The notes under the pieces were generated by a model. That model saw only the letters and a program-made list of their open reading frames with translations, had not been told where the DNA came from and made no database searches. DNA of 64,000 nt from an uncultured Pseudomonadales bacterium (GTDB lineage Bacteria; Pseudomonadota; Gammaproteobacteria; Pseudomonadales; UBA7434), in contig CAJQKT010000018.1 in the NCBI GenBank assembly GCA_905478995.1, forward strand, positions 1-64,000, written 5' to 3'. The position numbers and the translations under genes were made by a program. This document shows positions 1 to 64,000 of the stretch, in pieces. Positions within the stretch are counted from its first letter, which is position 1; the number at the start of each line of letters is the position of its first letter.

Positions 1-122
1 TCGCGCATTTCAGCGCAATTGCAGGCGACGGCTTCAAAACTTTAGCTGAAGGTCAAAAAGTACAGTTTACTGTTACTCAAGGCCAGAAAGGACCACAAGC
101 TGAGAACATCGTAGCGATCTAA
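1..122 (+). CDS. Cold-shock protein, C-terminal part (5' end outside window)
   Basis: The reading frame enters from the left edge (first full codon at position 3) and ends at TAA 120-122, giving the last 39 residues of a CspA-family protein. The visible part has the family's C-terminal pattern: [13 protein letters not shown], then EGQKVQFTV, then [11 protein letters not shown]. These match the last strands of the OB-fold cold-shock domain, which binds single-stranded RNA/DNA and melts RNA structure in the cytoplasm. The RNP1/RNP2 motifs lie outside the window, so the paralogue cannot be named. A strong terminator follows 12 bases after the stop. Confidence 0.88.
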
Positions 123-134
123 TCGCCCCGGTAT

Positions 135-168
135 AAAAAAAACAAGGCGTATGCCTTGTTTTTTTTTG
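135..168 (+). terminator. Rho-independent terminator of the cold-shock gene
   Basis: Perfect stem AACAAGGC / GCCTTGTT (141-160) with a GTAT loop, preceded by an A-run and followed by nine or so Ts. Classical intrinsic terminator just after the csp stop codon; the flanking A-run also lets it work on the other strand. Confidence 0.9.
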
Positions 169-236
169 CCTAAAATATATCTGCGTACATTTTTTTGTTG
201 ATGCCTTCTTGTAAAGTCACCTCGCAATAAAAGCAT

Positions 237-636
237 AGGTGGGTGACTTCGCGATTACGTAACACTCCTCGAATTTTGGTAAGCGGTACACGAACGACAT
301 TCTATTCTGATCAAACCCATCCTGTCATAGTCTCGCTCGATCACCTATAGGGTTCAGTGGGTCCACAACAGGGTCGCAAGGTCTTAATGAGTGGGGCCAG
401 GTAAGGCTTTTCTTATACTCGACAGCTTTATTCAAGTGTTTTAATACGATGTAAGCTGTTAATTACAAGTCTAATTCTGGCAGGATAATCAAATATTAAC
501 TCGGTTATCATACTGTATTTCATGCATATTATACGTCTTAGACACTATACTTTGATCCACAAATTTTCTGCTTTGAGATAGGCTTATTACTTTTCTTACT
601 TATATTCTTGACTGGCTACGGAAGCTTTGGCCGACA
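237..636. other. 400 bp without a recognisable gene
   Basis: AT-rich, stop-dense in all frames and without a clear promoter, RNA or repeat. It separates the csp terminator from the permuted Rieske gene and is probably the left part of the accessory scar that runs to about 2035. Confidence 0.5.
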
Positions 637-1437
637 ATGTCGCTTAGCTTACCTCATGTTGCAAGTTACACTCGTGAGCTGCCAATAAGTCTTACCCGTA
701 TGTATGAAAACGCTATAGATGGAGAACATTTACCGTGGCTTCATAGGACCTCGTTTTCTCACTTAGAAATTATCGATAAAGGTAGTTGGGGTTGGCGAGC
801 CAAAGGTAATTTCGTACCTAAATCATTTATGAATAGTATGGAATTGGAATTGCGGTTAGATCGTGAGAAAAATTGTTGGATAACACGAACGACGGCTGGG
901 CTAGGCAAAGGGACTGAAATTTGGACTCATGCCTTTGAGCTCGAAGAAAATAAAATTAAGATTGTTGTCGACTTTTACATACCAAAACTGCCTAATTTCT
1001 TAAAAAATTTATACGCTGAAAAATTAGTACAGACTTACGCCCAATTATATGACGAAGATTTATGGATGATGGCAACTCGTCAAAATGAGTTGGATCGGAT
1101 TAAACTCGGTGAAAGTATCGAGCCGTTCGAATCAATTGAGTTGGGCTTGTTGGTTGAAATAGAGAAAGAATTACCCCTTACGTTTAGCTTTAATAATAAT
1201 CCTTATAAATTAGTGAAGCTTGATAAAAAGCTGCTGGCGTTTTCAGCTACTTGCCCGCATATGCTAGGCCCACTTCAAGACTGTGATATTGATCAAGGCA
1301 TTGTTGAATGTCCGTGGCATGGTTATAAGTTTGATGTGAAAAGTCGTAAGTGTATTAGTGGTGCTAGATGCAAACTTGCGCCAGCGCCGAGGATTACTAT
1401 CGACGACGAATCAGGAATAATTACAGCTTTAACATAG
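637..1437 (+). CDS. Rieske non-heme iron oxygenase-like protein with permuted domain order
   Basis: 266 aa. The N-terminal half carries the mononuclear-iron motif of Rieske oxygenase catalytic domains, N25-x2-D28-x2-H31-x4-H36 (in YENAIDGEHLPWLH), and an acidic third-ligand region EDLWMMATRQ with D141, the usual place for the carboxylate ligand. The C-terminal quarter is a Rieske [2Fe-2S] domain: C206-P-H208, 16 residues, C225-P-W-H228. In known oxygenase alpha subunits the Rieske domain comes first, so this order is reversed and the protein is short (families usually 340-450 aa). By family knowledge it would activate O2 at a substrate carbon using electrons from a ferredoxin or reductase; none is encoded nearby. 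The start at 637 lacks a good Shine-Dalgarno. The gene is clearly AT-richer than the genes right of 2036 and sits in a scar with att and integrase remnants, suggesting transfer. Substrate unknown. Confidence 0.75.
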   Translation: MSLSLPHVASYTRELPISLTRMYENAIDGEHLPWLHRTSFSHLEIIDKGSWGWRAKGNFVPKSFMNSMELELRLDREKNCWITRTTAGLGKGTEIWTHAFELEENKIKIVVDFYIPKLPNFLKNLYAEKLVQTYAQLYDEDLWMMATRQNELDRIKLGESIEPFESIELGLLVEIEKELPLTFSFNNNPYKLVKLDKKLLAFSATCPHMLGPLQDCDIDQGIVECPWHGYKFDVKSRKCISGARCKLAPAPRITIDDESGIITALT

Positions 1438-1474
1438 ATTCACAGTTTAGATTTTAATTAAAGCGTTAAATTTG

Positions 1475-1516
1475 TTTCTGTTTCTGTTTCTGTTTCTGTT
1501 TCTGTTTCTGTTTCTG
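1475..1516 (+). repeat. Hexanucleotide tandem repeat (TTTCTG)7
   Basis: Seven perfect copies of TTTCTG begin 38 bp after the Rieske gene stop, outside any plausible ORF. Such tracts vary in copy number by slipped-strand mispairing. A similar hexamer array lies at 23818-23858. Confidence 0.95.
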
Positions 1517-1557
1517 TAATAAAAAATCGCCATCTAATAAGATGATGCCTTGATACT

Positions 1558-1690
1558 TGGTGGAGGCGGCGGGAATTAAACGGCGTCAGTCAGTCCTCTG
1601 CGCTATGCTCTTCATGCTGAGTCCCACTAATTAATTTGATGAATTACAGTCCTGTGGCCTGACGTAAAACGCGATCCTGATAAAGTTTTT
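1558..1690 (-). pseudogene. Decayed 3' part of ssrA (tmRNA), probable att remnant
   Basis: Read on the minus strand, 1577-1558 is AATTCCCGCCGCCTCCACCA, the T-loop side, acceptor stem and CCA end expected of a tmRNA. Upstream, 1624-1607 reads GGACTCAGCATGAAGAGC, close to the conserved GGACTAAGCATGTAGA of tmRNA 3' regions, and around 1689-1676 AAAACTTTATCAGG resembles the segment before pseudoknot 4. The expected T-arm GGGTTC is damaged (GCCGTTT), and there is no tag-peptide ORF or tRNA-like 5' half, so it cannot be functional tmRNA. The 3' end of ssrA is a common integration site for P4-type islands; an integrase remnant lies next to it. The extent beyond 1624 is uncertain. Confidence 0.6.
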
Positions 1691-1861
1691 ACTCTTTTAT
1701 TGAAGGGCCGCTAAATGATTGACATCTATTAAGTCAGATGGGGTGCATTGCCTTCCTAATAGTAAGTGGCCTGATGATTATGGAAAAAATAAAAGAGAGC
1801 TATGTAAAAAAAACAAATAGTAGAGTTCCAGAAATACTAGCACCATTGGGTATTCTTCTGG

Positions 1862-1942
1862 GCAGTTGTAGTGCTTGCTCTACCATTCCATCGTGACCTT
1901 ACTGCGCTTCACATACTCGGCACGATTATACAGCGATTGATG
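1862..1942 (-). pseudogene. C-terminal remnant of a P4-type tyrosine integrase
   Basis: The minus strand reads HQSLYNRAEYVKRSKVTMEW, then a TAG, then SKH. This resembles the extreme C-terminus of P4-family integrases (pattern 'aYnRaeYleqRrxmMxWWsdyi'), which lies just after the catalytic tyrosine helix. No start, no catalytic R-H-R-Y residues and an in-frame stop are present, so only a fossil is left. It sits 170-300 bp from the ssrA fragment and on the same strand. A short match judged by eye; a profile search of the six-frame translation would settle it. Confidence 0.45.
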
Positions 1943-2035
1943 CTAATGTTTGTTTCCGTTAACATTTGACTCTTCCGCGACTCTTGCTAAACGATTGGCA
2001 GGGTAGAAGTGTCCCACCGCTAATTTGGTATCTCT

Positions 2036-2518
2036 ATGTCTAATAAGTTTTGTCCGCAGTGCGCTAGCGCATTAGTAGAGTGCGTGATCAACTCTGAAAT
2101 TCGCAAAGCATGTCCATTGGCCGAGTGCGGCTTTGTGCAATGGAATAATCCAACCCCGGTGGTCGCAATTATTGTTGAGCTGCCTGAAGGTGTTGTGATG
2201 GCGCATAATGTCAGCTGGCCTCAAGAGTTTTTTTCAATAATTACCGGTTTTTTGGAGGCAGGAGAAGATCCTGCTGAGTGTGCTGTGCGTGAAACCAAAG
2301 AGGAACTCAATCTTGGTTGTTCGAGCTGCAGCTTAGTGGGCGTCTACCCATTTGAGCAGCAAAATCAAGTCATTATTGCGTATCACGTTGCGGCTTTTGG
2401 TGAGATCAAGCTCAATCAAGAGCTTGACGCTTTTAGGGTGGTTCCGGTCGATCGACTCAAGCCTTGGAACATGGGGACTGGCTTGGCTGTGGCCGAGTGG
2501 TTGGCACAGCAGCGCTAA
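2036..2518 (+). CDS. Nudix hydrolase with N-terminal zinc ribbon
   Basis: 160 aa. C6-x2-C9 and C26-x4-C31 form a zinc-ribbon-like knuckle, as in NudC-type NADH pyrophosphatases. The Nudix box runs 71-93: G71-x5-E77-x7-R85-E86-x2-E89-E90, with Asn at the usual second Gly. The metal-binding glutamates are intact, so it should hydrolyse a nucleoside diphosphate linked to another group; the substrate cannot be told from sequence, though the zinc ribbon favours NAD(H)- or ADP-sugar-like compounds. It is shorter than NudC (about 260 aa) because the N-terminal domain of that family is absent. It is the first gene right of the accessory scar and converges with the ABC1 gene, 32 bp apart. Confidence 0.85.
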   Translation: MSNKFCPQCASALVECVINSEIRKACPLAECGFVQWNNPTPVVAIIVELPEGVVMAHNVSWPQEFFSIITGFLEAGEDPAECAVRETKEELNLGCSSCSLVGVYPFEQQNQVIIAYHVAAFGEIKLNQELDAFRVVPVDRLKPWNMGTGLAVAEWLAQQR

Positions 2519-2550
2519 GGAAATAGCGATACCATTTCGGTATCCCAAGG

Positions 2551-3948
2551 TTATGTAAGCCAGCGCTGCATTAGTTGGTTTAGATTTACCTTCGCTTTGA
2601 GGCGGCTCGCTAGTAAAAACATGCCGCCTACTTTTCTGTGAATATAGACTGAATCAGCGGGTGGGGCTTGCCAAAAGTCAACATGCTGTTTGGCGTCGTC
2701 GCCGAGCTTGGCTAGTCTTGCGGGCAGATCAGAGGCAGCAAAATCATAGGGCGCATCGGCCCGCGCAGGCTCTAACACCATACTGAACAGCTCGATGATT
2801 AGCTGCCGGTAGGGCGAGTCTGCGTCGCCTACACCGTAACCAATTTTTTCTGCGGCATTGCAGATGCCTGCTTCGTCACTAGCAAGCGCGGCCTTTAGTA
2901 GGGTTAAGTACTGTTTGATAAAACTTGCTTTGAATTTACGGGTAGCTCCAAAGTCCAACAGCACAACTTTTTCAGTAGTAGCATTATAAAGATAATTGGC
3001 AAAGTTAGGGTCTGTCTGCATCATCCGCAGTTCAAATAGCTCGGACAGCATCAGTTCGAACAGCGCAACCATCACTGCATTGCGAATTGACTGTGACGAT
3101 TCAACGAGCTGCTCGATGGGCTCGCCTTCCACAAAACTCATCGCCAATACATTGCTGCGGCTCAAGCTGGGAAATAAAGTCGGGATGCAGTAGCGTTGAT
3201 CATCTTGCAGAGCCTCTGTGAAGCTAGTTAAATAACGTGCCTCCTTTTTATAATTGGTCTCGTCTTTGAGCTGTATTTTTGCGTCATCAAGCAGTGGCGT
3301 TAAATCAATGCCTGTCGGGACTAGCCCCGATATTCTTAGCAGCATCGCTATGTTGTCAATATCGCTATCGATACTTTTGGCTATGCCGGGATATTGAACC
3401 TTCAAAACAATATGCTGACCATCGTGGGTGCGAGCACTGTGGACCTGGCCGATGGACGCGGCTGCAATAGGCCTTTCATTGAATTCAGAAAACTCTTTGC
3501 GCCACGCATTTCCGTAAGCTGCTTGCATGGCTTGTTCGAGTTGTGCCGCGGGCATGAACTGTGCCTGCGCGCGGAGCGTAGCAAGAATATTGGCTAGCTC
3601 TTTGGGCAGTAACTCGCCGGAGTCCATCGACAAAAGCTGGCCAAATTTCATGGCGGCGCCACGCATATCGGATAATTGTTTAGCCACGCGGCGAGCATTG
3701 CCTGGCGTAAGCAGCATATCTCGCGGGCGCGGTACGTTGCCTGCTTTGAGTTGTCGAGTCCCCTCGGCTAGCATGCCGCCTGCCACGCCAGTGGCTATGC
3801 GGGCGACCTTACCCAAGCGTTTTAGCCGACCGGTGGGCAATGCTTTACCTTTCGATGGTTCAGCGACACCGGCCTTTTTCAATGTTAAAGGTGGATCGTT
3901 AGGCTGGGTCAATCTTTTCTCCCGATGTTTATTGAGTATTGTACGCAT
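2551..3948 (-). CDS. ABC1/UbiB-family atypical kinase (COQ8-like)
   Basis: 465 aa. Shows the hallmark sequence of the ABC1/COQ8 family: the KxGQ motif K101-F-G-Q104 in the N-terminal extension, the Ala-rich loop AAAS (162-165) in place of the P-loop, the lysine in VLKVQYPG (K183), DETNYKKEA with the conserved Glu, a D313-P-N metal region (QTDPNFANYL, where UbiB usually has HADPHPGN) and DFG (332-334). COQ8/UbiB proteins support ubiquinone biosynthesis, probably by extracting or presenting lipid precursors through ATPase activity. It lacks the long C-terminal transmembrane tail of UbiB, so it is closer to the soluble COQ8/ADCK3-like branch. Monocistronic; convergent with the Nudix gene. Confidence 0.88.
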   Translation of the reverse strand: MRTILNKHREKRLTQPNDPPLTLKKAGVAEPSKGKALPTGRLKRLGKVARIATGVAGGMLAEGTRQLKAGNVPRPRDMLLTPGNARRVAKQLSDMRGAAMKFGQLLSMDSGELLPKELANILATLRAQAQFMPAAQLEQAMQAAYGNAWRKEFSEFNERPIAAASIGQVHSARTHDGQHIVLKVQYPGIAKSIDSDIDNIAMLLRISGLVPTGIDLTPLLDDAKIQLKDETNYKKEARYLTSFTEALQDDQRYCIPTLFPSLSRSNVLAMSFVEGEPIEQLVESSQSIRNAVMVALFELMLSELFELRMMQTDPNFANYLYNATTEKVVLLDFGATRKFKASFIKQYLTLLKAALASDEAGICNAAEKIGYGVGDADSPYRQLIIELFSMVLEPARADAPYDFAASDLPARLAKLGDDAKQHVDFWQAPPADSVYIHRKVGGMFLLASRLKAKVNLNQLMQRWLT

Positions 3949-4338
3949 GACAACGATGATTTGATGACTGCGGGATTAAAAAATCATGCGATGTGGCGTT
4001 ATCGTTTACAGCCATTAAACGGTGGCTCATTCTAGAAGAGTGAACCGAGAGTCATTGTGTTGGTCTTAATACTCATCGAGTGGATTGAATCGTGCGCTTC
4101 AATCAGCTGGTTAGTGCAGCCACTAGCCTGCTAACTAGCTGGTTTTTGAGATTGAGCTGTTGCAATAAAATACCATGCCCTTATCGTGGTTGGGATCACA
4201 AGTGGTCAAATGTGAGCTGCTGTGCCATGCATTAATAGGTGATGTTATGGTAGGCTAGTCTTGCAATGCAATGCTTTGCACTGTTGTTGCATACTGCTGT
4301 GCTCGCCATTTTTCTGATATCTATGTGTGTAGAACCTT
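3949..4338. other. 390 bp divergent intergenic region
   Basis: Lies between the 5' ends of the ABC1 gene (minus) and the desaturase gene (plus), so it must hold both promoters. No convincing operator, repeat or decayed gene was found. Confidence 0.5.
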
Positions 4339-5652
4339 ATGTCTTTGTCTCCTCAATCGTCTGTTAAATCTAACTCTGGTAGCAGTCCTGCAGAGCCCGC
4401 ATTAATCACGGGCGCTAATGAGCCAATTTATAAGCGCATTCGCGATTTGCCTAGCAAGGGTTTCACCATTGATTGGGTAAATACGATATTTATTTCGGTG
4501 ACTCATCTAGTGCTAATCATTGGTACCCCGTTAGCTTATCTTTACGCTCCGGCAGGGTTTTGGAAAATCATGTTAGCTTGGACGTTGATTCATGCGTTGG
4601 TTGCGTGCCTTTCGACCACGGTTTATGCCCATCGCTTGATCGCGCACGGTGCGGCGCGAAAAATAAGCTGGCCTGTCCATATTGTGTTTGGTTTTATTGG
4701 CCAAGTGTTGGCAATTCAAGGCAGCGTTCGTCGCTGGGCGGCTATGCATATCATTCACCACGGCGTAGATCGCAACGGCAAGCACCATCTTGATCCGTAT
4801 AGCGCCACTTGGTTTGATAGCACTTGGCGAAATTTTTTATGGTCGCATATGCTGACTTATTTTTTCTTTCATCCGGACAATGAAGCCACAGAGAAAGCCT
4901 ATGAGGCTAAGAATGGTCGTATGTTAATTTGGCAAGATAAGTTGTACTTACCTTTATTAATATTGTTGAATTTCTTGTTGCCGCTAGTGTTAGGGTTTGT
5001 GTTGACCGGCACCTTGGTGGGCGCTCTTTGTTTGCAACTAGCAGCAGTGGGTGGTTTTATCCTAGCGCAGCATAATACTTGGACTGTGAATAGCGTGACC
5101 CATTTGTGGGGAGCCACAAAGGGAGCGATCAGCTCGGCCAAAAATAACTATATCTGGATGGGGCCGCTGGGTGAGGGCAATCATCATGCCGACCATCACG
5201 ACCATGGACATGATTATCGCAATGGGTTTGGCTGGAGCGGCTGGTTACTCGATCCCACTCGTTATGTCATCTTGTTACTCAGGGGTTTAGGGCTGGTTAA
5301 GGGCTTGCAACGAGCGAGCAAGCATAAAGAAGCCGAAATACTCGCGCGCCGAGCTTTGCAGCGAGCACAAACAAAGTCACAGCCGTCGCGCTGGTGTAAA
5401 TACGAACGTAAACTCGAAGCGCTAAAGCGAGACTGGCTAGAGGCTACCCGTCGCTGGGAAAAATTTAAAACACAACAGGCGCAGTTAAAAGCCAGTTACA
5501 TAGAAAAATTTGAAACGCGACAGAAGTTTGAACTTAAACAAAAAATGGCTGCACTTAAGGCGGATATGGATGAGGCAAAACAGGTGATGCGGGCGCGTAA
5601 GCAAGCCTTTTTTGCTGCAGTTGCCGAAGTGTATGCGCCGCAGTTCGCGTAA
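4339..5652 (+). CDS. Acyl-CoA/acyl-lipid delta-9-type desaturase with coiled-coil tail
   Basis: 437 aa. Membrane di-iron desaturase: transmembrane segments near 45-70, 75-95, 110-130, 200-225 and 225-245, and the three histidine boxes HRLIAH (98-103), HIIHH (137-141) and HHADHH (282-287, within GEGNHHADHH; usual form HNxHH), plus NSVTH (251-255), the additional His ligand seen in stearoyl-CoA desaturases. It should insert a cis double bond in an acyl chain at the inner membrane, using O2 and a reductase. The first 30 residues are Ser/Pro-rich. After about residue 335 comes an unusual extension of roughly 100 residues, rich in Lys, Arg, Glu, Gln and Ala, predicted here by eye as a long charged helix or coiled coil; ordinary bacterial homologues end soon after the third box. 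Confidence 0.9.
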   Translation: MSLSPQSSVKSNSGSSPAEPALITGANEPIYKRIRDLPSKGFTIDWVNTIFISVTHLVLIIGTPLAYLYAPAGFWKIMLAWTLIHALVACLSTTVYAHRLIAHGAARKISWPVHIVFGFIGQVLAIQGSVRRWAAMHIIHHGVDRNGKHHLDPYSATWFDSTWRNFLWSHMLTYFFFHPDNEATEKAYEAKNGRMLIWQDKLYLPLLILLNFLLPLVLGFVLTGTLVGALCLQLAAVGGFILAQHNTWTVNSVTHLWGATKGAISSAKNNYIWMGPLGEGNHHADHHDHGHDYRNGFGWSGWLLDPTRYVILLLRGLGLVKGLQRASKHKEAEILARRALQRAQTKSQPSRWCKYERKLEALKRDWLEATRRWEKFKTQQAQLKASYIEKFETRQKFELKQKMAALKADMDEAKQVMRARKQAFFAAVAEVYAPQFA

Positions 5653-5780
5653 GTGCCAAAAATGGTTTGAGTTGGCTTGATTCTGCTTTTTTTTTGATAG
5701 GTTGCCTTTATGCGGCTGGTTTCGCGAGCTGGCAGGCAGGGGTAAATATTCCCTGTTTGTCAGGTCAAAAGTATCGGTCT

Positions 5781-6890
5781 CTACTTTAAGCTGAAGAGCA
5801 TTTCTTTTTCAAAAGCCACCAACTCTTCGAAAGCGTCATCGCGAACTTTATTGGCCCAATCAGGATTGGCAATTAAGGCGCGTCCTACCGCAGCTAAATC
5901 AAATTCGCCAGCGTCTAGGCGCTCAATTAACGCGTCGATGTTGGCGGTACCACCCTCGCCAAATATTTCCGCTCTGCTGTCAGGCAAAAAGTCGTTGTCT
6001 AGGCCGATACTGCCAACAGTGATAACGGGAAGCCCAGTGATTCTTTTGACCCAACCTGCCAAATTGAGGTCGCTGCCCTCAAATTGAGGCTCCCAAAAAC
6101 GGCGTTCCGAGCAATGAAAGAAATCGATACCGGCATCTCGCAAGGGCAACACAAACTCACCAAGCTGCTCAGGCGTTGTGCATAATTGGGCGGCGTAATC
6201 TTGTTGCTTCCATTGCGAAAAGCGCATGATGAGCGGCATATCTTCACCCACTGCTGAGCGGATAGCTCGGGTGACCTCTATGCCGAATTGAGAGCGGTTT
6301 GGCACGCTCCCGCCGTAGGCATCGTTTCGTTGATTGGTGCCACTCCAAAAAAATTGATCAATCAAGTAACCGTGTGCGCCATGGATTTCAATGGCATCAA
6401 AGCCTGCGTCGCGCGCTTGAGCAGCGGCCTGTGCGTAGGCAGAAATAACCTCTTGGATATCTGTGGCGCTCATGGTGTGGCCGGTGACTTTTCCCGGTTT
6501 TATCATGCCTGATGGACTGTACCCAGGAAGCTCGCCGCCAGGTTCTATTCCAGGCTTGCGGATACCTCCAACGTGCCATAACTGGACGGCAATTTTCGAG
6601 CCCGCTGCATGCACTGAGTCGACCAGTTGACGCCAGCCTTCTAGCGTGTCTTCACGGCCAATGAAGGGAACGTCTGGGTAGCCGGATGCTGCGGCATGAT
6701 TGATGCAGCTTGCTTCGGTGATAATGAAGCCAACGCCGCCTTCAGCTCGACGGACATAATAGTCAATCATTTTTTGATTGACTTGGCCGCCCGGTGCCTG
6801 ATTGCGAGTCATTGGCGCCATAACAATTCGGTTAGGCAGCTCGATTTTTTTGTGAATGAAGGGTGTAAAAAGTGGAGTGTTCTCCGACAT
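5781..6890 (-). CDS. NADH:flavin oxidoreductase, old yellow enzyme family
   Basis: 369 aa. FMN-dependent TIM-barrel enoate reductase: begins TPLFTPFIHKKIELPNRIVM (FMN-binding N-terminal strand), contains HGAHGYLIDQF followed by a YGGSVPNR motif, and VGSIG/VGRALIANPDW near the C-terminus, which bind the FMN phosphate. It would reduce activated C=C bonds of unsaturated carbonyls with NAD(P)H. I start at ATG 6890, with AGGA nine bases upstream; a longer in-frame extension to 6965 adds 25 residues unlike the family. Divergent from the TauD-like gene; together with the SDR and hydratase genes downstream it suggests a small catabolic neighbourhood, but the genes are not one operon. Confidence 0.9.
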   Translation of the reverse strand: MSENTPLFTPFIHKKIELPNRIVMAPMTRNQAPGGQVNQKMIDYYVRRAEGGVGFIITEASCINHAAASGYPDVPFIGREDTLEGWRQLVDSVHAAGSKIAVQLWHVGGIRKPGIEPGGELPGYSPSGMIKPGKVTGHTMSATDIQEVISAYAQAAAQARDAGFDAIEIHGAHGYLIDQFFWSGTNQRNDAYGGSVPNRSQFGIEVTRAIRSAVGEDMPLIMRFSQWKQQDYAAQLCTTPEQLGEFVLPLRDAGIDFFHCSERRFWEPQFEGSDLNLAGWVKRITGLPVITVGSIGLDNDFLPDSRAEIFGEGGTANIDALIERLDAGEFDLAAVGRALIANPDWANKVRDDAFEELVAFEKEMLFSLK

Positions 6891-7218
6891 AAAGCAATTC
6901 CTGATTAAAGCCAAATAGCGTTTTTTTGTTACGTTCGGCGTTCTTAATAAAAAGAAGCGCTGCAAAAAAATTAAATAAAGTTAATGCGCGGCGCCAATGT
7001 AAAGTTAAAGGCATAGAGCCATAGCGGCTTTAGGTAGCATGATATTAAAGCAGAGTGGCGGTTTCACCGCTAGCGGTTTTGGGTGGAATTGTAATGGGTG
7101 AACTTTGCATGGCTTTTGTTGCGGAGCAGTGCCGTTAAGGCAGTTCGGTTAACGGCTAGTCCTTTTGTGTGTATGAGGCTATTATGCAGCGATAACCTTC
7201 AAAAAAATGAGGCGTGTG
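6891..7218. other. 328 bp divergent intergenic region
   Basis: Holds the promoters for the OYE gene (minus) and the TauD-like gene (plus). It has A/T runs but no clear operator, repeat or RNA. Confidence 0.5.
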
Positions 7219-8061
7219 ATGATAAAAATTGAGCCTTCCGGGCAGTCCTGTGGTGCAACAATTACAGGGGTTAACTTAGCAGAGCCGCTGGCTCATGAAA
7301 CGGTTGAGCAGTTGCGCGCGGCTTGGCTGGAGCATCACGTGGTCGCTTTTCCTGATCAGCCCATGACAACGCAAGATTTAGAGCGCTTTACACAATACTT
7401 TGGCCCGTTTGGACATGATCCATTTATTCAAGCCATTGAGGGCCACCCTCATGTTATTGCTGTACAGCGAGCAGCTGACGAAACAGGGCCGGTGTTTGCA
7501 GGCAACGTATGGCATACGGATTGGAGTTTTCAAGCCAAACCACCGGCAGGAACGTGTTTGTTCAGTATAACGATCCCTCCTTGCGGCGGCGATACGGTTT
7601 TTACTAATCAGCATATGGCTTTGGAGCAAATGCCTGACGAGTTGCGCAAAAAGCTGGAAGGCAAATTCGCCGTGCACTCGGCACGCCATGGTTATTCAAA
7701 GCAGGGCGCCTACGGTGATAACGAAGAGGCGGAAAAAATGAGCATGACCTTTCATCCTAGCGATGAAGCCAATGCAGAACAGCGCCACAGTATTATTAAG
7801 GCGCACCCTGAAACGGGTCGGCTGGGGATTTTTGGTTGTTTTGGCTACATCATTGGCATTGAGGGTTTAGAGGACGATCATGCTGTTGAGCTACTCCTCG
7901 AGTTGCATGCCTGGCAGACGCGGGTAGAGTTTCAGTATCGCCATCAATGGCAAGAGAATATGCTAGTGATGTGGGACAACCGCTCATTGCTGCATGCGGC
8001 GGAAGGTGGATACGACGGATATGCGCGCCTTTTACATCGCACCACGATTGGTGAGCGTTAA
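7219..8061 (+). CDS. TauD/TfdA-family Fe(II)/2-oxoglutarate dioxygenase
   Basis: 280 aa. Has the 2-His-1-carboxylate facial triad H99-x-D101 (VWHTDWSF) and H259 (SLLHAAEGGY), with R274 fifteen residues after the distal His, the spacing of the TauD 2-oxoglutarate-binding Arg. Such enzymes hydroxylate a substrate carbon while decarboxylating 2-oxoglutarate, often releasing sulfite, phenoxyacid or a quaternary amine product; the substrate here is not deducible. I chose ATG 7219 because GAGG lies six bases upstream; an ATG at 7207 in frame adds four residues. No transporter or sulfur gene lies beside it, so taurine use is not supported. Confidence 0.88.
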   Translation: MIKIEPSGQSCGATITGVNLAEPLAHETVEQLRAAWLEHHVVAFPDQPMTTQDLERFTQYFGPFGHDPFIQAIEGHPHVIAVQRAADETGPVFAGNVWHTDWSFQAKPPAGTCLFSITIPPCGGDTVFTNQHMALEQMPDELRKKLEGKFAVHSARHGYSKQGAYGDNEEAEKMSMTFHPSDEANAEQRHSIIKAHPETGRLGIFGCFGYIIGIEGLEDDHAVELLLELHAWQTRVEFQYRHQWQENMLVMWDNRSLLHAAEGGYDGYARLLHRTTIGER

Positions 8062-8077
8062 GCCGGCAGATTGGGGT

Positions 8078-8836
8078 TCAAGGTTTGGCCAAGAGCTTTA
8101 AGCTGGCTCTCGCCCAGCGCGAGGGTAGCCATTTTGAAAGCAGCTGCAAAATCTTCAACTGGGTCGATACCCAGTAATGCACACGTTTACCGGTTAATGT
8201 CTTCACCACTACTGACGCAACATCATCCGCATATAGATGGATGCCGAGTTTTTCAATAAAGGGGCTGTTCGTGTCGTCGAGCATGGGCGTGTTCACAAAG
8301 GGCGGTGCAATATCGCATACGTAAATGCCGTGCTCTTGCCACTCAATGTTGAGAGCTTCGGTTAAGCCCCTGACAAAAAATTTCGACGCTGAGTAACTCG
8401 CAAAACCGGGCACCCCATAAATCGCTGAGGCCGAGCACATGTTGATAACGCGCGCATGGTCACGTTGTCGCAGATAGTCGAACGCCGCGAGTGTGCCATG
8501 CAGCACGCCACCCATGTTGACATCAATAATGCGCTGATGCTTGGCGGGGCTAATACTGGCGAAGTCACCTACCTCAAGAACGCCTGCACAGTTAAACAGT
8601 GCGTCGAGGTGGCCAGCATGGGCAACGTACTCGGCAAACGCTGAGCTAATAGCTTCTGGATTGGAAATGTCTAAAGCTATTTTATAGCAGCGTTCAGGGC
8701 CGATCTCTGTGGTGAGTGCATTGAGGGCTTCTTCGTTAACATCCATTGCGCCAATGTGCCAGCCTAGCGAAGCTAGTTTTTTCGCTGTGGCTTGGCCAAT
8801 GCCTGAGGCAGCTCCGGTGATAATTATGGTTTGCAT
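8078..8836 (-). CDS. Short-chain dehydrogenase/reductase
   Basis: 252 aa. Classical SDR: cofactor loop TGAASGIG at residues 7-14, NCAG, and the catalytic pair in YSASK near residue 150 with the Ser in SASAIYG upstream. An Asp at the end of the second strand (AMDVNE) suggests NAD rather than NADP preference. The start at 8836 has GGAG nine bases upstream; an in-frame upstream extension to 8923 precedes the cofactor fold and is probably not translated. It converges with the TauD gene (16 bp gap), lies divergent to the enoyl-CoA hydratase, and its substrate is unknown. The last 40 residues are basic and hydrophobic and may contact the membrane. Confidence 0.88.
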   Translation of the reverse strand: MQTIIITGAASGIGQATAKKLASLGWHIGAMDVNEEALNALTTEIGPERCYKIALDISNPEAISSAFAEYVAHAGHLDALFNCAGVLEVGDFASISPAKHQRIIDVNMGGVLHGTLAAFDYLRQRDHARVINMCSASAIYGVPGFASYSASKFFVRGLTEALNIEWQEHGIYVCDIAPPFVNTPMLDDTNSPFIEKLGIHLYADDVASVVVKTLTGKRVHYWVSTQLKILQLLSKWLPSRWARASLKLLAKP

Positions 8837-8978
8837 GAGAAGGCTCCGTGCGAGGATGTTCGGCCAAAGTTGATTTTTTTGGGGTTTAAATTTCTGTAGC
8901 GGTTGCCTAAAGAGCTGTATCATAACGCATTAAATACAGTCCAAACATAGTTCATCTACCCTGTATAGCGAGCATGCT

Positions 8979-9755
8979 ATGACGAACGCACAATCGAGTA
9001 AAAAAACCATCTTGTATAGTTGCGAAGATGGCCTGGGTCGGTTGGTACTTAATGATGCCAAGCGTCACAATGCGCTGGGTCAGTACGAACTCGATCAATT
9101 GCATGATCTGCTGTTGATATTGGCGCAGGATGAAAAGCTGCGAGCATTGGTAGTGAGTGGTGCCGGTATGAAGACGTTTTGTTCAGGCGCGGCACTCGAT
9201 CAGTTACACCCTGCGAATTTTAATGGCGACAACTTTGCCAAAGTTACTGAGCAGCTTTCGGAGTTAGCCGTACCTACGCTGTGTGCACTTAATGGCAATG
9301 TGTTTGGTGCAGGGGTTGATCTGGCATTGGCTTGCGATTTTCGGATCGGGCTTGTCGGCTCGCGCCTGCAAATTCCGGCAGCAGAAATTGGTGTGTGCTA
9401 CCCCGCTAAGAGTATTCATCGGGTGGTTAATCAGTTGGGGGTTAGTTGTGCGAAGCAACTCCTGATGCTGGCGCAAACTTTTGACGATCAGCGCATGTAT
9501 GACTGCGGATTTCTGCATGAATTGGTAGAGCCTAAACAATTACAAGGCAGAGTTAATCAATGGTACGTGTCGATTAGCGAGCTTGCTCCGCTATCGATTA
9601 AATCGATGAAGCAAATTATCGATGACTCAGCGTGGCAGCGGCTTGATGCTGATTCAGTCAAGGGTTTGTCGGAAAGTTGTTTCTCGTCTCAGGATTTCGT
9701 TGAAGGTATGCAGGCAAAAAAAGAAAAGCGAACGCCTAGATTTATAGGCAAATAA
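8979..9755 (+). CDS. Enoyl-CoA hydratase/isomerase family protein
   Basis: 258 aa. Crotonase fold: oxyanion-hole segments CSGAALDQL and NGNVFGAGVDLALACDFRIG, followed by AEIGVCYP, where the Glu occupies the position of one of the two crotonase catalytic glutamates. The first catalytic Glu region (GGxxE in hydratases) reads FGAGVDL, so the two-Glu hydratase pair is incomplete; the protein may be an isomerase, hydrolase or decarboxylase of the same fold. It acts on acyl-CoA thioesters in the cytosol. It stands alone on the plus strand, 64 bp before the channel gene, perhaps co-transcribed with it. Confidence 0.85.
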   Translation: MTNAQSSKKTILYSCEDGLGRLVLNDAKRHNALGQYELDQLHDLLLILAQDEKLRALVVSGAGMKTFCSGAALDQLHPANFNGDNFAKVTEQLSELAVPTLCALNGNVFGAGVDLALACDFRIGLVGSRLQIPAAEIGVCYPAKSIHRVVNQLGVSCAKQLLMLAQTFDDQRMYDCGFLHELVEPKQLQGRVNQWYVSISELAPLSIKSMKQIIDDSAWQRLDADSVKGLSESCFSSQDFVEGMQAKKEKRTPRFIGK

Positions 9756-9819
9756 ACGATGAGTCGTTTCTGTAGGTTCGTTTTTAGTATTGCTAAATTG
9801 TAATAAAAGGTTAAATACA

Positions 9820-10995
9820 TTGAGTAACGACAACAAAATTCGCGCTGTGCAGGACACGGCTGGCGAAACAATGGCATTGGGCTCTCAAGGTGAGCCGGTG
9901 GCAATGGCAGAGCAATTGCCAACGCTTGATAGCCTCCTGCCAGAATTATTGCAGCCGGCTTGGGCGTTTATGTCGGGCTACCCGTTAGCAGCTGCATCAG
10001 CCACAGTCTTGGTTTTTTTTATGATGGCTTTGCTGCTAAGGTTCGTCGTTTTTCGGCTGTTACAGGGTGCGGCTGGCCTGACTAATAGCGCAGCCGATGA
10101 CCAGATATTGCAAATATTGCGCAAGCCATTATTCAATACAGTTTTTCTTTTTGGGGTGACACTTGCTATTGCGTTGGCGGAATTACCCTGGGGTGAAAAG
10201 TTTTTAATTCATGCGGTGTTGTCATTTATCGTGATGAGTTGGTTGCTGGCTTCACTCAAGTTAACCACGATTATGCTTGAGGCATTTTCGAGCGACCATC
10301 GCTTTAAGGTTATTGAATCGCGCACAGTGCCGTTATTTGATTTGACGGGTAAGCTGCTGATGATTTTGGTTGGCAGTTATATTCTTCTGATGATTTGGGG
10401 TATCAATCCGGTGGGGTGGTTAGCTTCGGCCGGAATTATGGGTATTGCAGTAGGTTTTGCTGCTAAAGACACGCTGGGTAATTTGTTTTCTGGCTTTTTT
10501 ATCGTTGCGGATGCGCCTTACAAAATCAATGATTACATTACACTCGACACAGGCGAACGCGGCAAGGTAGTTGCTATCGGGTTGCGCAGCACTCGTTTGA
10601 TGACCCGCGGTGATGTTGAGATAACGATACCCAACGGCGTGATAGGCGCTGCAAAAATCGTAAACGAGAGTGGCGGGCCTTCATCATCGATGCGTATTGG
10701 TGTCCCCGTTGGCGTCGCTTATGGCTCCGATGTTGATGCTGTTTGCGAGCTGTTGACCAGCGTCGGCGAAGCACATACAGAAACTCGGAGTAATCCCGAG
10801 CCTCGTATTCGAATGCGCGCATTCGGTGCATCGAGTCTCGACTTTGAATTATTGTGCTGGATAGACAAGCCAGAAGACAAAGGGCGAATTACGCACGAGT
10901 TGCTAATGGGTATTTATAAAACACTAGGCGAGCATAATATCGAAATCCCCTATGCTAAGCGTGATATTTATATTAAAGAGATGCCACAGACGTAA
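9820..10995 (+). CDS. Mechanosensitive ion channel of the MscS family
   Basis: 391 aa. Transmembrane segments lie near residues 60-85, 105-125, 130-150 and 185-205; the pore helix region reads GWLASAGIMGIAVGFAAKDT, followed by LGNLFSGFFIVAD, the strongest signature of MscS. The beta domain and C-terminal alpha/beta domain follow. The channel opens under membrane tension and releases solutes during hypo-osmotic shock in the inner membrane. An in-frame TTG at 9820 has AAAAGG upstream and is preferred; TTG 9790 and ATG 9871 are alternatives. The N-terminal 50 residues before the first membrane segment are polar and may be cytoplasmic or periplasmic. Confidence 0.9.
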   Translation: MSNDNKIRAVQDTAGETMALGSQGEPVAMAEQLPTLDSLLPELLQPAWAFMSGYPLAAASATVLVFFMMALLLRFVVFRLLQGAAGLTNSAADDQILQILRKPLFNTVFLFGVTLAIALAELPWGEKFLIHAVLSFIVMSWLLASLKLTTIMLEAFSSDHRFKVIESRTVPLFDLTGKLLMILVGSYILLMIWGINPVGWLASAGIMGIAVGFAAKDTLGNLFSGFFIVADAPYKINDYITLDTGERGKVVAIGLRSTRLMTRGDVEITIPNGVIGAAKIVNESGGPSSSMRIGVPVGVAYGSDVDAVCELLTSVGEAHTETRSNPEPRIRMRAFGASSLDFELLCWIDKPEDKGRITHELLMGIYKTLGEHNIEIPYAKRDIYIKEMPQT

Positions 10996-11385
10996 CCCCG
11001 ACAGGTCGTTTGTTACGATGAGCCGACTAAAACATTATGATCTGCCATCTTAGGCCGTGCGTATAATAGAGCCTTAGCTTAACGACGTAGCGATGATTTC
11101 GAAGGCTAAATGTTTTGTAATGTTGGCGCTGTTGCAAGTATTAATGCCTCTTTTGAGAAGCCCTCGTTTTTGTTATTATCGTTTTCCATTCGGCAACGGC
11201 ATATCACTTCAAGGTTCAGCCCTAAGCGAAAACATATTTAAGATATGTGGCTTAGTGCTAATTCGACTGGCCACCTCGATCGATAGCCGCGGCCGCGCTC
11301 TTCATTTTTCATTGGTAGTGATAGTTCCCTCGCGCACAGTTACTAATGAAGTTGCTACTCAATATTCCCAGCGGTAAATTTCTTT
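10996..11385. other. 390 bp region before the efflux operon
   Basis: A 94-codon open frame starting near 11093 has no family resemblance or good ribosome site and looks accidental. The region must hold the promoter of the efflux operon; no specific repressor site was recognised. Confidence 0.45.
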
Positions 11386-12603
11386 ATGCATAAAAATTGG
11401 CTCATAGCTTTGTTGATCGGCGGTGGATTAATTCTTTGGATGGCATCAGGTATTATCTTTGGTGAGCCACCTGAGACGGATCATGTAACGCTATCGGAGC
11501 GAAATAGTGAGCGTAAAGCCAAAGGGCAGGTGCATATTGCGCAGGTGCGAGCCGAGGTCCGCCATGCTCAGCCGCGCAAACGCTTTTTGACTTTGCGTGG
11601 TAGGACACAAAGTAAACGTATGGTTGATGTTAAAGCGGAGGTTGCAGGTAAAGTTGTTGCCCGCCCCATCGAGCGAGGCGCACGTGTCCTGCAGGGCGAT
11701 CTGCTGTGTCAGTTGGCGCTGGATGACCGGCAAGTTGCACTCATCCAAATGCAGGCGGCACTGAAAGAGGCTGAAATTGAGCATGCGGGTAGCCAAAAAC
11801 TTAAAGCTCGAGGCCTGCAGTCTCAAACGGCCATTGCCCGATCTGAGGCTACACTAGAATCTGCACGCGCCGGTGTGCGTCGTGCCGAATTAAATCTAGA
11901 GCGCACGCGTATCGTCGCACCCTTTGATGGTGTGGTCGAGAGCTTGCCCCTCAATGTAGGTGATTATGCTACCAACGGTTCTTTATGCGCTACCGTGATT
12001 GATTTAGACCCTATGCTAATCGCCGCTGAGGTTACAGAAGTAGAGGTTGGGTATGTCCAATTGGGTACCGCTGTGTCGGGGTCTACAAGCGTGGGCGCGG
12101 AAATACAGGGTCGGTTAACTTTTGTTGGCAAACAAAGCGATCCGCTTACCCGCACCTATTCGGTAGAAGCTACTGTAGAAAATGCAGACTATGCAGTCCC
12201 TTCGGGCCTCACTACAAGCGTTCGCATTGAGCTCAATGAAGTATTGGCTCATAAAGTTTCGCCAGCTTTGTTTGGACTTGATGATGCCGGAGCGATGGGC
12301 TTACGGTTAATCGACAAAGACAACCGCGTTGTATTTTATGCAGTAGAGGTTATTGAAGACACTGCTCAGGGTGCCTGGGTAACCGGTCTGCCAAACAAGG
12401 TTGATTTAATTACAGTTGGACAAGAGTTTGTTTTAGCCGGGCAGCTGGTTGAGCCTATTTATGTTGATGCGCAAGACAACCCTAACATAAAAGCTGATTC
12501 GGTAAGTCGGGCAAGCAGGGTGCTTGAAGCTGAGGCTTTGAATGTGGATTTGGCTGAACCCACGACGGTGTTAAGCACGGCCCCTGTAGGTAATATACGG
12601 TGA
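11386..12603 (+). CDS. RND efflux periplasmic adaptor (membrane fusion protein)
   Basis: 405 aa. N-terminal membrane anchor (residues 6-26), lipoyl-like half KAEVAGKVVARPIERGARV, a short alpha-hairpin (ALKEAEIEHAGSQKLKARG... SARAGVRRAELNLERTRI), the second lipoyl half VAPFDGVVESLPLNVGDY, then beta-barrel and membrane-proximal domains. Adaptors of this family link an inner-membrane RND pump to an outer-membrane channel. The gene overlaps the permease start by four bases (GTGA), so the pair is translationally coupled. No outer-membrane factor or regulator is encoded beside it; a TolC homologue elsewhere must serve. The C-terminal 50 residues are low-complexity and polar. Confidence 0.92.
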   Translation: MHKNWLIALLIGGGLILWMASGIIFGEPPETDHVTLSERNSERKAKGQVHIAQVRAEVRHAQPRKRFLTLRGRTQSKRMVDVKAEVAGKVVARPIERGARVLQGDLLCQLALDDRQVALIQMQAALKEAEIEHAGSQKLKARGLQSQTAIARSEATLESARAGVRRAELNLERTRIVAPFDGVVESLPLNVGDYATNGSLCATVIDLDPMLIAAEVTEVEVGYVQLGTAVSGSTSVGAEIQGRLTFVGKQSDPLTRTYSVEATVENADYAVPSGLTTSVRIELNEVLAHKVSPALFGLDDAGAMGLRLIDKDNRVVFYAVEVIEDTAQGAWVTGLPNKVDLITVGQEFVLAGQLVEPIYVDAQDNPNIKADSVSRASRVLEAEALNVDLAEPTTVLSTAPVGNIR

Positions 12604-15600
12604 TCACTTTTATTGACGCGGCCATTAGTCGTACCCGCTCAACCTTGCTGATGATGGGAGTTGTCGTCTTGTGTGGGCTTATTGCGCGCTCTGTCCTACC
12701 AATTGCTAATAATCCCCATATAGAGTTACCTTTCTTTTACGTGGGTATCGTTCACGATGGGATTTCTCCCGAGGATGCCGAGCGCCTGCTTGTCCAACCA
12801 ATGGAGATCGAACTGCGAAAGATTGAAGGTGTTGAAGAGCTTCGTGCGATAGCGTCTGAAGGCATGGCAACCTTGTTCGTTGAGTTTTCGGTACAGCATG
12901 ACCTCGACCAAGCATTAATAGACGTCCGTGAGGCAGTAGATCGCGCGAAAGCAGAGATACCCAGCACAGCGGAAGAGCCCTTTGTGCGAGAGCTTTCGGC
13001 CGACGATTTTCCGACCATTCAAATCAATCTAATTGGCGAGAACGTCAGTGAACGTGCGGTCTATGCCGCGGCTTTGAGCTTGCGAGATGAGCTAGAGACG
13101 ATTCCATCGGTGCTTGCAGCAAATTTACAGGGGCAGCGTGAAGAGTTACTTGAGGTGATTATTGATCCGGGGGCATTAAATGCTTACCGCATTTCAAGTG
13201 AGGAACTCATTAACACCTTGGTGCGAAATAATCGTCTGATTCCTGCAGGCAGCATTGATACAGGTCAAGGCCGCTTTTCCGTTAAAGTTCCTTCGGTGGT
13301 TGAAGATGCCAGCGACGTGCTCGGTCTGCCTGTGCGCACGCAAGGCGATACGGTAGTGACGCTAGGAGATGTCGCAACCATTCATCGGACGTTTAAAGAC
13401 CGAACCAGCTACTCAAGAGTGAACGGGCGAGAAGCCATGTCGATTGCCATCTCCTTGCGTGCTAATGGCAATGTGATCGATACCGTCGATCAGGTGCTAA
13501 CTATTGTTGATGCGGCGCGCCCGAATATTCCCGACGGTATTGAAGTGCTGATCTCGCAGAATCAGGCCGAGTTTGCCAGTGAGCAGGTCACCGAATTACA
13601 GGGAAATATTTTTACCGCGTTGGCGCTAGTCATGGTTGTAGTGGTTGCAGCGATGGGTTTTCGTAGCGGTGTCATTGTTGGCTTGGGTATTCCAGTCTCC
13701 TTGTTATTTTCAGTTACCATCATTTATTTGCTGGGTTATACATTTAACTTTATGGTGATGTTTGGGATGTTGTTAGGCCTAGGCATGTTAATCGATGGCT
13801 CCATCGTTATTACCGAGTATGCCGACCGTCAAATGGCTGATGGTATCGGGCATGAGGACGCCTATGCGCTGGCCGTTAAGAGGATGTTTTGGCCCGTGGT
13901 TGCCTCTACAGCGACGACCTTGGCAGCGTTTTTACCCTTAATGTTTTGGCCAGGAGTATCGGGCGAGTTTATGCGCTACTTACCAGTGACAGTGTTCACT
14001 GTATTGAGCGGTTCGCTGCTATATGCGCTCATGTTTGGTCCTGTGTTAGGTACGCTATTTGGTAAGCCTGATGCCCACAAAGGCAAACTTTCTGTAGAAG
14101 CGCACTTGCTCGAGACGGGCGATCCCACAGGATTAAATTCAGTGACGGGTCAGTATGCACGTATGCTTGCGGGTGTAGCGGCTCGACCCTTTTTTACCAT
14201 GGCAATTATTGGCGGCTTGCTGCTGAGTATTTTTTGGGCCTACGGTAAATTGGGCGTGGGCATGGTGTTCTTTTCCGATTCAGACCCACAGTACATCCAA
14301 GTGGCAGTGCGTGCTAGAGGTAATTTTTCAGCCAGCGAGTCCAATGAATTAGTTAAACAAGTTGAAAATGAAATTTTGCAATTGGAGGGCATTAGAGCAG
14401 TTAATGCGCGCGCGATGCTGCCCGCTGGCAGCGGCGGAGATCAGTTTGGTCTGGGTAACAGCGGCAGCTCCGATACCATAGGGTCTTTGTTCATTGAGTT
14501 GTATCCTGAGAGTCAGCGGGAGGTCAAGGGCAACGCTCTGATGCAACAGATTCGCGATCGTTCAGGACAATTTGCAGGTATCTCGGTAGATGTGTTGCCG
14601 ATGGAAATGGGCCCGCCCGTGGGCAAGCCAATTCAAATTGAATTGCGTTCTACCAATCGTGCTTTACTTGAGCCGGCGCTAGCGCGAATTCGCGCGCATA
14701 TGAATACTATGCCCCAGCTCGTCGACATTGATGACAGTAGTGCATTGCCCTCAATAGAGTGGCGGCTGTCAGTGGACCGTGCGCAGGCATCTATCTATGG
14801 CGCTGACGTGTCGTCGGCAGGTATTGCTGTGCAACTGGTGACGAATGGTGTGAAAGTCGATGAATATCGCCCAGAGGGCGCTGACGACGCGGTTGACATT
14901 CGAGTTCGGTATCCGGAGCGTGAGCGCGGTATCCGCTCAATGTCAGAACTTCGTGTTAGCACTAACCGAGGCATGGTGCCACTATCCAACTTTGTTCATA
15001 TGGCACCAGTGCCGGGTGTTGATTCATTTGAGCGTGTAAATGGCGTGCCGGTTGAGAGCGTTAGAGCTGACGTGATTGAGGGTGTGTATGCCGATGCGAT
15101 GGTTCGCGAAATACAAGAATGGTTGGCTACGCAAAAATTCCCGTCAGGACTAGAAATTGATTTTAGAGGAGCCAATGAAGAGCAAGCGGATTCGATGGCG
15201 TTTGTGCAGGTCGCATTTTTAATCTCGTTGTTACTCATGTTCGTGTTGCTGGTCACGCAGTTCAATAGTTTTTATCAAAGCGCACTCATCTTACTGGCAG
15301 TAATTATGTCGACTGCGGGCGTGCTGCTGGGCCTCATCATCACAGGTAATCCTTTTAGCGCCATTCTCTCTGGTGTAGGGGTTGTAGCGTTGGCCGGTAT
15401 TGTCGTTAACAACAATATTGTTCTAATCGATACGTTTAATCATGTACGTGACGACCACCCCGAGTTGCATGTACGTGACGTTATTGTGCGAGCTGCGTCG
15501 CAGCGGTTGCGCCCCGTAATGTTAACAACAGTGACAACTGTGTTTGGTTTATTACCTTTGGCCTGTGGTTTATCGGTTGATTTAATTAACCGAAGCTACA

Positions 15601-15785
15601 GCGTGGCTGGTCAAATGAGTGTTTTTTGGGGGCCATTGTCACAAGCTATTGTGTTTGGTTTGTCTTTTGCCACGATTCTCACGCTCATTGCTACCCCCGC
15701 AATGCTCGCTTTTCCTGTTGCCCTGCGCGAGAGGTATGCGGTGATTAAAACAGCCGTTATTAAAGCAAAACCGACCTCTTTGTAG
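12600..15785 (+). CDS. RND-family efflux permease
   Basis: 1061 aa, normal for the hydrophobe/amphiphile or heavy-metal RND pumps. Twelve membrane segments with the two large periplasmic loops; the TM4 motif reads GMLIDGSIVITE, where the proton-relay Asp is kept but the usual second Asp is Gly, and the repeat in TM10 reads AGIVVNNNIVLIDTFN. Proton-driven export of an unknown substrate from membrane or periplasm through the adaptor encoded upstream. The start is GTG within the overlap with the adaptor stop. The single-Asp LIDG form is common in the less characterised RND branches, so drug export should not be assumed. Confidence 0.93.
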   Translation: MITFIDAAISRTRSTLLMMGVVVLCGLIARSVLPIANNPHIELPFFYVGIVHDGISPEDAERLLVQPMEIELRKIEGVEELRAIASEGMATLFVEFSVQHDLDQALIDVREAVDRAKAEIPSTAEEPFVRELSADDFPTIQINLIGENVSERAVYAAALSLRDELETIPSVLAANLQGQREELLEVIIDPGALNAYRISSEELINTLVRNNRLIPAGSIDTGQGRFSVKVPSVVEDASDVLGLPVRTQGDTVVTLGDVATIHRTFKDRTSYSRVNGREAMSIAISLRANGNVIDTVDQVLTIVDAARPNIPDGIEVLISQNQAEFASEQVTELQGNIFTALALVMVVVVAAMGFRSGVIVGLGIPVSLLFSVTIIYLLGYTFNFMVMFGMLLGLGMLIDGSIVITEYADRQMADGIGHEDAYALAVKRMFWPVVASTATTLAAFLPLMFWPGVSGEFMRYLPVTVFTVLSGSLLYALMFGPVLGTLFGKPDAHKGKLSVEAHLLETGDPTGLNSVTGQYARMLAGVAARPFFTMAIIGGLLLSIFWAYGKLGVGMVFFSDSDPQYIQVAVRARGNFSASESNELVKQVENEILQLEGIRAVNARAMLPAGSGGDQFGLGNSGSSDTIGSLFIELYPESQREVKGNALMQQIRDRSGQFAGISVDVLPMEMGPPVGKPIQIELRSTNRALLEPALARIRAHMNTMPQLVDIDDSSALPSIEWRLSVDRAQASIYGADVSSAGIAVQLVTNGVKVDEYRPEGADDAVDIRVRYPERERGIRSMSELRVSTNRGMVPLSNFVHMAPVPGVDSFERVNGVPVESVRADVIEGVYADAMVREIQEWLATQKFPSGLEIDFRGANEEQADSMAFVQVAFLISLLLMFVLLVTQFNSFYQSALILLAVIMSTAGVLLGLIITGNPFSAILSGVGVVALAGIVVNNNIVLIDTFNHVRDDHPELHVRDVIVRAASQRLRPVMLTTVTTVFGLLPLACGLSVDLINRSYSVAGQMSVFWGPLSQAIVFGLSFATILTLIATPAMLAFPVALRERYAVIKTAVIKAKPTSL

Positions 15786-15827
15786 GCTGCGTGCTGTTTG
15801 GCCTTGAGATCGGGCGCTTGGGTCAGA

Positions 15828-15866
15828 TTTGGCTACTAGGTTTGCCTACTGGGTTTGCCTATAGGA
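15828..15866 (+). repeat. Three imperfect 13-bp tandem repeats
   Basis: TTTGGCTACTAGG, TTTGCCTACTGGG and TTTGCCTATAGGA follow one another directly, 43 bp after the permease stop. No function evident. Confidence 0.85.
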
Positions 15867-16026
15867 TGTCGGCAGGGCTGCCTGTGCACAACGCCAACCT
15901 AATCGACCTGCTCACTAGCAAGTGAAACAGGTATAATGCTAGCACCACAGCACAGCTAGCCTACTGGGCGGTTAGTTTATCCTGCTTATTCTCTGATCGT
16001 CACAAGCCTCATACAAAAAGCCTCCT

Positions 16027-17367
16027 ATGAAAGTAAACTTTGAAACTGCGCTGGGTTCGTACCGAATTCAACGATTTCCGCTGCGAGCACAGCAGCCCCT
16101 GCAGGCTTGGGATGCTGCCGATGAGCTGTTACTAAATACGCTCGTCGCTGAATATTCTGAGCGTCTGAAGTCCACTGAGAGTCGCGTGCTGCTTGTCAAC
16201 GATCAGTTTGGCGCGCTGGCTACAGCGCTACGTGCACAGCGACCCGATTGTTGGAGTGATTCAACGATGAGTCATGCAGCCACGGAGTTTAATTTGCATG
16301 AAAACGTTGATTCGGTAGATGCCGGTAAGTATGGTTTTACTGCCATTAGTAGCGTGAGCGATTTAAACGGATACTACGACCTTGTGCTAATCAAAGTGCC
16401 AAAGACACTGGCGTTACTTGAGCAACAACTCACAATGCTTAGCGGGCATATTACCGAGAGTACATTGGTTATCGCTGGTGGTATGACCAAGCATATTCAT
16501 AACTCAACCGTTGGTCTGTTCGAAACACTGGTCGGGCCCACTCGCACCTCACGGGCGACTAAAAAAGCGCGCTTGATTTTTTCTGAGCCAAAGTTAAATG
16601 ACGCAGATTCGCCCGCTCCGCACTTGATCGAGTCGAGGTATCAGTGCGAGCCGTTGCACGCAGAGCTGATTAGTTATGCCAATGGGTTCTCGCGTGAACG
16701 ACTTGATATTGGGGCTCGAGCTATGTTGCAAGCCCTGGACAAGTACCCCATACCAATGGGCAATAATATTGCCGATTTTGGCTGTGGGAATGGCGTATTG
16801 GGTTTGTATGCATTGCAAAAAAGATTGAGTCAGCCAGCTGCTCGTGTAGCTTCAGCATCGGCAGCCGTGTCCATTAGCTTTATTGACGAATCGTACATGG
16901 CGATAGCGGCAGCACAAAAGAATTTTGAACGTCTGCATGGCGGTCTGTCAGTTGAGAGTGAAATATTACAACCAGACAGCAGCCAACAAGCGGCGAATGA
17001 CGAGTTTGATTCAGTAGCGGAGATTGATGACGGCGCAAAGCTTGAGTATGAAGCAAAGGCTGAGCATAGTGGTGATCAATACATTAACGTGGCTTTCGTG
17101 GCGCAAGAGGGAATTGCCGCGAAGAAACACAAGCGTTACGACTGGATCCTGTGTAATCCACCATTTCACATTGGTAACACCACCGATACCTCAGTGGCTA
17201 AGCGCATGTTTCAGCAAAGCTTTCAAGCGTTGCAGCGCAATGGGCAGTTATGGGTGGTAGCGAACCGGCACTTAGATTATCCCGATACGATTCAAAGTTT
17301 GTTTAAGAATCACCAGATTATTTTTAGTAATACCAAGTTTGTTGTGATTCTCGCGGTTAAAAAATAA
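16027..17367 (+). CDS. rlmG: 23S rRNA (guanine-N2)-methyltransferase RlmG with internal insertion
   Basis: 446 aa. Matches RlmG/RsmC architecture: two tandem Rossmann methyltransferase-like domains, the first degenerate and for RNA binding. Distinctive RlmG segments are LIKVPKTLALLEQQL (121-135), LDIGAR (226-231), SAM motif ADFGCGNGVLGLYAL (249-263), the catalytic NPPFH (377-381) and ANRHLDY (412-418). RlmG methylates G1835 of 23S rRNA at N2 using SAM. E. coli RlmG is 378 aa; the excess is explained mostly by an acidic, low-complexity insertion of about 55 residues (about 310-365) between the SAM-binding motifs and NPPF. A promoter with TATAAT at 15932-15937 lies upstream. The 5' half of the protein is well conserved, so I regard the assignment as firm. 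Confidence 0.88.
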   Translation: MKVNFETALGSYRIQRFPLRAQQPLQAWDAADELLLNTLVAEYSERLKSTESRVLLVNDQFGALATALRAQRPDCWSDSTMSHAATEFNLHENVDSVDAGKYGFTAISSVSDLNGYYDLVLIKVPKTLALLEQQLTMLSGHITESTLVIAGGMTKHIHNSTVGLFETLVGPTRTSRATKKARLIFSEPKLNDADSPAPHLIESRYQCEPLHAELISYANGFSRERLDIGARAMLQALDKYPIPMGNNIADFGCGNGVLGLYALQKRLSQPAARVASASAAVSISFIDESYMAIAAAQKNFERLHGGLSVESEILQPDSSQQAANDEFDSVAEIDDGAKLEYEAKAEHSGDQYINVAFVAQEGIAAKKHKRYDWILCNPPFHIGNTTDTSVAKRMFQQSFQALQRNGQLWVVANRHLDYPDTIQSLFKNHQIIFSNTKFVVILAVKK

Positions 17368-17454
17368 AAGCCAGCTCCGCGTAGGCCAGCTGACCTAATT
17401 TTTTGGTCGGCCAATTCAACTTCATTTGACGCTTGATCAACACTCTTTCAGGGC

Positions 17455-17796
17455 TTAGCTTTTAATGGATTGACATTGCTGCTGGAAGAACTGCATTTCG
17501 GCAATTTTTTCATCGAGTACTTCGGCCCATTCGCCGGTGGCAATCGACACGTTCTAGACATAGTCGCCACGTGCCACGTTAGTGACCATGCTAAATGAAA
17601 CAATCGAGCGAACGCCGCTAAGAATACGACGATTTTTGCTGGCTTTTTCGTCTAATAAAAGTGCAATACTCTCTTCAACATCAGTGCAGGTTTATTCAAT
17701 TTATTTGCCCTCGTCACGGGTTATTGGCGAAGCGCAAGCTGACATCAGTAGCACAAGTGTGGTTAGAAGAAGTGATCAGCTTCGTGCTGTCAACTA
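17455..17796 (-). pseudogene. Decayed small lipoprotein gene with four in-frame stops
   Basis: One minus-strand frame reads from about 17790 to TAA 17455-17457 without frameshift but with stops TGA, TAA, TAA and TAG. The conceptual product starts with a lipoprotein signal (LLLTTLVLLMSACASPITRD, lipobox LMSAC), continues with ESIALLLDEKASKNRRILSG, SIVSFSMVTNVARGDYV, and ends TGEWAEVLDEKIAEMQFFQ then QQCQSIKS. The family is unknown. The signs point to a once functional gene of about 110 codons, now inactivated by point mutations. The neighbouring sigma-factor operon runs the other way. Confidence 0.7.
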
Positions 17797-17978
17797 ATCG
17801 GTATCTGATGCGTTATTTATAGTATTCCACTATGCTATTTTAAGTGGATAAGCTTTTTTTCATAGGCATAGCTAATACGGTACTAGCGCTGTCAGAATGA
17901 GCTAGAAATGAGGCTTAGGCCCTTCGTAAGGGTGAATGTGTCACGATTATTGCGCAGCCTATTGGAGACAGAGGTCTT

Positions 17979-18518
17979 TTGCATACCAAAGTCCGTTTAA
18001 ACGATTTTTTAAAGCAGGTAGAACGCAAAGCTTTTCGTATTGCGAGTATTGCCGTGGGCAATCCCGATGACGCGATGGATATTGTGCAAGAAACGATGCT
18101 TAGCTTGGTGAAAAGCTACGCCAATAAATCCGAGGATGATTGGCCCAAGCTCTTCTTTCGCATTTTGTACAACAGGATTAATGATCATTTTAGGCGCCAG
18201 ACGGTGCGCCAGAAAGTGATGAAGGTTAGGTCTTGGTTTGCCAGTGATGGCGAAGTTGAGGATATTATTGAGCAGGCACCGGCACATTCGTCAGCAGAGC
18301 CCTATAGGCAACTGCATAGTGACAATATTAGTGCGTCTGTAGAAGATTCATTGAAGCAGCTTTCACCGAAGCAATCAGAGGCGTTTTTGATGCGCAGCTG
18401 GCAGGGGTTGAGCGTAAAAGACACGGCCAAGGTCATGGGCTGTTCGGAAGGAAGCGTAAAAACACATCATGCAAGAGCAGTGCGGCGACTGCAAGAATTG
18501 TTAGCGCAATTTAACTGA
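17979..18518 (+). CDS. ECF-type RNA polymerase sigma factor
   Basis: 179 aa. Region 2 reads DAMDIVQETMLSLVKSY with the core-binding DxxDxxQ pattern, and region 4 reads LSPKQSEAFLMRSWQGLSVK then DTAKVMGCSEGSVKTHHARA, the helix-turn-helix that recognises the -35 element. There is no region 1 or 3, so it belongs to the extracytoplasmic-function group. I start it at TTG 17979, with GAGG four bases upstream. The next four genes (18579-20285) run the same way; the first overlaps the second by 17 bp, as in the sigma/DUF3619/DUF3106 operons of other gammaproteobacteria. Family knowledge suggests response to envelope or cell-surface stress, but the signal is unknown. Confidence 0.9.
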   Translation: MHTKVRLNDFLKQVERKAFRIASIAVGNPDDAMDIVQETMLSLVKSYANKSEDDWPKLFFRILYNRINDHFRRQTVRQKVMKVRSWFASDGEVEDIIEQAPAHSSAEPYRQLHSDNISASVEDSLKQLSPKQSEAFLMRSWQGLSVKDTAKVMGCSEGSVKTHHARAVRRLQELLAQFN

Positions 18519-18578
18519 TGCAAGAGAAGGCTATGAATATTTTTCAAATCAAAAAAACTCAGCAAAGTGGAGGTCATG

Positions 18579-18986
18579 ATGAGTAACGATACTATAGAGA
18601 AGCTCAACAAAGACCAAGACGACACGGCCATTGATAAGGTTGTTAAGGTCTTAAATGAAAGTGTTGATGGTCTCGATATGCAATCTCGCGATCGGTTAAT
18701 TCAGGTGCGACAGCAAGCCTTGGATTCATTGCAGGCGCCATGGTACGCGCCATTTATGCTGCCAGTGGGATCAGCCGTGATCGCTGCTAGTTTATTGTTT
18801 GCGATTGTCTTCGCCCCCAATACCGATATGAATAGGCAGTTGGCTCCGCCAGCCGCGTTGGCTGCTAATGCAGTTATCGATGCTGATCAAATTGCGTTAC
18901 TTGCAGAAGATATCGACCTGCTTGCCGATTTGGAAATGTTGCAATGGTTCGGTGATATGGCCGAGATTTATGAAGAAGCAGGTTGA
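18579..18986 (+). CDS. Probable anti-sigma factor, DUF3619-like
   Basis: 135 aa with one transmembrane segment near residues 58-77 (LPVGSAVIAASLLFAIVFAP). The cytoplasmic N-terminal part contains SRDRLIQVRQQALDSLQ, and the C-terminus ends DIDLLADLEMLQWFGDMAEI, the 'DLxLLxDLxxLxWL' motif seen in DUF3619 proteins that follow sigma genes. Position right after the ECF sigma gene (60 bp) and single-pass topology suggest that it binds the sigma factor at the membrane; this is inference. ATG 18579 has GGAGG five bases upstream and is better placed than the ATG at 18576 or GTG 18567. Confidence 0.78.
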   Translation: MSNDTIEKLNKDQDDTAIDKVVKVLNESVDGLDMQSRDRLIQVRQQALDSLQAPWYAPFMLPVGSAVIAASLLFAIVFAPNTDMNRQLAPPAALAANAVIDADQIALLAEDIDLLADLEMLQWFGDMAEIYEEAG

Positions 18987-19293
18987 AAGAGTGTTATGCC
19001 TGTCTGCCATAAAATGGCTGGTGGTAGTCAGCTGCTTGAGCAGTGGCGTCGCTTTGGGGAAAAGTGCAGAGGAGGCAGATTCAGAGGAGGCAGATTCAGA
19101 GGAGGCAGATTCAGAGGAAACACGTTATGAACCGTCTGCAGCAATGCTTGAATTTATTGCGATGTTTGATGAGCAGGCAAGCACTGCAAGTGAAGAATGG
19201 ATTGATCCATTGGTCATTAGTGACGCATTAGATGCGAGTGACGCTGCGTTGGTAGAGTTTGAAAAAGGTGAGCTGATCAATCAAGACAGGTGA
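18970..19293 (+). CDS. Small secreted acidic protein with EEADS repeats
   Basis: 107 aa. A signal peptide (MKKQVERVLCLSAIKWLVVV then SCLSSGVALG) is followed by three tandem EEADS units and a polar acidic domain ending DAALVEFEKGELINQD. The start ATG 18970 overlaps the previous gene by 17 bp, giving tight coupling to the anti-sigma gene. The mature protein is highly acidic and probably periplasmic. No family was recognised. Its place between a sigma/anti-sigma pair and a DUF3106 gene matches similar operons where a small secreted protein of unknown function sits in the same slot. Confidence 0.7.
   Translation: MKKQVERVLCLSAIKWLVVVSCLSSGVALGKSAEEADSEEADSEEADSEETRYEPSAAMLEFIAMFDEQASTASEEWIDPLVISDALDASDAALVEFEKGELINQDR
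19069..19113 (+). repeat. Three perfect 15-bp tandem repeats inside a CDS
   Basis: GAGGAGGCAGATTCA occurs three times in a row and encodes the acidic EEADS units of the secreted protein. In-frame copy number could change without disturbing the gene. Confidence 0.95.
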
Positions 19294-19301
19294 GTGAGGT
19301 T

Positions 19302-19865
19302 ATGAAAGCAAAAAGTCAATTTATTAGCGGGATCGTGTTGTGTATTGGTTTAATTATCAGCGCGGCTTGTAACGCTGATAATTTAGTTTGGAGTGAGCTT
19401 AGTACCGAGCAAAGGTCTATGCTTGCTGATCATCAAGACGAGTGGGATGGTTACTCGGTCAAGCGGCAAAAGCGACTGGCGAGCGGTGCGGACCGCTGGC
19501 TGACGATGACAGATGCGCAGCGTAGCCAAGTACTCAAGAGTTTTGAGCGTTGGGGAGGCCTCTCCCAAGAGCAGCAGTCGCGGGTACACAAAAATTTTAA
19601 AAAGTTCCAGACGTTGAGTAAGGCCGAGAAGGCTAAGCTTAGGCAGTTGCGTGAACGCTTTAAGGCCATGCCCGATCAGCAACGGTCTGCGGTGAGAAAG
19701 CTGTGGAAGCAAATGGAGCGCGCGGACAAGCAGCGCTTGAAGGTCTCTATGCTTGCAATGACAGACGATGAGAGGGAAAGATTTGTTTCATCGTTAAAGT
19801 CTCTCCCCATGGAGGAACGCTACGAGCGGATACAACAGTTAATTAATGAGTCGCCTGAAAAGTAA
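19302..19865 (+). CDS. DUF3106-like periplasmic protein
   Basis: 187 aa (191 if translated from GTG 19290, which overlaps the upstream stop as GTGA). Signal peptide KAKSQFISGIVLCIGLIISA with cleavage near ACNA. The mature part is a basic, Trp-containing helical repeat: WSELSTEQRSMLADHQDEW, GADRWLTMTDAQRSQVL, ERWGGLSQEQQSRVHKNFKK, LSKAEKAKLRQLRERFK, MPDQQRSAVRKLWKQM, repeating 'L(S/T)xxQRxxLxxxxxxW'. This is the DUF3106 pattern. Its role is unknown; the operon suggests that it is a target or modulator of the ECF sigma response. RNA polymerase is not involved in its function as far as can be seen. Confidence 0.8.
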   Translation: MKAKSQFISGIVLCIGLIISAACNADNLVWSELSTEQRSMLADHQDEWDGYSVKRQKRLASGADRWLTMTDAQRSQVLKSFERWGGLSQEQQSRVHKNFKKFQTLSKAEKAKLRQLRERFKAMPDQQRSAVRKLWKQMERADKQRLKVSMLAMTDDERERFVSSLKSLPMEERYERIQQLINESPEK

Positions 19866-19976
19866 GTTGTTACGAGAATAAAACACCGGTGACTGTCAAC
19901 CGATTTGGGGCCTGTACGTTTGTTGAAGTGTGAGCTAGTAATATTCGCTCAACATCAATAAAATCAGGAGATTCAA

Positions 19977-20285
19977 ATGAAAACTATTTTTCAATGCGCA
20001 GTAATGGTTGGCCTTTTTAGTAGTGCTTGTGCTATGGCAGGCAGTATCAATGAACGGCAAAGTAATCAGCAAGATCGTATTCAGCAAGGAGTCTATAGTG
20101 GCGAACTAACGCAAAAAGAAGCTAACATGTTAGGTCGGCAGCAGGTCAAAACTCACCGAAAAGAGGCCCGTTTTAAGTCTGATGGCAACTTTACTGTCAA
20201 AGAACGAGCCAGAATACAGCGTGATTTAGACAAAAATAGTCGAAAAATTCATAGCCAAAAGCACGATGAGCAGCAGCGTCCATAA
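19977..20285 (+). CDS. Small secreted basic protein, conserved family of unknown function
   Basis: 102 aa. Signal peptide KTIFQCAVMVGLFSSACAMA, then INERQSNQQDRIQQGVYSGE, LTQKEANMLGRQQVKTHRKE, ARFKSDGNFTVKERARIQRD and a His/Lys/Gln-rich end. The order 'helix, SGELTxxEA, basic helix, DGxxTxxERxRxQRDL' recurs in many proteobacterial secreted proteins of about 100 aa and looks like two EF-hand-like or helix-loop-helix halves, but no metal ligand set is certain. AGGAG lies eight bases upstream of ATG 19977. It is separated from the DUF3106 gene by 110 bp, so its membership of the sigma-factor operon is possible but not certain. Confidence 0.72.
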   Translation: MKTIFQCAVMVGLFSSACAMAGSINERQSNQQDRIQQGVYSGELTQKEANMLGRQQVKTHRKEARFKSDGNFTVKERARIQRDLDKNSRKIHSQKHDEQQRP

Positions 20286-20399
20286 GGTACTGGGTTGATA
20301 TTCTAATGTTCTCTTGGCACTTGGCACATTGACTATAAACTCTGTGAGAGACCTCTCAGTGTCCGTTCATCTAGTACTGAATATCGTTTTGGTTTTACC

Positions 20400-20418
20400 G
20401 GCGGCCTCACTGGCCGCC
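20400..20418 (+). terminator. GC-rich hairpin between 20285 and 20432
   Basis: GGCGGCC (20400-20406), TCACT loop and GGCCGCC (20412-20418), then TTAATTT. A strong stem with only a weak T-tract, 115 bp after the last gene of the sigma block and beside a decayed minus-strand gene. It may stop transcription from either side. Confidence 0.5.
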
Positions 20419-20431
20419 TTAATTTAAATAG

Positions 20432-20631
20432 CTAGGCATTGTTGACGGTGTCGGCCACTTCATCTGCAATGGCCTTAGCTGCTGTTAGACGGTATTACTC
20501 GCATTGCGGTTTACACGGCCATCGTTAAGCTGCGCAAACTTCACATTGCTCCAGCTGACCAATATTTGATCAGGTGGCGTGTCTTGCTCTAATTGCACGG
20601 CTAAAGCCGGGCAGCTACTCCCATCAATATA
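20432..20631 (-). pseudogene. Decayed C-terminal gene fragment
   Basis: The minus strand reads YIDGSSCPALAVQLEQDTPP, then DQILVSWSNVKFAQLNDGRV, then NRNASNTV, and after a frameshift TAAKAIADEVADTVNNA to a TAG at 20432-20434. An in-frame TAA precedes it at 20632-20634. The amino-acid composition is protein-like throughout but no start, no family and a broken frame mark it as a remnant. Together with the lipoprotein pseudogene at 17455 it flanks the sigma-factor block. Confidence 0.5.
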
Positions 20632-20768
20632 TTAATTCTTTGATTAGATTATGAATGCCGCTTGTACTGAATGCGCGTGGCGTTTATTCTGCGCTCGCTA
20701 AAAATTGAGCGAAACTCTAACGACACATGCGCGCGTCGACCAAGCATTGATTAAGCAAAGGACATTTA

Positions 20769-22238
20769 ATGAAAGAGCAATCAGATATCGGCCTTGTGGG
20801 ACTTGCAGTAATGGGAGAAAACCTGATTTTAAATATGGAGTCTAAAGGGTTTACTGTTACTGCCTATAATCGGAGCCACGAAAAAGTTGATCGGTTTGTT
20901 AATGGTCGAGCTAGCGGCAAGAATATTAGGGGCGCTGTAAGCATCCAAGATTTAGTGGATTCGTTAGTAAGGCCGCGTAAAATTATGCTTATGGTTAAGG
21001 CTGGTCAGCCTGTTGATGACTTTATTGAGCAGCTCATTCCTTTTTTAGAAAATGGCGACATTATTATAGATGGAGGTAACACGCATTTCCCTGACTCCAA
21101 TCGCCGCACAGCATACCTAGAGAGCAAGGGGCTCTTGTACGTTGGTACGGGGGTTTCAGGTGGTGAAGAGGGCGCCTTGAAGGGGCCTTCGATTATGCCC
21201 GGCGGATCTAAAGACGCCTGGCCTGCAGTTAGACCTATTTTTCAAGCCATCGCGGCTAAAGTTGCCGATGACAATGGTGATGTGGTGGTGCCCTGCTGTG
21301 ATTGGGTGGGGGACGCAGGAGCTGGCCACTTTGTAAAAATGGTACATAACGGCATTGAATATGGCGATATGCAGTTAATTTGTGAAGCGTATCAGTTGAT
21401 GAAAACTGTTTTGCATTTAACAAGTGACGAAATTCAGCAGGTTTTTGCCCAGTGGAATGACACGGAACTCAATAGCTACTTAATTGAGATTACCCGCGAT
21501 ATTTTTGCTTTCCGCGATGAGGAGGGTGAGCCCTTAGTTGAGAAAATCCTCGATACCGCTGGTCAGAAAGGCACCGGTAAATGGACCGGTGTTGCAGCGC
21601 TCGATTTAGGCGTGCCGTTAACGCTAATCGCTGAGGCAGTATTTGCTCGGTGTATTTCGGCGCAAAAAGAGCAGCGCGTTGAAGCGGCACAACATATTAG
21701 TGGGCCAGAATTAGAGTTTACTGGCGATAAAACGGCCTTTATTGAAGATTTGCGGCAGGCACTTCTTGCTTCCAAAATTGTTTCGTATGCGCAAGGTTAT
21801 GTGCTGATGCAAGAAGCTGCCAAAGAATATGACTGGGAGTTAAATTACGGTGGTATTGCTTTGATGTGGCGCGGCGGTTGCATTATTCGCTCTGCTTTTT
21901 TGGGCAAGATTAAAGAAGCTTATGATGATAATGCTGAGCTATCTAATTTACTGGGAGCGCCATACTTTCGCGATACGGTAGTGGGCGCGCAAAGCGGTTG
22001 GCGCCGAGTAATGGGCGCAGCTATCAATCACGGCATTCCGGTACCCTGTTTAAGCGCAGCATTAAATTATTTTGATGGCTTTCGTACAGCGCGCCTTCCG
22101 GCCAACTTATTGCAGGCGCAGCGAGATTATTTTGGCGCACACACTTATGAGCGTTTAGATCAACCTAGAGGCGAATTTTTTCATACCAATTGGACGGGTA
22201 GAGGCGGTGATACTGCTTCAACGACTTACGATGTATAG
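20769..22238 (+). CDS. gnd: 6-phosphogluconate dehydrogenase, decarboxylating
   Basis: 489 aa, full-length. NADP-binding GLVGLAVMGENL at residues 9-20 with NRS (residues 34-36) for the 2'-phosphate, substrate segment GVSGGEEGA, catalytic KMVHNGIEYGDMQ with the Lys and Asn/Glu that act on 6-phosphogluconate, and KGTGKWT. It converts 6-phosphogluconate to ribulose 5-phosphate, CO2 and NADPH in the oxidative pentose phosphate pathway. It stands alone; no zwf or pgl lies beside it. The 480-bp stretch upstream holds the decayed fragment and presumably its promoter. Its length, which is about 470 in E. coli, suits the long gnd type. Confidence 0.96.
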   Translation: MKEQSDIGLVGLAVMGENLILNMESKGFTVTAYNRSHEKVDRFVNGRASGKNIRGAVSIQDLVDSLVRPRKIMLMVKAGQPVDDFIEQLIPFLENGDIIIDGGNTHFPDSNRRTAYLESKGLLYVGTGVSGGEEGALKGPSIMPGGSKDAWPAVRPIFQAIAAKVADDNGDVVVPCCDWVGDAGAGHFVKMVHNGIEYGDMQLICEAYQLMKTVLHLTSDEIQQVFAQWNDTELNSYLIEITRDIFAFRDEEGEPLVEKILDTAGQKGTGKWTGVAALDLGVPLTLIAEAVFARCISAQKEQRVEAAQHISGPELEFTGDKTAFIEDLRQALLASKIVSYAQGYVLMQEAAKEYDWELNYGGIALMWRGGCIIRSAFLGKIKEAYDDNAELSNLLGAPYFRDTVVGAQSGWRRVMGAAINHGIPVPCLSAALNYFDGFRTARLPANLLQAQRDYFGAHTYERLDQPRGEFFHTNWTGRGGDTASTTYDV

Positions 22239-22453
22239 CTAAGCATCGGGCATTCTTCAACTTAGTGCATGCTTGCAAAGGCTTACTGAAGAGGAGTTGT
22301 TGCAATTGGGTCAAATCGACTTGGAATAGAGATTTCGACGGATGATTTTTGGCTTAGTCAGCCTTAATTTGGTGTCGAGCGGATTTACAAATTACTTGCA
22401 CAGCGGGTTGACTGTAGTCTCTAAGTGACTGTATTTATTATATTTTTTGCGTG

Positions 22454-22469
22454 TGGTGCAATTCTTGCT
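22454..22469 (+). promoter_or_regulatory. Candidate sigma-54 promoter
   Basis: TGGTGCAATTCTTGCT has GG at the -24 and GC at the -12 positions with the correct 10-base separation (consensus TGGCACG-N4-TTGCW), 103 bp before the PEP-CTERM ORF. PEP-CTERM genes are known in other bacteria to be driven by RpoN with the PrsK/PrsR two-component system. The -24 element is not ideal (TGC rather than CAC). Confidence 0.6.
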
Positions 22470-22571
22470 GATATTCCTTTGGTAAAGTGAAAGTAGATGG
22501 CTTTCACTAGCCAATAAGCTGAACTAAGCTTGTCCGGTGGCATGAAATATCAAACACAGAGGAAGCTAATC

Positions 22572-22778
22572 ATGAGAAATACAATTAAATCACAGTTATT
22601 GATAGCGGGTATTACGACTGTTGGCATAGTTCAATCAGTTGCGGCAGGCGATGTTGCGGGACCAGGGCCCGGTCCTGGCGATCCGATCGTATCAGTGCCT
22701 GAGCCCGGTATGCTCTCGCTCATAGGTGTTGGCGTAGTTATTATGCTGGTCGCCAAATACAAAAACCGCAATAAGTAG
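22572..22778 (+). CDS. Small PEP-CTERM sorting-domain protein
   Basis: 68 aa. Signal peptide MRNTIKSQLLIAGITTVGIV then QSVAAG, a mature part of only about 20 residues rich in Gly and Pro (VAGPGPGPGDPIVS), and a PEP-CTERM tail: VPEPGMLSLIGVGVVIMLVA followed by KYKNRNK. The tail is the recognition signal for exosortase, which cleaves and anchors or exports the protein. ATG 22572 has AGGAAG upstream; an in-frame ATG at 22530 would place the signal peptide internally. No exosortase gene is in the window. Such a tiny mature region is unusual; it may be a structural or signalling peptide of the extracellular matrix. Confidence 0.8.
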   Translation: MRNTIKSQLLIAGITTVGIVQSVAAGDVAGPGPGPGDPIVSVPEPGMLSLIGVGVVIMLVAKYKNRNK

Positions 22779-22796
22779 TAAGAATCTAGTGGTCTC

Positions 22797-22827
22797 AAAA
22801 GGGCGGTTTTACTGCCCTTTTTTTGTA
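22797..22827 (+). terminator. Rho-independent terminator of the PEP-CTERM gene
   Basis: AAAAGGGC / GCCCTTTT stem (22797-22821) and a run of seven Ts, 19 bp after the stop codon. Confidence 0.85.
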
Positions 22828-22968
22828 ATAAAAAAGTCGTGATGCAATGTTGGTTGCCTGAACGCAGGCCAGGGTTGAAGCCTAATTAGCATTGCCCAAC
22901 TACATGATGATTGCTTTAGTATTTGATCTAAGACTCATGGTCTTTTTAGTAGGGAGGTCTTTTGTGCT

Positions 22969-23805
22969 ATGTTAACGCTTGCCTACCTACCAGTTGTCGC
23001 ATTTGTTATCGTTGTTGCGTTTGAGCTTTTCTGGCCGCGCCGTACTGATGCCCGCGGTGATGTGCATCGTTGGCTGAGTAACATAGCACTCTATATCATC
23101 AATAAGCTCGGCTCGCGCGGCATTTACTTGTTATTGATAGCAGTTGGAATGGAGATTAACGAGGCTCAGTCGGCTACTGATGATGGGTTGCTGAAGGCAA
23201 CGAGCATCACGTTAGCAGTATTAGTGTTATTTGACATCTTAGACTACGCCAAGCACGTATTGCTTCATCGAGTACCTTTTTTGTGGCGCTTCCATCAGGT
23301 TCACCACAGCGACAGCAAATTAGATTTTACCAGTCAATTTCGGTTCCACCCCTTTGAAATGCTACTTGCAATGACGCTCGATGTAAGCTTTATTTTGCTA
23401 CTCGATATACCAGTGTATGCGATCACAGCTGTTGCCCTAATCGGCTCAACGTGGGGTATGTTTCAGCATGCGAATACGCATGCACTCAAGGGCCTTGACC
23501 GGTATGCGAGATTGCTCCTAGTAACACCTAATCTACACCATATACATCACTATACGGACGCTGCCGCAGCGAACAAAAATTTTGGTGTCATGTTTTCGGT
23601 CTGGGATCGACTCTTTGATAGCTATCTATCGCCGAAGAGTTTGATCGGAGATACACCGCAATACGGAGTTGTTGGGTTAAACGAAAGAGGTAATCTAAAC
23701 CCTTTTGCTCTATTGACCTTGCCATTTCAAGCTTCAAATACAGTGACCCAAGTGGGACTGGATCAAGATCAGACGCCAATAAAAAGTTTAAAGGAAGAAA
23801 GTTAG
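22969..23805 (+). CDS. Sterol desaturase/fatty acid hydroxylase superfamily protein
   Basis: 278 aa integral membrane protein with four to five hydrophobic segments. Histidine boxes typical of the superfamily: H96-x3-H100 (HVLLH), H109-x2-H112-H113 (HQVHH) and H190-x2-H193-H194 (HHIHH), plus HANTH (167-171). These bind a di-iron centre that uses O2 to hydroxylate or desaturate a lipid. In bacteria such proteins act on alkylglycerols, sphingolipids or sterol-like compounds; the substrate is not given here. The start is ATG 22969 with GGGAGG 12 bases upstream. Downstream lies a hexamer microsatellite, then the convergent GAF gene. Confidence 0.85.
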   Translation: MLTLAYLPVVAFVIVVAFELFWPRRTDARGDVHRWLSNIALYIINKLGSRGIYLLLIAVGMEINEAQSATDDGLLKATSITLAVLVLFDILDYAKHVLLHRVPFLWRFHQVHHSDSKLDFTSQFRFHPFEMLLAMTLDVSFILLLDIPVYAITAVALIGSTWGMFQHANTHALKGLDRYARLLLVTPNLHHIHHYTDAAAANKNFGVMFSVWDRLFDSYLSPKSLIGDTPQYGVVGLNERGNLNPFALLTLPFQASNTVTQVGLDQDQTPIKSLKEES

Positions 23806-23817
23806 TTTTAACTTTTT

Positions 23818-23858
23818 GGAGCTGGAGCTGGAGCTGGAGCTGGAGCTGGAGCTGGAGC
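23818..23858 (+). repeat. Hexanucleotide tandem repeat (GGAGCT)6.8
   Basis: Six perfect copies of GGAGCT and a partial seventh lie 13 bp after the sterol-desaturase-like stop, between two convergent genes. Likely copy-number variable; outside any ORF. Confidence 0.95.
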
Positions 23859-23919
23859 CTGTCCATTCAGTACGTGAGAGCAATGAAAGTCTTGGCTTTA
23901 TCCCCTAGTACCTTGACAC

Positions 23920-24879
23920 TTAGTTTGCGACTTCACGTTCAGACACTTGATCGCGCTGCTTACCAAAAAATTTCTTATCAATAAAACGTACTAAGTCTTC
24001 AGCTGAAGCATAATCGTTGCGATTGTAATCAATGCAGCCAACAAAATCAGGGAACAATGCTCCGCAACCTTCTGATTCTAGCGCAACACCGGGGCTGGCA
24101 TAAAGTTGATTGAGACGGTTGCTTTGACGGAAAGGGTTTTTCGATTCCAATAAAGCGGCGAAGTGGTTGCCACCTAAATGAGCCACTAATTTTGTCTCAG
24201 GAAAAAGACTTCGAAGTTGCTTAGCAAAGTTTTCACACCATCGGTTACGCATTTTCCCAGTAGTAAGAACGTTAAACATTTCATTGGTATCAAAAAGAGC
24301 CAGTGAGAGCTTGAGTTCCGAATCTTGTTCATTCTTGTAATGCTTGCAGGTTTCAATTAATGCGTTTCGATTCTCAAGGCCAGTTGAGAGATCAATAAAA
24401 CGAACCATGTCTTCGACAATCATATCCGCTAAGTTTTTTAGCAATATAGTTTCTTCTATGTTTAGGCTGCGAGGGCTCCGGTCGATGATGCACAGAGTTC
24501 CAAGATTATGACCGTTAGGGGCTTTGAGAGGTGCTCCTGCATAAAAGCGAATGTTTGGTCTGCCGGTTACCAAGGGGTTGTCTCGAAAACGCGAGTCTTT
24601 GGTTGCATCGGGTATTTCAAAGACATCTCCGGCAAGTATGGCGTGGCCACAAAAAGAAACGTTTCGAGGCGTTTCTTTAGCGTCAAGCCCACAAACCGAT
24701 TTAAACCACTGGCGATACCGATCTACTAGGCTGATAACGGCTATCGGTGTGCCGAAGAGTTGGTTGCAAATGCGCGTGTATCGATCGTACCGATCAGTCT
24801 CGGGAGTGTCGAGGATCTTAAGCTTTAATAAGGTTTCAATTCTTTGATCTTCATTATGCGGGGTTCTTGGCTCTAGCAT
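23920..24879 (-). CDS. GAF domain protein with degenerate GGDEF domain
   Basis: 319 aa. The GAF domain spans about residues 25-160 (ICNQLFGTPIAVISLVDRYR then QWFKSVCGLDA, CGHAILAGDVFEI, FYAGAPLKAP, LGTLCIID), a small-molecule or redox sensor module. A GGDEF-like domain follows with DLSTGLENRNAL (163-174), the substrate helix, but the active-site loop reads LGGNHF (235-240), where GGDEF proteins have GGDEF or GGEEF. The loss of the catalytic Asp/Glu suggests it cannot make cyclic-di-GMP and may sense or regulate instead. It lacks membrane segments and lies convergent with the desaturase-like gene. Confidence 0.85.
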   Translation of the reverse strand: MLEPRTPHNEDQRIETLLKLKILDTPETDRYDRYTRICNQLFGTPIAVISLVDRYRQWFKSVCGLDAKETPRNVSFCGHAILAGDVFEIPDATKDSRFRDNPLVTGRPNIRFYAGAPLKAPNGHNLGTLCIIDRSPRSLNIEETILLKNLADMIVEDMVRFIDLSTGLENRNALIETCKHYKNEQDSELKLSLALFDTNEMFNVLTTGKMRNRWCENFAKQLRSLFPETKLVAHLGGNHFAALLESKNPFRQSNRLNQLYASPGVALESEGCGALFPDFVGCIDYNRNDYASAEDLVRFIDKKFFGKQRDQVSEREVAN

Positions 24880-25408
24880 ACTTACCTCGGGCTCTTATTG
24901 CGATTCGAAAATTTAGTATAGGCATTGACCGACAGAGCGTTGAAATAATACGCTCTTTTTTTTACATTAAAAAGGCTGAGTTTTATAGTTAGGTGGCTGG
25001 AATTTATTTTTTAGGTAAAATTACTATAGTATTTTTGCAGTAGTAATTTCTTTTAGGCACCATTTTTTTATGATGATGTTCGAAGATGAACCTTCGATAA
25101 ATAACTTGAGTCGGTATCGCTAAACCCATGTAATTGCGTGAAGAAGAGCGTAGTTATTTTGATAATAGGTTTTTTTGGGTGGCGTTGCGTTTAAATTTTT
25201 CTTGCTTTTAAAATACATGGGAAGCTTGCGGCGTTGAGCTTTAAAAGCCTAAGAATATTTTGCTATAGTATTTTTCTTTTTGATAACCGCACCGCAAAAA
25301 TACGGTTTTCGGTTAGGTTAGATCTGCTCTATGAACGTTTCTCCATGCACATAAATCGCTGGCGAGTTAGACTTGCGACTTAACCGTAATCAGTTGAAGG
25401 GTATAGGC
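24880..25408. other. 529 bp AT-rich intergenic region
   Basis: Between the divergent GAF/GGDEF and SDR genes. It includes a terminator-like hairpin (24935-24963) and two identical CTATAGTATTTTT words (25024-25036 and 25263-25275). No ORF of protein-like composition was found. Confidence 0.45.
24935..24963 (+). terminator. Orphan terminator-like hairpin
   Basis: GAGCGT (24935-24940) and ACGCTC (24950-24955) form a stem with an AT-rich loop, followed by eight Ts. The hairpin is on the plus strand, but no plus-strand gene ends before it, so it could end an antisense or small RNA from the minus gene's 5' region, or be accidental. Confidence 0.4.
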
Positions 25409-26158
25409 ATGATTCGTCAAAACATTTTAATTACAGGAGCAAGCTCCGGTCTTGGGCGAGGTATGGCCATTGAGTTTGCTCGTATGGGGCGGAATCTTGC
25501 GCTGTGCGCGCGACGCACAGACCGCCTTGAAGCACTTAGGGACGAGCTGCTGGTGATCAATCCGAACATATCGGTTTTTTTGCGAGCACTGGATGTTGAT
25601 GATCACGACCAAGTATTTGAAGTTTTTAGGGCTTTTAAGGCAGATATGAAGCAGATTGATCGGATTATAGTGAATGCGGGTATGGGCAAGGGAGCCTCGA
25701 TGGGTACGGGTTACTTTTATGCCAATAAGCAAACCGCAATCACTAATTTTGTTTCTGCTATCGCCCAATGTGAGGCATCAATGGAGATTTTTCGGGAGCA
25801 AAACGCAGGTCATTTGGTCACGATTTCATCTATTAGTGCTTTGCGTGGAGCGCGTCGGGCATTGAACGTCTATGCCGCTACTAAGGCGGGGTTGTCATCG
25901 CTGAGTGAAGGGTTACGGATTGAGCTGTTAGACACGCCAATTACGGTTTCGACGGTGCACCCAGGATTTATTCGCAGTGAGATTAACGAAAAAGTCAAAA
26001 AGGTGCCCTTTATTGTAGACACCAACGTGGGTTGCCAAGCAATGGTGAAGGCCATAGAGAAGGAAGGCGCTAATAGCTTTGTACCTATATGGCCTTGGGC
26101 GTTTTTGCGATTCGTCTTTCGTATTTTGCCGCTTCGATGGTTGGAAAAACTCAGCTAG
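25409..26158 (+). CDS. Short-chain dehydrogenase/reductase
   Basis: 249 aa. NAD(P) loop TGASSGLG (residues 8-15), CARRTDR for the NADP-preferring Arg pair, NAGMGKGA, catalytic region SSISALRGARRALNVYAATK with Ser and the YxxxK motif, and an HPGFIRS loop. The C-terminus is hydrophobic (WPWAFLRFVFRILPLRWLEK), suggesting membrane contact, as in SDRs acting on lipids. Substrate unknown. ATG 25409 has GAAGG upstream; an in-frame TTG at 25373 would add 12 residues lacking the fold. Confidence 0.88.
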   Translation: MIRQNILITGASSGLGRGMAIEFARMGRNLALCARRTDRLEALRDELLVINPNISVFLRALDVDDHDQVFEVFRAFKADMKQIDRIIVNAGMGKGASMGTGYFYANKQTAITNFVSAIAQCEASMEIFREQNAGHLVTISSISALRGARRALNVYAATKAGLSSLSEGLRIELLDTPITVSTVHPGFIRSEINEKVKKVPFIVDTNVGCQAMVKAIEKEGANSFVPIWPWAFLRFVFRILPLRWLEKLS

Positions 26159-26326
26159 CAGGCCAATTTTCTATGGGATTTAATGGGTGCTTAGGAAGCT
26201 TATAGAGTATTGAAATTGACGAGCATCAATATTTGGATGCATAGCAAGTGTTAAGTTAATCTCCGCTGGTTTTATAACATCTAACTAAATGTCAGCCTGT
26301 TCGCAGCACATAGCCTTGGAGGCCTT

Positions 26327-26677
26327 ATGCTCAGACGAAAATATAGCTTCATGCATGAACTTCTTCGATACCAGGCTGCACAGAGGGCAAGCGAGTTGCA
26401 GGTCCTTGAGCGCAAGGTGCTTTCCCGGCTCTATCGGTTAGATGGGCTCTATGATCGAGCGCAAGAGCTCATGCAGGGGTTGGGGGCCGATCATGCGGCT
26501 CGGTGTGAGTTGAATGAATATGATCAGCAGCGTAACTATTTAAAGCAGCAGATAATTGGTGTTGAGGCTATGGACCTGCAAGAGTGGCGCGAGCAAATGA
26601 TTCCTAATGGCGGGCCTTTGGCAATATGGGACATTCTGGCTGAAGCGCTGGAAGACTTTATTGAGCGTTATGAGTAA
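26327..26677 (+). CDS. Conserved hypothetical, helical cytoplasmic protein
   Basis: 116 aa, not recognised. Basic N-terminus (MLRRKYSFMHELLRYQ), then a highly charged helix (RASELQVLERKVLSRLYRLD) and a C-terminal acidic end (AEALEDFIERYE). No signal peptide, membrane segment, metal motif or zinc knuckle is visible. The protein-like composition and clear start with GGAGG in the region (26317-26321, six bases upstream of ATG 26327) support expression. It stands between an SDR and the CvfB-like gene; no partner is evident. Confidence 0.6.
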   Translation: MLRRKYSFMHELLRYQAAQRASELQVLERKVLSRLYRLDGLYDRAQELMQGLGADHAARCELNEYDQQRNYLKQQIIGVEAMDLQEWREQMIPNGGPLAIWDILAEALEDFIERYE

Positions 26678-26860
26678 CGCGTGGTTTTGTATACTGCTGC
26701 GGCATACTGCCGGAGACGATAGTGGGCTTTAAAGCGGCTATAAATAATTATGTCTGAGCATTGGGTATTCGTTGCGAGAAATCCCGATTTCCACTTTTGA
26801 GAGAAGCAGAGCCGACACAATCAAGTATAATCTCGTCTGACTTTCGCGTTGGACGTTTTT

Positions 26861-27817
26861 ATGCTGCAGCCAGGAAAAACAAACCGCTTACCCATTGTTG
26901 AAATAGTCCCTGAGGGCTGTTTTCTAGAGGCAGGCATTGCCGCTGGTACTAATAGTTCGGTTTGGGGTAGGGCCGAACCTCAAAGGCTTTTCTTGCCCCG
27001 CAGCCAAATGCCGGCAGCTAATTCGACGGCAGGGCCCGAGGATTTTAGTGGTTCGCATTCGGATCAGTGCGTATCGTTGAGCGTAGGCGATGAGCTGGAT
27101 GTGTTTGTGTACACTAATGCCGACGAGCAATTTGTTGTCACCACCAGCAAGCCTAAAGCGGTGGTGGGCGAGTGTGCCTATTTAACCGTGATTTCTGTTA
27201 ATGATTATGGCGCTTTTTTAGATTGGGGACTGCCTAAAGACTTGTTGCTCCCTTTTGGCGAGCAAGCCTACCCTGTTGTTGAGGGTAAACGCTATGTGGT
27301 TTATGTCTATCTCGATGAGGAGTCGAATCGCGTGGCATGCAGCACTAAACTGCACCATTATTTATCAGAGACCTACATGCCTTCGTCAGCGAACGCGGTG
27401 GCAAGCGCGCAGCTCAAGCCTTATCAGGCGGTAGACTTATTGATTGCTGCGAAGTCCGATCTTGGTTATAAAGCGGTTGTTAACGGCGAGTATTTAGGAC
27501 TGGTTTTCCATCAGGATCTGGGCCAACCACTGCGTTTTGGCGAGCATATGAAGGGCTGGGTAAAAGCCATTCGGCCTGATGGAAAAATTGATTTGAGTGT
27601 CAATGCGTTAGATGCTCAGTCGCGCGGAGAGTTGGCGGAAAAAATCTTAGACTACTTAAAAGAGTCTGGGGGTCGTGCAAATCTTTCGGATAAAAGTCCG
27701 CCACAAGAGATTTTTCGGATTTTTAGGGTAAGCAAAAAGAACTTTAAGCGAGCGCTAAGTTCTTTATACAAAGAGCGTTTAATTCGGATTGAGGCTAGCT
27801 TTATTGAGTTAGTGTAA
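26861..27817 (+). CDS. S1-domain RNA-binding protein, CvfB-like
   Basis: 318 aa. Contains tandem OB/S1-type folds: VVGECAYLTVISVNDYGAFL then DWGLPKDLLLPFGEQ, AYPVVEGKRYVVYVYLDEES, and a third S1 domain with YLGLVFHQDLGQPLRFGEHM then KGWVKAIRPDGKIDLSV, ending in a winged-helix region GGRANLSDKSPPQEIFRIF then RVSKKNFKRALSSLYKERLI. This order (S1 repeats then a winged helix) is that of CvfB/YitL proteins, which bind RNA and affect virulence or growth in Firmicutes; the proteobacterial role is not defined. I start at ATG 26861; TTG 26849 in frame adds four residues. The region 26678-26860 holds no gene. Confidence 0.82.
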   Translation: MLQPGKTNRLPIVEIVPEGCFLEAGIAAGTNSSVWGRAEPQRLFLPRSQMPAANSTAGPEDFSGSHSDQCVSLSVGDELDVFVYTNADEQFVVTTSKPKAVVGECAYLTVISVNDYGAFLDWGLPKDLLLPFGEQAYPVVEGKRYVVYVYLDEESNRVACSTKLHHYLSETYMPSSANAVASAQLKPYQAVDLLIAAKSDLGYKAVVNGEYLGLVFHQDLGQPLRFGEHMKGWVKAIRPDGKIDLSVNALDAQSRGELAEKILDYLKESGGRANLSDKSPPQEIFRIFRVSKKNFKRALSSLYKERLIRIEASFIELV

Positions 27818-28017
27818 ATTGAATATTTTGCCCTAAGAAAAAATGTAGTGCCGTTGCAAGCGGCTCTGTTTGGTCTTGGTTGTGGTAGCAGTGTCCGGCT
27901 AAAGTAAAGAGCCGCATTCGGATAGCCCCAGTAAAAGTGACAAGTGTCATGCACCTATCGAGTTTGTTAGCGGCGCAACAGATCGGTAGTTCTCTTGTTA
28001 CCTGCAGATGCCTTGCG

Positions 28018-29019
28018 CTAGAAGGCGGTGTCGACCAAATGCAATGCTGAAAGGTAGGCCCCTTCAATTCGGCCGCCATGGCTCCAATCGCCAATGGCGG
28101 CGAGGTGATTGGTCTTATCTATAAGTGTTGGGGGTTGCTGCGCATTTTTTGCCATTCGTGCAAAGCGCCAATAGTGCTGGCAGTGATTAACGAGCTTCAA
28201 AGGTTTTTGTTGATTTTGGTTGGGCAAGGTATCTATTGCATGTTGCAACCATTCCAGCCCGGTCGGCACAATATCCTCAGCAGCAATAGGATCATAGTCG
28301 GCCGACCATTGACTTGAGAAATGCAGCAGCCACAAATCGTCATAAGCAACATCTTTTGTCCGCTGTGGCTTAGCCGATAACCGGGATACCCAGCCTACAG
28401 TGCTGTCACCAAAGATGCCTTGTACGGCTTTAGGTACTGGTCCTGTAGTGGCGATAACCAGCGCTAAGCAGGGCTCAAGTAGCTCGCTGCTGATTTGCTC
28501 GGCAATTGGGGTGTGGCCGTTCAGTAAAACCCGGCTTTGTTCAGCAGGCGCGCTAACTATTACCCAGTCGTAATCAGTGAATTGATCGCCGCTATCGCTT
28601 ACTAGCTTCCAGCGCCCTTTATTACGAACTAACTGGCTAATGCATTGATTGCGGTGAACGGTCAAATTGTCGGCTAAGGCATGCGCCAGATTATTCATGC
28701 CGGGAACACCAACGTATCGTAGGGTTTGGTCGGGTGAGGGTAGTAATGCACCGTCAGCGCTAATACTGTAGGGAGTGAATGGCCATGGCTCAACCACCCC
28801 GGCTTGTTGCCAGTTTTTTACCGCTTGCACGAATCGAGGGTCGCGCGCGGTAAAGTATTGAGCGCCGGTGTCCATATGCGCCCAGTCTAGGCGCTTAGTG
28901 GCTAGTCGACCGCCGAGCCCTCGAGACTTTTCAAACACTTCTACCTTGAAGCCACGAGTGGTAAGGTGTTGTGCTGCTGTCAAGCCACTCACGCCGGCCC
29001 CAATAATTGCTACTTTCAT
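28018..29019 (-). CDS. FAD/NAD(P)-dependent oxidoreductase, renalase-like
   Basis: 333 aa. N-terminal dinucleotide-binding MKVAIIGAGVSGLTAAQHL, with E29/R33 in VFEKSRGLGGRL for FAD ribose, DTGAQYFTARDPRFV (where renalase and NAD(P)/FAD amine-oxidase-like proteins bind FAD) and a C-terminal GDWSHGGRIEGAYLSA, the second FAD segment with the conserved Gly/Ala. Renalase oxidises aberrant 2- or 6-dihydroNAD(P)H and repairs the cofactor; the annotation is by family resemblance. It stands alone, convergent with the CvfB-like gene. Confidence 0.85.
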   Translation of the reverse strand: MKVAIIGAGVSGLTAAQHLTTRGFKVEVFEKSRGLGGRLATKRLDWAHMDTGAQYFTARDPRFVQAVKNWQQAGVVEPWPFTPYSISADGALLPSPDQTLRYVGVPGMNNLAHALADNLTVHRNQCISQLVRNKGRWKLVSDSGDQFTDYDWVIVSAPAEQSRVLLNGHTPIAEQISSELLEPCLALVIATTGPVPKAVQGIFGDSTVGWVSRLSAKPQRTKDVAYDDLWLLHFSSQWSADYDPIAAEDIVPTGLEWLQHAIDTLPNQNQQKPLKLVNHCQHYWRFARMAKNAQQPPTLIDKTNHLAAIGDWSHGGRIEGAYLSALHLVDTAF

Positions 29020-29142
29020 GGTGTGTCCTACAAATTTTACAAATGGGTGTGCCTGTGGTTTTTGATCCGACAGAATTAAATTACGTATAAGTCAACAATT
29101 GCTATCACTCAATGGCTGCTCGATTAACTAAAGAGGCCCAGT

Positions 29143-29334
29143 ATGTTTTCACTATTCAAGTCCGACCCTATTAAGAAACTCCGCAAAGCCTATGATATTA
29201 AGCTTGAGCAGGCAATGCTGCTGCAGCGCAATGGTGACATAAGAAATTATTCCACTAAGACCGCTGAGGCTGAGGCTATTTGGGCACAAATTGAAGCGCT
29301 TGAGGCACTTGATAAAAACGCAAAGGAACTGTAA
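29143..29334 (+). CDS. Small DUF6435/Lacal_2735-like protein
   Basis: 63 aa. MFSLFKSDPIKKLRKAYDIK, then a helix with LQRNGDIRNYSTKTAEAEAI and end. The pattern 'MFxLFKxDPxKKLxKxYxxKLExAMxLQRNGDIRxYSxLxAEAExI' recurs in DUF6435 proteins of many marine gammaproteobacteria; function unknown. One soluble helical hairpin, no signal peptide. AGAGG seven bases before the ATG supports the start. Divergent from the renalase-like gene. Confidence 0.8.
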   Translation: MFSLFKSDPIKKLRKAYDIKLEQAMLLQRNGDIRNYSTKTAEAEAIWAQIEALEALDKNAKEL

Positions 29335-29492
29335 CACGGAGCAAGTGCCATAAATATCTGGCGGTTTAACGTGTTAATTTTAGTGAGTACTTATTAAGGC
29401 GGTATGATTGCTTGCAGTCCGCAGTCAATAGCGGGTTTTTGTAGGGCTAAGGCATGATGTCCGCTCGTCAAGAACCTCCGTCCCCTCAGGCA

Positions 29493-29520
29493 ATATTAGG
29501 GGGTATTAATCCTTCCTATA
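29493..29520 (+). repeat. 28-bp repeated motif, copy 1
   Basis: ATATTAGGGGGTATTAATCC followed by TTCCTATA. Matches the copy at 30770-30797 in 27 of 28 bases, same orientation, with no similarity in the flanks. It ends 62 bp before the SDR gene. May be a regulator binding site. A weaker relative (GGGGT-N6-CCTTCCTA) is at 1739-1757. Confidence 0.8.
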
Positions 29521-29581
29521 TCCCGGCCACATTTAGTGCACCTCTGTTTGCAATGCTATATCGTAGGAATTCTTAATCATA

Positions 29582-30385
29582 TTGGCTAAAATTATGGATA
29601 CCGTCTTAGTAACTGGCGCGTCATCAGGCATTGGTGAAACCTTAGCTCAGAAGTTTTCTCAAAGAGGCTACAACGTCGTTTTAGTTGCCCGCTCAACAGA
29701 TAAGCTAACAGCTTTGGCACAGAAACTGGAAAGTACTAGCAGCAGTAAAGTCACGGTAGAAACCGCAGACCTGTCGCGCAGTGGTGCCGCAAAAAAATTG
29801 GCGACCAAGCTGAAAAAGTTAAATATAGAGATTGATATTCTTGTCAATTGCGCGGGGGTATTAGAGCATGGCAGCTTTGTCGACATGACACCGGCAATGC
29901 ATAAAGGTATGGCCGATTTAAATATCGGCGGATTAACCGAGATGTTGAGCTACTTCTTGCCGCCGATGATTGAACGGGGCGATGGACGAATACTCAATGT
30001 TGCTTCTATCGCTGCATTTCAACCAGTACCCAGCTTAGCGACTTACGCTGCGACTAAAGCGTATGTGTTGTCGCTGACAGAATCTCTGTCTGAAGAGCTT
30101 GCCAATACTGGCGTCACTATTACGGCACTATGCCCAGGCATCACGGCTACCAATATGCTAGCAACAGTAGAGGAGAATGGTGCGGGCCTTAGTATTCCCG
30201 GCTTTATCATCGGTGATGTAGAAGATGTTGCCGAGCAGGGCTATAACGCATGCCTGCAGGGCGATGTAATATGCGTACCGGGTACCGTCAATCTTGCCGC
30301 AACCTTGTCTGGAAGGGCAACGCCAAAGTGGTTGCTGCGAAAAGTGTCTGGGATTATGGGCCGCTACACCTTAGGTAAAAAGTAA
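29582..30385 (+). CDS. Short-chain dehydrogenase/reductase
   Basis: 267 aa. TGASSGIG near residues 12-19, RSTDKL at the cofactor site (NADP-like), NCAG, SIAAFQPVPSLATYAATKAY with catalytic Ser, Tyr and Lys, and GITATNML. DltE/YqjQ-type short-chain dehydrogenases look like this; the substrate is unknown. The TTG at 29582 gives 13 bases from AGGAA at 29565-29569; ATG 29594 is also possible. The 28-bp repeat lies just upstream. No operon partner on the plus strand follows. Confidence 0.85.
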   Translation: MAKIMDTVLVTGASSGIGETLAQKFSQRGYNVVLVARSTDKLTALAQKLESTSSSKVTVETADLSRSGAAKKLATKLKKLNIEIDILVNCAGVLEHGSFVDMTPAMHKGMADLNIGGLTEMLSYFLPPMIERGDGRILNVASIAAFQPVPSLATYAATKAYVLSLTESLSEELANTGVTITALCPGITATNMLATVEENGAGLSIPGFIIGDVEDVAEQGYNACLQGDVICVPGTVNLAATLSGRATPKWLLRKVSGIMGRYTLGKK

Positions 30386-30425
30386 TTAGCGTAAACATCG
30401 ATAATCATAATTCACATAGGCTAAT

Positions 30426-30725
30426 TTACGCTGTAACAAGGCCTATAGTGACAGTGGCTGCGATCTCTGCAGCAATTTTTTCACGCTGCGGTTTGGTTGT
30501 ATTGTCATTTTCACTAGCAAGCCAAACGAATAGTCCCGGTAGCAACAAACCGTGACATTCAATGTCTGTTGCATTAATGCTGCCTTCCCTAACGCAAGCA
30601 ACAATTGTTGCTTGATAGCCTGCGCTTAACAAAAGCCCCGATAGTTGAATTTCTTGGCGCTGCGCTCTTGTTAAGGAGCCAAGACCTATTACCTCCAACA
30701 TTGCCGACAACTCTTCGTTGAGCAC
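30426..30725 (-). CDS. Small hypothetical protein bracketed by the 28-bp repeats
   Basis: 99 aa from GTG 30725, reading VLNEELSAMLEVIGLGSLTR, AQRQEIQLSGLLLSAGYQAT and ending AAEIAATVTIGLVTA. Protein-like composition, one weakly hydrophobic segment (HGLLLPGLFVWLAS), no family recognised and no good ribosome site. The open frame continues upstream to a stop at about 30784 inside the repeat copy 2 without another ATG. May be a real small gene, or a remnant. It is convergent with the SDR gene (40 bp apart). Confidence 0.4.
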   Translation of the reverse strand: MLNEELSAMLEVIGLGSLTRAQRQEIQLSGLLLSAGYQATIVACVREGSINATDIECHGLLLPGLFVWLASENDNTTKPQREKIAAEIAATVTIGLVTA

Positions 30726-30769
30726 ATTCTCTGCTACTGCGTGGTTAGGCTCTTGTAGTAGATTGAGCG

Positions 30770-30797
30770 ATATTAGGGGGTTTTAATCCTTCCTATA
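30770..30797 (+). repeat. 28-bp repeated motif, copy 2
   Basis: ATATTAGGGGGTTTTAATCC followed by TTCCTATA. Differs from copy 1 by one base. It lies 45 bp upstream of the 99-aa minus-strand ORF and 29 bp from the VPLPA-CTERM remnant's stop. Confidence 0.8.
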
Positions 30798-30825
30798 CTT
30801 TCCTCTCAGTAAAACAAATAGATAA

Positions 30826-31014
30826 TTACTTCTTAGGCTTAATGCCGGCCAAGCCAACTAGCCCTGAGCCGAACAACCAAGCTGCTGCGGGAACAGGGAT
30901 ACTTGCCATAACTATCAAACGGCCAAACTGAGTACTAGTAGTGGAAGTCATAGTATCGTTTCCCTCAGGCCACAGCGTCTCGAGGCATAACTGCGGTGCT
31001 GGAAAAGAGGCTTT
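30826..31014 (-). pseudogene. VPLPA-CTERM protein remnant, 5' end lost
   Basis: The minus strand is open for 62 codons, from just after TAA 31015-31017 to TAA 30826-30828. It reads KASFPAPQLCLETLWPEGND, then TSTTSTQFGRLIVMASIPVP, then AAAWLFGSGLVGLAGIKPKK, the VPLPA-CTERM pattern (VPxPAAxWLFGSGLxGLxGxxxxK): a tripartite tail for exosortase-type sorting. No signal peptide or N-terminal domain is present, so the 5' part of the gene is missing. An ATG at 30948 could give 41 residues but without export signal. Confidence 0.7.
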
Positions 31015-31120
31015 TTACGTCGGCCTTGATATTAGCTTTACCCTGACTTAATAATTAATCCGCTTTACTGCTCGTAGCGTATCTTTATGCATTACTCAAT
31101 CTTAAAACGAGATAACTACT

Positions 31121-31573
31121 ATGACTAAATTATCCAACACTCTATCAGCAATCAGCATTTCATTGATCGCGGGGTTCGCTCATGCCGCAGACTACGAGGT
31201 TCAGATGCTAAATAGCGGCAGCGAAGGGTTTATGGTATTCGAGCCAGCAGTATTGTCTGTTGAGATAGGCGATACCGTTACCTTTGTCGCAACAGATATG
31301 GCCCATAACTCAGCATCAATTGCCGGTATGATTCCGGCGGGTGCTGCGGCATGGAGCGGGGACCTTAGTAAAGACATCGCTGTTACCTTTGAAAAACCCG
31401 GTGTTTATGCATACGAGTGTACCCCGCATGCAATGATGGCGATGGTGGGTGTTATTAATGTTGGGCAAGGCGCAGCGAATTTAGCGGCAGTTAAAGGTGC
31501 AGCTGCCGGCAAAAAAGAGAGCTTCGTTACTAACAAAGATCGCTTAGATAACTATCTCGCTCAGGTGCAGTAA
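31121..31573 (+). CDS. Pseudoazurin, periplasmic blue copper protein
   Basis: 150 aa. Signal peptide (about 1-22, ending AHA) and a cupredoxin fold with ligands H62 (TDMAHNSAS), C100, H103 (YECTPHAMM) and M108. In family members pseudoazurin carries electrons in the periplasm to nitrite or nitrous oxide reductase, or cytochrome peroxidase. Neither partner is in the window. The C-terminal 35 residues (after VGVINVG) form the helical extension of the pseudoazurin type. GAGATAAC precedes ATG 31121. It is possibly regulated with the region upstream, where the VPLPA-CTERM remnant runs the other way. Confidence 0.93.
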   Translation: MTKLSNTLSAISISLIAGFAHAADYEVQMLNSGSEGFMVFEPAVLSVEIGDTVTFVATDMAHNSASIAGMIPAGAAAWSGDLSKDIAVTFEKPGVYAYECTPHAMMAMVGVINVGQGAANLAAVKGAAAGKKESFVTNKDRLDNYLAQVQ

Positions 31574-31935
31574 GAACCACTAATAGTATATCAGGAGAAA
31601 CGCTGAGGCCTTTCACAGGTCCGTCCTCATGGCGGCAGATGAGTCTGGATACTTTTTAAGTTAAATCACAAAACGTATAGCACTTCATAGAGCGCTCCTA
31701 GTGGGCTGATTCGCCGTCAACCGGTGATGTATCCTTTGGTGAACTACAGGGCAAAGTGCCCCGTAGGCGGCATTAGGAAAGTAAAGATAAGCTACTTCGT
31801 GTGTTAGGAGGGCGGAAGCTCTATAGAAACAGCGCGACATGCCTGCGCTACCCCAACGTTGCTTCGTGGCGACCCTGGCGCCGAGCAGATAGAGCACTTG
31901 CACGTTGCATCGATATCCAGCACCGAGGAGGCAAA
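31574..31935. other. 362 bp with no recognisable gene
   Basis: Upstream of the small basic protein. A long open frame in phase with that gene begins near 31801 but its first 45 codons look accidental, so the gene is started at 31936. No terminator with a T-tract follows the pseudoazurin gene. Confidence 0.45.
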
Positions 31936-32166
31936 ATGGGTCGTATTAAAGAATTTTTCCGGCGTATTAATCGCGCCGTGACTGAAGTGGGGATAGAACA
32001 CTTCAGTGATGACAAGGATTGGGATGAGCGTGTCAAGTTACCGGCGTGGCAAACCGCGCGTTTGCGGGAGCGTTACGAGCGAAAGAAAGCCAAACGGGCC
32101 GCAGACCACCAGAATCAACCAGCTGCAACCGCCCGAGTAAAGTCAGAGAAAGATGGCAACGCGTAG
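31936..32166 (+). CDS. Small basic protein of unknown function
   Basis: 76 aa. GRIKEFFRRINRAVTEVGIE, HFSDDKDWDERVKLPAWQTA, then an Arg/Lys-rich helix RLRERYERKKAKRAADHQNQ. GAGGAG six bases upstream of ATG 31936 is strong support. No signal or membrane segment. Likely nucleic-acid-binding or protein-binding; unknown family. The gene stands alone. Confidence 0.6.
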   Translation: MGRIKEFFRRINRAVTEVGIEHFSDDKDWDERVKLPAWQTARLRERYERKKAKRAADHQNQPAATARVKSEKDGNA

Positions 32167-32590
32167 AAAAAATAAGAAGGCGACCGTCAGTATATCTCCT
32201 AAGGGATACGAGTCATGTATACGTGACTACTTATATACCGGGAACTTTAGTGGTCTGCCCCTTCGTCCATAGCAGCGTGTCTCACAGCGATATCGTTAGA
32301 GTTTCAACGTTTCGAATTGAAGATGAAAACCTTTAAATAAGCGAGCGGGCGTAAGAAAAGGGCGCTCGTGAAAGATAATTTAGAAATTATGGCTCTGAAC
32401 CTCTTAGACGAAGGGCTCTAACGCCTAAGGTCATACGGTCATTAGCACCTGGCTTCATAAGTCGGGCAGAGCGTGTTTGTTTCAGCCACATAGAGGGCTC
32501 GATCTGAAGCGCTCAAATAAGCACTGAGTTTTGTAATAAAAAAACCGCCAAGCTTTCACCGGCGGTTCTTATACTGACTTTTTAAGCTAT
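32167..32590. other. 424 bp between the small basic gene and the GSK-tail gene
   Basis: No ORF of protein-like composition was seen. The only supported element is the terminator of the minus-strand GSK-tail gene at 32533-32567. Confidence 0.5.
32533..32567 (-). terminator. Rho-independent terminator of the GSK-tail gene
   Basis: On the minus strand AACCGCC (32567-32561), a loop, GGCGGTT (32549-32543), then a T-run (TTTTTTT). It lies 24 bp after the stop codon. Confidence 0.85.
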
Positions 32591-34948
32591 TTAATTAGAG
32601 GCTTTCTTGCCTTTCTTGCCTTTCTTTGATTTTTTACTCTTTTTCTTGTCAGAACCTTTAGAACCCTTGGCATGTTTAGAGCCTTTAGAACCTTTAGAGC
32701 CCTTGGCATCTTTAGAGCCTTTAGAACCTTTAGGGCCCTTGGCATCTTTAGAACCTTTAGAGCCCTTAGCATCTTTAGAACCTTTAGAACCTTTAGAACC
32801 TTTAGAACCTTTAGAACCTTTAGAACCTTTAGAACCTTTAGAACCTTTAGAACCCTTAGAACTGCCAGCGAAGACCGATTTTGTGACGGTTACAGTAACG
32901 GCATCGTTAGCGGCTTCGCAGCTCTGGTTGCTGGCAAGAGAGCCGGTAGCCGATGCAATATTGGTGGTGGTCTCAGCAAGCATAGCCACTTGGCTGAGCA
33001 CAGCGCTTTCACCATTGGCTAGTGAGCCAATATTACCAACGGTGCCCAATTTATCATCTGTTACTGCGATGTTGGTTAGAGCGTCGCCATTGTTAGTTAC
33101 TTCATAGCGATAGGTGACTTTGCCAGTACCGTCGTTATCGTCGAAACCGACAACCTCTAAGTTACCGAAAATATCTCCGGCAGCAAGAGGTGCTGAACAA
33201 GAAGTATGGAACGCATCTGATTCTGTACCACCGCCACCTTCAAGCATCACAACAGTGTTAGAGTTAAGATCGTCAATCACAAAAGTATCGCCTGGTGCAA
33301 TGCCAACGATTTCAAGCAAAGCACTGTCTTTGCTTTTGCGATCCATTATGGCCGTAACGACTGCATTGGCCGGTAGGTCGCCGCTACAAACAGGTGGTTT
33401 TACTCCCGCACGGCTAGCTTCGTTATCAAGGCATTCATTAACCACACCGTTACCTAAGTAGCGAAGCGTAATGGAAGCTGGCTTATGCAGTTTATTGCCA
33501 TTCTCGTCAAAGCAACTTGAAACGCGCGTTTCAAGATCACAATGATCACTAAAGCCCGCAGAGTCAGTCGGATCTGTTGGCTGCGCTGAAGGGCAGGTGA
33601 AGCCTGCATCATCAGCACCAACTAGTCCTGACAAACTCCAGTTGTTCCGGTACGCGGTGCTATTCTTTTTGCCGTCGCCTAGCGCTTTGTCGCAATCATC
33701 CGGTGTGTTCATGCTTTCATCGGAACAAGACAAATGGAATACTGATTGGCCTGTGGCACCGCCGCTAAGTGCAACATAAACGTCATTGTCGCTGCTACCA
33801 TTGCTTGAGAATACAACGGTGTCACCATTGTCGACGCTTGCCACTGAACTGGTTAGTGGTGAGAGAGGCGAGAGGTTTACGCCATCTGCGCCATTCCAAA
33901 CCAGCGAGAATTCCTTAATTTTCCCGTCGCACTTTCCACCTAAGGGCGGCGTTGGCGGAGTTTCCACCCGGCAGCTCTTCTCAAGGGTCAAGTCACATGA
34001 GCCTTCATCTTTACAAAACAATCCCGCGTCGATCGTTAAATCTTCTGCGCCCTGAGCAAGTGTTACTACGGCCGTCGTGCCGTTAGAAAAGGCATTACTG
34101 TCAACGGCTGTATCGTCGCCTACTGTTGTGCTTGTATACACAGCTACACCGCGATTTCCGTCTTTTGATGAGCAGTCAAGCGCAGCCGCAGCTTCAGGAA
34201 ACACCACGCAGTAATTAGCAGCATTGAGGTTGTCGAATAGGTAGTAACCGTCTGAATCAGTGCTTGTAGTGTCTAGGAAGCTATCATCAGCATTTGTGCT
34301 ATCGCAAACGCCGTTGGCCCCTGCCTCATACAAGTCCACCACAACGCCAGAAATACCCGGCTCACCCGCGTCCTGTATACCGTTGGCATTCAAGTCTTCC
34401 CACACGTAATCGCCAAGACGACCGATGACTGGCTCTTCGCATTTAACGTAGGCTGAGTCGCTGTAGTCCTCGATCACTGATTTTGCTGCACCTTCAACAG
34501 TGAGAAAGGCCTCGTTGCTCAATACGCCATTTTTGTCGCAATTAGTAACAATTTGGTTCAAAGCTGCGAAGCCAACTAAAAAACTTCGGTCATCCAGAGC
34601 TTCCGTCGATGCGTCGACCGTCACGGGCGCAGGGCCCAAGTATACGAAGGATCGAGAGTTGTAAATGTTAAGCCCAGTGATACCTAGGGATGGGTCGACA
34701 AATCGATAATATTCATAGTTGGGTGCTTCTACTGAGCAGCTAGATACAACAAAGCGATAGCTTACCGGACCGCCAACACTTTGCGTTGGTGCCGTTACCA
34801 CATCATCTGCATCATGCCAGGTTAAACCCTCATCGACACTGACTTGCTTTTCAAACGGATCACACGCCGGGCCTGCTAATACATTACTAGACAAAATAAG
34901 CGCGATAGCTGCACTTGAGCCGCAGATGAATGTTTGGATATTGTTCAT
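32591..34948 (-). CDS. Secreted protein with SdrD B-like domain and Gly-Ser-Lys tail
   Basis: 785 aa. Signal peptide 1-26 (...NVLAGPAC). An SdrD_B-like Cna-B domain starts at about residue 177 (RLGDYVWEDLNANGIQDAGE), a Ca/isopeptide-type beta domain of surface adhesins. Two Cys-rich, Asp/Asn-rich segments follow (CDGKIKEFSLVWNGADGVNL at about 335 and SACSAPLAAGD...), then a DUF11-type repeat domain with GKVTYRYEVTNNGDALTNIA. From about 696 to the end is a tail of GSK triplets, nine perfect, then GSK mixed with DAK, GPK and HAK, ending KKKSKKSKKGKKGKKASN: strongly positive, no CTERM membrane segment. A sigma-54-type promoter lies upstream (35104-35119). Surface matrix or adhesin role is inference. 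The start has GAGG upstream. Confidence 0.85.
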   Translation of the reverse strand: MNNIQTFICGSSAAIALILSSNVLAGPACDPFEKQVSVDEGLTWHDADDVVTAPTQSVGGPVSYRFVVSSCSVEAPNYEYYRFVDPSLGITGLNIYNSRSFVYLGPAPVTVDASTEALDDRSFLVGFAALNQIVTNCDKNGVLSNEAFLTVEGAAKSVIEDYSDSAYVKCEEPVIGRLGDYVWEDLNANGIQDAGEPGISGVVVDLYEAGANGVCDSTNADDSFLDTTSTDSDGYYLFDNLNAANYCVVFPEAAAALDCSSKDGNRGVAVYTSTTVGDDTAVDSNAFSNGTTAVVTLAQGAEDLTIDAGLFCKDEGSCDLTLEKSCRVETPPTPPLGGKCDGKIKEFSLVWNGADGVNLSPLSPLTSSVASVDNGDTVVFSSNGSSDNDVYVALSGGATGQSVFHLSCSDESMNTPDDCDKALGDGKKNSTAYRNNWSLSGLVGADDAGFTCPSAQPTDPTDSAGFSDHCDLETRVSSCFDENGNKLHKPASITLRYLGNGVVNECLDNEASRAGVKPPVCSGDLPANAVVTAIMDRKSKDSALLEIVGIAPGDTFVIDDLNSNTVVMLEGGGGTESDAFHTSCSAPLAAGDIFGNLEVVGFDDNDGTGKVTYRYEVTNNGDALTNIAVTDDKLGTVGNIGSLANGESAVLSQVAMLAETTTNIASATGSLASNQSCEAANDAVTVTVTKSVFAGSSKGSKGSKGSKGSKGSKGSKGSKGSKGSKDAKGSKGSKDAKGPKGSKGSKDAKGSKGSKGSKHAKGSKGSDKKKSKKSKKGKKGKKASN
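32774..32854 (-). repeat. Nine perfect 9-bp tandem repeats encoding (GSK)9
   Basis: On the plus strand TTTAGAACC is repeated nine times (81 bp), encoding nine Gly-Ser-Lys units read as GGTTCTAAA on the minus strand. Unbroken identity implies recent expansion or strong homogenisation, and copy number is likely to vary. Confidence 0.95.
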
Positions 34949-35103
34949 GGGGTTTTAACCTCGTTGGTCACCTTGTTTGCGATGTTTGATGAGTATTCTT
35001 GTTCGGCCATCACTACTCGCCTGCTGTTTCAATTAAAGGCTGTAAACCCATATGCGATGCTGTTGTTTGGTCTTTGACCTGTTAGCAGAACTAAGGCTGG
35101 TAT

Positions 35104-35119
35104 GGCAATAGCTGTGCCG
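35104..35119 (-). promoter_or_regulatory. Candidate sigma-54 promoter of the GSK-tail gene
   Basis: The minus strand reads CGGCACAGCTATTGCC: GG at -24, GC at -12, correct 10-base spacing, CAC at the -24 as in the consensus TGGCACG-N4-TTGCW. It lies 157 bp upstream of ATG 34948, implying a long 5' leader. It resembles the promoter upstream of the PEP-CTERM gene. Confidence 0.6.
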
Positions 35120-35652
35120 AAGAATTAATTATTTCAATTTTTCAATAGGTTGCGGGCCTGGGATTTTGCACGCTTGTGGTGCCTGTAAGGTTTATCGACA
35201 AGTCGTCTTGGTTCCCAAGCTTAGGCGGGTTGTTGATCCGATTTATCCATCGCGAATGATCGCCTCTATGCAAGCCGCCGACTTTCCTTTTATGGATGGT
35301 TCTAAATTTTTTTTGGCTGATGAATTAACTTATTTTATTGGCTTAGGCGTTAGTCGCCGTGTACAAGTTGCAGGAGCTACGCGACACGGAGCTTGCCTGA
35401 GTGGTTTGATAATTGATTAATCGGTATTAACTAATTATTTACTCGGCCGGGGTGTTCAATAGACACATCCCGCATTAGCTCGGTGCACCACCAAAACACT
35501 TATGAATTTGGAATAAGTCGCTAACATTGATCAGGCTGGAGAGTGCTTTCCAGCGATATAATAAAAGTGGAGAGAACTGTCCAATAATCCGCACCTCAAA
35601 AAACTCTGTGCTGTTACAGATAGCCGCTATGGATCAATGAACAGGAAAGCTA
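35120..35652. other. Intergenic region before the alpha/beta hydrolase
   Basis: A TTG-initiated 84-codon frame at 35166-35420 lacks a ribosome site and family resemblance. The rest is stop-rich. Nothing else was identified. Confidence 0.45.
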
Positions 35653-36450
35653 ATGATAACCCTTATATGTAGCGCGTTATTGGTTGTCTTTTTAGCGTAT
35701 ATTTTATTTGCGATGGCCGTTTATTTATCTCAAGAGCGGTTGATATTTCCAGGGCGGAAGTTGAATTCTTCTCATCAGTTTATTGATTTATCAGGCCTTG
35801 AAGAAAAGTGGGTTAAGGTTGATGGTGCAATTCTGAGTACGTTACACTTTTCACAGCCAGGTGCCCGAGGGCTCATTTTCTTTTTGCATGGCAATGTAGG
35901 CAACCTCGACCGCTGGGTGCCTGATGTTGATTTTTATCGTCGTGAAAAATACGATTTATTTATGCTCGACTACCGAGGTTATGGCAAGAGCAGTGGCCGT
36001 ATACAAAGTCAGGTGCAACTTGAGGCGGATGTGCGGACGGCTTGGGAGAGTATTGCTGCTACCTATTGTGATAAAAAATTCCCGGTGGTTATTTATGGGC
36101 GTTCGATTGGGACCTACTTAGCAGCTAAGCTCGCTCTTGAGGTCGAATCTCAGTTGCTAGTGTTAGTGTCGCCGTATACGAGTCTGCTGGCTATGGCTCG
36201 ATTAAAATTTCCATGGCTGCCAGCGCGGTTATTGCGCTATCCATTGGCCACCGATGATATTATTGCTAAGGTGAAAGCGCCCGTACTCATAGTTCATGGT
36301 GAGGATGATCCATTGATTCCTGTAAGCCATGCACATAGGCTTGCCAACAAAAGCTATCGAGCGAAACTGGTCATTATTGATGGGGCGGTTCATAACGACA
36401 TACATGAGCATGAAGCGTACACAGCAGCAGTCAGTAGCGCTCTGCCTTGA
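35653..36450 (+). CDS. Membrane-anchored alpha/beta hydrolase, BEM46-like
   Basis: 265 aa. One N-terminal membrane segment (1-24), then an alpha/beta hydrolase fold with FFLHGNVGNLDRW, DYRGYGKSSGR, nucleophile elbow G-R-S151-I-G, acid D219 in HGEDDPLIP and H247 in GAVHNDIHEHE. The architecture matches BEM46/ABHD13-type proteins, which may act on lipids or peptides at the membrane. Substrate unknown. No partner in the operon; AGGAAAGC lies six bases before ATG 35653. Confidence 0.87.
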   Translation: MITLICSALLVVFLAYILFAMAVYLSQERLIFPGRKLNSSHQFIDLSGLEEKWVKVDGAILSTLHFSQPGARGLIFFLHGNVGNLDRWVPDVDFYRREKYDLFMLDYRGYGKSSGRIQSQVQLEADVRTAWESIAATYCDKKFPVVIYGRSIGTYLAAKLALEVESQLLVLVSPYTSLLAMARLKFPWLPARLLRYPLATDDIIAKVKAPVLIVHGEDDPLIPVSHAHRLANKSYRAKLVIIDGAVHNDIHEHEAYTAAVSSALP

Positions 36451-36543
36451 TGTAAAGCAGGTCAGATCAATCTAATGAAAAATATTGTCTTAATCTCTTG
36501 GCTAATGCATTTATTATTTAGAACTTTTTAAGGGAGAAACATC

Positions 36544-36972
36544 GTGCTCGAATCAACCGTCATGTTAAAACCGCTTGTAGCTTTACTGGTACTGAATAGC
36601 GTAATGTTTTTTTGGATGTATGCGACACGTTTGCCGGCGATGTTTAAGTTAAAAATGGTTTCGGATCCTCGGTTACCCGCCGGCCAACAAATGTCAGAAC
36701 TGCCACCCAGGGTTCGCTGGAAGGCCGATAATTATAACCATTTGCTGGAGCAGCCTACTTTATTTTACGCAGTGGTTTTAATTTTGGCGCTCGCAGGTGC
36801 TGCCAATGAGATGAATGTTATGTTGGCTTGGGGCTATGTGGCTTTGCGTGTCGTGCATAGTCTAGTGCAGGTGCTGTGGAACAAGATTGAAGTAAGGTTT
36901 GTAATCTTTGCTCTGTCGTCTTTGATATTGATTGCGTTGATCGTTCGGGCAGCCATATTGCTGCTTTGGTAG
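36544..36972 (+). CDS. MAPEG-family membrane protein
   Basis: 142 aa with four predicted membrane segments (about 8-28, 65-85, 85-105 and 115-138). Contains ERxxP-like NHLLEQPTLFYAVVLILAL, the MAPEG motif RVVHSLVQVLWNKIEVRF and RWKADNYNHLLEQPTLFYAV. MAPEG proteins include microsomal glutathione S-transferases and eicosanoid enzymes. In bacteria the activity is unknown. No signal peptide. It follows the hydrolase gene at 93 bp in the same direction, perhaps co-transcribed. Confidence 0.85.
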   Translation: MLESTVMLKPLVALLVLNSVMFFWMYATRLPAMFKLKMVSDPRLPAGQQMSELPPRVRWKADNYNHLLEQPTLFYAVVLILALAGAANEMNVMLAWGYVALRVVHSLVQVLWNKIEVRFVIFALSSLILIALIVRAAILLLW

Positions 36973-37063
36973 CTATGGGGTTGAGAGCGGCTACTAGCGG
37001 GTTAATCGTTTACTTTCAACGAGCGTTGTACGGCGTATGGTTTAATGATTGGAGTTTTCTTTG

Positions 37064-37483
37064 ATGAGTAGTCAATTAAGTGAAAAGGATAGCGTTGCAC
37101 GAATGGATGCTTGGTATCATGTTGCAAAAAATAATGATAAGACAGGCATTGAAAACATGCTTGCGCAGGACGTTGTGTTCCATTCCCCGGTTGTGCACAC
37201 ACCTCAACGAGGAAAAAAGATTACTGCTATTTACCTAGCGGCAGCATTTAATGTTTTTTCCAATCAATCGTTTCAGTACGTTCGAGAGGTAAACGATGGG
37301 TATGATACTGTACTAGAGTTCGAGGTGGAGATTGATGGCGTTCATATCAATGGGATCGATATGATCCGCTGGAATGCCGCAGGGCAAATCGCTGAATTTA
37401 AAGTGATGGTTCGGCCGCTACAGGGCGTGAATATGCTGCACAAAAAAATGCAGGAGATGCTAGCTCAGGCTAAGTCTTCGTGA
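37064..37483 (+). CDS. NTF2-like (SnoaL-type) protein
   Basis: 139 aa. The fold pattern is MDAWYHVAKNNDKTGIENML, AQDVVFHSPVVHTPQRGKKI, then beta strands with YVREVNDGYDTVLEFEVEID and MIRWNAAGQIAEFKVMVRPL. The alpha+beta cone of NTF2-like/SnoaL proteins binds a hydrophobic ligand or catalyses reactions such as isomerisation. No catalytic residue is certain. ATG 37064 has GGAG nine bases upstream; TTG 37049 is less likely. Convergent with the next gene. Confidence 0.82.
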   Translation: MSSQLSEKDSVARMDAWYHVAKNNDKTGIENMLAQDVVFHSPVVHTPQRGKKITAIYLAAAFNVFSNQSFQYVREVNDGYDTVLEFEVEIDGVHINGIDMIRWNAAGQIAEFKVMVRPLQGVNMLHKKMQEMLAQAKSS

Positions 37484-37500
37484 TGTGCATGTTGTCGCTG

Positions 37501-38589
37501 TTATGGTAAAGGTAATACGCGTATAAGCTTAGCCTTGGAGCTGTCGGTGAGAATATAAATCAAACCGTCCGGCCCAACCCGCACATCACGAATCCGTTCT
37601 GCTATCTCTGCAAAAAGCGTTTCTTCAGCGACCACTCGATTGTTGATATCTAGGCTAAGCCTGCGTACTTCTTTGTTGAGGAGTGCGCCAACAAATAGGC
37701 TGTTGCGCCAGTCTGGAAAGGCTTCGCCATCATAATAAGCCAAGCCTGATGGTGCGATGCTGGGAACCCAGTGTTTTATTGAATCTTCCATACCTGGTGC
37801 TGTGGTGAATGGGGATATTTGCGCGCCAGAATAATTAATGCCGTGTGTCACGGCAGGCCATCCATAATTGAGGCCAGGCTTAACTATGTTCACCTCATCA
37901 CCCCCTCTTGGGCCGTGTTCATGCATAAAAACGGTGTTGGTTTTGGTGTTATAAGTGAGGCCCTGTGGGTTGCGGTGGCCATAACTCCAAACAGCTGGGT
38001 CGCCGTGTTGGCCATCGCTGAAAGGGTTGTCACTGGGAATATCTCCAGAGCGCTCAATTCGAATGATTTTGCCGAGCTGGCTATAAGTGTCTTGCGCATC
38101 CTCTCGATATTCAAATCGATCCCCTGTGGTAAGGAGGAGGGTGCCGTCATTCATAAATTGGAGCCTACCGCCGAAATGGTTTGCGCCGTTTTTCATGGGG
38201 GATACCGTAAAAATGGTGACTACATTTTCCAAGCTTTTTTCACCCAGTACTGCCTGTATTATGCTCGTTGTGCTTGCCTTTTTTGTGCCGTGAGCAAAGG
38301 CGAGATAAATTGTTTGATTGGTAGTAAAATCCGGGTCGAGAACAATGTCAAAATAACCTGCCTGACCTTGAACATAGGTTGCGGGTGCTCCGGATAGCGT
38401 GACGCCTTGTTGATCAGTCATACTGAATCGACGTAGCTCTCCACCACGCATAGAAACTAAATATTCGTTGTTCGGTAAAAACGCAATGCTCCATGGGTGG
38501 TCAAGTCCACTCGCCAAGGTTTCTAGCTTATAGTTTGCCTGCGCAGGCATACCGATGAATAGCAAGGCTAAGAAAATAGTGTAAAGCAT
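37501..38589 (-). CDS. PQQ-dependent aldose sugar dehydrogenase-like protein
   Basis: 362 aa. Signal peptide (1-18, ending AQA) and a six-bladed beta-propeller of the GDH/sorbosone dehydrogenase family: ETLASGLDHPWSIAFLPNNE, GANHFGGRLQFMNDGTLLLT with the active-site His, GDPAVWSYGHRNPQGLTYN and HEHGPRGGDEVNIVKPGLNY with GW. These motifs are those of the soluble aldose dehydrogenase YliI. It would oxidise aldoses with PQQ and Ca in the periplasm. No PQQ biosynthesis gene is in the window. Convergent with the NTF2-like gene. Confidence 0.88.
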   Translation of the reverse strand: MLYTIFLALLFIGMPAQANYKLETLASGLDHPWSIAFLPNNEYLVSMRGGELRRFSMTDQQGVTLSGAPATYVQGQAGYFDIVLDPDFTTNQTIYLAFAHGTKKASTTSIIQAVLGEKSLENVVTIFTVSPMKNGANHFGGRLQFMNDGTLLLTTGDRFEYREDAQDTYSQLGKIIRIERSGDIPSDNPFSDGQHGDPAVWSYGHRNPQGLTYNTKTNTVFMHEHGPRGGDEVNIVKPGLNYGWPAVTHGINYSGAQISPFTTAPGMEDSIKHWVPSIAPSGLAYYDGEAFPDWRNSLFVGALLNKEVRRLSLDINNRVVAEETLFAEIAERIRDVRVGPDGLIYILTDSSKAKLIRVLPLP

Positions 38590-38784
38590 ATGCCCGTTCC
38601 AAAATTGTGTGTGAATCAGATAATGACGGTTCGACAGTGGATGTGTTGAGGCCGCGGAGCGTGCGCATATTGCGAGCGGGACAGTCTATAAGGTTTATAG
38701 TAAACTGCGCAGCCAGATGCCCAAGTCATTTTTCTCCCTGACTTGCTTTAAAGTATAACGGGTAAATGTAATAGAGAAAACCGA

Positions 38785-39225
38785 ATGATTCGTACAGCCA
38801 GTGGTTTCTTCCTAGCAGTATTGGTGACCTATATATCTGCAGTGATTTTTGTCAGCCAATGGAATATTGCAAGCGTTGTGCAATTGGGGCTGCCAGTTGG
38901 TATGAGTGTCCGCTTTGCAGCTGCATTTCACGACCTAGCTAATATGCTTGGTATTTATTTGCCCGTGATCGGCATCGGTTTATTGATAGCGTTTGTGGTT
39001 GCATGGCTATTAGTCAAATATTTATTTAAGCAGCCGCTCATCCTTTACCCGCTGGCAGGATTCGTAGCGCTATTAACCGTGCACATTACGTTAAAGCTCG
39101 TATTTGATGTATCGGCGGTTGCTCCAACAAGACATCTAGCAGGTCTGCTGAGTCAGGCCGTCGCGGGTGGGTTGGGTGGTTATGTGTTTTATCGCATGCT
39201 GCAACCCACAGATACCGATCAGTAA
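38785..39225 (+). CDS. Small integral membrane protein of unknown function
   Basis: 146 aa. Four hydrophobic stretches: 8-27, 52-82, 87-109 and 118-139. It starts with MIRTASGFFLAVLVTYISAV and ends with short polar ends. No transporter or enzyme motif is visible. Directly upstream of the exonuclease gene (41 bp), in the same direction, so possibly co-transcribed. A UPF-type conserved hypothetical of the marine gammaproteobacteria is likely, but I cannot name the family. Confidence 0.6.
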   Translation: MIRTASGFFLAVLVTYISAVIFVSQWNIASVVQLGLPVGMSVRFAAAFHDLANMLGIYLPVIGIGLLIAFVVAWLLVKYLFKQPLILYPLAGFVALLTVHITLKLVFDVSAVAPTRHLAGLLSQAVAGGLGGYVFYRMLQPTDTDQ

Positions 39226-39266
39226 ATGCCTCAATGTAATCCATCGTTTTACGTGGTGAGCCCGCT

Positions 39267-40706
39267 ATGATACTCGGGCAACCCTGTGCGTTTGTCGATC
39301 TTGAGACAACTGGCGCTAGCGCGCAATCGGAGCGTATTACCGAAGTAGGTTTGCGTTTGTTTCATCCTGATGGTGACTCTCTAGATTTTCAACAACTGCT
39401 TAATCCTGGCAAGTCTATTCCGGCTTTTATTAGCCAACTGACCGGCATTAGTGGCGCTATGGTTGCTGAGCAGCCGTATTTTAATGAGTGCGCGGCGCAG
39501 CTGTTTGAGTTGCTCGATGGGGCATTGTTCATTGCCCATAATGCGCGGTTTGATTACAGTTTTTTAAAGGCGGCGTTTGCTCAGGCCGGCTATAGTTTTA
39601 AGCCAAAAATTGTTTGCACGGTAAAATTATCTAAGGCTTTATATTCTCAGTTCTCACGGCATAGTCTCGATACTATTTGTGAGCGAATTGATTATACGCG
39701 TGAGGTAAGTCATCGCGCTATTGCTGATGTAGAGGCAATGATCGCGTTTATGGAATATGCGATTAACGATCAAGGTCTTGATGCGGTTAATGCTGCTGCG
39801 CGCGCACAATTCCAGCGGCCTTCTCAGCCGGTGCATGTGTCCAACGAAACCATTAGCGCAATGCCTAATGTGCCAGGGGTTTATCGCTTTTACGGAGAGG
39901 GCAACACGCTGTTATACATTGGCAAGAGTGTACGCTTGCGCGAGCGAGTCATGTCGCACTTCAGCGCTGATCTGACTAGCAGCAAAGAGATGCGGCTCTC
40001 TCAAGAAGTTCGCGATATTGATTGGACTTCTACCATTGGCGAATTGGGCGCTCTGTTACTTGAAAATCATGAGATCAAAGTTCATAGCCCTATTTATAAT
40101 AGGCGTCAGCGACGCTATAAGCGGTTATGGTGTTTTGAGCTGATTGAAAACGCACAAGGGGCATTGCAACCTAACCTTGTTTCTCGACCTTCCGAAGCGA
40201 GTGCTGATGGACTGCCGTCTTTTGCTGCCCACATTTACGGGCTTTATCCAAGTAAAGCCGCTGCCAATAAATGGCTGATGGGCGTAGTAGACGATTTTCA
40301 GCTGTGTAAGAAAATGTTGGGGTTAGAAGCAGGGGCAGGGCGCTGTTTTAATTATCAACTAAAAAAGTGTGCGGGTGTATGCGCCAAGGAAGAAACAATT
40401 GTTCAGCACAATATGCGGGTAAAGGCAGCCTTTGTTGCCAGTAAGATCCAGTCTTGGCCCTTTGATGGTCCCGCAGTGATTGTTGAGTCAGCTGAAGATT
40501 GGCGCGACAGTGAAATTGTCAATCAGGCTATGCATATTATTCATAACTGGGTTTATTTGGGTACGGTCAACGATGGCGGCGATATAGCGGCTCTATTAGA
40601 TAAGCCAACGCAAGCGTGGTTTGATAAAGAGAGTTATCGATTAATCAATAAATATATACACTTGGCTATCTCTGTTGAATCTATTGTTGATGCAGAGTTC
40701 ATTTGA
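39267..40706 (+). CDS. DEDDh exonuclease fused to a GIY-YIG endonuclease domain
   Basis: 479 aa. N-terminal DnaQ-type exonuclease with D11-L-E13 (FVDLETTG), D96 in HNARFDYSFL, H149 and D154 in HRAIADVEAM, the full DEDDh set. A GIY-YIG nuclease follows: GVYRFYG (204-210) and LLYIGKSVRLRERVMSHF (215-232), then a UvrC-like CFNYQLKKCAGVC. Such fusions ('exonuclease/Cho-UvrC type') occur in several bacterial groups and are thought to act in DNA repair. A 3'-5' exonuclease is expected from the first domain and nicking from the second. The gene follows the membrane protein gene. Confidence 0.9.
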   Translation: MILGQPCAFVDLETTGASAQSERITEVGLRLFHPDGDSLDFQQLLNPGKSIPAFISQLTGISGAMVAEQPYFNECAAQLFELLDGALFIAHNARFDYSFLKAAFAQAGYSFKPKIVCTVKLSKALYSQFSRHSLDTICERIDYTREVSHRAIADVEAMIAFMEYAINDQGLDAVNAAARAQFQRPSQPVHVSNETISAMPNVPGVYRFYGEGNTLLYIGKSVRLRERVMSHFSADLTSSKEMRLSQEVRDIDWTSTIGELGALLLENHEIKVHSPIYNRRQRRYKRLWCFELIENAQGALQPNLVSRPSEASADGLPSFAAHIYGLYPSKAAANKWLMGVVDDFQLCKKMLGLEAGAGRCFNYQLKKCAGVCAKEETIVQHNMRVKAAFVASKIQSWPFDGPAVIVESAEDWRDSEIVNQAMHIIHNWVYLGTVNDGGDIAALLDKPTQAWFDKESYRLINKYIHLAISVESIVDAEFI

Positions 40707-40837
40707 TGGCAAAAAATATCTGGGCCCTTAGCTGTGTCGTTCATAGAATAATGACGCCAGACTGGACAATGCGAGTGACAGTTGAGCAGAGCGTATTGTT
40801 ATTTGCCTGTTACCGTTATTACCAGCTACAAGAAAAT

Positions 40838-42157
40838 TTATTTTGATAGATGGCAGAGCAGCTCAATATGGGGTGTTTGCGGAAACTGATCGAGTGGTTG
40901 GATTTGTTGAACGGAAAATCCAGCCTCGACAAACGTTACTAAATCGCGACTGAATGTCGCCAGATTACAGGATATGTACAATACATCGCGATAACTGTTG
41001 CACTTGGCTGAATGAGTAAATAAACAATCAATCGTTTTCAAACCATCACGGGGCGGGTCTAAAATCAACACGTCTGCGTTGTGGTGCGTTTGCATCAGAG
41101 TTGTGAATGCTTTGTTGTCGTACAAATCGCACAGAGTGGTGCTGACATTGCGCAGTTGCTTTTTGTCTAAGGCCTGTAGTGCCTGAGCAATACACTCCAC
41201 GGCAACAATGTCGTCAAAACCTGCGTTTGCAATGACTTCTGTGAAGTTCCCGCTGCCACAAAACAATTCTAATACTTTGAGCGGCGATTGTGAGACGCCC
41301 CGAATCGTTTGCAGCCGCTCGCTGAGCCACGTCTGCATCCGTTGATTTTGAGCACTGTTGGCTTGCCGAAAAGGGAGTCGACGATTAATTTGAACGTTAT
41401 CAGCGTCGGTATCCTCATCAATGTCCAAGGTGGTCCAGGCTACTTTTCTTTTTTTATGATGACCATGCACAGGGCCAGCGGGCGCATTAAAACCACGTAT
41501 TTGGGTGCTGTTTCCGGCACCTTTGAGCGATGTTTTTGCATGGCGCCGCGAGTGCTGTGAGGGTGCGCGTGTGCGCCATTCAGTGTTGGGTAGCTTTTCA
41601 CGTAGCGCGCTGAGCGTTTGCTGGTTGCTTGGCGACAAAATTAGGCATTGCTCCACATCCACCAGCTGGTTAGATTTAAGCGCGAGATAACCAAGCTTTT
41701 GTCCGTCAGTTTTGAGCTGCGCGCGATTGCGATAGCCCAGTGGATTTGGCGAAGGCCAGATCGTCTCAATGCGCTCAAGCCACTGACCGACCCGTTTGGG
41801 TGCCTTGCTTGAGGTAGTCTCATTGAGCACCCGCTTGAGCGTGGCTTTGACCCGTTGCTGTTTGGCGCTGAGCTGAGCCTCATAGTCGACAAACATCCAA
41901 CTACAGCCGCCGCAGTGGTTCGCGCCATATCCATGGGAAGAGCATATTGGCGTAACTCGGTGGGGTGATTGCACGTCAAGAGTTACAACGTTAGCAAAGC
42001 CAACCCAGCCCTTAAGCCGCTGTATTTTGAATTGGCCTGATTCTCCAAGCCAGGCACCACTTACAAAAACGGTTCTACCTGAGGGGTGGGTGCATACGCC
42101 GAGGCCACCGCTCGAGAGGTTATGGATCGTGCCAGTAAATGTCTCTGCAATGTTCAA
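40838..42157 (-). CDS. TrmA/RlmD-type RNA (uracil-5-)-methyltransferase
   Basis: 439 aa. A TRAM-like OB domain at the N-terminus, then C72-x9-C82-x2-C85 (CSSHGYGANHCGGC) and probably the Cys in VEQCLIL, the [4Fe-4S] cluster of RumA-like enzymes. The Rossmann domain has LELFCGSGNFT, DPPRDG and the nucleophile C397 in YISCNLATFSRDL. It should methylate uridine at C5 with SAM; the fit to RlmD (U1939 of 23S rRNA) is good but TrmA-like or RlmC-like substrates cannot be excluded. An internal basic segment (about 200-245, RAPSQHSRRHAKTSLK) is low-complexity and absent in E. coli. Confidence 0.85.
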   Translation of the reverse strand: MNIAETFTGTIHNLSSGGLGVCTHPSGRTVFVSGAWLGESGQFKIQRLKGWVGFANVVTLDVQSPHRVTPICSSHGYGANHCGGCSWMFVDYEAQLSAKQQRVKATLKRVLNETTSSKAPKRVGQWLERIETIWPSPNPLGYRNRAQLKTDGQKLGYLALKSNQLVDVEQCLILSPSNQQTLSALREKLPNTEWRTRAPSQHSRRHAKTSLKGAGNSTQIRGFNAPAGPVHGHHKKRKVAWTTLDIDEDTDADNVQINRRLPFRQANSAQNQRMQTWLSERLQTIRGVSQSPLKVLELFCGSGNFTEVIANAGFDDIVAVECIAQALQALDKKQLRNVSTTLCDLYDNKAFTTLMQTHHNADVLILDPPRDGLKTIDCLFTHSAKCNSYRDVLYISCNLATFSRDLVTFVEAGFSVQQIQPLDQFPQTPHIELLCHLSK

Positions 42158-42918
42158 AGGGTAGTCTCAATTTTGGCTAGTATACCCCCGCTAGAGGGTG
42201 TGAGATTGTCGTGCGAGTGAGGGACCATTAGGGTGTGGGCGAGCTATCTTAACAGCGAAGGGAGCAACTACAACCGTTTTGTTGGCAGGGCCAGCAGCCC
42301 GTTCTTAGCCGGGAATTCAACGCCAGCCATAGTTGCATCATGCTACACGGCTGCCTAGAGATAGGTCACGGTAATTTTTTTCGCAGGTACCGATTACGAT
42401 GTCATCGATCAATGCTGCCCTTAGCGCAAGGGGCGGGTTAAACGATAATCGTGGCAAAGATTATTGATTCAAATCAATTGATGCGCAATTGTTGATGGAC
42501 GACGCTAGTCTAACGATTTTTGTATGTTTTAAATCTGCGTGAGCTATTCATGGGGTCTTCGGTTGAGATGGATTTTTTGAAGATGTACGGGCATGTAGCG
42601 TCACCGGCATGGCGGATGGTTTAACTGGCTAGCGGTTGGGTTGCACAGTGGTTGTCTAGCTGTTGAGTTGTGCAGGGTGATGAGCGTTTTTATTCGAGTA
42701 ACAGCGCTTGCTATTTTACTTCATAAAAGCTCTCTAACTCCTTGTTATGCGTGATTAAACGGTTTTTAATCATAATTGGGTTCAAGTTTGGCAATTTTGG
42801 GCCGATATTATTAGTAAGCCTGTCAGTTTAATGGTGATTAAATTTTCGACTTTACGCCGAGCTGTATAAAAAATATACTTCTCGAGACAAGTCTATTGAT
42901 TCAGTCATTTTCGTCGGT
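42158..42918. other. 761 bp intergenic region with an FNR-type site
   Basis: Divergent upstream region of the RNA methyltransferase (minus) and a small ORF (plus). No protein-like ORF longer than 25 codons was found. It has a perfect FNR/ANR palindrome at 42464-42477. A small RNA or a very short gene could be transcribed here. Confidence 0.5.
42464..42477. promoter_or_regulatory. Perfect FNR/ANR-type binding site
   Basis: TTGATTCAAATCAA matches the consensus TTGAT-N4-ATCAA exactly. It lies 307 bp from the methyltransferase start and 455 bp from the small ORF at 42919, so its target is not clear. Confidence 0.6.
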
Positions 42919-43167
42919 ATGAGTATGGCTTCTATTCCAAATGTAGGTTCAAGTGTTACGGCATCGCCCACTGAGGTTAATCGTCAGGCGCCAGCCGCCC
43001 GTGCCCGCAATACCGCGAATGCCGATGCGATTGATCCGACGGCTCAGCCGAGGTTTGTCGATCGGCGCCGCAATAGAGATCGTCGGCTGCACCCGAAAAA
43101 GCCGCTTCTTGACACACGCCGAAATACAGACCGACGCCGCACGGGTCGTTTCGAAGCAAAAATATAA
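42919..43167 (+). CDS. Small Arg/Asp-rich hypothetical protein
   Basis: 82 aa. N-terminal Ser/Thr/Ala/Pro-rich part (GSSVTASPTEVNRQAPAARA), then RFVDRRRNRDRRLHPKKPLL and DTRRNTDRRRTGRF. The DRR...DRR doublets are a recurring motif of small proteobacterial proteins of unknown function. No signal or membrane segment. The ribosome site is weak, and other frames overlap the same DNA, so the call is tentative. Confidence 0.45.
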   Translation: MSMASIPNVGSSVTASPTEVNRQAPAARARNTANADAIDPTAQPRFVDRRRNRDRRLHPKKPLLDTRRNTDRRRTGRFEAKI

Positions 43168-43445
43168 GCGTACCGTTCGACGCTTTTCGCGACACACCGA
43201 AATCTGAAAGTTTGTTTTATCCTCTTGCCGCGGCAGCGATGCAGTGCTGCTAGGAAGGTTGGTGTCCTGCTCGCTTGGCCGGCATAATTGTCTAGCGACG
43301 GCCTAAGAAATCCCTAATAATACTCAGCCTCTCATAGCGGCGTTCGTTCGCGCTGGCTATCGAGCATGTGGCTGATCGTTCGTCGGTGCTTTTTTATTGG
43401 CCGCGCTAATTGGCTAAATTTAATTAATGTAATATTGGAGTGTGA

Positions 43446-44804
43446 ATGTACGATTACGATCTATTTGTCATTGGGGCCGGTTCTGGTGGCGTTCGTGCTT
43501 CGCGTATGGCGGCGCAAGCGGGTGCCAAGGTTGCCATTGCCGAAGAGCAATTTTTAGGAGGCACGTGTGTCAATGTTGGGTGCGTGCCCAAAAAGCTGTT
43601 TTATTACGGAGCCAATTTTTCCAGTGATTTTAGCGACGCGCGCGGTTTTGGCTGGTCGTTACAACCCCCCGAGTTCCATTGGCCTACATTGCGTGATAAC
43701 AAAGACCAAGAAATAAAACGGCTGAATACTATTTACGCCAGTTTGCTCGACGGTGCAGGCGTTGAATTGATAAGAGGGCGTGCGCGTCTTCAAGATCCGC
43801 ACACTATCGAAGTCGATGGAAAGTCCTACACAGCTGCTCGAATTCTCATAGCCACGGGTTGTAAGCCCTACGTACCCAATTTCCCTGGCAGTGATCTTGT
43901 TATCACTTCCGACGATGTGTTTTATTTAGATGAACTGCCTAAGAGATTGTTGATAGTGGGCGGCGGTTATATCGCCTTAGAATTTGCGGGTATATTACAT
44001 GGGCTAGGTGTGGAGGTTGAGGTGTCCTATCGAGGTAATCAGCTTTTGAAGCATTTTGATCACGCTTTAGGAAAAAAATTATTGACGGAGATGCGCGGCC
44101 AAAACATTGAGGTGATGATGCAAAGCCAAGTGCTCTCAATAGATGAGCATAGTGCTGGGCAGCTTGCGGTTAAGTTTAATGAGTCAGTCGAGCGAAGCTA
44201 TGACGCTGTGCTTTATGCGACGGGACGTCTGCCGTATACGAGTGACTTGGGTTTAGATAACACCGCAACTCAACGTCGCGATAATGGCGAGATTGTTGTC
44301 GATGAATATTTTCAAAGCAGCGAGCCGAGTATTTTTGCGCTTGGCGACATAATAGGGACTCCGGAGTTGACTCCTGTGGCTATCGAGCAAGGTATGGCGT
44401 TCGTCGATACTTGGTTTAAAGATGCAGCGCGAACAGTTGATTATGCGGCAATTGCCACGGCAGTATTTTGCCATCCCAATATTGGCAGCGTGGGCTTGTC
44501 TGAAGAGCGGGCTCGTGAGGACGGCTTTGATATCGAGCTCTACGAATCAGATTTTCGCCACCTTAAGCATACGCTGAGCGGTCGGCAGGAAAGAACCTAC
44601 ATGAAACTCGTAGTCGATACTGCAAGTGATAAAGTGCTGGGTGCTCATATGATGGGGCAGGATGCGGGAGAGATTATTCAAGGCTTGGCAATTGCATTAA
44701 AGGCGGGCGTGACCAAACAAATAGTTGATAGCACTATTGGTGTGCACCCTACGGCCGCCGAAGAATTTGTCACTATGCGTATACCGACCTCCGCTACTGA
44801 GTAG
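43446..44804 (+). CDS. gor: Glutathione-disulfide reductase
   Basis: 452 aa, typical for GR. FAD-binding GAGSGGVRASRMAAQAGAKV; redox pair C41-x4-C46 in GGTCVNVGCVPKK; NADPH domain GGGYIALEFAGILHGLGVEV followed by SYRGNQLL, whose Arg positions suit NADP phosphate; C-terminal HPTAAEEFVT, the active-site His-Glu pair of the dimer partner. It reduces GSSG with NADPH in the cytosol. Monocistronic; TTGGAG lies seven bases upstream of ATG 43446. A palindrome at the stop codon separates it from prc, which converges. Confidence 0.94.
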   Translation: MYDYDLFVIGAGSGGVRASRMAAQAGAKVAIAEEQFLGGTCVNVGCVPKKLFYYGANFSSDFSDARGFGWSLQPPEFHWPTLRDNKDQEIKRLNTIYASLLDGAGVELIRGRARLQDPHTIEVDGKSYTAARILIATGCKPYVPNFPGSDLVITSDDVFYLDELPKRLLIVGGGYIALEFAGILHGLGVEVEVSYRGNQLLKHFDHALGKKLLTEMRGQNIEVMMQSQVLSIDEHSAGQLAVKFNESVERSYDAVLYATGRLPYTSDLGLDNTATQRRDNGEIVVDEYFQSSEPSIFALGDIIGTPELTPVAIEQGMAFVDTWFKDAARTVDYAAIATAVFCHPNIGSVGLSEERAREDGFDIELYESDFRHLKHTLSGRQERTYMKLVVDTASDKVLGAHMMGQDAGEIIQGLAIALKAGVTKQIVDSTIGVHPTAAEEFVTMRIPTSATE

Positions 44805-44809
44805 CGGAG
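44789..44809. terminator. Palindrome over the gor stop codon
   Basis: CTCCGCTACTGAGTAGCGGAG is a perfect inverted repeat covering the stop codon of gor. It lies between the convergent gor and prc genes and may block readthrough in both directions; there is no T-tract. Confidence 0.55.
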
Positions 44810-44826
44810 AGTTCGGCAGTGGTGTA

Positions 44827-47088
44827 TTAGTGGGTAGCGGTTGATGCTGGGATATTTTTGGCGGGCGGTTTAGCCAATGCATTGGCCGCTACTCGATCTT
44901 GTAAGGGCAAGCTTGGCGAATTCGATAAAGTGATTGCGTCGAGCAAGATGTTAGCCGCTTCAGTTAATAAAAAATCTGTGCGTGCGTCATTGTCTTCTTC
45001 GTCAGCATCTTCCTGATTCGTTACTGTACTGGCATTTTCTTGTGTAGCAATAGGGCTGGTTGAACCGTCAGATTGACTTTCGCCATTCGCTGCAGTTTTA
45101 TCGCCGTCTTTATTTTCCTTATCTAGCGGGGGTAATCCTTTAGCTATGCGCAGCTCGTTTTCGATCGACTCACGTTCGCTTTCATCTTGCTCTATCATGG
45201 CCTGGCGTACCTCAAGGTTGAGAGGTAGCGCGCTCATCGCATTGTATTTGTCATTGAGCTTGATCTGCTCGATTAAGTAGCGGTAGTCAGGATCATCCTT
45301 AATGCGAACCTCATGCTTCTGTTTGATTTGTTCGGTAATGGGTGCGAAGTCACCATATCTTCGATGCCTAAGCGGTGGCACCTGATCCCAGTTGAGTGCA
45401 TGATCTAGCGTATCCTCACCAATTTCACTCGCATCGTACAAGCTAGGGAGGGCAATATCGGGAATAACACCGCGGTGCTGCGTGCTGTCGCCTGACACGC
45501 GATAGTATTTAGCTTCCGTCAATTTGAGCGCTCCGTGATTGAGCGAGGTGACCTGTTGTACGGTGCCTTTACCGAACGATTGGCTACCAATAATAAGGCC
45601 TCGCCTATAATCCTGAATTGCGCCTGCAAAAATCTCCGACGCGGATGCACTCAATCTATCAATCAGCACTACAATAGGCTTATCGTAGTGCTCAGGGTTG
45701 GGGTAGTTGGCCTCCGACTTTATTTTTCCGTTAGACATGCGGATCTGCACAACAGGACCACGCTCTACAAATAACCCGGTGAGTGTTCTGGCCTCTTCGA
45801 GGTAGCCTCCGCCATTACCGCGTAAATCTATAACAATACCGTCGACGCCTTCCTCATCCAGTTCGCTCAGTAGTAACCGTACATCCCTTGTCGTACTACG
45901 CACATTTTTTTCACCGCGCATAGCTGCTTCATAGTCATGATAAAAGGTGGGTACCTGCACCACACCAATCTTTTTCAAAGCTCCGTCGTGGTGAATATCA
46001 AGCACTTCTTTTTGCGCTGCCTGCTCCTCGAGTTTGACCTTATTGCGGACAATTTTTATGTACTTACTTTCAAATTGATTTGCTGAGTCTTTGTTTTGTA
46101 CCTCAAGTTTTACGGTGGTATTTTTTTTGCCACGTATAAGTTGCACCACTTCATCTAGGCGCCAGCCAACGACGTCTTCAACCTCGCCCTCATTGCCTTG
46201 TGCAACGCCGGTGATTCTATCTTTGGGTTTTAAATCGCCTTGTAGTTCGGCCGGACCGCCTTTTACCAAGCGTTCAACCACCGTGTATTCACCATCGCTA
46301 CTCAATACTGCGCCGATGCCCTCAAGCGAAAGGCTCATATTAATTGAAAAGTTTTCACTGGTACGCGGAGACATGTAGTTAGAGTGTGGGTCATAGAGAC
46401 CCACCAGCGAGTTCATATAAACCTGAAAAACATCTTCAGCATTAAGTTGCTTGAGACGGTTGAGCTGATTTTTGTAGCGTTTTTCTAGTGCTTCAAGAAT
46501 GGCTTCGTCATCTTTATCGGAGAGCCGTAAACTGAGCACTGAGTTTTTTAACGATTTGCGGACCCTTTCGTCGCGCTCTTCGTCGTTGGTGGCCCATTTA
46601 AGTGTCTCGCTATCGAGCTCAATGGTTTCGTCGCGACTGAAATTGAGTGCCGCAACATCGTTGGGTAGGTCTCCAATGATCCGCTCCAGGTGGTCGATGG
46701 CAATATCTCGATAACGGTTAAACATAATAAAGCTGGGCTTTAAATTGCCCCGGCGCATGCCATCGTCTAGAGCAAAGCGATACTGCTCAAATTGGGCGAC
46801 GTCAGCAGCGGTGAAGTAGCTTTTATTGGGGTCGAGGTTGTCCAAGTATGTGTCGAGTAGTAGTGACGAGATATGGTCGTTGAAAGGGCGTTTTTCGTAA
46901 TGCCGGCGCTGCAATTTGCTGAGGATCTCTTCAGCCGTGCGTGCATGCTTAATTTCTGGTTCTAAGTAAGTCAGCCCAGCAGTTGAGGCATCGGTTTCAG
47001 CCTCCTGTGTGACCAGAGTCATAGCCGTGAGGCTGACTAGCAGTGGCGCCAATAGCAGTAAGGCTAGTTTTTTTTGCTTAAAAGACAT
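44827..47088 (-). CDS. prc: Tail-specific protease (C-terminal processing peptidase)
   Basis: 753 aa, with a signal peptide (1-23). The long N-terminal helical domain (about 40-230, LDPNKSYFTAADVAQF) is followed by a PDZ domain near 250-345 (MSLSLEGIGAVLSSDGEYTV), and an S41 protease core with VLIDRLSASASEIFAG (catalytic Ser about 482-484) and GSQSFGKGTVQQ (K507, catalytic Lys). The C-terminal end (about 590-753) is a DUF3340-like region and an acidic tail. The Ser/Lys dyad of Prc/Tsp is complete. It degrades periplasmic proteins with nonpolar C-termini and processes PBP3 in E. coli. I start at ATG 47088; an in-frame start at 47142 would delay the signal peptide. Confidence 0.93.
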   Translation of the reverse strand: MSFKQKKLALLLLAPLLVSLTAMTLVTQEAETDASTAGLTYLEPEIKHARTAEEILSKLQRRHYEKRPFNDHISSLLLDTYLDNLDPNKSYFTAADVAQFEQYRFALDDGMRRGNLKPSFIMFNRYRDIAIDHLERIIGDLPNDVAALNFSRDETIELDSETLKWATNDEERDERVRKSLKNSVLSLRLSDKDDEAILEALEKRYKNQLNRLKQLNAEDVFQVYMNSLVGLYDPHSNYMSPRTSENFSINMSLSLEGIGAVLSSDGEYTVVERLVKGGPAELQGDLKPKDRITGVAQGNEGEVEDVVGWRLDEVVQLIRGKKNTTVKLEVQNKDSANQFESKYIKIVRNKVKLEEQAAQKEVLDIHHDGALKKIGVVQVPTFYHDYEAAMRGEKNVRSTTRDVRLLLSELDEEGVDGIVIDLRGNGGGYLEEARTLTGLFVERGPVVQIRMSNGKIKSEANYPNPEHYDKPIVVLIDRLSASASEIFAGAIQDYRRGLIIGSQSFGKGTVQQVTSLNHGALKLTEAKYYRVSGDSTQHRGVIPDIALPSLYDASEIGEDTLDHALNWDQVPPLRHRRYGDFAPITEQIKQKHEVRIKDDPDYRYLIEQIKLNDKYNAMSALPLNLEVRQAMIEQDESERESIENELRIAKGLPPLDKENKDGDKTAANGESQSDGSTSPIATQENASTVTNQEDADEEDNDARTDFLLTEAANILLDAITLSNSPSLPLQDRVAANALAKPPAKNIPASTATH

Positions 47089-47383
47089 AAATAGAGCTCT
47101 AATGAGTGAGATCATGCAAAGTGACGTTTGTGTGCTGCCCACAGGGTTAGTTTGCTTTGGCTGAAGGAATTTTGAGTTATGCGTTCAACATTTAGAGCGC
47201 AACAAGTCGACTCGGTTCCTGTGCCTTGTTTACCTATTAAATAGTGTAGCAATTCTATCCTATTGGCGCTCACTGTGCGGCATTTGCATCATGGGGTTTT
47301 AGACTGGGGTATACTAGAATGCACGATTAATCCATCGTCGGCTCAGCTGGCCTGACGAATTCACATTTTGACGTAAATATACT

Positions 47384-47863
47384 GTGTATCGCTACCTGTT
47401 CTTACTGTTTTTTCTTGTGCCGTTACTTGAGGTTTGGATATTAGTCCAAGTTGGCTCTGTACTCGGTGCTCCAATGCTCATTGTTTCTATTATTTTAACG
47501 GCGGCGATAGGCGTTTATTTTTTGCGTGCGCAGGGCCTGGCTACGCTGATGCGGGCTCAGCGGATGCTGGCCGAAGGGCAAATTCCGGGTGTTGAGCTAG
47601 TGGAAGGAGCCTTGCTATTGGTGGCCGGGGCGCTGCTTTTGACCCCTGGCTTCGCAACCGATCTGCTCGGCTTGGTATTTTTGATGCCCTTGAGTCGCCG
47701 ATTCATTGCCGCTAAGTTAGTTATGCGCTCTACTTTGTGGGGCGCGATGCCAGCCGGTTCTCATCAGTCGGCACAGCAATCGGGTACAGGCTCTATCGTA
47801 GTAGAGCGTGCCGAAGATGGGAGTCGCACTATCGAAGGCGAGTATACCCGCGACGACCAGTAA
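47384..47863 (+). CDS. fxsA: FxsA-family inner membrane protein
   Basis: 159 aa. VYRYLFLLFFLVPLLEVWIL, VQVGSVLGAPMLIVSIILTA, AIGVYFLRAQGLATLMRAQR, and GALLLVAGALLLTPGFATDL match the FxsA pattern of four membrane segments, with GALLLxxGxxLLxPGFxTDxxG. FxsA suppresses F exclusion of phage T7 in E. coli, where it also lies just upstream of groESL; the cellular role is unknown. GTG start. The last 45 residues are polar and hydrophilic. The next 250 bp contain the CIRCE element and the groES promoter. Confidence 0.9.
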   Translation: MYRYLFLLFFLVPLLEVWILVQVGSVLGAPMLIVSIILTAAIGVYFLRAQGLATLMRAQRMLAEGQIPGVELVEGALLLVAGALLLTPGFATDLLGLVFLMPLSRRFIAAKLVMRSTLWGAMPAGSHQSAQQSGTGSIVVERAEDGSRTIEGEYTRDDQ

Positions 47864-47997
47864 GGCTGAGGAGCAGATTTTTTTTAAACAGGCCTTGTTA
47901 TTGAGTCATCTGCCCCCATCTAGCTAGGGTGTGCAATTTACCATTTAGTTCGAATCGGTTGCATTTAATGTGCGAGACGGTAAAGTGCGCCTCTTAG

Positions 47998-48024
47998 TTA
48001 GCACTCTCGAGTGGAGAGTGCTAA
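47998..48024. promoter_or_regulatory. CIRCE operator (HrcA site)
   Basis: TTAGCACTC, nine-base spacer, GAGTGCTAA: exact match to the CIRCE consensus. It lies 92 bp before groES and should be bound by HrcA, which represses groESL in the absence of heat shock. No hrcA gene is visible in the window. Confidence 0.96.
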
Positions 48025-48116
48025 CTGGGTAAGCTGCCGGCTTTGATTTGGTTGTTTGTTGATCAGATGGTTGGCAGGAAATTTATTCATAATGTCTTTT
48101 CAGGAGACCTCGAAAG

Positions 48117-48407
48117 ATGAAAATTCGTCCCTTACATGACCGAGTTGTCGTGCGTCGCAATGAGGAAGAGTCTACCTCAGCTGGCGGTATCGTATTGCCT
48201 GGTTCTGCCAAAGAAAAGCCCAATCAGGGTGAAGTTATTGCTGTAGGAAATGGCAAGGTTCTCGACAACGGCGAAGTCCGTGCGCTTGATGTGAAAGTCG
48301 GTGATGTCATTGTATTTGGTAAATATGCCGGTAGCGATACGATCGAAGTTGACGGTGAAGACCTTGTTATCTTGTCAGAGTCTGACATTAAAGCAGTAAT
48401 CGACTAG
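48117..48407 (+). CDS. groES: Co-chaperonin GroES (10 kDa)
   Basis: 96 aa, normal length. [40 protein letters not shown] (mobile loop with GGIVLP), ending [13 protein letters not shown]. It caps the GroEL ring and helps fold substrate proteins in the cytosol. GGAG lies nine bases upstream. Starts a bicistronic operon with groEL, 97 bp apart, under the CIRCE element. Confidence 0.98.
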
Positions 48408-48500
48408 CTATACGCCGTCAACATCGGTGTCAGCGCAATGTTGCTGAATGTTCGATGTTGAAGCGTTTATTTTTGTTTAACCAATAGATTAAGGTAATGA

Positions 48501-50159
<1,659 letters not shown>

Positions 50160-50173
50160 GCTCTGCTTGTTCA

Positions 50174-50206
50174 CAAAAAACCCGGTGCATGCGCCGGGTT
50201 TTTTTG
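50174..50206 (+). terminator. Rho-independent terminator of groESL
   Basis: ACAAAAAACCCGG, GCATGC core and CCGGGTTTTTTT: the stem CCCGGTGCATGCGCCGGG at 50181-50198 with a run of T. It begins 15 bp after the groEL stop. Confidence 0.95.
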
Positions 50207-50432
50207 TGGTTCAAAAACTCAGGCCAGCATGTTTTTTGTACAGGCAATGTGCGGTAATGCGTCGCATGAATTATTTAGGTATTTGGACTAAAATAACTAG
50301 GCTATTTTTTATTAAGGTATTTCGCTCCCTGTACTTCATAGTGGGCGCCAAGCCTCAGGGTTTTCATGCTCTGGTAAGTAAGCATTAACCATTCATTCAC
50401 TTTTTGATATTTTCAAATTTAGGAGCAATTGT

Positions 50433-51074
50433 ATGTTGATCGCTGATTTCCTTTTTCGTTGGTTGCACTTGTTAGCTGGAATCACATGGATAGGTTTACT
50501 GTATTACTTTAATTTTATTCAAGGTGGTTATTTTAAGGCGGCTACACCCGAGGGCTTGGCCGATGCAAAAGCGAAACTAGCGCCTGAAGCTCTGTGGTGG
50601 TTTCGTTGGGCTGCAATGTTGACGTTTATTACTGGCGTGCTGCTACTTGGTAGCCTGCACAGTAAGGGCCTTCTTAATGACTATATTGTTTTAGGCTCAT
50701 CAATGGGCACATTGATGTTTTTAAATGTTTGGCTGGTGATCTGGCCTAACCAGAAGATTGCTTTGGGAATGAAAGAAGGTGACGCTGCGGCGGCCGGTGC
50801 TAAAGCCTTGTTGGCCTCGCGCACTAATACCTTGTTTTCAGCGCCGATGGCTTTTGGCATGCTCGCTGGGCCGCACTTTGGCGGTTACGCCCGTCTGCTT
50901 TCCGAAGGCGGTAGCGGTGGCGGTTTAGGCTTTATGCTGGCCATGGCTTTGGTTCTAGCGCTCCAAGTGAATGCAATTGCCGGTAAAATGGGGCCCTTGA
51001 CGACAGTTAAAGGCGTTATTCACTGCTCCATAGCGTTAACGGTAGTGATCTTTGGCTTGGCTTATTATTTGTAG
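50433..51074 (+). CDS. Urate-hydroxylase PuuD-like membrane protein
   Basis: 213 aa. Contains WLHLLAGITWIGLLYYFNFI and NVWLVIWPNQKIALGMKEGD, as in the membrane part of PuuD-type urate hydroxylases (a cytochrome c-linked urate oxidase). The C-terminal cytochrome c domain is absent, so it would be only the membrane module, as seen in many proteobacteria with this family. Seven hydrophobic segments are predicted. The function in the absence of the cytochrome is unknown. It stands alone and ends at a terminator. GGAG lies nine bases before the ATG. Confidence 0.8.
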   Translation: MLIADFLFRWLHLLAGITWIGLLYYFNFIQGGYFKAATPEGLADAKAKLAPEALWWFRWAAMLTFITGVLLLGSLHSKGLLNDYIVLGSSMGTLMFLNVWLVIWPNQKIALGMKEGDAAAAGAKALLASRTNTLFSAPMAFGMLAGPHFGGYARLLSEGGSGGGLGFMLAMALVLALQVNAIAGKMGPLTTVKGVIHCSIALTVVIFGLAYYL

Positions 51075-51095
51075 CGAATATCTATGTCAATGAAT

Positions 51096-51126
51096 TAAAA
51101 AAAGGAGCCTCAGGCTCCTTTTTTTA
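51096..51126 (+). terminator. Rho-independent terminator of the PuuD-like gene
   Basis: AAAGGAGCC, TCA loop, GGCTCCTTT (51101-51121) plus more Ts; 27 bp after the stop. Confidence 0.92.
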
Positions 51127-51136
51127 TGAAAAATTT

Positions 51137-51295
51137 TTACTGCTGAGCGATAAGCGGGGCTTTATTTACCACCAGTGGTGCCGAGCTCGCCAAAGTCGTT
51201 ACCTTACTGCGATTGTTGAGCTCCTTTAGCGTGAAGGAATGCACAATGGCATTGAGTGCTACCGGCATAGCTTTATAATTAACACGTCGGCGCAT
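51137..51295 (-). CDS. Possible 52-aa small ORF
   Basis: ATG 51295 to TAA 51137-51139, reading RRRVNYKAMPVALNAIVHSF then TLKELNNRSKVTTLASSAPL. It fills much of the gap between the terminator and the next gene. Composition is reasonable but the ribosome site is weak and the family is unknown; it may be a fragment. Confidence 0.3.
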   Translation of the reverse strand: MRRRVNYKAMPVALNAIVHSFTLKELNNRSKVTTLASSAPLVVNKAPLIAQQ

Positions 51296-51413
51296 TTAAT
51301 GCTGGTGCAGGGTCTAATGTCCAATTTGACCGCTGGACTTTATTGGGCGTGATTGAGTCGAAGACGATATTAATTGGAATGCTAGCGCTCCTTGCGTGGC
51401 TTGAGAGGTCGAT

Positions 51414-52151
51414 GTGAACCGTCGCGATAATGATGAATTAGAAAATATTCCACGCATGGCACCTGCTCAGGATGAAGTGGCCGGTCGGCGATCGCTGGCT
51501 GGCCAAAGCCAAAGTTCTAAGCGTTCAGGCTCTCATGGCGGCGGAGCGTCGAGGGAGGGTGGTGGCTTGCTCAGTATTATTTCTCTTTTAATTGCCATTA
51601 CTGCAATGGGCGCGGCATATTTCTTATGGGATCAAAGTCGGTTAACCAATGCAAGTGCCAAAAGTGTAGAGCAGCGCCTTATTGTGCTTGAGTCTCAATT
51701 AGCCAGTACGGGTGATGAGCTTTCACAATCTGATGCAGCCGTGCGTGTGCAATTGAAAACAGTCGATACTGAGGTGAGAAAACTTTGGGATGCTCGCAAA
51801 AAAAGCATCAAGCTATTAAATGAACATGACGTCTCGGTTAGAAATCTGACCACACGCACCAGCGGTCTTAAAAAACAATACAGCGCGGCAATGGTCCAGC
51901 TTACGGCGTTGGCGGCGGAGTTAGATGAAGTGGTTGAAACACTTGAAACAGCCCAAATTACGTCGCTTCAAAAAAACGTGGGCAATACGAGCCAGAAAGT
52001 ACAGCAAATGAGTAAGAGCGTCGATAGTTTGAGCGGTCGTGTGCTTGCTAATGAAGAGTGGCTCGAAGCGATTAATGCGTTTCGTCGCCAAGTCAATGAT
52101 CGGTTGAATGCCTTGCAAAACCCAACGAATCCCACGCCCGTTTTACAGTAG
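51414..52151 (+). CDS. Membrane-anchored coiled-coil protein
   Basis: 245 aa from GTG 51414. A Ser/Arg/Gly-rich cytosolic stretch (1-50), one membrane segment (about 52-71, LLSIISLLIAITAMGAAYFL) and a long periplasmic coiled coil (80-235) with heptad-like spacing and many Gln/Lys/Glu. No enzyme motif. The topology resembles small membrane-anchored coiled-coil proteins that occur next to fumarase or tail-specific genes in marine gammaproteobacteria. The gene is followed by the fumarase gene at 130 bp. Function unknown. Confidence 0.65.
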   Translation: MNRRDNDELENIPRMAPAQDEVAGRRSLAGQSQSSKRSGSHGGGASREGGGLLSIISLLIAITAMGAAYFLWDQSRLTNASAKSVEQRLIVLESQLASTGDELSQSDAAVRVQLKTVDTEVRKLWDARKKSIKLLNEHDVSVRNLTTRTSGLKKQYSAAMVQLTALAAELDEVVETLETAQITSLQKNVGNTSQKVQQMSKSVDSLSGRVLANEEWLEAINAFRRQVNDRLNALQNPTNPTPVLQ

Positions 52152-52283
52152 TGCACGCAGTTTTTTGTCTGCCATTTTTCACAGAGTTTGATTGTTTTAT
52201 AGCGCTCCTTGGCTTTGAGTCTGGAACGATTGATTAATGGCTAACGCCACTTTGGCCTTTTTAAAGTAAGGAGTATGTTTTTA

Positions 52284-53804
52284 ATGGCAGCCATCAAGCA
52301 AGCAGATCTAATCGCCAGTGTGGCCGACGCGCTGCAATATATTTCGTACTACCATCCACTGGATTTTATTGAGGCAATCAACGATGCGTACGAAAAGGAG
52401 CAATCAAAAGCCGCTAAAGATGCGATGGCGCAAATATTGATTAACTCGCGTATGTGCGCCATGGGTCATCGGCCCATCTGCCAAGACACGGGCATCGTGA
52501 CTGTCATTGTTAAGGTAGGCATGGAAGTTCGTTGGGATGATGCGACGATGGGCGTGACCGAGATGATTAATGAGGGTGTACGGCAAGCCTATAAACTGCC
52601 TGATAACGTGTTGCGGGCTTCTATTTTGGCCGACCCGGATGGTGAGCGAAAAAACACCATGGACAATACGCCGGCAGTGATCCATTACGAAATCGTGCCG
52701 GGTGCCACCGTTGATGTGCAGTTAGCAGCCAAGGGTGGTGGCTCGGAGGCCAAAGCTAAATTTGCGATGCTCAATCCTTCAGATTCTGTTGTCGACTGGG
52801 TGCTTGAACAGCTGCCTAAAATGGGCGCTGGATGGTGTCCGCCTGGGATGCTGGGTATCGGTATTGGGGGTACTGCTGAAAAGGCTATGCTGCTGGCCAA
52901 AGAGGTGCTTATGGAGCCGGTCAGTATTAAACAGCTGCAGGGAAGAGGTGCATCAAATCGGTCTGAAGAGTTGCGACTAGAACTTTATGAAAAAGTGAAT
53001 CAGCTAGGTATTGGCGCACAAGGTCTGGGTGGTCTGACCACGGTGGTCGATGTAAAGGTCAAAGATTTCCCTACACATGCGGCCAATAAAGCCGTGGCGA
53101 TTATTCCTAATTGTGCAGCAACGCGACACGCCCATTTCGTTTTAGACGGCTCTGGCGCAGTTGCCTTGGAGCCACCCAAATTATCTGATTGGCCCGATAT
53201 CAGTTGGGATGTGGGTGAAAACGTTCGACGGGTAAATTTAAATACTGTTACGGCTGATGATGTTAAAGCATGGGCCACTGGCGAGACGCTATTGCTGTCG
53301 GGGAAAATGCTGACTGGTCGAGACGCTGCTCATAAAAAAATGACCGATCTATTAGCGCGTGGTGAAGATTTGCCGGTTGATCTAAAAGGACGTTTTATTT
53401 ATTACGTCGGTCCGGTTGACCCAGTACGCGACGAGGTGGTTGGCCCCGCAGGTCCAACGACCGCTACCCGCATGGACAAGTTTACTCGCACGATGCTGGA
53501 GCAAACCGGTTTGCTGGGTATGATTGGCAAGGCCGAGCGCGGGCCTGTGGCGATTGAAGCAATAAAAGATAATGAAGCAATTTATTTAATGGCAGTGGGT
53601 GGCGCTGCATATTTAGTTGCGCAAGCTATTAAGCATGCCAAGGTGGTCGCCTTCCCTGAATTAGGGATGGAAGCCATTTACGAATTTGATTTAGAAGACA
53701 TGCCGGTAACTGTCGCCGTCGACAGCCGAGGCGAGTCGGTGCATCAAACTGGGCCGGCTATTTGGGCAGCAAAAATTCAAGAGCAAGTAATCAAGGTAAA
53801 CTAA
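52284..53804 (+). CDS. Fumarate hydratase, class I (iron-sulfur type)
   Basis: 506 aa. Begins AAIKQADLIASVADALQYIS and has CQDTGIVTVIVKVG (Cys ligand of the 4Fe-4S cluster), GGGSEAKAKFAML, GIGIGGTAEKAM, PTHAANKAVAIIPNCAATRH (Cys), and TATRMDKFTRTMLEQTGLLG in the C-terminal domain. Such proteins are the heat-labile Fe-S fumarases (FumA type) of the TCA cycle. The C-terminal beta domain is fused, as expected. An ATG at 52275 adds three residues; the SD site (AAGGAG) suits 52284 better. Confidence 0.95.
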   Translation: MAAIKQADLIASVADALQYISYYHPLDFIEAINDAYEKEQSKAAKDAMAQILINSRMCAMGHRPICQDTGIVTVIVKVGMEVRWDDATMGVTEMINEGVRQAYKLPDNVLRASILADPDGERKNTMDNTPAVIHYEIVPGATVDVQLAAKGGGSEAKAKFAMLNPSDSVVDWVLEQLPKMGAGWCPPGMLGIGIGGTAEKAMLLAKEVLMEPVSIKQLQGRGASNRSEELRLELYEKVNQLGIGAQGLGGLTTVVDVKVKDFPTHAANKAVAIIPNCAATRHAHFVLDGSGAVALEPPKLSDWPDISWDVGENVRRVNLNTVTADDVKAWATGETLLLSGKMLTGRDAAHKKMTDLLARGEDLPVDLKGRFIYYVGPVDPVRDEVVGPAGPTTATRMDKFTRTMLEQTGLLGMIGKAERGPVAIEAIKDNEAIYLMAVGGAAYLVAQAIKHAKVVAFPELGMEAIYEFDLEDMPVTVAVDSRGESVHQTGPAIWAAKIQEQVIKVN

Positions 53805-53838
53805 TTTTTTATTACAGTAATCAGGCAACGGATAATTC

Positions 53839-55293
53839 ATGCAAAAAGTATTGAGTAGTATTGAACGACGTACCAAAATCGTGGCAACTTTGGGGCCCGC
53901 TTCGAGTAGCGTTGAGGTTTTGAGTGATTTAATTGAAGCAGGGGTGGATGTATTTAGGCTGAACTTTTCACATGGTTGTCATGCCGATCATAGCAAAGCG
54001 ATAGAGATTGTGAGAGAGCAGGCTACTTTAAAAAATCGTCATGTTGGAATCATGGGCGACTTGCAAGGACCTAAAATACGTATTGGGCAATTACAGCAGG
54101 ATTCGATGGAGCTGGCTAACGGGCAAGAAATTGTTTTGACCATTGATGCTAGTAGTGCAAATAGTCTACAAAATCGCATCCACGTTACCTACGAGCCGCT
54201 GCCCACATCGGTCCACGCTGAGGATATCTTGCTGCTTGATGATGGCCGAATTCGTTTGTTAGTCAAAAGCACTAGCACTACAGATGTAGTCTGTGAAGTG
54301 ACACAGGCCGGCCCGTTGAGCTCTCGCAAAGGTATTAATCGACTCGGTGGCGGCTTAGCTGCAGATGCGATTACTGAAAAGGATTTGGAAGATTTACAGT
54401 GCATTATTGAAAACAATCTTGAATTTGTTGCGGTTTCCTTTCCTTGCCGCGGCTCCGATTTACTACCCGTGCGCGATGCGTTGACTAAGGCCGGTAGTGA
54501 AGCCAAAATTATTGCTAAAATTGAGCGCGCCGAAGTGGTGGCTAACGATGCTAATCTACAGGAGCTGATTGATGCGGCTGATGGCGTTATGGTTGCGCGG
54601 GGTGATTTAGGCGTTGAAATTGGCGATCCGCAGCTGATTGGCATTCAGAAAAAAATCATCAAAATGGCACGTAAATCTAACAAACCCGTGATTACAGCGA
54701 CGCAGATGATGGAATCCATGATCACGCAGCCCGTACCCACGCGCGCCGAAGTATTTGATGTGGCGAATGCGGTGTTGGATTGCACCGATGCGGTGATGCT
54801 TTCGGGTGAAACTGCCACTGGGGCTTTTCCGGTTAAGGTGGTAGAGGCTATGTCGGAGACAGCCATTGGCGCTGAAAAACATCCTACCATGGTGCAGTCA
54901 GGTTATCGTCTCGAACGAATATTTACTCAAAGCAACGAATGTATTGCGTTATCAGCGATGTATGCGGCCAATCATCTCGAGGGCATTTCAGCTATTGTCT
55001 GTTTGTCGGAATCGGGTAATACACCTTTGATCGCTTCCCGAATACGTTCGGGTTTGCCTATTTATGGAGTATCACGAAATCTTATGGCGTGTCGGCGCAT
55101 GGCCTTGATGCGCGGAGTCATCCCCTTGTATTTTGATCCCACTCAAAGCGGCGATGTCGGCGAAGCTATTATGTCGTTGATAGCCGAGCGCGGTGAGTTA
55201 TTGTCAGGGCAACGTATAGCCTTCACATGCGGCGATTCGCCTGGTGAGGGAGGATCATCTAACACCTTGAAGCTGCTGACTTACCGTGCTTAG
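53839..55293 (+). CDS. pykA: Pyruvate kinase
   Basis: 484 aa. RRTKIVATLGPASSSVEVLS, GIMGDLQGPKIRIGQLQQ, substrate/metal loop KIIAKIERAEVVANDANLQE, VMVARGDLGVEI, TATQMMESM and SGETATGAFPVK are all intact. It makes pyruvate and ATP from PEP and ADP. The C-terminal allosteric domain is present, so this is the full-length PykA/PykF type. It starts 34 bp after fumarase in the same direction; a perfect terminator follows. Confidence 0.96.
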   Translation: MQKVLSSIERRTKIVATLGPASSSVEVLSDLIEAGVDVFRLNFSHGCHADHSKAIEIVREQATLKNRHVGIMGDLQGPKIRIGQLQQDSMELANGQEIVLTIDASSANSLQNRIHVTYEPLPTSVHAEDILLLDDGRIRLLVKSTSTTDVVCEVTQAGPLSSRKGINRLGGGLAADAITEKDLEDLQCIIENNLEFVAVSFPCRGSDLLPVRDALTKAGSEAKIIAKIERAEVVANDANLQELIDAADGVMVARGDLGVEIGDPQLIGIQKKIIKMARKSNKPVITATQMMESMITQPVPTRAEVFDVANAVLDCTDAVMLSGETATGAFPVKVVEAMSETAIGAEKHPTMVQSGYRLERIFTQSNECIALSAMYAANHLEGISAIVCLSESGNTPLIASRIRSGLPIYGVSRNLMACRRMALMRGVIPLYFDPTQSGDVGEAIMSLIAERGELLSGQRIAFTCGDSPGEGGSSNTLKLLTYRA

Positions 55294-55374
55294 CTGCGTT
55301 AATCATTGAAAAGTTGATGCTCCGAGCCTTCGGGCAAAGGTAAGTTGAATGACCGTAGGCTATTTCATCATTAC

Positions 55375-55412
55375 TAAAAAACCCACACTGGTAACCAGTG
55401 TGGGTTTTTTTT
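55375..55412 (+). terminator. Rho-independent terminator of pyruvate kinase
   Basis: AAAACCCACACTGG/TA/ACCAGTGTGGGTTTTTTTT. A perfect inverted repeat with an A-run and a T-run on each side, so it can also serve the convergent gene. Confidence 0.95.
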
Positions 55413-55466
55413 GAGCCGAGCAAAAGAGGAACTCTTAGTAACTCAGATCCATCTCAATGACCTGGC

Positions 55467-56930
55467 TTACTTCACTTTACGGCTTACTCTAACGATACTG
55501 GCAAACCCTGCAAATAATGCCAACATGCCTGCTACGCCCATGATCGGAACATTAACCGACTCTACACACTGCGCTTGATCTACCGCTGGTAAAGTGCCGG
55601 GGATAACCCATCCCTGCGTCCAATCGTTCTCACAGTCACGTACAGCACCGATAAACTCGACTGAATCAAAGAAAGTATCGCCAGTAATCAATGCATCAGA
55701 AGTGGGCTGTTGAATCGCTTCGTTAAAGCCGTTGATATAACCGTTGAATGTTGCTGTGTAGGCCGCTGGGGCGTCACCAGCACTAAACGCTGAACCTAGG
55801 TTTGGACAGTCACCTACGGCTGAGAGTAAAGTCGATGTTTCAGTATCAGGGTCAAAACAATCGTGGCCTCCAGCCGTCATTTGAATAGCAACGTTAGCAT
55901 AAGTTAATGCGTTGTTTTCTCGACTTTTAATGCCGTCCGAATTGCCACCGTCTTTATTCGAAGAACTGTTTGAAATGATCGAAATGTTGGCAACCTTGCC
56001 TGCTGCTGGCTCAAATGTTCCTTTACCATCCACTTCGAATCCACGATCGTGTGGCAAGCTTGCATCTTGGTAAACTAGAACATACTGGGCTTTACCGTCC
56101 CAGCCGCCAGTCACATCAAATGAGTCGTCACGGTTACTGGTAAGCACTAGGTTTTTAACGTTAACCGTACCACCGAAAAATTCGACGCCGTCATCTTGGT
56201 TGGCGTGCACTTGAATGTGGTTAACGTCCGTGCCGCTACCAACACCTTGAAAGGCAATACCGTTAAACTCAGACACCGCAGAGAAATCGAATCCGGCATA
56301 AGCTAAAGTGGTGTACTGCAAAGTACCACTGCTGTCAGTATCATTATCACCACCATACGTGCCAGTGCCGGCTTCTCCATATTTAACACACGTTCCAACC
56401 GAGCCGCAGTTATTAATACTCGCATAACCGTTTATGTAGAGGCCTCCCCATTGCGCACGTTGACCGCCGGTACCGTCCAGATCTTCCATCGAAGTCATAC
56501 GAATGGGATTGTTGGCCGTACCAACCGCATTGATGTCTGAGCCACGATGAATGACGAGCAGATCGGTTGAGCCGCCGCCGCCAGTACCAGCAATAGTAAC
56601 GCCAGCGTTGATATTCAACGCCGAAGCATTGGCATCTGCAGTGACCGAGGACACGATGGACTGGGCGTCTTCAGACTGAACATCAGTTTCGTTACCAATC
56701 TCAACTTTTCCATCAAGAACCCATAAAATGCCGCCGTTGGTGGCAGTTAGCGTAGGTGCTGGTCTCGCTGAATCGTAAACACCCGACAGCGCGCAAGCCT
56801 CGGTGGCGCCAGTAGCCGTGAGAGCTGCGGAAGCTGCTGCGAAGGTAGCAGTGTTTGTTGGGCAAGCAGCGTTGGCTGCGCCCGCAGATATTGTCAGTAT
56901 TGAAGCAGTTAAAATTGATAGATTACGCAT
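55467..56930 (-). CDS. Secreted beta-rich protein with a CTERM-like tail, paired with a TonB receptor
   Basis: 487 aa. Signal peptide MRNLSILTASILTISAGAAN (cleavage near ANA). The mature protein is rich in Gly, Asn, Asp, Ser and Thr; segments such as WGGLYINGYASINNCGSVGT, VKNLVLTSNRDDSFDVTGGW and GVEFFGGTVNVKN suggest a right-handed parallel beta-helix. The C-terminus has PIMGVAGMLALFAGFASIVR followed by VSRKVK: a short motif, hydrophobic segment and basic tail, like the tripartite CTERM signals. Similar proteins in other bacteria are often miscalled multidrug transporters and sit beside TonB-dependent receptors, as here (368 bp downstream of one). Start at 56930, GGAG upstream; ligand unknown. 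Confidence 0.75.
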   Translation of the reverse strand: MRNLSILTASILTISAGAANAACPTNTATFAAASAALTATGATEACALSGVYDSARPAPTLTATNGGILWVLDGKVEIGNETDVQSEDAQSIVSSVTADANASALNINAGVTIAGTGGGGSTDLLVIHRGSDINAVGTANNPIRMTSMEDLDGTGGQRAQWGGLYINGYASINNCGSVGTCVKYGEAGTGTYGGDNDTDSSGTLQYTTLAYAGFDFSAVSEFNGIAFQGVGSGTDVNHIQVHANQDDGVEFFGGTVNVKNLVLTSNRDDSFDVTGGWDGKAQYVLVYQDASLPHDRGFEVDGKGTFEPAAGKVANISIISNSSSNKDGGNSDGIKSRENNALTYANVAIQMTAGGHDCFDPDTETSTLLSAVGDCPNLGSAFSAGDAPAAYTATFNGYINGFNEAIQQPTSDALITGDTFFDSVEFIGAVRDCENDWTQGWVIPGTLPAVDQAQCVESVNVPIMGVAGMLALFAGFASIVRVSRKVK

Positions 56931-57224
56931 AAGAATACTCCGATAATTTACGTTAATGTAAGCTCTTGCTCCTAACATTTTCATGACGATAGCAATGAGC
57001 CTAAATTCTTTTTTGATAACATGAGTCGCTTGTTTCGATTGCGCAAAAGTGCACTTTTCATAATTGTGCTGATCACTGGCTTCCTGTGAATAACGTCAAA
57101 AGGTTCATTGACGTTAAAAAGAGAAGTTGTGATGCGTGTGCACTCGCGCCTGCGAAACTTAACTCGGAGAGAATATTAGGCAGAGGGAATGACAGTTAAG
57201 CGAGTATTTGATTTCAGAATTGTG

Positions 57225-57257
57225 ACGCCTAAGGGGACTTGAGGGCCCCTTGGGCGT
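57225..57257 (-). terminator. Strong hairpin between the receptor and the secreted protein
   Basis: A 12-bp stem (57225-57236 with 57246-57257; one wobble pair) lies 41 bp after the TonB receptor stop. It has no T-tract on the minus strand, so it may be a transcript-stabilising or processing hairpin giving differential expression of the two genes rather than a classical terminator. Confidence 0.55.
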
Positions 57258-57297
57258 AATCGGCATGTCTGCCTGAGTAGGTATTTCCTAATGACGG

Positions 57298-60069
57298 TTA
57301 ATACTGTTTCCAAGTAATACTGACGCCATAGGTTACACCCACTTCGTAATCGTCGTAAGGCAACCGAATATCAGCCAAGCTGGGGTCACGCGCCGATTCG
57401 ATTGAAGGCGCCAAAAGAGCGGCCTTGCGTTCGACTCTTTCATTCAAAATGTTAGTGACTTTAAAGCCGAATTCGAAGACGGAATCCTCGATATAGAGTG
57501 AGCTCTTATAGTTGAAGTTTAGGCTGTTAAAAGGTTGCTCATAAACGGCATGCTTGTTTTTTCCATCGGCGCTGCGCATGCTAATTAATCTTTCGGAAAA
57601 ATGGTTATAGGCTAGCGAAACGGTATGTAAATCACTTTCATACGTGAGTTGCAAATTATAGAGTTCATTGGATAACCCCTGCATGGGGCGCTCATCATTA
57701 AAGATAGGCGCTGTGAGTCGCGAGTCGATAACCTCCGAATTAATCAGCGTGGTATTAGCCGAGAGCATTATCCTAGACGATAAATAGTGTTTGATTTCAA
57801 ATTCTAAGCCGCGATTTTTTGCACTATCTAAATTGATCCAGACCAACTTAGGATCTTCTCCATCCGTCTCTTCGATTTCAACAGGGTTACGAATCGATTT
57901 TTTAAAATAAGTTAACCCAAAATAATTGTCTGCACCGTAATACCATTCATAACGAATATCAAAATTGGCTATGCGGGCGATTTTAAGTTTGCTATTACCA
58001 ATGTACGTTTCGTCTTCATCAGGATTATAAAAAGATAATGGTGAAAGCTCGCGTAGGATGGGTCGGTTAACGGATTCACTATAGGCCGAGCGGAGAATCA
58101 TGTTGTCGTAAAAATCCCATGATATCGATGTAGAGTTGAGTCTAAATTTTTCGGATGGGGCCGAAATGAGCTCTGCTAGCGTTGCTCTGCCTCTATCCAA
58201 TGCGTTCTGATCTGCCTCACTCAAGAGCACCCCACCGGTAAGTGGATTAATGAGCGATTTACTTGAGCGCTCATGGCGGGTGCCAAGAGTGAAACGGAAG
58301 CTGTCAGTTAGCTGGGCATCCCAAAGCACATAAAAAGCTTCGGTCTCAAATGTCCCTACAAACCCCTCAGGAGTGTCGGGGTCACGAAAAAAACCTTCGT
58401 CCAAATCAATATGGCCATTCGCTTGAATGGATGTAGCGGATGCGCCGGTCAATAAATAGCAACTATCATCAGTAGTCGCTGCCTGGCCAATTGCGCAAGC
58501 TGAAGTGTTAGTCAGCTGTGTCAGTGGCAGCAGCGCTGCGTTCGCATCAAGGGCCAGCAAATCAGTATTGAAGGCATATTGAAAACTATCGAAAACCCGT
58601 TGTTGCTCCATGCGAGCATAGCCCATCTTTAACTTGAGGGCGGAGAGAAAGCTAGCATTGCTAGAGAGCGGTAGCGAAAGGTCAAATCCATATTCGGTGG
58701 TTTTATCATCAAGCTCAGTCCAGGAACGGCTTGGGTCCGAAGTCGAAACGAACACCGGCGCTCCATTACGAATATTCTGTTCAATGACGCGCGAGTCAGG
58801 GGTATCCCTGCTCGAATTAATTTGACTATAGCGCCAATTCAGCTCACCCACCGCAAGATAATGTTGACCGGCTAGCTGGCGTAACATGATTTCGTTTTCA
58901 GTCCAGACGAGTTGCTCTTGTTGCACCAATAGCTCTTCGAATGGATTGGCTTCGAGCCCGCTTGAGGCCAAATCAGAGCTTTTTCTTACCTGCATTAAAG
59001 TCAAATTAATTAAATGCGTGCTATCAATGTCGGCGCCGGCCGAGAAAAGTAGATTACTGTTGATTGTTCTCAGTGTCAGATTTCGATCGCTAACACGTGC
59101 AATGCCGCTGGCTTCATCTGCGCTAACCAAGAGTTCATTGCGAGTCGATTCAATACTGTCAACAAACACTCGCCTTTCGCTGGCGGTCTGGTTGGCGAGA
59201 TCGAGATAATCGTAGCGTGTTATCTTGCGCATGCGATTGCGCCATTTGTTGCTCAGTGAGCCAGAAGCAATGAATCCCAACTCTAACCGATCGCTGAATT
59301 GGTAACGTGCGCCACCGGCCATTGCATACGACCAGTCGTAGGGGTTTGAGTCACTCTGGAGCTGCCAATTGTTATTAAAGCTCAGCGTAATTGCGTCTTG
59401 CTGCGCTCCACTAAGCGGGGAGTTTCTAACAAAAGTTCGCTTGTAATTTTTATCGTTTGCTTTAACGATGGCGGGGCGGCTACGTTCACCATCGTCATAA
59501 CCTAACCAGTCGCGGCCGCTACCTGCGTAAGTCAGTCCTGATTGACTTGTACTGATATCGTTGTAGCTAGTTGATGTTTTTATTTTAAAAAATGGCTCAT
59601 TGGGTACGGCGGCGGTGCGAATGTCGACTATACCGCCAGAGAACTCAATACCGTAATTAGCTGAATGGGTTTTTTGGACCAGTACATTTTTCACAACCGA
59701 AGTATCAAAAAGATCGAGAGGTACGGCGCGTTGCAGTGGCTCAGGGCTAGGCATCGATGTACCGTTGACATAGGTTGAAGAATACCGTTCGCCTAATCCC
59801 CGCACATAAATAAACCGACCACCGACCAAACTTAAGCCTGGTAAGCGCTTGAGCGCCGCACCGATATCGCTATCACCTGCTATGGACATGTCATCGGCGT
59901 CGAGTAATTCGGAGACTTCAGAAGTTTGAAGTTTCTCATCCGGAGTAAACGCCTTGATCACAACTACTTCCTCCATTTGTTGTCCAGCAACCGAGGTGCT
60001 CAGAGGCATGGCCAATAAAATGGCGACAGTGTTTGATCGCCAACTTTTTAATAAATTAGAAACGGGCAT
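57298..60069 (-). CDS. TonB-dependent outer-membrane receptor
   Basis: 923 aa. Signal peptide (1-29), a plug domain with GAALKRLPGLSLVGGRFIYV followed by RGLGERYSSTYVNGTSMPSP, and a beta-barrel ending ...VSITWKQY, with a terminal aromatic. The plug starts with EEVVVIKAFTPDE, which may serve as the TonB box. These receptors take up bound ligands larger than porins allow, using TonB-ExbBD energy. The specific ligand is not clear. The type with RGLGERYS in the plug is widespread in marine and Caulobacter-like bacteria. ATG 60069; TTG 60075 is an alternative. Upstream leader has a hairpin and a PHO-like site. Confidence 0.92.
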   Translation of the reverse strand: MPVSNLLKSWRSNTVAILLAMPLSTSVAGQQMEEVVVIKAFTPDEKLQTSEVSELLDADDMSIAGDSDIGAALKRLPGLSLVGGRFIYVRGLGERYSSTYVNGTSMPSPEPLQRAVPLDLFDTSVVKNVLVQKTHSANYGIEFSGGIVDIRTAAVPNEPFFKIKTSTSYNDISTSQSGLTYAGSGRDWLGYDDGERSRPAIVKANDKNYKRTFVRNSPLSGAQQDAITLSFNNNWQLQSDSNPYDWSYAMAGGARYQFSDRLELGFIASGSLSNKWRNRMRKITRYDYLDLANQTASERRVFVDSIESTRNELLVSADEASGIARVSDRNLTLRTINSNLLFSAGADIDSTHLINLTLMQVRKSSDLASSGLEANPFEELLVQQEQLVWTENEIMLRQLAGQHYLAVGELNWRYSQINSSRDTPDSRVIEQNIRNGAPVFVSTSDPSRSWTELDDKTTEYGFDLSLPLSSNASFLSALKLKMGYARMEQQRVFDSFQYAFNTDLLALDANAALLPLTQLTNTSACAIGQAATTDDSCYLLTGASATSIQANGHIDLDEGFFRDPDTPEGFVGTFETEAFYVLWDAQLTDSFRFTLGTRHERSSKSLINPLTGGVLLSEADQNALDRGRATLAELISAPSEKFRLNSTSISWDFYDNMILRSAYSESVNRPILRELSPLSFYNPDEDETYIGNSKLKIARIANFDIRYEWYYGADNYFGLTYFKKSIRNPVEIEETDGEDPKLVWINLDSAKNRGLEFEIKHYLSSRIMLSANTTLINSEVIDSRLTAPIFNDERPMQGLSNELYNLQLTYESDLHTVSLAYNHFSERLISMRSADGKNKHAVYEQPFNSLNFNYKSSLYIEDSVFEFGFKVTNILNERVERKAALLAPSIESARDPSLADIRLPYDDYEVGVTYGVSITWKQY

Positions 60070-60123
60070 AGTCAATTAGATAGTTTTAAAAAATGATAAG
60101 GTATCGCCAAAAATAACTTTAAC

Positions 60124-60171
60124 TAGCATCGTTTAGCGCTGGCCTGGTGCGCTAGCGCATGACCGATGCTA
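60124..60171 (-). promoter_or_regulatory. Two-part hairpin in the TonB receptor leader
   Basis: Outer stem TAGCATCG (60124-60131) with CGATGCTA (60164-60171); inner stem TAGCGC (60134-60139) with GCGCTA (60149-60154). It lies 55-102 bases before ATG 60069, so it would be in the 5' UTR if transcription starts upstream. Could be a regulatory leader or a palindrome for DNA binding; not recognised as a known riboswitch. Confidence 0.5.
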
Positions 60172-60280
60172 ATTTGAAAAAACTGGATTTGCTTTTGGTG
60201 ATAGTGAATGTTCGTTGGCAGCGCAATGTTCGTTGGAGAGGCGCTTAGTTTTCTAACGCAACCTATCGTAGATACGGTAT

Positions 60281-60298
60281 GTTACGATCGCATGACAG
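60281..60298 (-). promoter_or_regulatory. PHO-box-like site upstream of the TonB receptor
   Basis: Minus strand CTGTCATGCGATCGTAAC: an exact CTGTCAT half, four-base spacer, and a weaker second half (4 of 7). Suggests PhoB control of the receptor; distance to the start (about 212 bp) is long. Confidence 0.4.
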
Positions 60299-60389
60299 TT
60301 TGATTAACGAGTCGGTGTTGGCTTAAGCTTTTATTAGTTAGTGTATAGATGACCTTGATACTATTTTTAGTGGGTGCAGATGCTTGCAT

Positions 60390-60411
60390 TGGTAACGATA
60401 ATGTCACATTA
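60390..60411 (+). promoter_or_regulatory. PHO-box-like site upstream of phoB
   Basis: TGGTAACGATA then ATGTCACATTA: 11-bp period, second unit with a good TGTCAC core, first weak. Autoregulation of phoB by PhoB is usual. Confidence 0.4.
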
Positions 60412-60516
60412 ATATATTAAGTTGCTTAGACATTGTTTTGTCGGTTTGCAATCTAGGTTCCGCAAGATTGTTTTTCACAAGCAGATTTTGTAATTTATCG
60501 GATTGGTGTTGGATCT

Positions 60517-61230
60517 ATGTCTTTTCAGAAAGTTTTAATTGTTGATGATGAAGCTCCTATTCGGGAAATGATCAAACTGGCTTTGGAGCTTGAGGGATTT
60601 ACTTGCCTGCAGGCACAGTCCGCTTCTGAAGCGTTGCCCATCATTGTAGATCAGCGGCCCGATCTGGTCGTGCTCGATTGGATGATGCCTGATGTCAGCG
60701 GCCTTGATTTTTTGCGCCGGCTAAAGCGGGATGACAACACGCGTGAAATCCCGGTGATTATGTTGACCGCTAAAACCGAAGAAAACAGCGTAGTGAATGG
60801 CTTGGACGCTGGTGCCGACGATTATATTAGTAAGCCTTTTAGGCCGCGTGAATTGATTTCACGTATTCAGGCCATTATGCGCAGGATCAGCAAAATAACG
60901 GGTGATGGTCTTTTAGTGGTTGGGGAATTGTGCCTCGATATGAAGGGGCATTGTGTATTTGTCGATGATCAGTTAGTGGCTATGGGGCCAACCGAATACA
61001 ATTTACTCAAATTTTTTATGGGTCATCCCGATCGGGCTTATTCTCGAGCACAGCTACTTGATCAGGTTTGGGGCAGCAATGTGTATGTGGAAGAGCGCAC
61101 CGTTGATGTACATATTCGTCGTTTGCGCAAAGCCTTAAAGCCCGCCGCAGATGGAGTGGACTGTGGGCGCTTTATTCAGACAGTGCGCGGTGCTGGCTAT
61201 CGGTTCTCGGCGCGTCTAGCGTCTCTCTAG
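60517..61230 (+). CDS. phoB: Phosphate regulon response regulator PhoB
   Basis: 237 aa. Receiver domain with D10-D11, phospho-acceptor D54 (VLDWMMPDVSGLDFLRRLKR), K106 in SKPFRPREL, and an OmpR/PhoB winged-helix domain with VDVHIRRLRKAL and TVRGAGYRFS. It is paired with phoR, 123 bp downstream. By family knowledge it activates pst, pho and transport genes when phosphate is low, binding PHO boxes. The neighbouring pstS has a clear PHO box, so the identity is firm. The start ATG 60517 has GGAT upstream. Confidence 0.93.
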   Translation: MSFQKVLIVDDEAPIREMIKLALELEGFTCLQAQSASEALPIIVDQRPDLVVLDWMMPDVSGLDFLRRLKRDDNTREIPVIMLTAKTEENSVVNGLDAGADDYISKPFRPRELISRIQAIMRRISKITGDGLLVVGELCLDMKGHCVFVDDQLVAMGPTEYNLLKFFMGHPDRAYSRAQLLDQVWGSNVYVEERTVDVHIRRLRKALKPAADGVDCGRFIQTVRGAGYRFSARLASL

Positions 61231-61353
61231 GCATTCTACTATGATGTCGCGCGCCGCCGCGGTTGGCCCGTGCTGGCGTTCGCGCTTATAGCGGTTCAGA
61301 TCAATAGATTTGCGCCATTCTATTAGCCTTCTCATTGTGATCAGTGGTGGAAA

Positions 61354-62712
61354 ATGCGTTCATTGTTTCAAAGTACACTTTTACAGCTCGCTTTGTTCGC
61401 AGGCGTGGGGCTAGTGGTTGGCTACGAATTATCGAGCATTTGGGCAGGGCTGGCGCTTGCGGCTGTTATTTACATTGCCATCATGTTGCTAAATTTTAGG
61501 CGGGTTTCCGATTGGTTGTTGTTGGGTGCACGGGTCGAGATACCCGTAGCGAATACTTTTTGGACCACCATTATGGACCAAATATCGCGAATCATTCGGA
61601 AGTTAGAGGTTGAAAATTCAGCACTGAAAGCCGACGTAGATTTTTTTAAAGACTCTTTTGAGGCGTTGGATAGTGCTGTGGTCGTGATCGATGAGCGTGG
61701 CGAAATTGATTGGGCAAATGTTGCAGCCCAAGCCTTGCTGGGTGTTGCAATAGCTCGTGATAAAGGCGAACTATTGGTTAATTTGATACGTGCCCCCGAA
61801 TTTATTAGCTATCTTGATAGCGGGGACTTTTCTAAACCGCTCAAGTTGCATTCTCCTGTAGACCCTAAGTTGAGTTTAGAGATCCAAGCGACACCTTTTC
61901 GGCACGAGTATGTATTAATTTTTGTTCGTGATGTCAGTGATCTTGCTCACTTGGAGAGTATCCGGCAAGATTTTATTGCTAACGTGTCGCATGAGCTCCG
62001 CACACCATTGACTGTGATTACAGGCTATCTTGATATTATTAAGGGGCGCGATGAGCAGATGCCTCCGGCGATGCTACGAGTAGTGGATCAAATGCTTGAG
62101 CAATCACAGCGAATGGATAGCATGGTCAATGATCTTATTTGGTTGTCGCGCCTCGAGACCCTGCCCGAGGGGCAAAAAACCGAGCTGATTCCATTAGCGG
62201 GCTTAATTTTTGGTTTGATAGAGGAAGTGCGGGTCAGTGCTCCTGAAAAAGTGGTTAGTTTCAAGCTTGACCAAGTAGCTGAAGGTTCTTCGTCAGATTC
62301 CGTGGCTACATCTAACAAAGACCTCGCGGTTCCAGCCGTTGAGAGTAGTGTTGCTATCCGAGGTAACTACGACGAGCTGCGCGCGGCTTTTTCCAATTTA
62401 CTCCAAAATGCGATTAAGTATACAGCCGTCGATGGTTGTATAGAAATTATTGGCGCTTGGCAGTGGGATGGCTTCCGATTGAAATTTAAAGACAACGGCA
62501 TTGGCATAGACCCCGTTCATCTGCCGCGTCTGACGGAGCGCTTTTATCGCGTTGATGATAGTCGAACATCAAGTACAGGCGGCACCGGCTTGGGGCTCGC
62601 TATCGTTAAGCATGTTTTAATTCGGCATCAAGCGGAGTTGCATGTGTCGAGTCGGGAGGGGCATGGCTCTTCTTTTACTTGTGTTTTCCCCGCCCATCTT
62701 GTGACCAAGTAA
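61354..62712 (+). CDS. phoR: Phosphate regulon sensor kinase PhoR
   Basis: 452 aa. Two short hydrophobic N-terminal stretches (about 5-22 and 30-47), a cytoplasmic PAS-like domain (95-195, VVIDERGEIDWANVAAQALL), then the dimerisation/phosphoacceptor box FIANVSHELRTPL (H213), N-box NLLQNAIKYT and G-boxes DNGIGI, GTGLGLAIVKH. The histidine kinase core is complete. The DUF3329-like N-terminus and PAS place it with PhoR. It phosphorylates PhoB when the Pst system reports low phosphate. A 25-residue Ser-rich insertion is seen between the H-box and N-box region (about 308-335). Confidence 0.92.
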   Translation: MRSLFQSTLLQLALFAGVGLVVGYELSSIWAGLALAAVIYIAIMLLNFRRVSDWLLLGARVEIPVANTFWTTIMDQISRIIRKLEVENSALKADVDFFKDSFEALDSAVVVIDERGEIDWANVAAQALLGVAIARDKGELLVNLIRAPEFISYLDSGDFSKPLKLHSPVDPKLSLEIQATPFRHEYVLIFVRDVSDLAHLESIRQDFIANVSHELRTPLTVITGYLDIIKGRDEQMPPAMLRVVDQMLEQSQRMDSMVNDLIWLSRLETLPEGQKTELIPLAGLIFGLIEEVRVSAPEKVVSFKLDQVAEGSSSDSVATSNKDLAVPAVESSVAIRGNYDELRAAFSNLLQNAIKYTAVDGCIEIIGAWQWDGFRLKFKDNGIGIDPVHLPRLTERFYRVDDSRTSSTGGTGLGLAIVKHVLIRHQAELHVSSREGHGSSFTCVFPAHLVTK

Positions 62713-62782
62713 TCCACTCGCATTTAGCGACTTTTTGGCGTATTGAAATTCGTCTTGATGTTCACAAGGGCTAATTTTTGGA

Positions 62783-62812
62783 CGGTCATCAAAGTGTCAT
62801 AATTTGGTCGTA
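62783..62812 (+). promoter_or_regulatory. PHO box upstream of pstS, three 11-bp repeats
   Basis: GGTCATCAAAG, TGTCATAATTT, GGTCGTATTAT: three direct repeats of an 11-bp unit whose TGTCAT/GGTCAT cores fit the PhoB consensus CTGTCAT. It lies 100-130 bp upstream of the pstS start. Confidence 0.8.
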
Positions 62813-62912
62813 TTATCCTTTCACGTTATCAACAAGCGGCGAATGACGGCAATCATTAGGTTTCTTTCGCCCTAGTTATTCATCTGAAGTTTATATCTTT
62901 GAGGGTTTGTTT

Positions 62913-63956
62913 ATGAAAAGAGTCATTGTTCTTAGCGCGATTGCGCTCGCGATGTCTAATTGGGCGACTGGCAATTCAGAGCGTAATTACATCGAAGTGG
63001 TGGGTTCCTCGACGGTCTATCCATTTGCCACAGCAGTAGCCGAAAGGTTCGGGAAGGGAACGAGCTTTAAAACGCCCAAAATTGAGTCTACCGGGTCCGG
63101 CGGTGGTATGAAACTGTTCTGTAACGGTATTGGCACAGGCCATCCTGATATCACTAACGCGTCGCGACGTATTAAAATCAATGAATACAACATGTGCCAT
63201 GAGAACGGCGTGAAGGAAATTGTAGAGGTGCTAATTGGCTACGACGGGATTGCATTCGCCAACTCTAAAGATTCGCCACAGTATTCATTGACCCGACAAG
63301 ACATCTATCTGGCACTGGCCGCAGACATACCGAATCCTGATGGTAGCGAGACCTTTATCAAAAACCCCAATATTACTTGGCAAGACGTGAACGCTGCGCT
63401 GCCTGCGGTAAAAATTGAGGTTTTAGGTCCGCCGCCAACCTCTGGGACACGAGATGCTTTTGTTGAATTGGCATTAGAGGGGGGTTGTAAGGCTTATCCA
63501 TGGGTAAAAGCGCTGAAAAAAGTCAATAAACCCGAGTACAAAAGCCGCTGTCATACCATTCGTGAAGATGGAGCCTATATTGAGGCAGGCGAAAACGACA
63601 ATCTAATTGTGAGCAAGCTTGAAGCGAATCCATCGGCTTTTGGTATTTTTGGATTCAGTTTCTTAGATCAAAATGCGGAAAAAGTTCAGGGCTCATTGGT
63701 TGACGGCTTCGCACCCACCTTCGAATCGATCGCTGATGGCGACTACAGTGTATCCCGTCCCCTCTACTTTTATGTTAAAAAAGCACATGTGGGCGTAGTG
63801 CCAGGGATAGAGCAATTTTTACGTGAATTCACCAGTGAGGGCGCTTGGGGGGAAGACGGATATTTGGTCGATAAAGGGATGATCCCACTGAGTTTTGAAT
63901 TGCGCACCAATATGGCAAAATCAGTCAAGTCACTTAATAATCTTGTGCTGAATTAG
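62913..63956 (+). CDS. pstS: Phosphate ABC transporter substrate-binding protein PstS
   Basis: 347 aa. Signal peptide (1-20, WATG) and mature IEVVGSSTVYPFATAVAERF, ESTGSGGGMKLFCNGIGTGH, DITNASRRIK (phosphate contacts GSST, TGSGGG, SR), GPPPTSGTRDAFVELALEGG and a closing hinge. It binds inorganic phosphate in the periplasm for PstCAB. The start ATG 62913 has GAGGG seven bases upstream; an in-frame TTG at 62907 is less likely. The pstCAB genes should follow beyond the window's right end. No stop problems are visible; a PHO box lies upstream. Confidence 0.93.
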   Translation: MKRVIVLSAIALAMSNWATGNSERNYIEVVGSSTVYPFATAVAERFGKGTSFKTPKIESTGSGGGMKLFCNGIGTGHPDITNASRRIKINEYNMCHENGVKEIVEVLIGYDGIAFANSKDSPQYSLTRQDIYLALAADIPNPDGSETFIKNPNITWQDVNAALPAVKIEVLGPPPTSGTRDAFVELALEGGCKAYPWVKALKKVNKPEYKSRCHTIREDGAYIEAGENDNLIVSKLEANPSAFGIFGFSFLDQNAEKVQGSLVDGFAPTFESIADGDYSVSRPLYFYVKKAHVGVVPGIEQFLREFTSEGAWGEDGYLVDKGMIPLSFELRTNMAKSVKSLNNLVLN

Positions 63957-64000
63957 CAACTGTTTATTGACACAAAAGAGTAGACCAAAAGCCAGCTCAA

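Follow-up and report, generated by a model that had tools for sequence, protein, structure and literature searches.

The stretch of DNA analysed here (the window, 64,000 nucleotides) carries a gene for a putative Rieske oxygenase (RO) in which the catalytic domain precedes the Rieske domain. The open reading frame extends on the forward strand from ATG 637 to the stop at 1437 and encodes 266 residues, and both the frame and every residue position named in a preliminary description of the locus turned out to be correct. Neighbouring genes in the window encode CspA (3′ part, 1-121), a NUDIX protein, an ABC1/UbiB-like kinase, an FMN oxidoreductase of the old yellow enzyme type, a TauD-type dioxygenase and an SDR. 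In agreement with the preliminary description, the setting is AT-rich (39% GC in the gene and 39-40% in its flanks, compared to 47% in the window), and no reductase is encoded near the gene in the window; many ROs are unlinked to their reductases. The following features were assigned:

637..1437 (+), open reading frame of 266 aa, used for all residue numbers
586..1437 (+), most likely full coding sequence with an ATT start, 283 aa, based on collinearity with homologues
574..585 (+), TGAGATAGGCTT preceding the ATT, with an in-frame stop and a Shine-Dalgarno-like GAG/AGG, identical in the sister genome
586..636 (+), N-terminal extension ITFLTYILDWLRKLWPT, a probable amphipathic helix common to the core clade according to alignments
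655..1110 (+), predicted SRPBCC/helix-grip catalytic domain, residues 7-158 (AlphaFold, Foldseek, hhalign, and Pfam in relatives)
709..744 (+), N25-x2-D28-x2-H31-x4-H36 with the two predicted iron His ligands and the candidate bridging D28, invariant in 22/22
1051..1059 (+), D139-E140-D141, putative carboxylate ligand within the long third helix, D139 and D141 invariant in 22/22
1132..1434 (+), ferredoxin-type Rieske domain, residues 166-266 (PF00355 and ferredoxin HMM)
1252..1260 (+), C206-P-H208, first [2Fe-2S] ligand pair, invariant in 22/22
1309..1320 (+), C225-PW-H228, second [2Fe-2S] ligand pair, invariant in 22/22

Translation likely starts upstream of ATG 637, at ATT 586 (AUU), which would add 17 residues and result in a protein of 283 aa. 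The 17 codons 5′ of ATG 637 (ITFLTYILDWLRKLWPT) aligned gap-free with the N-termini of homologues, e.g., MTLLTYLIDWVRRLLPS, and these homologues possess an ATG at the exact codon where the window and a 92%-identical sister have ATT (586-588). The profile match of the window locus starts at 589 already, 5′ of ATG 637. An in-frame TGA occurs at 574-576, and between this stop and 637 there is no ATG, GTG or TTG codon. Within the 17 extension codons, window and sister differ by four synonymous changes and one non-synonymous change; the chance of at least four synonymous changes out of five is about 0.016 if approximately a quarter of the sites are taken as synonymous. The ATT at 586-588 is common to the sister genome (G007/L001), and it is the more distant homologues that have ATG at this codon. 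AUU start codons are rare, infC being the textbook case, and may hold expression low. The reading frame is open throughout, and comparison with the 92%-identical sister yielded a dN/dS of 0.17 for the gene as a whole, with values of 0.11 in its catalytic and 0.29 in its Rieske portion.

A genome-collection search identified 13 full-length relatives with 38-92% identity in the best segment, which belong to the Gammaproteobacteria and the Bacteroidota (Saprospiraceae, Polaribacter), and more distant relatives were added by whole-genome searches. The catalytic motif came first and the Rieske domain last in every homologue found, as claimed earlier for the window protein. As this order is common to homologues across two phyla, it does not stem from a chimeric contig or an assembly artefact, an explanation against which the preliminary description had proposed to check. 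The ligand residues were invariant in 14 of 14 homologues and, once the set had been enlarged, in all 22, among which identity in alignments reaches down to about 33%. The residues conserved in every one of these 22 members are E24, N25, D28, H31, H36, D139, D141, C206, H208, C225 and H228, an invariance that is therefore far beyond chance.

AlphaFold2, run on the family alignment, predicted for the window protein (pLDDT 87.2, pTM 0.73) a strand, two helices, six strands and a 39-residue helix (120-158) bearing D141, followed by a Rieske fold, and the same picture was obtained for a diverged member (pLDDT 88.1, pTM 0.79). With Foldseek, the N-terminal half retrieved helix-grip folds, mostly generic Bet v 1/START proteins among the 50 matches listed. 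Thus, the expectation of an N-terminal SRPBCC/helix-grip fold and a C-terminal Rieske fold was borne out by the models. No canonical RO occurred among the 50 Foldseek matches listed, so that it is the profiles and the motif that link the catalytic domain to the ROs. Pfam returned no match for the N-terminal half of the window protein. In hhalign comparisons against canonical ROs from related genomes, of both the PF00848 and the VanA type, the N-terminal domain aligned with PF00848-type ROs over residues 16-154 (E=7e-5), which placed H31, H36 and D141 on the RO iron ligands, and with VanA-type ROs over 29 columns covering the motif region only (E=6e-5). Reversed sequences served as controls and gave E-values of 0.0055-0.97, about 80-fold or more weaker. 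In addition, the N-terminal half of relative L011 matched PF00848 (E=4e-5, residues 39-170), and that of relative L028 matched VanA_C in the motif region only (24.0 bits with a curated cut-off of 23.5). Models and profiles together indicate that the N-terminal half is a minimal RO-type SRPBCC/helix-grip domain.

D141 was aligned with the RO 'ED' ligand in the profile alignment, and D139 is equally invariant; by alignment, D141 rather than D139 is thus the putative carboxylate ligand. The spacing of D28-x2-H31-x4-H36 is the same as that of E205-H208-H213 in CntA (PMC7948474), and an acid accordingly lies three residues ahead of the first His ligand, D28 corresponding to CntA E205 by spacing. 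In CntA, the carboxylate of E205 forms the bridge between a Rieske cluster and the iron of the adjacent subunit, with an inter-subunit electron transfer distance of 12 Å (PMC7948474). As D28 is invariant although it is not expected to bind iron, its conservation suggests that the same Rieske-to-iron relay is kept. The preliminary description had considered the catalytic part smaller than usual, a view that the ligand span does not bear out: H36 and D141 are 105 residues apart, compared to 110 for H213 and D323 of CntA (PMC7948474). The domain is compact overall although this span is ordinary, and some relatives have insertions of about 25-40 residues between H36 and D141. Extra segments of this size occur at two different loops of the catalytic domain in L031 (8746-9717) and L029 (8361-9278) and possibly represent variation of the substrate pocket.

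The C-terminal part was recognised by the Pfam Rieske model PF00355 at residues 174-242 (E=2.8e-11). For a closer assignment, 22 Rieske domains of the reversed family were compared with 30 RO domains and 33 short ferredoxin/NirD-type proteins. All 22 favoured the ferredoxin HMM, with 41-59 bits compared to 13-30 bits for the RO HMM (47.2 versus 19.5 bits for the window protein); the classifier was correct in 80 of 80 held-out tests, with a ferredoxin set that had been gathered mainly with one model. The best NCBIfam match of the Rieske part was AndAb, and the Foldseek matches of the diverged member included the soluble Rieske ferredoxin 3d89. The segment following CxxH is ferredoxin-like in the reversed family (F-D-x3-G-x-C-x-S-G), and the longer RO segment is missing. 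RO Rieske domains possess a characteristic insertion that contacts the neighbouring catalytic domain (PMC12445004), and in our reading it is this inter-subunit insertion that the family lacks.

These findings bear on the view, taken in the preliminary description, that the protein is a permutant. A true permutation of a canonical RO alpha subunit, in which the same two domains would be swapped and the trimer geometry maintained via new linkers, could account for the presence of all ligands in both domains and for the retained bridging Asp. Also, in a sequence comparison of the Rieske part with the PDB, dicamba monooxygenase, an RO, ranked first (E=3e-4), with ferredoxins close behind. However, the ferredoxin-type Rieske domain in 22 of 22 members and the missing insertion after CxxH argue against such an origin, as does a FastTree phylogeny that separates the ROs from the reversed family and the ferredoxins with moderate support (0.85). 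We therefore regard permutation as unlikely and the term permutant as probably wrong. A fusion with, or replacement by, a ferredoxin-type Rieske domain fits the type of this domain and the missing insertion better than a shuffle and appears more likely, if not settled, than a permuted canonical alpha subunit.

Two further explanations are less probable still. The protein might be a lipid-binding or cyclase-like SRPBCC protein that acquired its metal motif by convergence, with a Rieske domain that stores electrons or acts as a sensor instead of supporting oxygenation. The Bet v 1/START proteins as nearest folds among the 50 Foldseek matches listed, a weak match of one member to Polyketide_cyc2 (E=0.025) and the lack of an adjacent reductase are in line with this idea. 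It is nevertheless a rather remote alternative: all 22 members retain the full NxxDxxHxxxxH plus D set, the ligands fall in register when profiles are aligned with RO catalytic domains, and relatives match RO Pfam models. Even more improbable is a degenerate or misassembled gene whose domain order would result from contig chimerism or from an insertion in decay. While the AT-rich surroundings (39-40% versus 47% GC), the poor conservation of the intergenic stretch downstream and the homologous start position without an ordinary start codon might give this impression, the same order is found in independent genomes of two phyla, dN/dS is 0.17, the frame is free of stops, and the order cspA-gene-NUDIX is kept in two sister genomes.

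The computational evidence shows the domain order and the folds, and that the two metal sites and the bridging carboxylate are fully conserved. The reading that we consider clearly the most probable is that of an RO-like enzyme of fusion origin, with a minimal SRPBCC domain of the RO catalytic kind at its N-terminus and a ferredoxin-type Rieske domain at its C-terminus; electrons would pass from the cluster to the iron for O2 activation. In such an enzyme, an external reductase would deliver electrons to the tail [2Fe-2S] cluster (C206/H208/C225/H228), from where they would reach the mononuclear iron, probably via D28 and probably between subunits. The iron bound by H31, H36 and D141 would then activate O2 and oxidise a substrate in the helix-grip pocket. 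In the AlphaFold model, D141 is located mid-way in helix 120-158, and a linker of only about 7 residues leads to the Rieske domain. The start of the latter is about 25 Å away from D141 along the helix (17 residues × 1.5 Å), and this distance mildly favours inter-subunit over intramolecular transfer in the model. All structurally characterised ROs are described as C3-symmetric and as using inter-subunit electron transfer, with about 12 Å between the cluster and the neighbouring iron (PMC12445004). More tentatively, and with slightly less in favour than against, the family might represent an independent second route to an RO: a lone catalytic domain would have acquired a Rieske ferredoxin as its C-terminal part, turning a formerly mobile carrier into a built-in one that feeds the iron via the conserved carboxylate, in a geometry (or by intramolecular transfer) unlike that of the C3 trimer.

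The family is rare and patchy. The gene was present in 4 of 369 genomes class-wide, the window's own included, in 10 of 392 genomes of the window's order and in 1 of 299 genomes of the order of the Saprospiraceae member, and most genomes of the window's own genus are without it. The patchy counts, the grouping of the Bacteroidota sequences with the gammaproteobacterial core clade, and the 39% GC of the gene in a window of 47% all point to a sparse spread by horizontal transfer, which would have followed the fusion of the Rieske part or its replacement with a ferredoxin-type domain. No full-length relative was found among 72,556 plasmid records, and viral contigs yielded pattern matches only and no confirmed relative. 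On the Thermus and Mycobacterium plasmids NC_017273.1 and NZ_CP012886.2, the Rieske part matched proteins annotated as NifU family, which suggests that ferredoxin-type Rieske domains occur in further fusions.

The order cspA-gene-NUDIX is common to both sister genomes, and none of the window neighbours is conserved around the distant relatives. Likewise, the gene neighbourhoods of the relatives revealed no conserved redox partner or pathway gene, synteny being confined to sub-clades, for instance to neighbours in common within one family. A search for an integration scar (tRNA/tmRNA, Rfam) gave no signal beyond the 3′ part of cspA, and the PADLOC defence library no match. Just 3′ of the gene, a perfect hexanucleotide array, (TGTTTC) x 7.5, is located at 1473-1517; the corresponding site of the sister genome (L026) lacks it, and it is therefore recent and possibly variable in length.

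Some neighbourhoods of relatives provide weak hints to the substrate. In L070 (7258-9005, minus strand), a gene of the PF04116 fatty acid hydroxylase superfamily and the reversed Rieske gene share an overlap (TGATG), and the two may form a functional pair. Another gene of the fatty acid hydroxylase superfamily is present in L030 on the opposite strand, and patatin-like lipases are encoded near the gene in Saprospiraceae members and L005. Directly upstream of the reversed gene, L029 (6028-9278) and L030 (1032-4243) encode a probable lipoprotein of 777 aa with a weak esterase-like stretch, and the two genes apparently constitute one operon. The hydroxylase and lipase neighbours and the probable amphipathic N-terminal helix are weak hints at a lipid-like substrate, which we regard as possible but rather doubtful.

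To our knowledge, every described RO has the Rieske domain first and the catalytic domain last. No published description of reversed, permuted or C-terminal-Rieske oxygenases was found in the open-access literature, which is weak evidence of absence; databases very probably list family members under generic 'Rieske domain-containing' names. Both parts belong to known kinds of domains, and the chemistry is expected to be that of ROs. Judged by its sequences, the family is a new architectural variant and not a canonical RO member, because it combines the reversed order with a ferredoxin-type Rieske domain that lacks the RO insertion. Such a natural reversed family tests whether the C3 inter-subunit geometry is essential or merely inherited, and it would bear on how ferredoxin and SRPBCC modules were first combined into ROs. 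With about 280 aa, the protein is also a compact scaffold on which ROs could be engineered.

Compared with known systems, the protein shares with the alpha subunits of CntA, VanA and dicamba monooxygenase (DdmC) the Rieske CxH/CxxH site and the predicted SRPBCC catalytic fold with a 2-His-1-carboxylate motif and a bridging acid. With CntA in particular, it has in common the arrangement of bridging acid-x2-H-x4-H and distal Asp at the same spacing (E205, H208, H213, D323; PMC7948474). Unlike in these proteins, the domain order is reversed, the catalytic domain is minimal, and the Rieske domain belongs to the ferredoxin type, the inter-subunit insertion of ROs being absent. With PF00848 Ring_hydroxyl_A or naphthalene-dioxygenase-type catalytic domains, profiles align over the whole domain and bring H31, H36 and D141 into register. 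In the naphthalene-dioxygenase-type motif, N and D are separated by three residues and the insertions are larger, whereas N-x2-D is found here, as in the VanA type. The overall N-terminal fold is like that of Bet v 1, START and Polyketide_cyc2 helix-grip proteins, which have neither a 2-His-1-carboxylate iron site nor a Rieske domain. Finally, the C-terminal 100 residues resemble Rieske-type ferredoxins such as CarAc, AndAb and the toluene dioxygenase ferredoxin, all from dioxygenase systems, and the mouse soluble Rieske ferredoxin 3d89; in contrast to these free carriers of about 100 aa, the ferredoxin-type domain does not stand alone here but is covalently joined to an iron-oxygenase domain in a protein of 266-283 aa.
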